Source of the DNA: Draconibacterium orientale
GTDB lineage: Bacteria; Bacteroidota; Bacteroidia; Bacteroidales; UBA1556
Assembly (NCBI GenBank): GCA_020718275.1
Contig: DYSI01000021.1
Span: forward strand, 1-34,479
DNA: 34,479 nucleotides
Direction: 5' to 3'
Below are positions 1-34,479 of this stretch, in pieces (position 1 is the first letter of the stretch; every line of letters starts with the position of its first letter). Both the position numbers and the translations under genes were made by a program. The notes beneath the pieces were generated by a model. The model ran no database searches. It saw only the letters and a list, made by a program, of their open reading frames with translations, and was not told the origin of the DNA.

Positions 1-40
1 TATAACTGAATATCAATTATATAAATACTTTTTTGAAAAA

Positions 41-73
41 TTGTCATGTACTAAGTAAAAAAGTCTAATTTTG
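41..73 (+). promoter_or_regulatory. Bacteroidota-type promoter of the transglutaminase-like gene
   Basis: TAATTTTG at 66-73 matches the -7 consensus TAnnTTTG exactly. A TTG at 41-43 lies 22 bases upstream and could be the -33 element. Transcription would start near 77, giving a leader of about 16 bases before the ATG at 93. Identified by pattern only. Confidence 0.5.
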
Positions 74-92
74 AGGGAGCAAAAATCTATGT

Positions 93-1100
93 ATGAATGT
101 TTCTGAATCCGATTCACAGCCAACAAGTAACAATGATAATGTTATTGAAAAGAAGCAATCTAAACCACCATGTGATCTTTTTTGTAGCATTTTGACTATT
201 TTGTTAGTACTACCAATTTTTCTTTTGATACATAAAAATATTGATGATTTTAATTGGGCTTATAATCTCGATCGATGGCTTTTGTTAGTATTTTCATTGT
301 CAATATCCTCCTCGATTGCTGTTTTTCTGAAGCCAATTGCCACAGGCTTAATTATTTTTTTAATCATATACCTTTCTTATGGTCAGCTTACAAGCGGTTA
401 TGGTTTTCGACAACTGTTTTTTGAGTACGAATCACTTTTTTCCTATTTTTCTGAACAGCCTAAAAAGACCTTATTCCAGTATTCGCCTAATGCACAAACA
501 AATGCGACCTCTAATCAAATTGTAGCTACCGCTAAAATTATTGAAGAGAAATCTACTTTGATTCTGTTTCGAAAAAAGATATTGGAGCAATGTAATTATT
601 CTGATAACGACCTGCGCAACTTTGCATTAGGAGCAGTGCGGAATCATTTTTTAGAAGAACAAAAGAAGTTTTACGAATATAGAAACATCATTCAAAGTCT
701 TGCGGTGTTTAAAGAGATTAACAGCCAATGGGTTTATGTTAACGATCCAGAAGGCGAGGAACTATATGCAAAAGCGAGCGTATCTGCTAATGTTTTATCT
801 GGAGATTGTGATGATCATGCCATTTTGATGGCTTCCTGCATTAAGGTAATTGGAGGCAAAGCACGCATGGTTCTTACTGATAATCACTTATATCCTGAAC
901 TTTATGTTGGAAATATTAAGCAATTTGAACAAGTAACGACCTTAATTACCTCTTATCTATTTGCAAACGAATACCAAGATCAAGGTCTGCATTACCATGA
1001 AGATAGTAATGGTGATATTTGGTTAAATTTGGATTATACCAAACCTTTTCCTGGGGGAGAGTTTCTTTCTACCCATATTATTCAAATCATTGAAATATAA
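93..1100 (+). CDS. Membrane-anchored transglutaminase-like protein
   Basis: Predicted 335-residue inner-membrane protein. About three hydrophobic segments (roughly residues 29-46, 61-78 and 80-98) precede a soluble transglutaminase-like domain. The papain-fold triad can be placed: Cys239 in a GDCDDHA motif, His265 in DNHLYPE, and Asp314 in LNLDYT. The GDCDD context is typical of bacterial transglutaminase-like cysteine proteases or amidohydrolases rather than true cross-linking enzymes. The ATG at 93 is chosen because the overlapping ATG at 89 hits a stop after five codons. A purine-rich GAGGGAG at 73-79 lies 13 bases upstream. The gene stands alone with its own promoter-like box. Substrate unknown. 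The fold is fairly sure, the activity is not. Confidence 0.75.
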   Translation: MNVSESDSQPTSNNDNVIEKKQSKPPCDLFCSILTILLVLPIFLLIHKNIDDFNWAYNLDRWLLLVFSLSISSSIAVFLKPIATGLIIFLIIYLSYGQLTSGYGFRQLFFEYESLFSYFSEQPKKTLFQYSPNAQTNATSNQIVATAKIIEEKSTLILFRKKILEQCNYSDNDLRNFALGAVRNHFLEEQKKFYEYRNIIQSLAVFKEINSQWVYVNDPEGEELYAKASVSANVLSGDCDDHAILMASCIKVIGGKARMVLTDNHLYPELYVGNIKQFEQVTTLITSYLFANEYQDQGLHYHEDSNGDIWLNLDYTKPFPGGEFLSTHIIQIIEI

Positions 1101-1226
1101 TTGAAAGGTGATTTTCAACATGGTCGTAGTAGATTTTGTTCGTTCGATTCCCTGCTAAGAAAAGCTTTATAAGCAATTTTCAGCAGCCACGATAAGCATT
1201 GAGGTGATCGATTGTTTAATTTTTTT

Positions 1227-1234
1227 TATCTTTG
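1227..1234 (+). promoter_or_regulatory. -7 box upstream of fabG
   Basis: TATCTTTG matches TAnnTTTG exactly. No -33 TTTG sits at the usual distance of about 19 bases (nearest TTG at 1212-1214 and 1199-1201), so this is only a half-match. The predicted leader would be about 40 bases. Confidence 0.35.
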
Positions 1235-1276
1235 GCGCTTCAAATCAAACTTATTTTCAACACTAACAAACAAGTT

Positions 1277-2023
1277 ATGGGATTATTAGAAGGAAAAACG
1301 GCTTTAGTTACCGGCGCAGCACGCGGGATAGGTAAAGCGATTGCCATTACATTTGCCAAAGAAGGTGCTAACGTTGCATTTACCGATTTACAATTGGATG
1401 CGAATACCGAAGCCACTGAAAACGAAATAAGAGCCTTTGGTGTTAAAGCAAAAGCATTTGCTTCCAACGCAGCCGTTTTTAATGAAGCAGATCAATTAAT
1501 CAATTCGGTAATGGAAGAATTTGGGCGGATTGACATTTTAGTTAATAATGCGGGTATCACACGCGATAATTTATTGATGCGAATGACTGAGCAAGATTGG
1601 GATTTAGTTATTAATGTAAATCTTAAATCAATCTTTAATATGACCAAAGCGGTTCAACGCGTTATGTTGAAACAAAAAAGTGGTTCTATTATCAATATGA
1701 GCTCAGTGGTGGGTATCGAAGGAAATGCAGGACAGTCAAATTATTCTGCCTCAAAAGCTGGTTTAATTGGCTTTACTAAATCCATTGCTCAGGAATTAGG
1801 CTCTAGAAACATTCGGGTGAATGCTGTAGCGCCTGGTTTTATTGCTACCGCTATGACTGATAAATTGCCCGAAGATGTGCGTAAAAGCTGGGTTCAATTA
1901 ATTCCACTTCGTCGTGAAGGTCAAGCCGAAGATGTTGCCAATGTTTGCTTGTTTTTGGCCTCTGATTTATCGAGTTATGTTACTGCTCAGGTGGTAAGTG
2001 TTTGCGGTGGGATGCACAGCTAG
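1277..2023 (+). CDS. fabG: 3-oxoacyl-[acyl-carrier-protein] reductase FabG
   Basis: NADPH-dependent short-chain dehydrogenase that performs the first reduction step of type II fatty acid elongation in the cytoplasm. The 248 residues match the normal FabG length. Visible are the Rossmann TGAARGIG motif (residues 12-19), NNAG (90-93), and the catalytic Ser142/143-Tyr156-Lys160 in the YSASK context. The C-terminus ends CGGMHS, close to the usual GGM tail. I start at the ATG at 1277. The frame is open upstream to a TTG at 1232, but those 15 extra residues precede the canonical family start and are probably not translated. No other fab gene is adjacent. A paralogous SDR lies at 6510-7316. Confidence 0.93.
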   Translation: MGLLEGKTALVTGAARGIGKAIAITFAKEGANVAFTDLQLDANTEATENEIRAFGVKAKAFASNAAVFNEADQLINSVMEEFGRIDILVNNAGITRDNLLMRMTEQDWDLVINVNLKSIFNMTKAVQRVMLKQKSGSIINMSSVVGIEGNAGQSNYSASKAGLIGFTKSIAQELGSRNIRVNAVAPGFIATAMTDKLPEDVRKSWVQLIPLRREGQAEDVANVCLFLASDLSSYVTAQVVSVCGGMHS

Positions 2024-2195
2024 CAATTCGATTTGGTGGCATTAGGGGTTTATAAAATATGATTTTTCAGACCTATAAAATTACTAGTATTAGCTTTATC
2101 TTTTTATAAAGGCTTTGTATATAGTTTATTGAAGCTGAATTTTAAAAGAATCGAGAAACAGGAATAAAAAGTAATTTCAGAAAATCCATAAAAAG

Positions 2196-2229
2196 AAAAA
2201 GCTGCTTTTCGCAAGAAAAGCAGCTTTTT
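2196..2229. terminator. Bidirectional terminator between fabG and rpsP
   Basis: A perfect 15-bp stem AAAAAGCTGCTTTTC / GAAAAGCAGCTTTTT surrounds a GCAA tetraloop. It gives a U-rich 3' end on both strands, so it can terminate rpsP (minus) 20 bases after its stop and fabG (plus) read-through. Confidence 0.9.
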
Positions 2230-2249
2230 TATTTGGGATTGCAATGAAT

Positions 2250-2789
2250 TTATTCAGCAGGTGTTTCTTCAGCAACTTCTTCAGCAGGTGCGGCTTCAGC
2301 CTGTACTTTTTTCACTTTTGCTTCCAATTCAATTGCTTTACGTTTAGCAATCTCAGCTTTACGGGCTTCGTTAATTTTTCTTTCTGAATCCAACATTTCA
2401 GCTTGTTTCTGGGTAGCTTGTTCTTTACTAGTTTTAGCTACATTATAAATTTTAGCATTTTTCTCGGCTTCCCAAGCAGCGAATTTAGCTTCGGCTTGTT
2501 CGGCTGTTAAAGCGCCTTTGGTAACACCACCCAAGAGGTGTTTCTTGTACATCACTCCTTTATAAGAGAGGATAGCACGAACAGTATCAGTGGGTTGAGC
2601 CCCATTTTGTAACCACTCTAAAGCGCTATCAAAATTGATGTCGATCGTAGCTGGTTTGGTCATTGGATTATACGTGCCTAATTTCTCTATAAATTTTCCG
2701 TCTCGAGGTGCACGACCGTCCGCAATAACAATGTGATAAAAAGCTTGTCCTTTTTTACCAAATCGTTGAAGTCTAATCTTTACTGGCAT
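2250..2789 (-). CDS. rpsP: 30S ribosomal protein S16 with C-terminal extension
   Basis: Small-subunit protein that binds 16S rRNA. The first 85 or so residues are canonical S16: [13 protein letters not shown] start, then [20 protein letters not shown], then DRA-like [13 protein letters not shown]. The total of 179 residues is about twice the E. coli length. The remainder is an Ala/Glu/Lys-rich, probably helical and partly disordered tail; long S16 tails are common in Bacteroidota. It has its own promoter (2844-2875) and terminator (2196-2229), so it looks monocistronic. The rimM and trmD genes often linked to rpsP elsewhere are absent here. Confidence 0.97.
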
Positions 2790-2843
2790 AATCTAATTGT
2801 TTTAATGGTTTTAATTTATTTTATTCCGTATTTTAACGGGGCG

Positions 2844-2875
2844 CAAAGTTCTGCATATTTTTCTAATTAGCAAAA
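2844..2875 (-). promoter_or_regulatory. Promoter of rpsP
   Basis: On the minus strand TTTTG (complement of 2871-2875) is followed after exactly 19 bases by GAACTTTG (complement of 2844-2851). This matches the Bacteroidota TTTG-N19-TAnnTTTG arrangement with one mismatch. It is the best spaced promoter in the window. The predicted leader is about 50 bases. Confidence 0.6.
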
Positions 2876-3087
2876 CCTAAATTAAATAATAAACTAATAA
2901 CATAAACTATTATATACTAGTATATTAACTAATGTTTTGAATTTAAAACACCCTTGATGTATCCAAAATCTATCGATTATCATGGAATTATACCTTTTCA
3001 ATCATCGCTTAAGTGAGTAGGATATCATTTTTCTTTAGCTGAAATTTACTTATAAATTGTAATTTCGCCAATCAATTTTTATAGATT

Positions 3088-4254
3088 ATGGCAAAAATTC
3101 TGATTATCGATGATGAGGCTCCAATACGAAGGACGCTGAAAGAAATTTTGGGCTACGAGAAACATTTGGTAGATGAAGCAGCTGATGGAATCATTGGTCT
3201 TGAAAAACTAAAAGCTGAACATTATGATTTAGTGCTTTGCGATATCAAAATGCCTGGAAAAGATGGGATAGAAGTATTGCAAGAATCCATGACGTTTTCT
3301 GAAACTCCCTTTGTTATGATTTCTGGTCATGCCAACATAGATACTGCGGTGGAAGCTATTAAGTTAGGCGCTTTCGATTTTATATCGAAGCCACCAGATC
3401 TGAACCGATTACTAATTACCATTCGCAATGCAATTGATAAGTCCAAATTAGTCAGAGAAACTATCGTTCTCAAGCGTAAAATAAGTCAGAAGTATGAAAT
3501 GGTTGGGCAAAGTGAGCCAATTGGCTTGATAAAATTAATGATTGAACGGGTAGCACCGACCAATGCGAGGGTACTTATTACTGGCGAAAATGGAACTGGT
3601 AAAGAGCTTGTTGCTCATTGGATTCACGAAAAAAGCGAACGCTCTCATGCCCCTTTTATTGAGGTTAATTGCGCTGCAATTCCATCAGAATTGATTGAAA
3701 GTGAGCTTTTTGGTCACGAAAAGGGATCATTCACCTCAGCCATTAAACAGCGAAAAGGTGATTTTGAATTGGCACATGGAGGAACCATTTTTCTGGATGA
3801 AATAGGGGATATGAGTTTATCGGCTCAAGCCAAAGTGCTGCGCGCTTTGCAAGAAAATAAAATTACTCGCGTGGGTGGCGAAAAGGAAATTATGGTTGAC
3901 GTTCGCGTCATTGCTGCTACCAATAAAAATCTTTCTGTGGAAATCGAAAAAGGCAATTTTAGAGAAGACCTTTATCATCGATTGAGTGTTATCCTAATAG
4001 AGGTACCCTCATTGCGAAATAGAAAAGATGATATTCCATTGTTGTCACAATACTTTCTCGATCAAATTGCCGCAGAAAACGGAAAAACACCTGCCACAAT
4101 TTCGCAAACAGCTTTAGATGCTTTGATGCATTTGCCTTGGAGTGGCAATATTCGGGAACTTAGAAATGTCATCGAACGCCTTTCCATTTTGTGCGATAAA
4201 CAGATTGAAATCAAAGATATAGAAGCCTATGTTAAACCCTTGATGAGGTATTAG
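3088..4254 (+). CDS. NtrC-type response regulator (receiver + sigma-54 AAA+), no DNA-binding domain
   Basis: 388 residues. The receiver domain covers 1-120 with acidic pair Asp8/Asp9, phospho-acceptor Asp52 and Lys101. A sigma-54-interaction AAA+ domain covers about 137-370: Walker A GENGTGKE (166-173), Walker B GGTIFLDE (231-238), and arginine-finger region FREDLYHRL (291-299). The sigma-54-contacting loop, usually GAFTGA, reads GSFTSA (213-218). The protein stops at residue 388, directly after the AAA+ lid, where NtrC relatives carry a Fis-type helix-turn-helix. From memory, similar short forms exist in Flavobacteriia, so this is probably a natural architecture rather than a truncation. No partner kinase is adjacent. 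It presumably acts on sigma-54 promoters from solution or serves another AAA+ role. Confidence 0.88.
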
Positions 4255-4270
4255 TTTTTTCAATAGCAGA

Positions 4271-4305
4271 ATTGTATCGTCAATTCTTAAATTTACTTAG
4301 TTTTG
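4271..4305 (+). promoter_or_regulatory. Promoter of ffh
   Basis: TAGTTTTG (4298-4305) fits TAnnTTTG exactly. ATTG ending at 4274 lies 23 bases upstream, at the long end of the accepted spacing. The predicted leader to the ATG at 4334 is about 25 bases. Confidence 0.5.
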
Positions 4306-4333
4306 CACTCCAATATTGTAAAATAATAAAATT

Positions 4334-5680
4334 ATGTTTGATAATCTTAGTGACAAGCTAGATAGAGCTTTTAAAGTACTCAAAGGTCAAGGTAAAATCA
4401 CAGAAATTAATGTTGCTGAAACCCTTAAAGAAGTTCGTAAAGCGCTATTAGATGCCGACGTAAGTTATAAAGTTGCCAAAACATTTACCCAAAATGTGAA
4501 AGATAAGGCAATGGGAGCTAATGTGTTAACCGCTATTTCGCCAAGTCAATTGATGGTAAAAATTGTGCATGATGAATTAGCTGAATTAATGGGAGGGGAA
4601 CATACCGAACTAAATATCAAACCCAACCCAAGTATTATTCTTATCGCCGGATTGCAAGGTTCTGGTAAAACTACTTTTTCAGCTAAATTAGCCAATTACC
4701 TCCTTACAAAGAAATCAAAGAAGCCATTATTGGTTGCCGGTGACGTTTATCGGCCTGCTGCTATTACTCAGTTGAAAGTGCTTGGAGAACAAATAGGAGT
4801 AGAGGTGTACCATGAAGATGGAAATAAAAATCCAGTGTCAATTGCAGAAAATGCTGTTCGCTACGCTCGCGAAAAAGGATACAATGTTATTATAGTGGAT
4901 ACCGCCGGTCGATTGGCTGTGGATCAGCAAATGATGAATGAAATCTCGGCGGTACATAAAAAAATAAATCCTCATGAAACGCTTTTCGTGGTGGATTCAA
5001 TGACTGGACAAGATGCCGTGAATACTGCTAAGGCTTTCAACGATGTGCTTGATTATACTGGCGTTGTGCTTACCAAGTTGGATGGTGATACCCGTGGTGG
5101 GGCAGCGCTTACCATTCGTTCGGTGGTGGATAAACCAATCAAATTTGTTGGTATTGGCGAGAAAATGGACGCCCTCGATGTCTTCTATCCTAACCGGATG
5201 GCTGATCGTATATTGGGGATGGGGGATGTGGTTTCCTTAGTTGAAAGAGCTCAAGAGCAATTTGATGCCGAAGAAAGTCGAAGATTGCAAAAAAGAATAG
5301 CCAAGGATCAGTTTAATTTCAACGACTTTTTGAAACAAATTAGCCAAATTAAAAAGATGGGTAATGTAAAAGATTTGATGTCGATGATTCCAGGCATGGG
5401 TAAAGCCTTGAAAGATATTGATATTGATGATGATGCTTTCAAAAGTGTTGAGGCTATTATTCATTCCATGACTGAGGCTGAACGCGAAGACCCCAAACTT
5501 ATCGATGGCAGCAGAAGAAAAAGAATTGCTGCAGGAAGTGGAACTACTATTCAAGAAGTGAATAATTTAATAAAGCAATTTGAAAGTACTCGCAAAATGA
5601 TGAAAATGATGACCGCAGGTGGCGGAATTAATAACTCAGCGAGGATGATGCAAAGCATGCAATCCAAGATGAAAATGTAA
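4334..5680 (+). CDS. ffh: Signal recognition particle GTPase Ffh (SRP54)
   Basis: Cytosolic GTPase that binds 4.5S RNA and signal sequences of nascent chains and docks with FtsY. The 448 residues cover the complete N-G-M layout. The N-domain helical bundle is about residues 1-90. The G domain has the P-loop GLQGSGKTT (106-114), DTAGR (189-193) and TKLDGDTRGG (247-256). The methionine-rich M domain ends in repeated KMMKMM and MMQSMQSKMKM-type sequence. Length and motifs are normal. It has its own promoter and terminator and is probably monocistronic. Confidence 0.97.
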   Translation: MFDNLSDKLDRAFKVLKGQGKITEINVAETLKEVRKALLDADVSYKVAKTFTQNVKDKAMGANVLTAISPSQLMVKIVHDELAELMGGEHTELNIKPNPSIILIAGLQGSGKTTFSAKLANYLLTKKSKKPLLVAGDVYRPAAITQLKVLGEQIGVEVYHEDGNKNPVSIAENAVRYAREKGYNVIIVDTAGRLAVDQQMMNEISAVHKKINPHETLFVVDSMTGQDAVNTAKAFNDVLDYTGVVLTKLDGDTRGGAALTIRSVVDKPIKFVGIGEKMDALDVFYPNRMADRILGMGDVVSLVERAQEQFDAEESRRLQKRIAKDQFNFNDFLKQISQIKKMGNVKDLMSMIPGMGKALKDIDIDDDAFKSVEAIIHSMTEAEREDPKLIDGSRRKRIAAGSGTTIQEVNNLIKQFESTRKMMKMMTAGGGINNSARMMQSMQSKMKM

Positions 5681-5704
5681 GGCTAGAACTGCAATAACAA
5701 ATGA

Positions 5705-5731
5705 AAAAGAGAGTCTATTGGACTCTCTTTT
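5705..5731 (+). terminator. Rho-independent terminator of ffh
   Basis: A perfect 11-bp stem AAAAGAGAGTC / GACTCTCTTTT with loop TATTG lies 25 bases after the ffh stop, followed by a T-rich tract (TGTGTTTTTA). Confidence 0.88.
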
Positions 5732-5738
5732 GTGTTTT

Positions 5739-6068
5739 TATAAAACATGCCTCATTTTGACTATAGGCTCACTTTTTGAAATATTTACTTGGGTAACCCA
5801 GTTCCAGCAGATTTTTAGTGTTAATTCTGATTTATAAAATTACATTAGCTTAAATACTTATATTTCTTTTAGGCTAGATATTTTCCTTCTAGGATTAACC
5901 TAAGGTAGTGTTAACTTGCTTTATACAGTATTTTTAGCATACTAGAATAAATTCTTTATAAATCAAATATCCATTTGTTTTTTTAAAGAAACTAATAGGT
6001 ATGTTAATAAAGACAATGAGCTTTTAATTGCTCAAAGTCTTAAAATCCTAAGAGATGATTCTAAAGAG
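5739..6068. other. Gene-free AT-rich spacer
   Basis: Between the ffh terminator and the 3' end of the acidic minus-strand gene. I find no coding frame with a credible start, no long repeat and no RNA gene here. Only very short palindromes are present, such as TGGGTAACCCA. No evident terminator serves the minus-strand pair. Confidence 0.6.
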
Positions 6069-6491
6069 TTACAGAATCAATATGCCCCAAGAAACATTGG
6101 TTAGCATTCCATCTTCAAAATAGAAATCGACCATAGCATCATAAAAGCTAACTCTTTTTTCGCCCCATTCTTCGATTTCAATTTCTAGGTCGCTAAATTT
6201 ATGATCTTGTATGAGTTTGGTGATTTCGGCTTCTGATTTTTTAAAAATCTTCACACCAAAAAGCAAAGCCTCAGGATTTTCTGTTTCGCAAGCGGTAAAG
6301 GCCATTTCAGTTTCGTCACCTTCAAAATAGATACTGGTTTCTAATTCAGGCATATAAATAGCCTCTGTTTTGTATTCTCCATCTTCTTCTACGATTTCGA
6401 AATTGGTAAATTGGCTGTATTTTTCCAAAAAACCATCTTTTGATAACCCAAATTCTAAATCATTAAATCCTTTAAGTAGTAAAATTTCCAT
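6069..6491 (-). CDS. Small strongly acidic protein of unknown function
   Basis: 140 residues with no family I recognise. By hand count it has about 33 Asp/Glu against about 11 Lys/Arg, so the net charge is near -22. There is no signal peptide or membrane segment, so it is predicted cytoplasmic. Regular alternation of hydrophobic and acidic residues, with aromatics near the C-terminus (FYDAMVDFYFEDGMLTNVSWG), suggests a compact alpha/beta domain. It starts 18 bases after the upstream SDR gene stop and is very likely co-transcribed with it. An immunity- or SMI1-like small domain is conceivable from composition alone, but nothing nearby encodes a toxin. Confidence 0.7.
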   Translation of the reverse strand: MEILLLKGFNDLEFGLSKDGFLEKYSQFTNFEIVEEDGEYKTEAIYMPELETSIYFEGDETEMAFTACETENPEALLFGVKIFKKSEAEITKLIQDHKFSDLEIEIEEWGEKRVSFYDAMVDFYFEDGMLTNVSWGILIL

Positions 6492-6509
6492 TGTGTTTTG
6501 TTTTTAAGT

Positions 6510-7316
6510 TTAAAAAGGAGAATCTGTTTCCTTTTTAATGTAGTAATAAATTAATTTATCTGATAATTTAGGGAATATCCTCGATACACCTACGATTAAA
6601 GTTCCCATTTTTCCAATTAACATCGTTCTTCGTCGCTTTTTGATACCTTTAACAATACGTTTTGCAACCAGCTCAGCGGTCAACATTTCACTCTCTTTAC
6701 GCGGGCTATCGCCTTGTTCCTGACCATGATCAAGGAGGGCGTGTTTTCTAATTTCGCTATTGACGTATTCTGGTGCGACAACCATTATATGCATTCCACT
6801 GTGCAACAATTCAATACGCAAAGATTCCATAAAACCATGCAAGGCATATTTTGAAGCACAATAACCAGTGCGGGCAGGCAAAGGGCTGAATCCAGAAATT
6901 GAACTCACAGCTACCAAACTACCTTTCTGCTCCAATAAATAAGGTAATGCGAATTTTGTACTATTTACACTGCCCCAGAAATTGGTGTCCATCACTTTAT
7001 GAATCACGCTCAACTGAAGATTTGCAAACATTACTCTTTGCGAAATCCCTGCATTATTTATCAAAATGTCAATTTTGCCAAAGCGAGCCACCGTTTGATC
7101 TACAAATTTTTGGCAATCACTTTCGATACTCACATCTGCTTTTATAGCCAATGTTTCGACCTTGTATAGCAAGTTAATCTCTTTTGCAATTTCTTCAATA
7201 ATTTCTAATCTCCTAGCTACTAATATAATATGTGAACCTTGCTTGGCTAATTCGTAACATAATGCCTTTCCAATTCCAGAAGAAGCACCCGTCACAATCC
7301 CAACTTTACCCTTCAT
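6510..7316 (-). CDS. Short-chain dehydrogenase/reductase (SDR)
   Basis: 268-residue NAD(P)-dependent oxidoreductase with all classical SDR marks: TGASSGIG (9-16), NNAG (87-90), and the catalytic triad Ser139, Tyr152 and Lys156 in the YCASK context. The C-terminal 40 residues are basic and hydrophobic (KRIVKGIKKRRRTMLIGKMG and following), which could lie at the membrane surface. Such tails occur in SDRs related to DltE/YqjQ and dehydrogenases acting on lipids. Substrate cannot be assigned. It is first in a two-gene minus-strand unit with the acidic protein at 6069-6491. Confidence 0.88.
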   Translation of the reverse strand: MKGKVGIVTGASSGIGKALCYELAKQGSHIILVARRLEIIEEIAKEINLLYKVETLAIKADVSIESDCQKFVDQTVARFGKIDILINNAGISQRVMFANLQLSVIHKVMDTNFWGSVNSTKFALPYLLEQKGSLVAVSSISGFSPLPARTGYCASKYALHGFMESLRIELLHSGMHIMVVAPEYVNSEIRKHALLDHGQEQGDSPRKESEMLTAELVAKRIVKGIKKRRRTMLIGKMGTLIVGVSRIFPKLSDKLIYYYIKKETDSPF

Positions 7317-7492
7317 AGTATCTTGAAAAATTTCTCGACGAAGATATAAAAATAATAGGTTTATTGATGCTTTATTTTGTTAAGATTTTATGTCTTTGTT
7401 GCAAATAAAAACATATTTAATGAAGACTTGTGTTCTAAAAATTAATCTTGAGCGAATATGCACTATTTTTACCGCTCCAAAAACATTTTTTT

Positions 7493-8425
7493 ATGCGAAA
7501 GATTTATGCCGTTGGTGAAGCCATTTATGATATAATTTTTAAAAATAACAAACCCATTGATGCCAAGGTCGGTGGCGCAATGATTAATTCGTCGGTATCA
7601 TTAGGTCGTTTAGGGGTGCCAATTGACTATGTTGGCGACACAGCCGATGATGTGGTGGGGCATATTATGTCTGATTTTCTAGTTGAAAATCATGTGAATG
7701 TAGATTATTTTTCGCACTATCCCGATAGTAAATCGCGTTTAGCACTTGCCTTTATCGACGACTTAAATGCTCCTAAATATTCATTTTATAAAATCAATAC
7801 TCCTCACAAAATAAAGTTAAAATTTCCTGATGTTCAAGAAGATGACATAATCTTATTCGGTTCATTTTATGGTATAAAAGCCGAAGTTAGAGGCCAATTG
7901 GTAGATTTCTTGTTGGAAGCGAAAAAGCGAAATGCCATTATAATTTACGACCCTAACTTTAGGGTAAATCATTCGTCACTTCTAAGTACCGTTTTGCCCT
8001 TTATCGAGGATAATATTCGTTTGGCTGATATTGTAAAGGCATCGAATGAAGATTACCATTTGATTTTTGGACTCAACTCTTTTGAGGAAGTGGTGGAGCG
8101 TTTGGCACCTTTAAAAACTAAAAATCTAATTTATACCAAAAATGCCGAAGGGATAGATTATCTGCAAAATAAAACTCAACGACATATCGAGGTGCGAAAG
8201 TTGGAACCCATCAGCGCTGTGGGTGCCGGTGATAGTTTCAATGCTGGAATAATTTATTATCTGTATTTGCATCAGATTACTAAATCGCTAATAGATTCCA
8301 TGTCGGTGGATCAATGGAGAGAAATGCTCATCATGGCCGATTTATTTGCAAGCAATGTATTGATGAGTACTGACAATTATATCAGTAAAGAGTTTGCTAA
8401 TCAGTTAATTAATAAAGATAAATAA
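7493..8425 (+). CDS. PfkB-family carbohydrate kinase (fructokinase-like)
   Basis: 310-residue ribokinase-fold kinase. The N-terminus reads VGEAIYDIIF, and the early GGAMINSSVSLGRLG matches the family's first signature (GG.. N.A..L.RLG). The C-terminal signature is SAVGAGDSFNAG with catalytic base Asp247. It presumably phosphorylates a sugar or related substrate with ATP; fructose is the usual guess and the sequence does not decide it. I start at the ATG at 7493, just before the canonical beta-strand. An in-frame extension to a TTG at 7448 is unlikely. It is convergent with tsaD, 24 bases away, without an obvious terminator. Confidence 0.85.
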   Translation: MRKIYAVGEAIYDIIFKNNKPIDAKVGGAMINSSVSLGRLGVPIDYVGDTADDVVGHIMSDFLVENHVNVDYFSHYPDSKSRLALAFIDDLNAPKYSFYKINTPHKIKLKFPDVQEDDIILFGSFYGIKAEVRGQLVDFLLEAKKRNAIIIYDPNFRVNHSSLLSTVLPFIEDNIRLADIVKASNEDYHLIFGLNSFEEVVERLAPLKTKNLIYTKNAEGIDYLQNKTQRHIEVRKLEPISAVGAGDSFNAGIIYYLYLHQITKSLIDSMSVDQWREMLIMADLFASNVLMSTDNYISKEFANQLINKDK

Positions 8426-8449
8426 AGGACTAGGATATAAGGAATTCCG

Positions 8450-9469
8450 TTAATTTTTATGCAAGGCTCGTGCGTAAGGGGTAAAATCAAGAGGCAGAAA
8501 TTCCTTTTGTAGAAATTTGAAGTATCCTGCAATGGCAATCATGGCTGCATTGTCGGTAGTGTACTGAAATTCAGGGATATGACTTTTCCATCCGAAAGTT
8601 GATTCTCCGTCCATGAGCGCTGCACGCAATCCACTGTTGGCAGAAACACCTCCTGCCACCGCTATTTCTTTAATCCCTGTTTCACGAGAGGCTTTCACTA
8701 ATTTTTGCATCAATATTTCGATGATAATGCGTTGCATTGAAGCAGCTAAATCGGCTTTGTTCTTTTCAATAAATGCGGAATCTTTGCGCAGTTGATCGCG
8801 CATGAAATATAGAAAGGATGTTTTAATACCACTAAAACTGAAATCAAGACCTGAAATTCGAGGAAGAGGAAACTGAAAAGCTTTTGCATTACCAGTTTTA
8901 GCCAATTTATCAATGAATGGCCCACCTGGATATGGAAGACCTAAGATTTTTGCTGTTTTATCAAATGCCTCTCCAGCAGCGTCATCTATTGTTTTTCCGA
9001 TAATTTCCATGTCAAAATAATCGCTCACTTTCACAATTTGAGTATGACCGCCCGAAACGGTTAAACATAGAAAAGGAAATTGCGGCATGGAGGCTGAAGT
9101 TTCAATGAAGTGTGCTAGAATATGTGCTTGCAAATGGTCTACTTCCAAGATTGGAATCTTCCAGCCTAAACTTAAACCTTTAGAAAACGAAGTGCCAACC
9201 AGCAAAGAACCTAATAAGCCAGGTCCACGCGTAATGGCAATGGCTGTAATTTCGCGCTTGCTGACTCCTGCTTGCTGAATGGCTTGATCAATAACTGGAA
9301 TAATATTTTGTTGATGTGCTCGGGATGCTAATTCTGGAACTACTCCTCCGTATTTCTGGTGAATCTCTTGATTAGCAATTACGTTGGATAGAATTTTCTG
9401 TCCATGTAAAATAGCCGCTGAAGTGTCATCGCAGGATGATTCTATGCCTAATATAATGGGTATATTCAT
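8450..9469 (-). CDS. tsaD: tRNA N6-adenosine threonylcarbamoyltransferase TsaD
   Basis: Universal enzyme that, with TsaB and TsaE, transfers the threonylcarbamoyl group to A37 of ANN-decoding tRNAs (t6A). The 339 residues are normal length. The ASKHA-fold start GIESSCDDTS (8-17) and the metal-binding His112/His116 in DHLQAHILAH are visible, as are VSGGHTQ and GGVSAN nucleotide-binding segments. It is divergently transcribed from the bamD operon and has its own promoter-like box at 9508-9515. No tsaB or tsaE lies in the window. Confidence 0.96.
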   Translation of the reverse strand: MNIPIILGIESSCDDTSAAILHGQKILSNVIANQEIHQKYGGVVPELASRAHQQNIIPVIDQAIQQAGVSKREITAIAITRGPGLLGSLLVGTSFSKGLSLGWKIPILEVDHLQAHILAHFIETSASMPQFPFLCLTVSGGHTQIVKVSDYFDMEIIGKTIDDAAGEAFDKTAKILGLPYPGGPFIDKLAKTGNAKAFQFPLPRISGLDFSFSGIKTSFLYFMRDQLRKDSAFIEKNKADLAASMQRIIIEILMQKLVKASRETGIKEIAVAGGVSANSGLRAALMDGESTFGWKSHIPEFQYTTDNAAMIAIAGYFKFLQKEFLPLDFTPYARALHKN

Positions 9470-9507
9470 GTATTTCTTGGGTTCAATGAGGATTGATTAA
9501 TCGGCGG

Positions 9508-9515
9508 CAAAAGTA
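9508..9515 (-). promoter_or_regulatory. -7 box of tsaD
   Basis: The minus strand reads TACTTTTG, an exact TAnnTTTG. No convincing -33 TTTG lies 17-23 bases upstream. The predicted leader is about 35 bases. The same octamer is used before bamD and tpiA. Confidence 0.45.
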
Positions 9516-9642
9516 AGATATAATCACACTAAGATTGAATAAGAAAGTATTTTCTTGCATGAAAATAATTGCAATAACATGATAATTCCTGCGTTCTAAG
9601 CCAGTATTTTGTGAAAGAAAGCGTCCTTAATGGATGGCTTGA

Positions 9643-9658
9643 TATTTCAATTGAAATA
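9643..9658. promoter_or_regulatory. Perfect 16-bp palindrome, possible operator
   Basis: TATTTCAATTGAAATA is fully self-complementary and lies between the divergent tsaD and bamD promoters. It could bind a dimeric regulator, but in AT-rich DNA it may be chance. Confidence 0.25.
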
Positions 9659-9788
9659 ATAATTCCTTATATTAACTTTATGTGACTAATCATAACTTGT
9701 TATATTGTAGGTTTTTAGACTTAAAACTTTAATTATAAAAAACTTAATGAGCGAGCAATAAATCCTCTTGATTAACGATAAATATAGG

Positions 9789-9819
9789 TTTAACCGTATT
9801 AAACAAATAACTACTTTTG
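9789..9819 (+). promoter_or_regulatory. Promoter of the bamD operon, almost touching the start codon
   Basis: TTTA (9789-9792), 19 bases, then TACTTTTG (9812-9819): an exact -7 box at ideal spacing with a 3/4 -33 box. If initiation occurs about 4 bases after the box, transcription starts near 9823, only about 2 bases before the ATG at 9825. Confidence 0.5.
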
Positions 9820-9824
9820 CAGCC

Positions 9825-10637
9825 ATGTTAAAAATCCGTCACATTATATTATATCTGCTTATTGCAACTGCCTTTGCAAGTTGCAATAGCTATCAGTCTA
9901 TAGTTAAAAAGGGTACCACTGAACAAAAATATGAGGCTGCCCTGAAGTATTATGCCAAAGATGACTTTTACCATGCTCAACAGCTTTTAGATGAGCTGAT
10001 TGTACTTTATCGTGGTACTGATAAGCTTGAACAAATCTATTATTTATATGCTCAAACCTATTATAAGCAAGCAGAATATATCGTTGCGAGTTATCATTTT
10101 AAGTATTTTGCCAAAACATTTCCAAAGAGCAAATTTGCAGAAGAATGCTTATACTTAAGTGCTTATTGCAAATATCTTGATTCATCACCTTCAAATCTCG
10201 ATCAGTCGAGCACCAAAGAGGCAATTTCTGAAATGCAGTTTTTTATTAATGTACATCCAACCAGCGAAAGGGTAAAAGAGGCTAATCGAGTTATGGACGA
10301 ATTGCAATTTAAACTACTTGTGAAAGATTTTGAAATTGCTCAATTATACATTAAAACTGAGTATTATAAATCCGCTGTTTATGCACTTAATCAGCATATT
10401 AAAGATTTTCCATCGAGTCCTTATAAAGAGCAAGCACTATATCTAATTATTAAAGCCAATTACGATTACGCCGTAAAAAGTATTGCTGCAAAGCAAAAAG
10501 AGCGCTTCACCGATGTTATGTCGTCTTATAATGATTATAAAGCAAAGTTTCCAGAGGGTGAATACAACAAGCAGGCTAGCAGATATTTGCATTTAGCACA
10601 GAACCAAATTAAGAAAATCGAGAAAAAAAGAAATTAA
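9825..10637 (+). CDS. bamD: Outer-membrane assembly lipoprotein BamD
   Basis: Lipoprotein of the BAM complex that helps fold outer-membrane beta-barrels; anchored to the inner face of the outer membrane. The 270 residues begin with a lipoprotein signal peptide ending in the lipobox FASC (Cys20), followed by about five TPR-like repeats (KYEAALKYYAKDDFYHAQQLL, YYLYAQTYYKQAEYIVASYHF and later copies), typical of BamD/YfiO. I choose the ATG at 9825, because the open extension to a TTG at 9768 would spoil the signal peptide and would contain the promoter. It heads the bamD-rpoZ-coaBC-DUF4835 operon, with 17 bases to the next gene. Confidence 0.92.
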   Translation: MLKIRHIILYLLIATAFASCNSYQSIVKKGTTEQKYEAALKYYAKDDFYHAQQLLDELIVLYRGTDKLEQIYYLYAQTYYKQAEYIVASYHFKYFAKTFPKSKFAEECLYLSAYCKYLDSSPSNLDQSSTKEAISEMQFFINVHPTSERVKEANRVMDELQFKLLVKDFEIAQLYIKTEYYKSAVYALNQHIKDFPSSPYKEQALYLIIKANYDYAVKSIAAKQKERFTDVMSSYNDYKAKFPEGEYNKQASRYLHLAQNQIKKIEKKRN

Positions 10638-10654
10638 TTTTAATAATTATAATT

Positions 10655-10993
10655 ATGGATTACAAGAAAGTAAAAACTAATACCTCAGCAGAATCATTAG
10701 ATGTTGATAAATTTGAAGTAGACACCAATAATATCTATGAGTCTATTGCAATTTTGGCAAAAAGAGCCAATCAAATTGGCTTGGATTTAAAAGAAGAATT
10801 AAACGAAAAAGTTTCTGAATTTCAAGTAAATGGTGATACATTGGAAGAAGTTTTCGAAAATCGCGAACAAATAGAAGTAGCACGTTTTTACGAAAAACTA
10901 CCAAAACCAACCTTGCTAGCAATTCACGAATTTCTTGAAAATCAAATTTACTACCGGAATCCACTTAAAGAAAGCACCAAAGATAATTTCTAA
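10655..10993 (+). CDS. rpoZ: RNA polymerase omega subunit (Rpb6-type)
   Basis: 112-residue protein of the Bacteroidota omega family. It has the pattern NIYESIAILAKRANQI at residues 26-41, matching the omega/Rpb6 helix that clamps the beta' subunit, followed by an acidic middle and a short helix EIHEFL-like segment. Omega promotes beta' folding and polymerase assembly. Phylum members are divergent from E. coli RpoZ, so assignment rests partly on position between bamD and coaBC, which is conserved in Bacteroidota. It is 17 bases after bamD and 8 bases before coaBC, clearly one transcript. Confidence 0.85.
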   Translation: MDYKKVKTNTSAESLDVDKFEVDTNNIYESIAILAKRANQIGLDLKEELNEKVSEFQVNGDTLEEVFENREQIEVARFYEKLPKPTLLAIHEFLENQIYYRNPLKESTKDNF

Positions 10994-11001
10994 TTGGTAA
11001 A

Positions 11002-12201
11002 ATGCTGAGAGATAAGAATATACTAATAGGTGTTTCAGGTAGTATCGCTGCCTACAAAATACCTGTCTTAGTTCGCCTCTTGCGGAAAGCTGGTGCTAAT
11101 GTTCAAATCATTATGACTCCTTCTGCAAAGGATTTCGTTACCCCTCTCACTTTGAGTACAGTATCCAACCGTCCAGTATTGACACAGGTTTTTAAACCTG
11201 AAACCGGTGAATGGAATAGCCATGTTGAATTAGCCTTATGGGCAGATTTGCTATTATTAGCGCCTTTGTCGGCTAATACATTAGCTAAAATGGCTCATGG
11301 AATTGCTGATAACTTATTGCTTACCACATATTTAAGCGCTAGAACTGAAGTGATGTTTGCCCCTGCCATGGATTTGGATATGTATAAACATCCAAGTACC
11401 AAAAAAAATATTCAAACCTTGCTCGATCGAAAACATATCCTGATTGAACCTACCGAAGGTGAATTAGCGAGTGGACTTTGTGGTGCAGGGAGGATGGAAG
11501 AGCCAGAAAATATTTTTCGAAAAATTAAACAATATTTTGAACAGTTCTCAAAATTAACAGGTAAAAAAGTAATGGTATCGGCTGGTCCAACCTTTGAATC
11601 TATTGATCCGGTTCGCTTTATTGGAAATCACTCCAGTGGAAAAATGGGGTTTGCAATCGCTAAAGAATTGGCAAATAGAGGCGCAGAAGTTAGCTTAATT
11701 GCTGGACCTGTTTCATTAGCAACACCAGTTGGGATAACTAATCGCAGAAATGTTGTTTCTGCAGCTGATATGTTGGAGGTTTGCAATGAATGCTTCCCCA
11801 AAATGGATATTGGTATAATGGCTGCTGCAGTGGCTGATTTTACTCCGCAAACGAAAGAAATTCAAAAGATAAAAAAAGGAAATGTGGCGCCAGTACTAAA
11901 GTTGACAGCCACCAAAGACATCCTCCTTGCCTTGGGTAATCAAAAACAATCCCATCAGCTTTTGGTTGGTTTCGCTTTGGAAACCGAAAATGAGGTTGAG
12001 AATGCCCTTAAAAAATTACACCATAAAAACCTCGATTTAATTGTGCTTAACTCATTACAAGATAATGGGGCTGGCTTTGGACACGATACCAATATGATTA
12101 CCATGATCGACCGTTCTGAACATCCTCAAAGTTTTGGTTTGAAATCAAAAGAGGAAGTGGCCAAAGACATTGTTGATAAAATTGAAAGCTTGATGTTATG
12201 A
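11002..12201 (+). CDS. coaBC: Bifunctional CoaBC (PPC decarboxylase / PPC synthetase)
   Basis: Catalyses two consecutive coenzyme A steps: ligation of cysteine to 4'-phosphopantothenate (CoaB) and FMN-dependent decarboxylation to phosphopantetheine (CoaC). The 399 residues are a normal length. The N-terminal flavoprotein half shows GVSGSIAAYK (10-19), active-site His74 in NSHVELALWAD, APAMD (120-124) and the essential Cys160 in SGLCGAGRM. The C-terminal half begins SAGPTFESIDPVRFIGNHSSGKMG and includes AAAVADF and the KIKKGN substrate segment. Its stop overlaps the next gene's ATG (ATGA). Confidence 0.96.
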   Translation: MLRDKNILIGVSGSIAAYKIPVLVRLLRKAGANVQIIMTPSAKDFVTPLTLSTVSNRPVLTQVFKPETGEWNSHVELALWADLLLLAPLSANTLAKMAHGIADNLLLTTYLSARTEVMFAPAMDLDMYKHPSTKKNIQTLLDRKHILIEPTEGELASGLCGAGRMEEPENIFRKIKQYFEQFSKLTGKKVMVSAGPTFESIDPVRFIGNHSSGKMGFAIAKELANRGAEVSLIAGPVSLATPVGITNRRNVVSAADMLEVCNECFPKMDIGIMAAAVADFTPQTKEIQKIKKGNVAPVLKLTATKDILLALGNQKQSHQLLVGFALETENEVENALKKLHHKNLDLIVLNSLQDNGAGFGHDTNMITMIDRSEHPQSFGLKSKEEVAKDIVDKIESLML

Positions 12202-13100
12202 TTAAATGGTTCAGCTTGTTATTTTTTACCCTTTTCTTATGGGTTGATATTTCTGCCCAAGAGCTTAACTGTCAAGTAAGTGTCAATAGTCAACAAGTTG
12301 ATGGTGCTGATAAGCGTCGATTTGAAACGATGCAAACTGCTATTTATGAATTTATGAATACGCGGCAATGGACCAATAGAAAGTTTAAACCCGAAGAGCG
12401 GATTGAATGCAGCGTTTTTATTAGTTTCGATAAAAGCACTTCCGGTGATTTGTACAAAGGTACCATTCAAATCCAATCACGACGCCCAATTTTTAACAGT
12501 TCGTATAATTCTCCACTTTTGAATTTGAAAGATGATAAATTCTCCTTTGAATGGGTAGAATACGACCCTTTAAATTTTGATGTTAACACTTTTTCGAGTA
12601 ATCTAACCTCTGTTTTAGCTTATTACGCTTATGTTATCATAGGAATGGATTTCGATTCCTATTCCCTTTTGGGTGGAAGTGAATATTTTAATAATGCGCA
12701 AACGGTTGTAAATAATGCCCAAAATTCGGGCTACTCTGGTTGGAAATCCTTTGAAAAAGACGATAACCGATATTGGTTTTTAGAGAATATTCTCAATTCG
12801 CGATACGAAGATTTTAGAACCTTCAATTATAGGTATCACCGCTTAGGTTTTGATTTAATGTTCGACAATCTTGCAAAGGGCAGAACTGAAGTGCTCAACT
12901 CACTCAAATTATTGCAAAATGTGCATCGCGTAAAGCCAAATTTACAAATTACAAAATCAATACTAGATGCCAAACGGGATGAATTTATCGGTTTATTTAC
13001 TGATGCACAAGCTAATGAAAAGTCGCAAGCGTTAGCAATCTTTATGAATATCGACCCCGGTAACGCAAGTAAGTATCAGAAAATAAATACCGGAAAATAG
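12198..13100 (+). CDS. porD: DUF4835 family protein, PorD-like (type IX secretion)
   Basis: 300 residues with a signal peptide (cleavage near residue 21, after ISAQ), so exported to the periplasm or outer membrane. The mature start ELNCQVSVN, the segment MNTRQWTNRKF, and RIECSVFISF are hallmarks of the Bacteroidota family DUF4835. Members of this family are labelled PorD, a type IX secretion accessory protein, in current annotations; I recall this rather than see it. The start codon overlaps the coaBC stop by four bases (ATGA), so translation is coupled. Two T9SS cargo proteins at 31092-34462 show that the organism needs such a system. recN, which often follows, is absent. Confidence 0.78.
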   Translation: MIKWFSLLFFTLFLWVDISAQELNCQVSVNSQQVDGADKRRFETMQTAIYEFMNTRQWTNRKFKPEERIECSVFISFDKSTSGDLYKGTIQIQSRRPIFNSSYNSPLLNLKDDKFSFEWVEYDPLNFDVNTFSSNLTSVLAYYAYVIIGMDFDSYSLLGGSEYFNNAQTVVNNAQNSGYSGWKSFEKDDNRYWFLENILNSRYEDFRTFNYRYHRLGFDLMFDNLAKGRTEVLNSLKLLQNVHRVKPNLQITKSILDAKRDEFIGLFTDAQANEKSQALAIFMNIDPGNASKYQKINTGK

Positions 13101-13156
13101 CTTCAAACCAATAGTCACTTCTTACAATTCTGGCTATTTTGTTAGTGGATAAATAT

Positions 13157-13164
13157 TACTTTTG
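13157..13164 (+). promoter_or_regulatory. -7 box of tpiA
   Basis: TACTTTTG is an exact TAnnTTTG box. TTTTG at 13137-13141 lies only 15 bases upstream, slightly short for a -33 element. The predicted leader is about 40 bases. It marks the start of the tpiA-ruvX-def unit. Confidence 0.45.
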
Positions 13165-13207
13165 CCAAACACTCAATACTCAAAATACAATCAAAAACTA
13201 AATTATT

Positions 13208-13966
13208 ATGAGACCGAAAATTGTTGCTGGAAATTGGAAAATGAATCTCACTTTTGAAAAAGCTGACCAATTACTTTTTGAAATAGGAGAACTTATTGAA
13301 GAGAAAAAAACTAAAGGAGTAGAAATTATAATCTGTCCTCCATCTCCTTATCTTGAGTTAGCCACTGATTTTGCCCAAGATTTTGAAATCAAAGTGGGAG
13401 CTCAAAATGTTAGCCAATATGAAGATGGCGCATACACAGGTGAAATTTCAGCGGCGATGCTTAGCTCTATTGATATTGACTTTTCTATCGTAGGTCATAG
13501 CGAAAGACGTAAATATTTTGCTGAAACCAATGCTAGCCTTGCTGCTAAAGTTGATCGGCTTCTTGAATATGGCATTCAACCAATTTTTTGTATTGGTGAG
13601 CAACTTGAAGAAAGAGAATCCAATAAACATTTTGAGGTTGTTAAAAGCCAATTAGTCGAAGGCATATTTCACCTTTCGCAAAGCGAATTCTCTAATATCG
13701 TAATCGCTTATGAACCCGTTTGGGCAATTGGCACCGGAAAAACAGCTTCTCCTGAGCAAGCTCAAGAAATGCACGCCTTTATCCGTCAACTCATCATTGA
13801 CCAATATGGCGAAGAACAAGCGCACGAAACTTCCATTTTATATGGTGGTAGTTGTAATGCTAAAAACGCCAAGGAACTATTTGCGCAAGCCGATGTTGAT
13901 GGTGGACTAATTGGTGGCGCTTCTCTCAAAGCCGAAGAATTTATGGCCATCGCTAATTCATTCTAG
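13208..13966 (+). CDS. tpiA: Triosephosphate isomerase
   Basis: Glycolytic and gluconeogenic TIM-barrel enzyme interconverting dihydroxyacetone phosphate and glyceraldehyde 3-phosphate. The 252 residues are standard. Active-site residues can be placed: Lys11 in GNWKMN, electrophile His97 in VGHSERR, and base Glu169 in AYEPVWAIGTGK, with the phosphate-binding YGGS and GGASL near the end. It leads the tpiA-ruvX-def-lipoprotein run; ruvX starts 10 bases after its stop. Confidence 0.98.
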   Translation: MRPKIVAGNWKMNLTFEKADQLLFEIGELIEEKKTKGVEIIICPPSPYLELATDFAQDFEIKVGAQNVSQYEDGAYTGEISAAMLSSIDIDFSIVGHSERRKYFAETNASLAAKVDRLLEYGIQPIFCIGEQLEERESNKHFEVVKSQLVEGIFHLSQSEFSNIVIAYEPVWAIGTGKTASPEQAQEMHAFIRQLIIDQYGEEQAHETSILYGGSCNAKNAKELFAQADVDGGLIGGASLKAEEFMAIANSF

Positions 13967-13976
13967 TAATATACTG

Positions 13977-14396
13977 ATGGGAAGGATTTTAGCCATTGAT
14001 TACGGTCAAAAACGTATTGGGCTTGCAGTAACTGATGAACTTAAAATTATTGCCAGCCCATTGGATACCATTCTTGTAAAAGATATCCATGAGTTTTTGA
14101 AACAATATATTGCAAAAAATCCTGTAGAATTGATCTTGGTGGGTTTGCCTAAAACACTTGATAATAAACCATCTGAATCAACGCCTTTTGTCGAGAATTT
14201 TGTTAGCTGGCTCAAAAATGCTTTTCCGCAAATTCCAATCGAACGGGTGGATGAGCGGTTCACCTCCAAAATGGCCTTTCAAAGTATGATCGATAGCGGT
14301 ATAAGTAAAAAAGCTAGGAAAGATAAAGCATTAATCGACAAGATTAGTGCAACAATAATTTTACAATCCTATATGAGTTCAATCAATACCTATTAA
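13977..14396 (+). CDS. ruvX: RuvX/YqgF Holliday-junction resolvase-like nuclease
   Basis: 139-residue RNase H-fold nuclease of the YqgF family, implicated in 16S rRNA 5'-end processing and/or Holliday junction resolution. It has the first acidic motif AIDYGQKRIGLAV (about residues 5-17), GLPKTLDN in the middle, DERFTS (second acidic site), and a C-terminal DKISATIILQSYM. I use the ATG at 13977; the upstream extension overlaps tpiA in another frame and precedes the family start. It is within the tpiA operon and 21 bases before def. Confidence 0.93.
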   Translation: MGRILAIDYGQKRIGLAVTDELKIIASPLDTILVKDIHEFLKQYIAKNPVELILVGLPKTLDNKPSESTPFVENFVSWLKNAFPQIPIERVDERFTSKMAFQSMIDSGISKKARKDKALIDKISATIILQSYMSSINTY

Positions 14397-14417
14397 CATA
14401 AAAAATATTTAACTGCA

Positions 14418-14990
14418 ATGATATTCCCAATTGTAGCATTCGGACATCCTAATTTGAGGAAGAAATCGGTTGAAATTGACCAAAATTATCCAAATCTGGA
14501 TCAACTCATCGACGATATGTATCAAACCATGTATGAATCAAATGGGGTAGGACTTGCGGCCCCACAAATTAATAAGCAAATTCGCCTGTTTGTAATCGAT
14601 GCCAATCCATTTAGTGACGAAATACCCGAATCTATTGACTTTAAGCAGGTGTTTATCAATGCCAAAATTATTGAAGAAAAGGGTGATAAATGGGATTTTA
14701 ATGAGGGATGTTTGAGTATTCCAGGTATTAATGAGGATGTTAGTCGATCATCTCAAATTCAAATTCAATATTATGATCAAAACTGGCAGTTTCATGATGA
14801 AATTTACGATGGCATAAAAGCTAGAATTATTCAACATGAATACGACCACCTTGAGGGAGTTTTGTTTGTTGACCATATTTCGCCACTCCGCAAAACCATG
14901 ATTAAAGGTAAATTGGTAGATATCTCACGTGGGAAAACAAAAGCCGAATACCGAATGATCTTTCCAAATTTGAATAAGAAAAGAATTTAA
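14418..14990 (+). CDS. def: Peptide deformylase
   Basis: Metalloenzyme removing the N-formyl group from nascent proteins. The 190 residues hold all three family motifs in order: GVGLAAPQ (motif 1), EGCLSIP with the metal-ligand Cys (motif 2), and QHEYDHLEG with both His ligands and the catalytic Glu (motif 3). No truncation. It sits between ruvX and a lipoprotein gene (14 bases downstream), the same ruvX-def order found in many Bacteroidota. Confidence 0.97.
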   Translation: MIFPIVAFGHPNLRKKSVEIDQNYPNLDQLIDDMYQTMYESNGVGLAAPQINKQIRLFVIDANPFSDEIPESIDFKQVFINAKIIEEKGDKWDFNEGCLSIPGINEDVSRSSQIQIQYYDQNWQFHDEIYDGIKARIIQHEYDHLEGVLFVDHISPLRKTMIKGKLVDISRGKTKAEYRMIFPNLNKKRI

Positions 14991-15004
14991 AACACATTAA
15001 CTAA

Positions 15005-15559
15005 ATGAATATGAACAGATTAAAATTATTAGTAATTGCACTTGTTGCTATTTTTGCTTTTTCGTGCCAGCCTAAAAACTCTGAAAAAGACCTTATGATA
15101 GCCCAAATTGATAGCCTCGAAACTATCATCTTTAATCATCCCGAACAATTGCTCGACGATCGTAAACCCAATGAAATAGTCGTTTTATATCACAAGTTCG
15201 CTTCGCTATATCCTCAAGATAGTTTGAGTCCTAGCTATTGGTATAAGTCTTCGCAAGTGGAAGTAGGTCTGGGAAAAAGCATCGAGGCCATTAACAGCCT
15301 AGATAGCTTAATCAATGAATATCCAACACATCAATTAATTCCAGCGGCATTGCAATTTAAGGCCTTTATTCTCGATGACCGCTTAGGGAAAATAGATGAA
15401 GCAGCAGCTGTTTTAGATTATTTGATTAAGAATTTTGCAGAGTCAGATAGTATGATGATTGAGAATGCTAAGGCTTATCGCGCATCATTGGGAAAAAGCC
15501 CTCAACAAATACTCGATGAAATTGAAAAAATAAATGCACAAGCTGATACTACTTTGTAA
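15005..15559 (+). CDS. TPR-like lipoprotein of unknown function
   Basis: 184-residue predicted lipoprotein. The signal peptide ends in AFSC with Cys21 as the lipidated residue. The mature part carries two to three helical repeats resembling TPRs (SIEAINSLDSLINEYPTH, KIDEAAAVLDYLIKNFAES), suggesting a scaffold or protein-binding role on a membrane. A second ATG two codons downstream (15011) is an equally possible start. It is the last gene of the tpiA-ruvX-def transcript, followed by a terminator at 15587. Confidence 0.78.
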   Translation: MNMNRLKLLVIALVAIFAFSCQPKNSEKDLMIAQIDSLETIIFNHPEQLLDDRKPNEIVVLYHKFASLYPQDSLSPSYWYKSSQVEVGLGKSIEAINSLDSLINEYPTHQLIPAALQFKAFILDDRLGKIDEAAAVLDYLIKNFAESDSMMIENAKAYRASLGKSPQQILDEIEKINAQADTTL

Positions 15560-15586
15560 ACATTAAAAACTATTCCATAGAAAAAT

Positions 15587-15620
15587 GCCGTTTTGGACCA
15601 AATCAAGACGGCTTTTTTTT
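15587..15620 (+). terminator. Rho-independent terminator after the lipoprotein gene
   Basis: The outer stem GCCGT / ACGGC encloses an inner TTTGG-A-CCAAA hairpin and is followed by eight T residues (15613-15620). It lies 28 bases after the stop and closes the tpiA operon. Confidence 0.85.
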
Positions 15621-15651
15621 AATTTAGCCATTTCAAAAATTATTGTCAACG

Positions 15652-16194
15652 ATGAGTAATACTGAACAACAATTCGACCTTAATATTCAAGTTTGTAGAA
15701 ATATTTTCTACCTCAAGGCCAAGGATTACGGAACTGCTTGGCGCATTTTGCGTCCATCGAGTTTGACTGATCAGATTTTTATTAAAGCCAATCGTATCCG
15801 AAGTATTGAAGAAAAAGGAACTCAAAAGGTAGAAGAAGATATTCGCAACGAATTTATTGCAATCATTAATTATTCGGTCATGGCGATTATACAATTATTT
15901 CAAAAACCTACAGCAGGCGAAGCTGATACGCGTATGCCAATCGAGGAAGTCATGAAGTTGTACGATTTTTATATAAATGCTGCTAAGGAACTTATGCTGA
16001 ACAAAAATCATGATTATGGCGAAGCATGGCGAGATATGCGTATTTCCTCTCTGACGGATATTATTCTAATGAAACTATATCGTTTAAAGCAAATTGAAGA
16101 CAATCGTGGTGAAACAGTCATTTCTGAAGGTCCGGAAGGAAGCTATAATGACATGATTAATTATGCAATGTTTGCTTTAATTAAATTTAGCTAA
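15652..16194 (+). CDS. DUF1599 protein, internally duplicated
   Basis: 180 residues built from two similar halves. Residues 8-80 and 97-180 align through KDYGTAWRILRPSSLTDQIFIKANRIRSIEE and HDYGEAWRDMRISSLTDIILMKLYRLKQIED, then a shared NYS/AMFA(I)IQL-type helix. This is the arrangement of the Bacteroidota DUF1599 family, an all-helical domain discussed in connection with nucleotide modification; biochemical role unknown to me. The ATG at 15652 is preferred over a TTG at 15643. Its gene neighbourhood with the DoxX protein and permease is conserved in Bacteroidota from memory. No signal peptide, so predicted cytoplasmic. Confidence 0.82.
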   Translation: MSNTEQQFDLNIQVCRNIFYLKAKDYGTAWRILRPSSLTDQIFIKANRIRSIEEKGTQKVEEDIRNEFIAIINYSVMAIIQLFQKPTAGEADTRMPIEEVMKLYDFYINAAKELMLNKNHDYGEAWRDMRISSLTDIILMKLYRLKQIEDNRGETVISEGPEGSYNDMINYAMFALIKFS

Positions 16195-16255
16195 TTGATT
16201 ATATTAATGTTATTTATATAAATTTTTAATTAGGAGTTTTTTAAATTGTTTTTAA

Positions 16256-17545
16256 ATGAAGAAGAATATTGGGTACACAAATCACCCGAACAATGAAATT
16301 AACTGGTTTAGCTGGTTGTTATTATTGCTAAATCTTGGCAGTGCGTATTTGATTTCGCAAATTGAAGAATACAATTTGTTTTTCCTTTTACTATTGGGTG
16401 CCAACATGCTTTTGGCCTTAGTATTTTATAGAAAAATTAATGCTTCGGTATTGAATATTTCCAGAGTTCTTTTAGGATTATTATTTATTTATTCAGGCTT
16501 TGTAAAAGGTGTAGATCCCCTTGGAACTCAATACCGAATTGAGGATTATTTTTTCGCCTATGGAATGGATTGGGCAGCGCCTATGGCATTAATTTTATCA
16601 GTGATTCTGAATGCGTTTGAGTTTTCGCTTGGTCTACTATTGTTGCTCCGAATAAAGATGAAATGGTTGAGCTGGCTCGCTTTTGCAATGATGTTAGTCT
16701 TCACTTTGACCACTTTATATGATGCTCTTTACAGTCCTGTTCCAGATTGTGGTTGTTTTGGCGATGCTCTAATAATTACCAATTGGCAAACTTTTTATAA
16801 AAATCTGGTGATAAACGCATTGGTAATACTGGTGTTACTACGTCGGTATGATTTTAGAAAATACCAAAACCAAATGCTAGAATGGGGGATTATAGGAGTT
16901 GTGGTATTTGGTTTTGTATTTTTTGAGCAGTATAATATTAATAATTTGCCAATAATCAATTTTCGCCCCTGGAAAGTGGACAATCGCTTACTTCCTGAAA
17001 ATCCCAAGCCAGTAAAATATTTCTTGACCTATAAACATAAAACCACTGGGGAAGAAAAAGAGTTTTTGTCGAAGGATTTACCATGGCAAGATTCAGTTTT
17101 TATGGCTAATTACCAATGGTTATCTTCGCGCGAAGAAGATCCTAATATTGCAGACATGAATATTTTCCCCATGCTTGATGCAGATGGAAATGATGTTTCA
17201 AAAGAATTAGTGTCGGATTCACAAAATGTATATTTACTAGTGGTGTACAATCTGAATAAATTTCCGCTTCAAACAATAGCTGAAATAAATCAATTTTATA
17301 CGGAAGCCGAAAATGCGAATCAACGTATGGTACTATTAACGAGTGCTTTACCTGATGAATTAAAACTGTTTGTGAATAAAAATGAACTTGCAGAAATGCC
17401 TGTTTATTACAGCGATGATACGGCTTTGAAAATGGCTATTCGTTCCAATCCAGGCTTAATTGTTGTCAGAACTGGTAAAATATTGGCCAATTATCATTAT
17501 CGTAATTTTCCAGAATTCTCTCAGCTTAAAAAACCAACTCTTTGA
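16256..17545 (+). CDS. BT_3928-type DoxX family membrane protein with thioredoxin-like tail
   Basis: 429 residues. The first half (about 15-225) has seven or so hydrophobic segments with DoxX/MauE-like features, including SRVLLGLLFIYSGFVKGVDPLGTQ and the DCGCFGDAL motif whose cysteines (near residue 165) resemble redox-active pairs in MauE/vitamin K reductase-like proteins. The soluble C-terminal half (about 310-420) has a thioredoxin-like rhythm (VYLLVVYNLNKF, MPVYYSDD, PGLIVVRTGKIL) but lacks a CxxC. It presumably acts in envelope redox chemistry; unproven. Its stop overlaps the permease start (TTGA). Confidence 0.75.
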   Translation: MKKNIGYTNHPNNEINWFSWLLLLLNLGSAYLISQIEEYNLFFLLLLGANMLLALVFYRKINASVLNISRVLLGLLFIYSGFVKGVDPLGTQYRIEDYFFAYGMDWAAPMALILSVILNAFEFSLGLLLLLRIKMKWLSWLAFAMMLVFTLTTLYDALYSPVPDCGCFGDALIITNWQTFYKNLVINALVILVLLRRYDFRKYQNQMLEWGIIGVVVFGFVFFEQYNINNLPIINFRPWKVDNRLLPENPKPVKYFLTYKHKTTGEEKEFLSKDLPWQDSVFMANYQWLSSREEDPNIADMNIFPMLDADGNDVSKELVSDSQNVYLLVVYNLNKFPLQTIAEINQFYTEAENANQRMVLLTSALPDELKLFVNKNELAEMPVYYSDDTALKMAIRSNPGLIVVRTGKILANYHYRNFPEFSQLKKPTL

Positions 17546-18621
17546 TAAACTTTATTTTCAAGCGGCTTTTCTATGGTTTCCTGGTGCTTGTAGGGGTGGT
17601 AAGCATCGTTTTTTTTCTTTTTAATGTGCTACCAGGAGACCCAGCTCGAATGATGCTTGGACAAAGGGCAGACAGTGCTTCGGTGGCTGCTATTAACAAA
17701 GATTTAGGAAGAGATCAGACCATTGGAATCCAATTTTTAAATTATCTGAATGATTTATCGCCCGTGTCGTTTCACAAGCGAAACGATGCCGAAAGTTTTT
17801 GGTATTTCAATCCAGAAAAGTATTCTAGTGCCCGCCCTTTATTCCGTTTGGGCAATCAGTGGGTAATGGTAGTTAAACCGCCTTACCTGAGAAGATCCTA
17901 TCAAAATGCTAGGCCAGTGACCGAAATATTAAATGAAGCGTTTCCAAAAACCGCTTTGCTGGCGGTAGTTTCCGTTTCTATCGCGCTATTTTTTGGCCTC
18001 ATACTAGGGATTTTATCGGCAATCTATAAAGATAGTTGGTTTGATAAAATCACCTTGGTGGTTAGTTCCAGTGGAATGTCATTACCGAGCTTTTTTGCAG
18101 CTATTCTGTTTGCATGGCTTTTTGCCTTTGTGCTTGCTCCATATACAGGACTGAGCATGTTTGGTAGTCTGTATTCGGTGGATGATTTTGGAAGAGGTGA
18201 GTTTATAAATCTTAAAAATTTAATCTTACCGGCCATTGTTCTTGGAATTAGACCTTTAGCCATTGTGGTAGAACTTACGCGTAGTTCTTTGATTGATGTT
18301 ATGTCGCAAGATTATATTAGAACAGCCAAAGCCAAAGGTTTATCACCGATACGAATTTTGATGAAACACAGTCTGCGGAACGCGATGAATCCTGTTATCA
18401 CCGCCATTTCAGGTTGGCTAGCATCGCTTATGGCTGGGGCTGTATTTGTAGAGTACGTTTTCGACTGGAAAGGGATAGGAGTGGCAATAGTGGATGCATT
18501 GAACAAGTATGATTTGCCAGTGGTGATGGGAGCGGTGATGCTGATTTCTGTGATGCTAGTTATAATAAATATTCTGGTGGATATTATCTATGCCTACTTG
18601 GATCCGCGTATACGCTTGTGA
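17542..18621 (+). CDS. Orphan DppB/OppB-type ABC transporter permease
   Basis: 359-residue inner-membrane permease of the peptide/nickel importer family. The N-terminus has the family helix and VLPGDPARMMLGQ. The EAA loop that contacts the ATPase is KAKGLSPIRILMKHSLRNAMNPV, followed by the typical final helices. An insert of about 75 residues between the first helix and the core (around 50-125) is longer than in E. coli DppB. The only start that covers the N-terminus is the TTG at 17542, overlapping the DoxX stop. No second permease, ATPase or binding protein lies in the window, so partners must be elsewhere. It is convergent with the next gene across two bases. Confidence 0.85.
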   Translation: MINFIFKRLFYGFLVLVGVVSIVFFLFNVLPGDPARMMLGQRADSASVAAINKDLGRDQTIGIQFLNYLNDLSPVSFHKRNDAESFWYFNPEKYSSARPLFRLGNQWVMVVKPPYLRRSYQNARPVTEILNEAFPKTALLAVVSVSIALFFGLILGILSAIYKDSWFDKITLVVSSSGMSLPSFFAAILFAWLFAFVLAPYTGLSMFGSLYSVDDFGRGEFINLKNLILPAIVLGIRPLAIVVELTRSSLIDVMSQDYIRTAKAKGLSPIRILMKHSLRNAMNPVITAISGWLASLMAGAVFVEYVFDWKGIGVAIVDALNKYDLPVVMGAVMLISVMLVIINILVDIIYAYLDPRIRL

Positions 18622-18623
18622 TA

Positions 18624-19877
18624 TTAGAGGTACATGCAATACAATTCCTTGTAACGATTGTCGATGTTTCCCTGATATAGGAAATATAACCTTCCATTAT
18701 TAATTTGCATATTTTCAAGGTGTTGAAAATGAGGGATGTTGATTTTGTTGCCAATTTTTCCCAATTGGAGATCAATTTCGGCAATTTTATATTGACCATT
18801 TTTAGCAAATACAGCATAGATTTTTTTCTGTACGCTATCTATTAATAAATCCTGTTTCCAATCCGGCTGTTGATGGAATTCAATGGCGGTATTCGATATT
18901 GTATTTCCTTGTTTGTCAAGTTTTTCAATTCTATTTTCATTGAAATTAAACAGTAAAAATGAAGTGTCAAAATAGATAAGAGGCAAATATTTAGGGGCAT
19001 AAAAGCACATTTCTTCAAATCTAGCATCTGCTTCAGTATAATCTAAAGCACTTTGCAAGCGGGCTTTGTCTTTAAGTCGTTCGATTCCTGCTGAATCAGT
19101 TATCGATTTCAAAAGTTTTACCTCCTGATTTTGTTCATTGTAGCGGTAGATGCGTACCAATTGATTGTCGTAGTAGTTGTGGCGTATGTAATAAAATGGA
19201 CTTTGATAAGCAATGATAGCTTCGTTGATTTCGTTAAATTCATCCATTTCTATTTCATTTCCAAAAGCTATTATGGAATCAAGGATCAGGATTTGCAGGG
19301 CACTTTTCTTACTGGTTAAAAAGGGTTCTAGCTTATAATCATTCACAATTTTATCAATCCATTCCATTTCTTTCGACTCAATTTGATTTCCATAGCCATC
19401 CAAAAGCACTAATTGGGCCTGCTGACTTTGTCTGTTTTTGAAGCATAAAACACAAATTTTATTCTCAAAAATCAAATAATCAATAACATATAAATTTTTC
19501 TTTTCAACAAGATTCGTAATGCGATTAGATGAAATTTCAACTATTCCTAAGTTCTTTGTTTCCGCTTTTAGCTGAATTACCAGTTGAGTATCCACTCGGT
19601 AAATTAATTTTTGTTGAGTTTTAAAACCCACATGACTTATTTTTATGGTACTTCGATTGTTTGGAATAACAAGTGAAAATTTACCATTCGCATCGGTTGA
19701 GGTGCCAATTTTGGATGCATCGACTGCTATATTTACATTTGGAATAGCTCTATGGGTCACGGAGTCGACGACAATTCCAGAAACTTTTATCGATTGGGAG
19801 AAACCCTCCAAGGCAAGGAATAGGCTCATCCAGCAAATAAACCTAATTCCCTGCTTCATAAAATTCCAGCTTTTCAT
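18624..19877 (-). CDS. Exported CarboxypepD_reg-like domain protein, unknown C-terminal domain
   Basis: 417 residues. A signal peptide ends near ALEGFSQS (about residue 28); an internal ATG at 19859 could be the true start. Residues 30-115 form a CarboxypepD_reg-like beta-sandwich (VSGIVVDSVTHRAIPNVNIAV, GTSTDANGKFSL, ISHVGFKTQQ), the domain common at the front of SusC/TonB receptors. Here no plug or barrel follows. The remaining 300 residues contain repeated short beta-strand patterns (LVLLDGYGNQIES, RIEKLDKQGNTIS, KIAEIDLQLGKIG) that suggest, weakly, a beta-propeller. It is second in a pair with the plug protein (35 bases upstream). No T9SS tail is visible, so it is probably periplasmic. 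Confidence 0.72.
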   Translation of the reverse strand: MKSWNFMKQGIRFICWMSLFLALEGFSQSIKVSGIVVDSVTHRAIPNVNIAVDASKIGTSTDANGKFSLVIPNNRSTIKISHVGFKTQQKLIYRVDTQLVIQLKAETKNLGIVEISSNRITNLVEKKNLYVIDYLIFENKICVLCFKNRQSQQAQLVLLDGYGNQIESKEMEWIDKIVNDYKLEPFLTSKKSALQILILDSIIAFGNEIEMDEFNEINEAIIAYQSPFYYIRHNYYDNQLVRIYRYNEQNQEVKLLKSITDSAGIERLKDKARLQSALDYTEADARFEEMCFYAPKYLPLIYFDTSFLLFNFNENRIEKLDKQGNTISNTAIEFHQQPDWKQDLLIDSVQKKIYAVFAKNGQYKIAEIDLQLGKIGNKINIPHFQHLENMQINNGRLYFLYQGNIDNRYKELYCMYL

Positions 19878-19912
19878 TTTGAGTAAATTAGAAGGATTTG
19901 AATACTGAAAAC

Positions 19913-20671
19913 TTAATTATCCTCTGTGGGGGTATTGCTTTGTGAAGTTTCCCAATACAGACGATCTCTAGCCTGTTTAATACTAAGCCAATCGAAATAT
20001 CCAAGTGTTTCAATTACGATTACGCCGCCGGTAAAATCGCCGTATTTTGCAGGAATTCCGCCAGCATAAATGGTTGTATTACTAATTGCAAAGCCGGGTA
20101 TTCCGCGCGTATCAGGAACTCTTACGCCATCAATTATATAGGCAGTCATATCATCGCGTGAACCTCTGAAATGGATTTCCCTTTGGTTATCACTGATAAA
20201 GAATTCAGTACTAATGGCTTCTATTGTTCGCATAATCGATCGATTATCAGGCATTCTCTTGTTTTGCGTTAAATCTATTGCTACAATATTTCCATCATAT
20301 TTGTTAATTAATGGTTTTTGATTGCCATAAATAATGATGGTATCCATCCCAATGCCTGCACTGAGTAGCAGATTACCCAAATCAGTGTCAAAATCAGCGC
20401 GAACGTCGATGTTTGTTACAGAACGTGTTTGAAAGCCAACATAAGAAACCTCTACGGTATATCTTCCTGGTTCTATGGGTTTAATGATAAAATGTCCATC
20501 AATATTACTGATAGCACCTTGTATTCCATTTCGGGTATGAATCACGATTGATGCTCCTGGCAGGCTTGTATTCTCCGATTTGTTGATAATATAACCTGAT
20601 AAACTGCCCTGACTTTGACCAAAGCTTAGAAAGCTTGTAAATACGATGATAATTGCTAAAATTGTTTTCAT
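19913..20671 (-). CDS. Stand-alone TonB-receptor plug protein lacking a beta-barrel
   Basis: 252 residues. The signal peptide ends at FGQS (about residue 20). A CarboxypepD_reg-like domain (22-105) has LPGASIVIHTRNG, GAISNIDGHF and SYVGFQTRS. A TonB-receptor plug domain (about 120-230) has EIHFRGSRDDMTAYIIDGVRVPD and AGGIPAKYGDFTGGVIVIET. Translation stops about 30 residues after the plug, where receptors begin a 500-700-residue barrel. The next gene starts 35 bases later and is not a barrel, so there is no frameshift copy. I start at ATG 20671, directly before the signal peptide; the open frame extends to 20776. It may serve as a periplasmic partner or decoy, or be a relic. Intact, undegraded sequence favours a functional protein. 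Confidence 0.8.
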   Translation of the reverse strand: MKTILAIIIVFTSFLSFGQSQGSLSGYIINKSENTSLPGASIVIHTRNGIQGAISNIDGHFIIKPIEPGRYTVEVSYVGFQTRSVTNIDVRADFDTDLGNLLLSAGIGMDTIIIYGNQKPLINKYDGNIVAIDLTQNKRMPDNRSIMRTIEAISTEFFISDNQREIHFRGSRDDMTAYIIDGVRVPDTRGIPGFAISNTTIYAGGIPAKYGDFTGGVIVIETLGYFDWLSIKQARDRLYWETSQSNTPTEDN

Positions 20672-20696
20672 AAGATAGATTTTAAAGTTTATGAAA

Positions 20697-20704
20697 CAAA
20701 TATA
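20697..20704 (-). promoter_or_regulatory. -7 box of the plug-protein pair
   Basis: The minus strand reads TATATTTG, an exact TAnnTTTG. A TTTA 18 bases upstream (complement of 20723-20726) is a possible -33 element. The predicted leader is about 22 bases to the ATG at 20671, which supports that start. Confidence 0.45.
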
Positions 20705-20799
20705 GATTGTTGAGCAAAAAAGTAAAGAGAGATAAAGTTTTCGGCGAATAATTGGATGTGAGAGGTCAGAAAACAAAAGTAAACGGTAAGTTAATCATT

Positions 20800-21034
20800 G
20801 GGATTCTAAAAAAATGGTTTTAAAAACCACCAACTAAATAGGCATAGTATGGCGAGCTGAACTTAGTTAACGGGAGTTCTAAAAATTGCTTTTTCTTCGT
20901 TGGACTTCAATTTTAAAATCCTCACTTCCCTTCGACTTCGCTCAGGGTAGACTTGCTCAGTGCATCGCATTTACACCAGTAAACTGCGGTTTTAAAATCT
21001 TGTGCGCCTCAAAAAATCTAATTTTTAGAATCCC
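20800..21034. repeat. 235-bp inverted-repeat element (MITE-like)
   Basis: Bounded by perfect 13-bp inverted ends: GGGATTCTAAAAA at 20800-20812 and its complement TTTTTAGAATCCC at 21022-21034. A third, imperfect copy of the end (GGGAGTTCTAAAAATT) begins at 20872. Inside are several further self-complementary parts: TTTTAAAA cores on both arms, the palindrome-like CCCTTCGACTTCGCTCAGGG at 20928-20947, and a GCATTTAC-ACCA-GTAAACTGC hairpin at 20967-20987. There is no coding frame and no obvious target-site duplication. The CTTCGACTTCGCTCAG core resembles dispersed intergenic repeats I recall from Bacteroidota. It may fold as RNA or be a non-autonomous mobile element. Confidence 0.55.
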
Positions 21035-21252
21035 TCTTAAGCATAGATTTTAATAGTGAAAGAAGCCATTTTTTAGAACTTCTGAAACAACTAAAACAAT
21101 TATGGGATGTATATAAAAGTAGAAGTCCGCTTGCTCAAGGCGGACTCTTGGTTAACATTGCTATTCTAAAACAACTATTTGAAAACGGGGATGTTTTCTA
21201 TTCTCCTGAGTACGCCTTTTCAATCAGTGTGCCATGTTTTATAACGTATTGA
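21022..21252 (+). pseudogene. Start-less open frame, possible gene remnant
   Basis: 76 sense codons, beginning right after a TAA at 21019-21021 and ending in TGA at 21250-21252, with no ATG in frame. The translation has a protein-like composition (for example SERSHFLELLKQLKQLW, LAQGGLLVNIAILKQLF, NGDVFYSPEYAF), unlike noise in AT-rich DNA. Its upstream edge coincides with the right end of the inverted-repeat element, which suggests the 5' part was lost or displaced there. I do not recognise the family. Chance cannot be excluded. Confidence 0.35.
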
Positions 21253-21764
21253 TTTTCCATAAATTAATAATTTAGTAGCAATTAATTAATATTATTAGTG
21301 AGTCATAACGAGATTTTTTATCCTAAAATGAAATGATATTTAATATGTATATATCTGGTATTAGAAGTAGGCATCATCATGTATATTGCTTTTAAAATGG
21401 CAAATTGATTCAGTGTTTTATTGCTTTCTGCCATTTATCAAAAAGATTCTGCATCTGTCTAGGTTTTTCTGCTGGTTTCACATTACTTGATTTAAAAAAA
21501 TGCAATTATCAGGTGTCTTAGGACAATGCTCAAATTGTGAGAGATGAAAGGATACTGTTTTATCGTTATTTTGCTATCAAAAAAATGTTAGAATACTGAT
21601 GCTATAAAACTGATAATGATGATAAAATACTATGAATCTATGATTTAGATAATCTTAAGTTTTTAAAATTATAGGGTAGAATTTTCGAGATTAATTTATA
21701 TCTTTAGGGCATTGATTTTTACCCTTACTGGACAAAATTGTTATCGATTTATGCGCTCAAAAAA
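21253..21764. other. Gene-free AT-rich region upstream of the CheR-like gene
   Basis: About 510 bases. On the minus strand, 21410-21505 is a 31-codon open stretch from a TTG (including KPAEKPRQMQNLFDKWQKAI) that resembles the tail of a lost gene. A near-match to the -7 box, TATCTTTA at 21699-21706, may serve the CheR-like gene. Nothing else is supported. Confidence 0.45.
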
Positions 21765-22595
21765 ATGAAACAATCAATCAAGCAAATTGTTAAACGTCTT
21801 CATGATGAATTTCACCTAGACACTAGCCATTATAAGGATGATTTTGTGGAGCAAATTATTTTAAAAAATATTTCCATTATCAAGGAACTGTTTAAAGAGT
21901 CTAAGCCTGAAGCAATAGAAGGTAAACAACAAAATGTTGAAAAGATAGTGGCTAAACTTCAAAATAACTACACCGATTTTTTTCGTAATCCGTTTACCTA
22001 CGCTGTTTTATCCAATGTGGTTTTTCCGACTTTATTTTTTAACGCTAATTTTCCTTCCAATAAAGAGATACGCGTTTGGTCAGCCGCCTGTGCTTCGGGG
22101 CTAGAAGCCTTTAGTTTAGCTATTATTTTGGAAGAATTTTTTAAACGCCATTTACTTAGTCCACGATATAGAATTTTTGCTACCGATCGCAGTAATATGA
22201 TTATTAATCAGGCAAAAAAAGCCGCTTTTAGCCATGATGAATTGAAAAGTTTGAGTAAGGAGCAAGTCGAGCTTGGCTTTGATCTAAAAGAATCTAATTA
22301 TTGTATCAAGCCATCAATCCAAACAAAGATTTCATTTTCAACTTTTGATTTAATTAGCGAGAAAACTAATTGTCCTTCAGTTAGCATATACGGTGATTTT
22401 CACATTATTATGATTGCCAATTTGCTTTTTTATTACAAATCGAGCATTCAAAAGAAAATAATCAATAGAGTTCTACAATGTATGTCGAAAGATAGCTATC
22501 TCATAAGTGGTGAAACTGAAAGGGAAATTCTAATGGCCGCTTCCTTGGTTGAGATAGTGCCTAATTCCTGTGTTTTCCAAATGAAACCTGCTTAA
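21765..22595 (+). CDS. Divergent CheR-type SAM-dependent methyltransferase
   Basis: 276 residues resembling chemotaxis receptor glutamate methyltransferases. There is an N-terminal helical part (1-65), then TDFFRNPF (about 71-77; consensus T-FFR-P), RVWSAACASGLEAFSLAI (about 103-119; consensus SAM-binding WSAGCSTGEEPYSLA), and IFATD (137-141). The strand that normally reads DLIFCRNVLIYF is HIIMIANLLFYY (about 213-224), so the conserved Cys-Arg is lost although the Asn remains. GYLxxGHSE becomes SYLISGETE. It probably still binds SAM; receptor specificity is doubtful. I start at ATG 21765 rather than TTG 21738. It lies 75 bases before a membrane hybrid kinase. No CheB, CheA, CheW or MCP is present. 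Confidence 0.75.
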   Translation: MKQSIKQIVKRLHDEFHLDTSHYKDDFVEQIILKNISIIKELFKESKPEAIEGKQQNVEKIVAKLQNNYTDFFRNPFTYAVLSNVVFPTLFFNANFPSNKEIRVWSAACASGLEAFSLAIILEEFFKRHLLSPRYRIFATDRSNMIINQAKKAAFSHDELKSLSKEQVELGFDLKESNYCIKPSIQTKISFSTFDLISEKTNCPSVSIYGDFHIIMIANLLFYYKSSIQKKIINRVLQCMSKDSYLISGETEREILMAASLVEIVPNSCVFQMKPA

Positions 22596-22670
22596 TTTTA
22601 AATATTTGTTACTTTAATATCAGAACGATTAAACGAAAATATTAATATTCACCGAGTTAATTTTAAATGT

Positions 22671-25643
22671 ATGAATTTCAGTAATTTAACAATCAGAACC
22701 CAAATGAAAATTAGTTTTACGGTGGTAATCCTATTAATGACTTCAATAGGAATATTCTCTAATTTTCAATTGCTTAAAATGCATGAGCAAATTGAATTGA
22801 TGTATGAACATCCAATGGAGGTTTCTCGGGACATTGGTAAATTAAGAACGGATGTTTATTTGATTCATTGGAACTTTGAGAAATTTTTGATTACAAAGGA
22901 TACTCAACGTCAAAACGATTATCTGAAGGCGGTTTATTTAAAAGATCAAGATGCGATTCGTCAATTGGACATACTTGAAAATAAGTTTTTGGGTCCAAAA
23001 CAGCAAATTGAATCTTTAAGGATCGATTTTTATACTTGTAGAAAAAATAGAGAAGAGGTTATTCATCTGATACAAGTAGGGCAATTTGAATTAGCGACTA
23101 ATTTAAATATGCATTCAACAGATGAAGTCGATTCCGATCATATTAAGTTGCTTGAGAAAAAAATAGCGATTATCGATCAGTTTGCCTCTAATAAAGCCCA
23201 GGGAATTGAGAAGAGATCCTTTCATCTTTTTATCCAGATGGCAAAAAGTTTAGGGGTATTAATATTAATAGCTGTACTCGTGGTTATAATTTTCTATTTT
23301 GTAATTCGCGTTGGCGTTTTGAATCCTATTATGGAGTTTACTAAACTGACCAATCGGTTCAAAGATGGCGACCTAGGCGTACGATTTAATTTTATGAATA
23401 AGAATGAGTTAGGACTACTCGCTAGTTCATTTAACCAACTAGTATCGCAAGTACAATTAAATGTAGAATTAAACAAAAAAAATAATGAACTTGCCCAAAC
23501 TATGCTTATGGAAGGGGAGTCATCAGTAATATTTCAAACCATGCTCAAAAATCTATGCCAGCACACTAATTCGCAGATGGCTGCTTTTTACTTAAAATCA
23601 GAAAACAATAAGCAATTTTATCATTTTCAATCGATTGGACTAAGTGATAAAGCAAAACAATCATTCGATTCAGCCAATTACGAGGGGGAATTTGGACTGT
23701 CCTTAAGCACAAAAGAAATTCAACACATCAAAAACTTAAATCCAAATCATATTTTTGAGTTTAGCATGGTGTCTGGTAAAATGATGCCAACAGAAATTAT
23801 CAATATCCCTATTGTTGAACACAATCAAGTTTTGGCCATTATTTCCTTAGCAAGTGTCAATGCCTATTCCACTAAAGCTATTGAATTTGTATATTTTACG
23901 CAGAAAATTTTAACAAGTAGTATTTCTAATATTTTAAATACCAACAATTTAAAAGAATTAAGTACACAACTTGAAAAGAAGAATCATGATTTAATCATAC
24001 AAAAAACTGAAATAGCCTCGCAAAAGGATGAATTGTTGGTTCAGAATAATGAGCTTGTGTTTCAGAAAAGGCAATTAGAGGATATGAATAAGATGAAGAC
24101 CATTTTCTTATCCAATATGAGTCACGAATTGAGGACCCCACTCAATTCGGTAATTGCCCTTTCTGGCGTACTGGAACGAAAACTTCAAAATGCTATCTCT
24201 GAAGAGGAGTTTAGCTATCTCAGTGTAATACAACGAAATGGAAAGCATTTGCTGAATTTAATAAACGACATTTTAGATCTTGCTAGAATTGAATCAGGTC
24301 GGGAGGAGTTAGAGATTCAAGTTTTTGATATTTGTCTTTTAGTGACCGAAATTACTGATTTGATAAAACCGCAAGCCCAAATTAAGGACTTAGAATTGGA
24401 GCAGATACCATGCAACACGCTTATCGAGATAGAATCAGATGCAGCAAAATGTCGTCATATATTTACGAATTTGATTGGCAATGCAGTTAAATTTACTGAG
24501 CATGGAAAAGTTACTGTCGCAATTCAAGCTAATTCTCAAGAAATAATTATAAGTGTTAAAGATACCGGAATTGGTATAGAATCAAATCAATTTGAGAATA
24601 TTTTTGATGAGTTTAGACAAGCCGATGGATCAAATTCAAAAAAGTTTGGCGGCACAGGACTCGGCTTATCGATCGCCAAAAAATACGTTGAGATGTTGCA
24701 TGGATACATCCAAGTACAAAGTCAACTCAATTATGGTTCCGAATTTATCGTTCATCTACCAGTAACTATGAAAATGGAAATGAGTCATTTGCCTACATTA
24801 CTCGATTCGGAAAAGGAATTTGCTACCGCGCCCAGAATGCTTTCGAGTGCACACAAAATCCATATCCTCTTGGTTGATGATAGTGAGCCAGCAATCATTC
24901 AATTAAGCGATGTTTTAAGCGAACAAGGATATCAAATCCACGTGGCTCGTAATGGCAACGAAGCAATCGAGCAAATTGGCAAGCATATTCCGGAAGCGGT
25001 AATCTTAGATTTGATGATGCCAGAAATTGATGGTTTTGAGGTGCTTGCTAGAATACGCGAAAACGAAGATACCATGAATGTGAAAGTACTGATTCTTACC
25101 GCAAAACACATTAGCAAGGAGGAACTGAAGTTTTTGAAAAGAAGTGGAGTGCACCAATTAATACAAAAAGGCGATATTAATAGAAAGGACTTACTCGCCG
25201 CGGTAAGTTCTATGTTTGATATTATAAAGGAACCAATCTCCAAAACTGAAATAATATTCCCGAACTATGATGAAAATATTGAAATCCTTGTAGTTGAGGA
25301 TAATCCTGATAATATGCTAACTATTAAAGCTTTATTGAAAGATAGATTTAAAGTTTTGAAAGCGTTAAACGGTTTTGATGCAATCAGAATGGCCAAGCTT
25401 CATAAACCTCGCTTAATTTTGATGGATATTGAGATGCCCATTTTGAACGGAATGGAAGCTTTTAAAGCAATACGCTCTAATCCCGAATTGCAGGATATAC
25501 CTATCGTGGCTGTTTCTGCAAGTGTGATGAATGATGAAATTATAAAGACTACCGAGCTTGGCTTTGAGGCCTTCCTCTCTAAGCCAATCGATATCGATAA
25601 ATTATATCAAACCATCAATAAGCTCGTTTATGGAAATCGATAA
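22671..25643 (+). CDS. Membrane hybrid histidine kinase with two receiver domains
   Basis: 990 residues. Order: TM1 (about 14-34), a periplasmic helical sensor of about 155 residues resembling the four-helix-bundle MCP type, TM2 (about 190-212), HAMP (about 213-265), a GAF-like domain (about 280-420), a coiled coil (425-475), HisKA with phospho-acceptor His485 in MSHELRTPLNS, HATPase_c with N-box near 602 (NLIGNAVKF) and GGTGLGLS near 660, receiver 1 (Asp780 in LDLMMP), and receiver 2 (Asp919 in LMDIEMP). All catalytic motifs are intact. It presumably autophosphorylates His485 and passes phosphate to its own receivers; no Hpt domain or DNA-binding output is encoded. The next kinase starts inside its last codons. 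Confidence 0.9.
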   Translation: MNFSNLTIRTQMKISFTVVILLMTSIGIFSNFQLLKMHEQIELMYEHPMEVSRDIGKLRTDVYLIHWNFEKFLITKDTQRQNDYLKAVYLKDQDAIRQLDILENKFLGPKQQIESLRIDFYTCRKNREEVIHLIQVGQFELATNLNMHSTDEVDSDHIKLLEKKIAIIDQFASNKAQGIEKRSFHLFIQMAKSLGVLILIAVLVVIIFYFVIRVGVLNPIMEFTKLTNRFKDGDLGVRFNFMNKNELGLLASSFNQLVSQVQLNVELNKKNNELAQTMLMEGESSVIFQTMLKNLCQHTNSQMAAFYLKSENNKQFYHFQSIGLSDKAKQSFDSANYEGEFGLSLSTKEIQHIKNLNPNHIFEFSMVSGKMMPTEIINIPIVEHNQVLAIISLASVNAYSTKAIEFVYFTQKILTSSISNILNTNNLKELSTQLEKKNHDLIIQKTEIASQKDELLVQNNELVFQKRQLEDMNKMKTIFLSNMSHELRTPLNSVIALSGVLERKLQNAISEEEFSYLSVIQRNGKHLLNLINDILDLARIESGREELEIQVFDICLLVTEITDLIKPQAQIKDLELEQIPCNTLIEIESDAAKCRHIFTNLIGNAVKFTEHGKVTVAIQANSQEIIISVKDTGIGIESNQFENIFDEFRQADGSNSKKFGGTGLGLSIAKKYVEMLHGYIQVQSQLNYGSEFIVHLPVTMKMEMSHLPTLLDSEKEFATAPRMLSSAHKIHILLVDDSEPAIIQLSDVLSEQGYQIHVARNGNEAIEQIGKHIPEAVILDLMMPEIDGFEVLARIRENEDTMNVKVLILTAKHISKEELKFLKRSGVHQLIQKGDINRKDLLAAVSSMFDIIKEPISKTEIIFPNYDENIEILVVEDNPDNMLTIKALLKDRFKVLKALNGFDAIRMAKLHKPRLILMDIEMPILNGMEAFKAIRSNPELQDIPIVAVSASVMNDEIIKTTELGFEAFLSKPIDIDKLYQTINKLVYGNR

Positions 25644-28600
25644 AATTAGAATACTCGCCATTGATGATTTAGAGGATAATCTCATAAGTCTCAAAGCTTT
25701 AATTTATGAATCATTCCCAAATGCTAAGGTTTTCACTGCTTCCAATGGAATGCAAGGTTTGGAAATGGCAGTCGCCATAGAACCTGACCTGATTTTGTTA
25801 GATGTTCTAATGCCCAAAATGGATGGCTATCAAGTTTGTCAAAAACTAAAGGCAGATGAAGAGTTAAAAGATATTCCAGTAGTTTTTTTAACCGCGCTCA
25901 GAGATGATAAAGTAAATAGAATCAAAGCCTTGGAAGTGGGAGCAGAGGCCTTTCTTGCTAAACCGATTGACAATATTGAATTGATTGCTCAGATACGAGC
26001 TATGTTTAAAATTAAGGAAGCTAGCCAACTCAAAAAATCAGAAACTGAAAGGCTTAAACAATTGGTTGATGAACGCACCGAACACCTTAAACAAGAATTA
26101 ATTAGACGAACAGAAGCTGAGGAAAAGCTTAGGCAAAGTGAAGAAAAATATAAATTATTATCAAATTTAACTTTTGAAGGAATTATTATCCATCGAAATG
26201 GTAAAATTTTAGAGGTTAATCACTCATTTCTTGAAATAACGGGCTATAAATATCAAGAAATTATAGGAAAAAATGTTTTTGATTATGTACATCCTGACGA
26301 TATAAATACTGTAAAGGAAAATATTAATAAGGAATATGCTGATTCATATATCATTAGAGCTATTAACGCAAAAGGAGAATTGAGATTTGTTGAAATTCAA
26401 GGGCGAAACTTTTTAAAAGGGGATGAGATATTTAGGGTAATAGCCTTACGTGATGTCACCATTCAACAGCAAAACGAAATAGCGCTAGAAGAAGGTCGTA
26501 AGCTAATGACTAGAACATTTGATAAAAGCCCGATTGCCATGGGTATTAGTCGCGATAGGATAATAACCGAAATAAATCCCAAAACTTGTGAATTATTAGG
26601 ATATCAAAAAGAAGAACTGATTGGCCAAAATAATTCAATCTTATACTTCTCCGCAGAGGAAAATCGTCGTTCGACCATTGAAATTACGCATCAAATTGAA
26701 GCACATGGTGTTGGAGAAACCGAAACCATCTTTCGCAAGAAAAATGGTGAATTAATAAATATACTTTTACATGCAATTATTCTCTCATTGCCAGATCAAG
26801 CGCCAACGGTTTTGGCAACTGCTATTGATATTACTGAACGTAAACAAACCGAAAAGCAAGTAAATCACATAGCTCGACATTACCAAGCGATTATCGAAAA
26901 TGCAGCCGATGGAATCGTATTGATTAATCAGTTTGGACTGTTCAAATATATCAGCAATAGTGCTAAAAAAATGTTTGGTGATTTGCCTGAGGGTTTATAT
27001 CAACAGAACCCAAAAGAATGCATACATCCAGATGATATTCAATGGTTAGACGAAGAGCTTAATAAAATCGTCCTAAATCCGAGTTTCCAACCTACACTAG
27101 AGTACCGTTTGCGAAATAGCAAAGACGAATATTTTTGGGTTGAAAGTACTTTTTCAAATTTGTTTCATGATCTTGATGTTCAAGCTATAGTAATCAATTT
27201 TAGAAATATTACTGATCGTAAAATAGCAAAACAAGCGCTCATCGAAAGCGAGAAAAAGTATCATCAATTTTATGATCTAACGCGCTTAATGACTGATACT
27301 TTACCTGAACTGATTTGGGCGAAAAACCTCCAAAAGGAATATATCTTTGCTAACAAAGCTATTTGCAACGAATTTCTAATGACCAATGATACAGAAGAAC
27401 CAATAGGAAAAACAGATGTATATTTTTCGGAACGCGAACGCGACAAACATCCAGAAAATCCAAACTGGCACACATTCGGAACAATATGCAATAAAAGCGA
27501 CCAAGAAGTATTGCAATCAAAAACGCTCATTAAAGTTGAAGAAACTTTTTATATTAAAGGAGCGCTTAAAGTTTTTGAAACCATCAAAGCGCCGATGTAT
27601 AATGAAGAAGGGTCAATAATTGGGATTGTTGGAACCTCAAAAGAAATTACAAGCCGCAAAATAGCCGAAGCTGAACTGAAGAATAGTGAAGAAAAATATA
27701 GGATGCTCTTCAATATTCATCGCGATTGCTTGTCGATATTGACGTTACCAACAGATGGCTCTAGTCCTCGAATAATTGCTGTTAATGATGCAGCTGCTAA
27801 ATTGTTTGGATTCCCAAAAGAACAATTAATAAACAGTACCTTAGTTGAACTTAATAATTGTTTCTGCAATGAAATAGTAGCTGAACAGATGCTTGAGTTG
27901 ATTGAAAAGGGAACTCTTGAATTTGAATCCTCTTTTGTGGATCGAAAGGGTGAAAAACACATTGTGGATGTAAAAATTACGATTATTCAATATCAAGGGA
28001 TAAAAGCACGGTTAAATATTATCAGAGATATTACCTCCCGAAAGCTAGCACAAGATAAAAGTGAAGAGCAGTATTCTCTTCTTAATGCATTGATTAATAG
28101 TCCTAAAGACATTAATATTTTTTCTGTAGACCGGAATTATTGCTTCACCACATTCAATACTAATTACTTTAAGGAGATGCGAGTTGTTTGGAAAAAAAAC
28201 ATCGAATTAGGGAAGAATATTTTGGAATACATAGATCATCAAGCCACCCTGATGGAAGTAAAATCAAGAATTGATCGGGTGCTTAAAGGGGAAAGTTTTA
28301 ACGAAATTCAGCATCAACCACATTTTGACGTTTACTACGGAATAAATTGGAACCCTGTAATTGTTTCGGGTGAAGTGTTAGGTGCTACGGTCTTTATTCA
28401 GAATATTACAGAACGTAAACGAGCAGAAAAGCATTTAGCCGATAGTGAAGAAAAGCACCGCATCCTGTTTCTGGATTCGCCTGATGCATATCTTGTGCAG
28501 ATTGATGGTGTTTTTGTGGATTGTAACAAGGCAACTGCTCGTATGTTTGCTTGCCAAAAGGAACAAATTATTGGCAAAACATCTGTTGATTTATCTCCTG

Positions 28601-30861
28601 ATATACAGCTAGATGGCGCCAATTCAAGTTATGCAGCCATGCAACATATAGCGAATGCTTTTAAAACTGGATTGACCACTTTTGACTGGATTCATAAGCG
28701 CATTGATAATACAGAATTTTATTGCGAAGTTTCTTTGTCAAGCATTCCATATAATGGAAAAGCTGCATTATTTACCACTGTCCGCGATATTTCAGAGCGT
28801 AGAATAGTTGAAAATCAATTGGTAGAAAGTGAACAAAATTATCGTCAACTCACTGAGACCATGCAAGAGTATTTGGCTGTTGTGGATGCGAAGGGTAATT
28901 TCCTATTTGCCAATGCCCAAGCGGTAAAACTTTTTGAGTTGAATGACAAGAACAGCTTGATAGGCTACAATATTCAAGACTTTGTGGCTCAACGACAAGC
29001 AGATGATCTAATTCAACAATATCAAGAAGTAATTGAAAAAGGTGAAATATTAAATCAAGAACTGAATTTAATCATTGGTGGCACCAATAAATGGTTTTAT
29101 AATAGTCTGAGGCCTTTGTATTTTGGTAAAGATAAAACCCCCTCTGTTATGACTATTTTAATGGAGATAACAGATAGCAAACGATCGGTTTTAATTCAAC
29201 AGATGCAGTTAAGCATAATGCGGGATATTTTGCAATCAGAATCCTTTGGTGAAATTATTAAAAGCGTAATAAGTAAGCTTGGTCAACTTTTTAATACTTC
29301 CAACTTCTTCGTGGCTCTCTACAATGCCGAGAAAAATACACTCAATCAAGTAGCATTTCAAGATGAAATTGGTTTTTATAATGAATGGAGTGTTGATCAA
29401 TCTATATCGGGACAACTTATTAAGCAAGCTAAAACCTTACTGTTAAACAAAAAGCAAATCAACGCTTTAATAAGTGAGCAAGAAATTGAACTTATTGGCA
29501 AAGTGCCAGCCTGCTTTATGGGAGTTCCAATTTACTTGAAGGGTGAAATTAAAGGCGTAATGGTTTTGCAACATTATACTATTACCAAGGCTTTTAGTCA
29601 AAATGATACCGATATTTTAGAAATGGTATCGCATCAAATATCAATCTTTCTCGAAAGGCAATTGATGATTGAAGATCTGACCTTTGCCAAGCAAAAGGCT
29701 GAAGAAAGTGAACGCTTAAAATCGGCTTTTTTAGCCAATATGAGTCACGAAATACGAACTCCAATGAATGGGATTCTTGGCTTTGCAGGGCTATTAAGTG
29801 AACCAAATCTGAGTGGTGATGATAGGCGCGATTACGTGGATATTATTGTCAAAAGTGGAAATAGAATGCTGAATATCATCAACGACATTATCAATATTTC
29901 TAAAATAGAATCGGGTTTAATGCAACTTTCTATTTCGGTAAATAATATCAATCATCATATTGATTACATCCGCAACTTCTTTAAATTAGAAGCTTCGCAA
30001 AAGGATATAAGCATCTTCACCACCAAAACATTGTTAGATGAACAAGCTGAAATTGTATGTGATAAAGAAAAATTGCTTGCAATCTTAATTAATTTAGTGA
30101 AGAATGCACTGAAATTTACCGATGAAGGTTTCGTTGAATTTGGCTATGAATTGAAAGGAGAATTTTTGGAATTCTATGTCAAAGACAGTGGAATTGGCAT
30201 TCCTGAAAACCGAAGAGAAGCAGTTTTTGAGAGATTTATACAAGCAGATATTTCCGATGTACGAGCATTTCAAGGAGCTGGATTAGGATTATCCATTACC
30301 AAAGCATACGTGGAAATGATGGGAGGAAAACTTTGGCTTAGCAGTGACGATAATCCATATTCTGAAAATCACGGTTCAACATTCCATTTTACTATTCCGT
30401 ATATTATTGATAAAAAAGGAGATACGCTTGCTGTAGGTCATGATGTGCGGGATATGTCAATGTATGATAGAAAACTCAAAGTGCTAATTGTGGATGATGT
30501 TGAAACCTCCAGAACGCTATTAAGCATATCAATTAAAGATTTTTGTATGGAAATTATTACTGCAGAAAACGGACTGCAAGCAGTGGAATTATGTAAAAAG
30601 CATCAAGATTTGGATTTGGTACTGATGGATTTAAAAATGCCAATTATGGATGGTTTTCAGGCTACTCGCTTAATTCGGCAATTCAATCAAAAGATAATTA
30701 TCCTTGCGCAAACGGCTTATGCCCTTTTAGGCGACCGAGAACTTGCCATGGCAGCAGGCTGTAGCGATTACATTACCAAACCAATCAATAGTAAAGTTTT
30801 ACATGAAATTATCGATAGAAATTTTCGACCAAATAATCTTGCTGATGCTGAGTTGCTTTAG
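25630..30861 (+). CDS. Giant hybrid histidine kinase: REC - 8 PAS - GAF - HisKA - HATPase - REC
   Basis: 1,743 residues, no membrane segment, so cytoplasmic. The N-terminal receiver has Asp58 (LLDVLMP). About eight PAS/PAC units follow, starting near residues 171, 290, 417, 552, 687, 815, 937 and 1070, each closing with a PAC-like RDIT-R or NITERK and a linker like SEEKYRML. A GAF domain spans about 1197-1350. HisKA has His1373 in MSHEIRTPMNG, HATPase_c has NLVKNALKF and GAGLGLS, and the C-terminal receiver has Asp1667 (LMDLKMP). I start at ATG 25630, which overlaps the previous stop by 14 bases and gives a proper receiver start; an upstream in-frame extension to 25558 is not credible. The N-terminal receiver could accept phosphate from the preceding kinase, making a two-kinase relay; ligands unknown. 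Confidence 0.88.
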   Translation: MEIDKIRILAIDDLEDNLISLKALIYESFPNAKVFTASNGMQGLEMAVAIEPDLILLDVLMPKMDGYQVCQKLKADEELKDIPVVFLTALRDDKVNRIKALEVGAEAFLAKPIDNIELIAQIRAMFKIKEASQLKKSETERLKQLVDERTEHLKQELIRRTEAEEKLRQSEEKYKLLSNLTFEGIIIHRNGKILEVNHSFLEITGYKYQEIIGKNVFDYVHPDDINTVKENINKEYADSYIIRAINAKGELRFVEIQGRNFLKGDEIFRVIALRDVTIQQQNEIALEEGRKLMTRTFDKSPIAMGISRDRIITEINPKTCELLGYQKEELIGQNNSILYFSAEENRRSTIEITHQIEAHGVGETETIFRKKNGELINILLHAIILSLPDQAPTVLATAIDITERKQTEKQVNHIARHYQAIIENAADGIVLINQFGLFKYISNSAKKMFGDLPEGLYQQNPKECIHPDDIQWLDEELNKIVLNPSFQPTLEYRLRNSKDEYFWVESTFSNLFHDLDVQAIVINFRNITDRKIAKQALIESEKKYHQFYDLTRLMTDTLPELIWAKNLQKEYIFANKAICNEFLMTNDTEEPIGKTDVYFSERERDKHPENPNWHTFGTICNKSDQEVLQSKTLIKVEETFYIKGALKVFETIKAPMYNEEGSIIGIVGTSKEITSRKIAEAELKNSEEKYRMLFNIHRDCLSILTLPTDGSSPRIIAVNDAAAKLFGFPKEQLINSTLVELNNCFCNEIVAEQMLELIEKGTLEFESSFVDRKGEKHIVDVKITIIQYQGIKARLNIIRDITSRKLAQDKSEEQYSLLNALINSPKDINIFSVDRNYCFTTFNTNYFKEMRVVWKKNIELGKNILEYIDHQATLMEVKSRIDRVLKGESFNEIQHQPHFDVYYGINWNPVIVSGEVLGATVFIQNITERKRAEKHLADSEEKHRILFLDSPDAYLVQIDGVFVDCNKATARMFACQKEQIIGKTSVDLSPDIQLDGANSSYAAMQHIANAFKTGLTTFDWIHKRIDNTEFYCEVSLSSIPYNGKAALFTTVRDISERRIVENQLVESEQNYRQLTETMQEYLAVVDAKGNFLFANAQAVKLFELNDKNSLIGYNIQDFVAQRQADDLIQQYQEVIEKGEILNQELNLIIGGTNKWFYNSLRPLYFGKDKTPSVMTILMEITDSKRSVLIQQMQLSIMRDILQSESFGEIIKSVISKLGQLFNTSNFFVALYNAEKNTLNQVAFQDEIGFYNEWSVDQSISGQLIKQAKTLLLNKKQINALISEQEIELIGKVPACFMGVPIYLKGEIKGVMVLQHYTITKAFSQNDTDILEMVSHQISIFLERQLMIEDLTFAKQKAEESERLKSAFLANMSHEIRTPMNGILGFAGLLSEPNLSGDDRRDYVDIIVKSGNRMLNIINDIINISKIESGLMQLSISVNNINHHIDYIRNFFKLEASQKDISIFTTKTLLDEQAEIVCDKEKLLAILINLVKNALKFTDEGFVEFGYELKGEFLEFYVKDSGIGIPENRREAVFERFIQADISDVRAFQGAGLGLSITKAYVEMMGGKLWLSSDDNPYSENHGSTFHFTIPYIIDKKGDTLAVGHDVRDMSMYDRKLKVLIVDDVETSRTLLSISIKDFCMEIITAENGLQAVELCKKHQDLDLVLMDLKMPIMDGFQATRLIRQFNQKIIILAQTAYALLGDRELAMAAGCSDYITKPINSKVLHEIIDRNFRPNNLADAELL

Positions 30862-31091
30862 TATCAACTGGCGATGATTAATAATTGCTTGGTTGAAATA
30901 ATGGATATCAAATTTCTGTAAACCTTATTGATAAACTATAAAAAATGATTTGAAGCTATCGAATTAGAAACCAATTGTTAGCTCAGATTTTCCTAAGTAA
31001 GCATTTAACCTTGCCAAAATGATATTGTCAAACTGACCAATTGAATTAATCGATTTATCTATTTTTTTTGAAGCCCTATAAAACCAATCTT

Positions 31092-33188
31092 ATGCGAACA
31101 ATTCTTAGCATTCTAGCATTTATTCTACTTTTATTTTCCTTTTCGAGCCTATTAAAAGCTCAAACAATCCCATCAAGTTTTGATTTACGCGATTATAATG
31201 GGAGTAATTTTGTTAGTTCTGTCAAATCACAACAAGGAGGCACTTGCTGGACACACGGGGCGATGGCTGCTATTGAGGGTAATTTATTAATGACAGGTGT
31301 TTGGACGCAGAATGGTGAAAGTGGAGAACCAAATTTAGCTGAATATCATTTAGATTGGTGGAATGGCTTTAATCAACACCATAACGATGATATCACGCCC
31401 AGCAATGGTAGCGGACTTGCAGTGCATAATGGAGGCGATTATAGAGTAACATCCGCTTACCTTTCGAGGGGCGAAGGAGCAGTGAGAGATATTGATGCAC
31501 CAGGTTTTACCAACGCACCTCTACGTTTTGATACGAACTATCATTATTATTATGCACGTGATATTGAATGGTATACCGCTGGACATAATTTGGAACGCAT
31601 CAACGCCATCAAGCAAAAAATTATGAATTACGGAGTAATTGGAACATGTATGTGTTATGATGCTAGTTTTATGCATACTGGATATATTCATTATCAACCT
31701 GCTACAAGTTCATTAGAACCAAATCATGCGGTAGCCATAATAGGTTGGGACGATTCCATTATCACCTCCGGAAAACCACCAGGCGCCTGGCTTGTTAAAA
31801 ATAGTTGGGGAAGTAGTTGGGGAAATGCTGGCTACTTTTGGATTTCATACTACGATAAACATTGCGGTCAGGAATCCCAAATGGGCGCTATTTCTTTCCA
31901 AAATATTGAGCCAATGGCTTATGATAAAGTGTATTACCATGATTATCACGGCTGGCGAGATCAAATACCAAATTGTAGCCAAGCCTTTAATGCTTTTATT
32001 GCCGATTCCTACGAGAAGCTTGAAGCGGTGAGCTTTTATACAGCCGCCGATAGTGTTAATTTTCAAATAATCATTTACGACGGCTTTTTCAATGGAATTC
32101 TATTAGATACTTTAGCTATTCAGTCGGGTTTGATTGCTCATTCTGGCTTTCATACCATCAATCTTGATTCTTTAGTTGTTATTCGTCCTGCCGATTCTTT
32201 TTATATTTTTCTGCGAGTATCAGTCGGAGGGCAGGCTTACGATAAAACATCCATTGTACCAGTTTTATTAGGTTCCAATAGCAAAACCATTGTTAGCAGT
32301 TCGGCAGATTTTGGCCAGAGTTATTATAAATTAGGAAACTCAGCTTGGATAGATTTACAGTTTTATGATACCACAGCAAATTTTTGTATTAAAGGATTGT
32401 CAAATCCGCAATTACCATTAAAGTCAGATGAACCTCAAGGAGATACAACGGTTTGTAAAGGTCAAATTCAGAGTTCGTTTTCTATTGGGGCAAGTCGGTA
32501 TGCCGATTCGTACCAATGGTATCTTAATCCTGGCAATGCGGGAACTATTCAATGGCAAGATACCATTGCTAATGTAGATTGGAATCCCAATTTTATTGGA
32601 CTTGCAAGTATTGGGGTGCAAGCATTCAATAGCCATGGGGGAGGTGCACTGTCAAATTTACACGAAGTGGAAGTGGTGAATTTGCCTACCGTTTCAATAG
32701 GAAATGACACTACGATTATGTTGAATCAGACCATTACTTTGCAAGCGACTGGGTCATTTAATTCCTATTTATGGAGTAATGGCAGCAGTGATTCTACATT
32801 AGCGCTTTCGAGTGCAAACACTGGTTTTGGGAATTTTTTAATTTGGTTGCAAGTAAGTGATTCTAACCATTGTTCAAATGCTGATAGCATGATGCTTACC
32901 GTTTTGCCAGTTTCTATTTCTGAGCAAGTTAGTAGCTTTGAAATTCGATTGTATCCAAATCCAATTCAAGATTCAAAACTATGGTTGGAATATAATTCAA
33001 AGCAAGAATGTGAATTGCCAATTGAGCTTTCCAATGCGAATGGTCAAGTCGTTTACCAACAAAATACTAAGATATTCAAAGGCAATCACCGCTTTGTAAT
33101 CGATTTCTCATTCTTACCGAAAGGATTTTATTTTATAAAAATAGACCATGAAAATCAAAGCTATTACCAAAAAATTATTATCAATTAA
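31092..33188 (+). CDS. Secreted papain-like (C1A) peptidase with lectin-like domain and T9SS tail
   Basis: 698 residues. The signal peptide covers about 1-24. The C1A domain follows almost directly: FDLRDYNG, then Cys52 in [12 protein letters not shown], His212 in [12 protein letters not shown] and Asn237 in [19 protein letters not shown]. The usual 80-100-residue inhibitory propeptide is missing. A beta-sandwich (about 270-430; [23 protein letters not shown]) matches the lectin-like domain found in bacterial C1A proteins. Two Ig/PKD-like repeats follow. The last 80 or so residues are a type A T9SS sorting domain (RLYPNPI near 615, [15 protein letters not shown] end). It is probably secreted or surface-bound and degrades proteins. 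ATG 31092 is preferred over TTG 31068. The SGNH gene follows after 14 bases. Confidence 0.87.
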
Positions 33189-33202
33189 ACCAGCTTAACA
33201 AA

Positions 33203-34462
33203 ATGACTCGATATCTATTTTTACTAATAGCGCTGATAGTATTTAATGTTCAATTATCTAATGCACAGCAAGATACCCTAAGAATACTTTTCTTAGGAAA
33301 CAGTTTTACGAATGCCAATAATTTGCCAAGTGTTTTCGAGCAATTGGCAATTTCAGCTGGAAAAAAGGTTTATGTGGAGGAAAATTCCCCAGGAGGTTAT
33401 ACCTTGAGCGGACACGTTCAAAACCCAATAAGTTTGCAGAAAATAGCGAATGGCCATTGGGATTTTGTAATTATGCAAGAGCAAAGTCAAATTCCATCCT
33501 GGATACCAGATCGTGATACTCTGATGTATCCCTATGCCATTGCGCTCGATAGTTTGATACATGCTGCTAATGTTTGCAGCCGTAGCTTATTTTTCATGAC
33601 GTGGGCGCATAAAAATGGTGATTTAGGATTGCCAGTAGGAAGCGATACCTACGAAGGAATGCAGCAGCGATTGCGTAGTGGCTACAAAACCATTGCTGAT
33701 TCGTTGGATGCTGCTCTTGCTCCCTGTGGTTGGGCTTGGCGTACGGTTCGGCAACAATTTCCTGATATTGAGTTATATGCATCCGATGGCTATCACCCTT
33801 CGTTTAGCGGAACTTATTTGGCTGCCTGTACTTTTTTTGCCTGTATTTTTCAACAATCCGTTGCAGGGAATCCCTATATGCCAAATCTTGGGCATGCAGA
33901 TGCTATAGCTTTGCAAACCATCGCTTCTCAAACGGTGCTTGATAGTTTGAATGTATGGAATACAGGTCTTTATGATCCTGAAACTAATGCTGCTTTCAAC
34001 TTTGTTCAGAATGGAGCTCAATTCTATTTTATAAATCAATCCACCAAAGCTGTGAATTATGAATGGCAGTTTGGCGATGGAAATCACAGCCAATTGCAGC
34101 ATCCCAGTTATACTTACCAGGATACAGGCTATTTTTCGGTTCAGTTGATTAGTTCAAATGATTGCAGTGCCGATACTATTACCCAACAGGTTTATATTGC
34201 CGGATCGAATGGTTTAGTAAGGCTTGAAAATGCAGAACTGAGTATTTTTCCCAATCCAACAAGGGGAAATATTTATCTTCAATCAGCAGTTGCAATTCAG
34301 AAACTGAGTATCGTGAATATTTTTGGGGAACTGCTTTTTCAACTAGATACAAATAAAAACAAACTCCAAATGGATACCCATTTTCTAGCTAAAGGAGTTT
34401 ATTGGATTAAAATTGAGTTAGCCAATGGAACTCAACAAATAAAGAAAATACTAGTGTTATAA
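33203..34462 (+). CDS. Secreted SGNH-type hydrolase with PKD domain and T9SS tail
   Basis: 419 residues. The signal peptide ends near SNAQ (about 21). The catalytic domain (25-235) has GDS-like nucleophile Ser34 in FLGNSFT, PGGYTL for the oxyanion Gly, the QEQSQIP segment, and the Asp195-Gly-Tyr-His198 pair in ASDGYHPS. This is an SGNH/GDSL fold similar to DUF4886 proteins, which often act as esterases or carbohydrate deacetylases. A PKD domain (about 255-332) shows YEWQFGDGNHS and YTYQDTGYFSVQL. The T9SS type A tail is about 340-419 (LSIFPNPTRGNIYL, KGVYWIKI). Substrate unknown. It probably shares a transcript with the preceding peptidase, and both travel through the same secretion system. 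Confidence 0.85.
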   Translation: MTRYLFLLIALIVFNVQLSNAQQDTLRILFLGNSFTNANNLPSVFEQLAISAGKKVYVEENSPGGYTLSGHVQNPISLQKIANGHWDFVIMQEQSQIPSWIPDRDTLMYPYAIALDSLIHAANVCSRSLFFMTWAHKNGDLGLPVGSDTYEGMQQRLRSGYKTIADSLDAALAPCGWAWRTVRQQFPDIELYASDGYHPSFSGTYLAACTFFACIFQQSVAGNPYMPNLGHADAIALQTIASQTVLDSLNVWNTGLYDPETNAAFNFVQNGAQFYFINQSTKAVNYEWQFGDGNHSQLQHPSYTYQDTGYFSVQLISSNDCSADTITQQVYIAGSNGLVRLENAELSIFPNPTRGNIYLQSAVAIQKLSIVNIFGELLFQLDTNKNKLQMDTHFLAKGVYWIKIELANGTQQIKKILVL

Positions 34463-34479
34463 AAAGCTGTTCATCAAAT

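Follow-up and report, generated by a model that had tools for sequence, protein, structure and literature searches.

The plugs of TonB-dependent receptors are generally regarded as parts of a barrel, and in the open-licence literature we found no description of barrel-less, isolated or plug-only plugs. SusC/RagA-type receptors carry a CarboxypepD_reg-like extension followed by a plug, an arrangement that is shared, colinearly with the solved receptors 9gbc_A and 5t3r_D, by the protein described here; unlike them, this protein has no barrel and has residues of its own at the plug end. FecI/FecR signalling offers another comparison: relatives of our locus likewise combine an ECF sigma factor, a membrane anti-sigma factor and a part derived from a TonB receptor, but the plug protein has no STN domain, the anti-sigma protein no FecR domain, and there is no barrel. 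In the Dma-type ECF systems of Bacteroidota the anti-sigma domain is followed by a single membrane helix, a long portion in the periplasm and a terminal beta-barrel, and Das2 is an ECF21 sigma factor (PMC13088901). The anti-sigma proteins encoded near our relatives likewise belong to Bacteroidota ECF systems and share this plan up to the periplasmic portion, but they end in TPR rather than in the beta-barrel of Dma.

Here we analyse a stretch of 34,479 nucleotides from Draconibacterium orientale (contig DYSI01000021.1; hereafter the window) that encodes a plug alone. If the reading proposed below is true, it would give a plug a first natural role away from its barrel, the receptor part having turned into a free-standing protein and the plug into a separate tool, and many proteins that a domain search would call truncated receptors would be explained.

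A plug encoded without its barrel

The features of the locus are as follows.

19913..20671, minus strand: plug-only gene, 252 amino acids (open frame and Pfam; family of 84 loci)
20697..20704, minus strand: TAnnTTTG box, -33 from the ATG (promoter-region scan)
20618..20671, minus strand: predicted signal peptide, residues 1-18 (hydropathy and cysteine scan)
20333..20605, minus strand: CarboxypepD_reg-like domain, residues 23-113 (Pfam)
20306..20347, minus strand: stretch matching the TonB-box region of sister receptors, residues 109-122 (position only, column comparison)
20021..20242, minus strand: TonB-receptor plug, residues 144-217 (Pfam; PDB profile matches)
19988..20011, minus strand: family-specific plug end, residues 221-228, ETLGYFDW (column comparison)
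18624..19877, minus strand: partner gene, 417 amino acids, with signal peptide, CarboxypepD_reg domain and probable beta-propeller (Pfam; low-confidence model)

The original prediction, made from the sequence alone, was of a plug domain that ends without a barrel, and this is what the gene encodes: a signal peptide, a CarboxypepD_reg-like domain and a plug, then about 35 residues and a stop. CarbopepD_reg_2 (2.6e-14) and CarboxypepD_reg (8e-14) both match above their Pfam cut-offs; the Plug match (4e-4) extends to the last profile position and, at 21.3 bits, falls 2.6 bits short of the cut-off of 23.9, while 27 of the 29 members of a family alignment match Pfam Plug at E <= 0.01. Against solved TonB receptors, the profile of these 29 members aligns with 9gbc_A over profile positions 6-224 (E 7e-17) and with the SusC homologue 5t3r_D over positions 2-225 (E 1e-12). 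Since the profile stays colinear with the receptors through the plug end, the plug is complete, with the stop falling about where the barrel would begin. No 22-strand outer-membrane barrel is present in the protein, which stops 35 residues past the Pfam plug, and, as had been stated, the next gene is not a barrel fragment. No STN domain occurs among the Pfam matches of the 29 members, and a scan of the window protein found no cysteine, hence no lipobox or lipoprotein signal. NCBIfam has no dedicated family for the protein. An AlphaFold2 model of the protein alone, from a two-row alignment, reached a pLDDT of 43, too poor for a surface to be mapped on the plug.

The partner gene starts 35 bases past the plug-only stop on the same strand and the gene beyond it lies on the other strand, so that the window holds a two-gene unit. 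Outside its CarboxypepD_reg domain the partner protein has no Pfam match. Its model (pLDDT 57.9) matches BT2095, BamB and NHL domains with TM-scores below 0.4, while the first domain has one good match, the SusC N-terminal extension 9hfj. These suggestive matches point to a probable beta-propeller, and we use the name propeller gene below.

A family confined to one branch

Plug-only genes were found in three of the ten other genomes of the genus searched; their products are 52, 37 and 37% identical to the window protein, in frames of 276, 281 and 258 residues when residues before the start are counted. One further gene was found in a genome of another family of the order, and JAOZKO010000063.1, a Bacteroidales metagenome genome, is one relative that carries a plug-only gene. 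Profile searches recovered plug-only frames, scoring above full receptors, in at least 28 of 393 genomes of the order, and many more from other families in a class sample of 395 genomes. Neighbourhoods were read at 84 loci, of which 29 come from the order and 55 from the class sample (Bacteroidia), which puts the family at 84 members or more; the second plug-only copy of G116 and short frames in G294, G270:C104, G667 and G415:C41 were dropped before counting. A phylum-wide search gave matches at E <= 1e-45 in 4 of 296 genomes, a sample rich in genomes of the same class and so little informative beyond it. No relative of the protein was found in the viral contigs searched. A horizontal or plasmid-borne element was considered and rejected: a plasmid search gave six records, none covering 80% of the query, and five annotated plasmid records were four TonB-dependent receptors and one collagen-binding protein.

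A quick tree was built from the 84 plug-only rows together with 21 rows of sister receptors and 11 of other receptors; in it all 84 fall on one side of a branch with an SH-aLRT of 90, which is below the 95 mark. The 21 sister receptors (about 1225 residues) form one side of another branch (SH-aLRT 93), and the window's group of 17 one side of a third (support 85). Ratios of dN/dS were 0.02-0.25 in nine pairs of relatives with 66-97% protein identity, which bears out the view that the gene encodes a real, selected protein and shows no decay. An equal-length family with the same downstream gene had been set beforehand as a test, and the family passes it: the propeller gene is directly downstream in 17 of the 29 order loci (the window and 16 others). 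The contrary outcome named there, that close relatives would have a complete receptor gene at this locus, was not seen; in the three other genomes of the genus with a plug-only gene, that gene lies beside the same propeller gene. The plug-only gene is not a recent truncation. A single loss of the barrel, long ago, followed by conservation is the best explanation of the family, one we hold tentatively, as a whole.

Sister receptors and the end of the plug

The closest relatives of the plug are full receptors, about 30-38% identical to plug-only proteins, in which Pfam recognizes CarboxypepD_reg, Plug and the TonB_dep_Rec barrel (e.g. L041:6953-10588). These sister receptors differ from the plug-only protein in having a full barrel, and in the one neighbourhood read (L041) the receptor is not accompanied by a propeller gene. 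There (L041:1828-10588) it adjoins genes of 1339 and 350 residues, neither with Pfam matches; the product of the latter presumably resembles PorV-type proteins. The receptor of about 1225 residues is also encoded, at another place, in the other three genus genomes that have a plug-only gene, where it is about 30-34% identical to plug-only proteins. It occurs as well in members of the genus that yielded no plug-only gene, and the 71% complete assembly of the window itself shows no full-length copy.

Comparison of 57 core plug-only rows with 21 full receptors located three family-specific positions at or beside the plug end. Tyr202 is present in 57/57 plug-only rows and mostly replaced by Ile or Val in receptors; Glu221 occurs in 56/57 rows, as opposed to Thr in 19 of the 21 receptors; and position 225 is Tyr or Phe in 57/57 rows but Pro in 19/21 receptors. 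Nearly invariant residues, peculiar to the family and placed at the former barrel junction, suggest that the truncated end serves a purpose itself. Where receptors have the TonB box, the aligned stretch is partly kept, with hydrophobic residues and PLI(D) conserved (V/I114 in 53/57, I122 in 49/57 plug-only rows); otherwise it is relaxed and less conserved than in full receptors, Tyr117 being found in 20/57 plug-only rows versus 21/21 receptors.

Sigma factors, anti-sigma factors and the propeller gene

The 84 loci fall into four arrangements: 17 with the propeller gene directly downstream; 40 with sigma and anti-sigma genes downstream on the same strand, 14 of them followed by a propeller gene; 13 with a sigma gene on the opposite strand; and 14 with neither. 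Within the order, genes for an ECF sigma and an anti-sigma factor lie downstream in 12 of the 29 loci, and in 11 of these 12 the propeller gene follows, i.e. two genes further along than in the 17 loci mentioned above; one sigma-linked locus with a propeller gene (L149) has a 2-kb gap after the plug gene. The class sample of 55 loci divides into 28 with sigma and anti-sigma genes downstream on the same strand (three then with a propeller gene), 13 with a sigma gene on the opposite strand, and 14 with neither within the stretch read.

All eight sigma proteins scanned match Sigma70_r2, Sigma70_r4_2 and the general ECF model of NCBIfam. Seven anti-sigma proteins scanned have C-terminal TPR families and one hydrophobic segment near residues 72-91 (7/7), with zf-HC2 in two; neither FecR nor a barrel family was found among their Pfam matches. 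At the window locus there is no ECF sigma gene beside the plug gene, and a profile search of 11 genomes of the genus for a cognate anti-sigma protein gave only partial TPR matches (best E 2.8e-8, profile positions 265-371).

Reverse searches set limits to these linkages. A sigma gene is present in all 30 anti-sigma loci fetched, with a plug gene within the flank in 12, a plug gene known from the neighbourhood survey in 6 more, and none shown in 12. Full-length propeller genes occur in the same 4 of 11 genus genomes as plug-only genes, and a fifth genome has a propeller fragment at the edge of a contig. When 30 propeller loci were fetched, 14 showed linkage to plug or sigma/anti-sigma genes. 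Every one of these belongs to the 17 loci scoring above 420 bits, and the 13 weaker ones are unlinked.

Promoters and co-regulated genes

We scanned the 160 bases before plug genes. The promoter box that had been proposed before the window gene is present (TATATTTG, TAnnTTTG, window 20704-20697); we take such boxes to be the housekeeping-type -7 box of Bacteroidota. This box was found in 6/16 window-type loci, the window included, versus 0/38 sigma-type loci. TATG and CATC spaced 14-19 apart occur in 16/38 sigma-type loci versus 0.3 expected from shuffles, and the ECF-type promoter takes the form TTTATGGAAT-N13-GCATCTA.

Scored as TATGGAA-N13..18-GCATCT with at least 11 of the 13 letters, an ECF site precedes 10/12 sigma-linked plug genes of the order, but only 13/28 of those of the class sample reach the threshold; because the motif was derived from sigma-linked loci, these 23/40 are not independent evidence. 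Divergent and unlinked loci lay outside the derivation, and their 15/27 (7/13 and 8/14, respectively) are independent. None of the 17 window-type plug genes has the site, and shuffles gave 0.01-0.03. The motif is thus found before 38/67 plug genes outside the window's group versus 0/17 inside it (Fisher p 1e-5). In two genomes with window-type plug loci (G235, G313) an ECF site does stand before a TPR anti-sigma gene, and in G235 also before an alpha-2-macroglobulin-type gene, so the sigma factor has not been lost in the whole of the window's group. The exact pattern had 39 matches in 34 genomes, and its reversed form 4; allowing two mismatches at most gave 135 matches in 30 genomes versus 46 for the reversed-pattern control. 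The searched members of the window's genus gave four exact matches, three within reading frames and the fourth at the end of a contig.

To the plug-only genes found behind ECF sites, reading of the downstream genes at 30 loci and at 60 regions, the latter picked by eye from the match lists, added several other kinds. Five of the 60 regions are doubtful, the site lying inside a reading frame (L330, L332, L335, L368, L370), and three have no gene behind the site (L340, L356, L362). Propeller genes unlinked to plug genes follow ECF sites in eight genomes bearing three family codes (L279, L346, L350, L351, L358, L363, L367, L380), and sigma genes in three genomes (L281, L294, L342). TonB-type genes stand behind five sites, in four genomes only (L284, L381, L334, L361, L375), alpha-2-macroglobulin-type genes behind seven sites in six genomes (L270, L291, L274, L290, L360, L365, L383), and DUF4139-type genes behind sites in seven genomes (L328, L329, L347, L348, L354, L374, L378); these three names come from Pfam for three, one and one proteins, respectively, and from similarity to these for the others. 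VIT/VWA and VWA-CarboxypepD_reg genes (L271, L326, L333, L364), MG2 proteins (L355, L359, L384) and a serpin (L339) complete the set. We found no description of such a Bacteroidota envelope response in the open-licence literature; the motif, the operon and the partner gene offer a testable entry into it.

A possible envelope-protection effector

We propose that the plug-only protein is a periplasmic effector that acts with its propeller partner, and possibly with TonB, and that stems from an envelope-protection regulon; we would put the probability of this reading at roughly 0.4. After loss of the barrel, the N-terminal extension and plug of a receptor would have been kept as a separate periplasmic protein. 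Across Bacteroidia its gene would be a target of an ECF sigma factor, co-encoded or unlinked, with a membrane-bound TPR anti-sigma protein, in one regulon that may comprise plug-only, CarboxypepD-propeller, TonB and various envelope proteins, those of protease-inhibitor type among them. The locus of the window's Bacteroidales group would have lost its sigma gene, its anti-sigma gene and its ECF promoter, leaving plug and propeller as a two-gene operon, probably under a housekeeping-type promoter in the window. That the two proteins work together is suggested by the promoter they have in common where they lie far apart and by their common operon in the window, which is our best evidence. The TonB and protease-inhibitor-type proteins of the regulon are the reason for preferring a role in envelope protection with TonB contact. 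The two proteins may cooperate in the periplasm, perhaps as a complex, with the plug presenting in trans a surface that TonB could reach or that is receptor-like, against a stress that the regulon would meet. The original reading of function stood in so far as the protein is real and under selection; it lacked the operon and the minus strand, the sigma regulon of the relatives and the sister receptors.

A rather less probable reading makes the plug-only protein a sensor or ligand of the membrane anti-sigma protein, in a form of cell-surface signalling that has a free plug in place of the receptor that touches FecR. Sigma and anti-sigma genes on the same strand in 40/84 loci, and divergent sigma genes in 13, are what it would lead one to expect, as are the single hydrophobic segment (7/7) and TPR end of the anti-sigma protein, and the ECF promoters of plug genes would allow a feedback loop. 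Yet 17 loci, including the window, keep plug and propeller without adjoining sigma genes, the search of 11 genus genomes for the anti-sigma protein gave only the partial TPR matches, and neither FecR nor STN domains were found in the anti-sigma (7) or plug-only (29) proteins. Moreover, 8/14 sigma-unlinked plug genes carry the promoter as a target would; these unlinked copies, and the persistence of the pair without adjoining sigma genes in the window's group, argue that the plug-only gene is a sigma target rather than only a sensor.

That the plug acts in trans, docking into the sister receptor or another open-barrel receptor or competing with it for TonB, seems unlikely. The tree does contain a sister family of full receptors, and one is encoded in each of the other three genus genomes with a plug-only gene; but the junction residues (Tyr202, Glu221, aromatic 225) are consistently changed, the receptor is also present in members of the genus that yielded no plug-only gene, and the window's 71% complete assembly shows no full-length copy. 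That the gene is what is left of a truncated receptor in decay, or an artefact of assembly, we regard as highly improbable: the protein does end where a barrel should begin, and one relative (G002), near a contig end, has no ATG, GTG or TTG at the expected start, but 84 loci share the same end point, with conserved partners and promoters and under purifying selection, and no barrel sequence follows the window gene. Recent truncation or decay is ruled out by the family, tree, dN/dS and promoter data.

Returning to the effector reading, its broadest form, which we put forward a shade more tentatively, is a class-wide Bacteroidia ECF regulon in which a free plug, a propeller and a TonB of its own would join alpha-2-macroglobulin-, serpin- and VIT/VWA-type proteins in protecting the envelope, with the window's lineage representing a tool freed from its regulator.

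Other observations

The propeller gene adjoins a dipeptide-type ABC permease gene both in L039:975-3393 and in the window (17542-19877), whereas the plug-propeller pair of G006 and G008 has as its neighbour what we take to be a phosphate-transporter-like gene. Elsewhere in the window (21738-30861) a CheR-type methyltransferase gene (Pfam) is followed by two large genes of 990 and 1767 residues, which read like hybrid sensor kinases with receivers. In L118:1-12001 a plug-only gene lies near a VWA/YfbK-CarboxypepD_reg gene, with sigma and anti-sigma genes divergent; two genes on its other side presumably encode M16 peptidases. Two tandem plug-only genes about 3.5 kb apart occur in G116:C291:7143-11322. 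Finally, a 101-residue mini-plug with a signal peptide and without the CarboxypepD_reg domain is encoded behind an ECF-type site with two mismatches in L345:1918-2217 (G699:C3).
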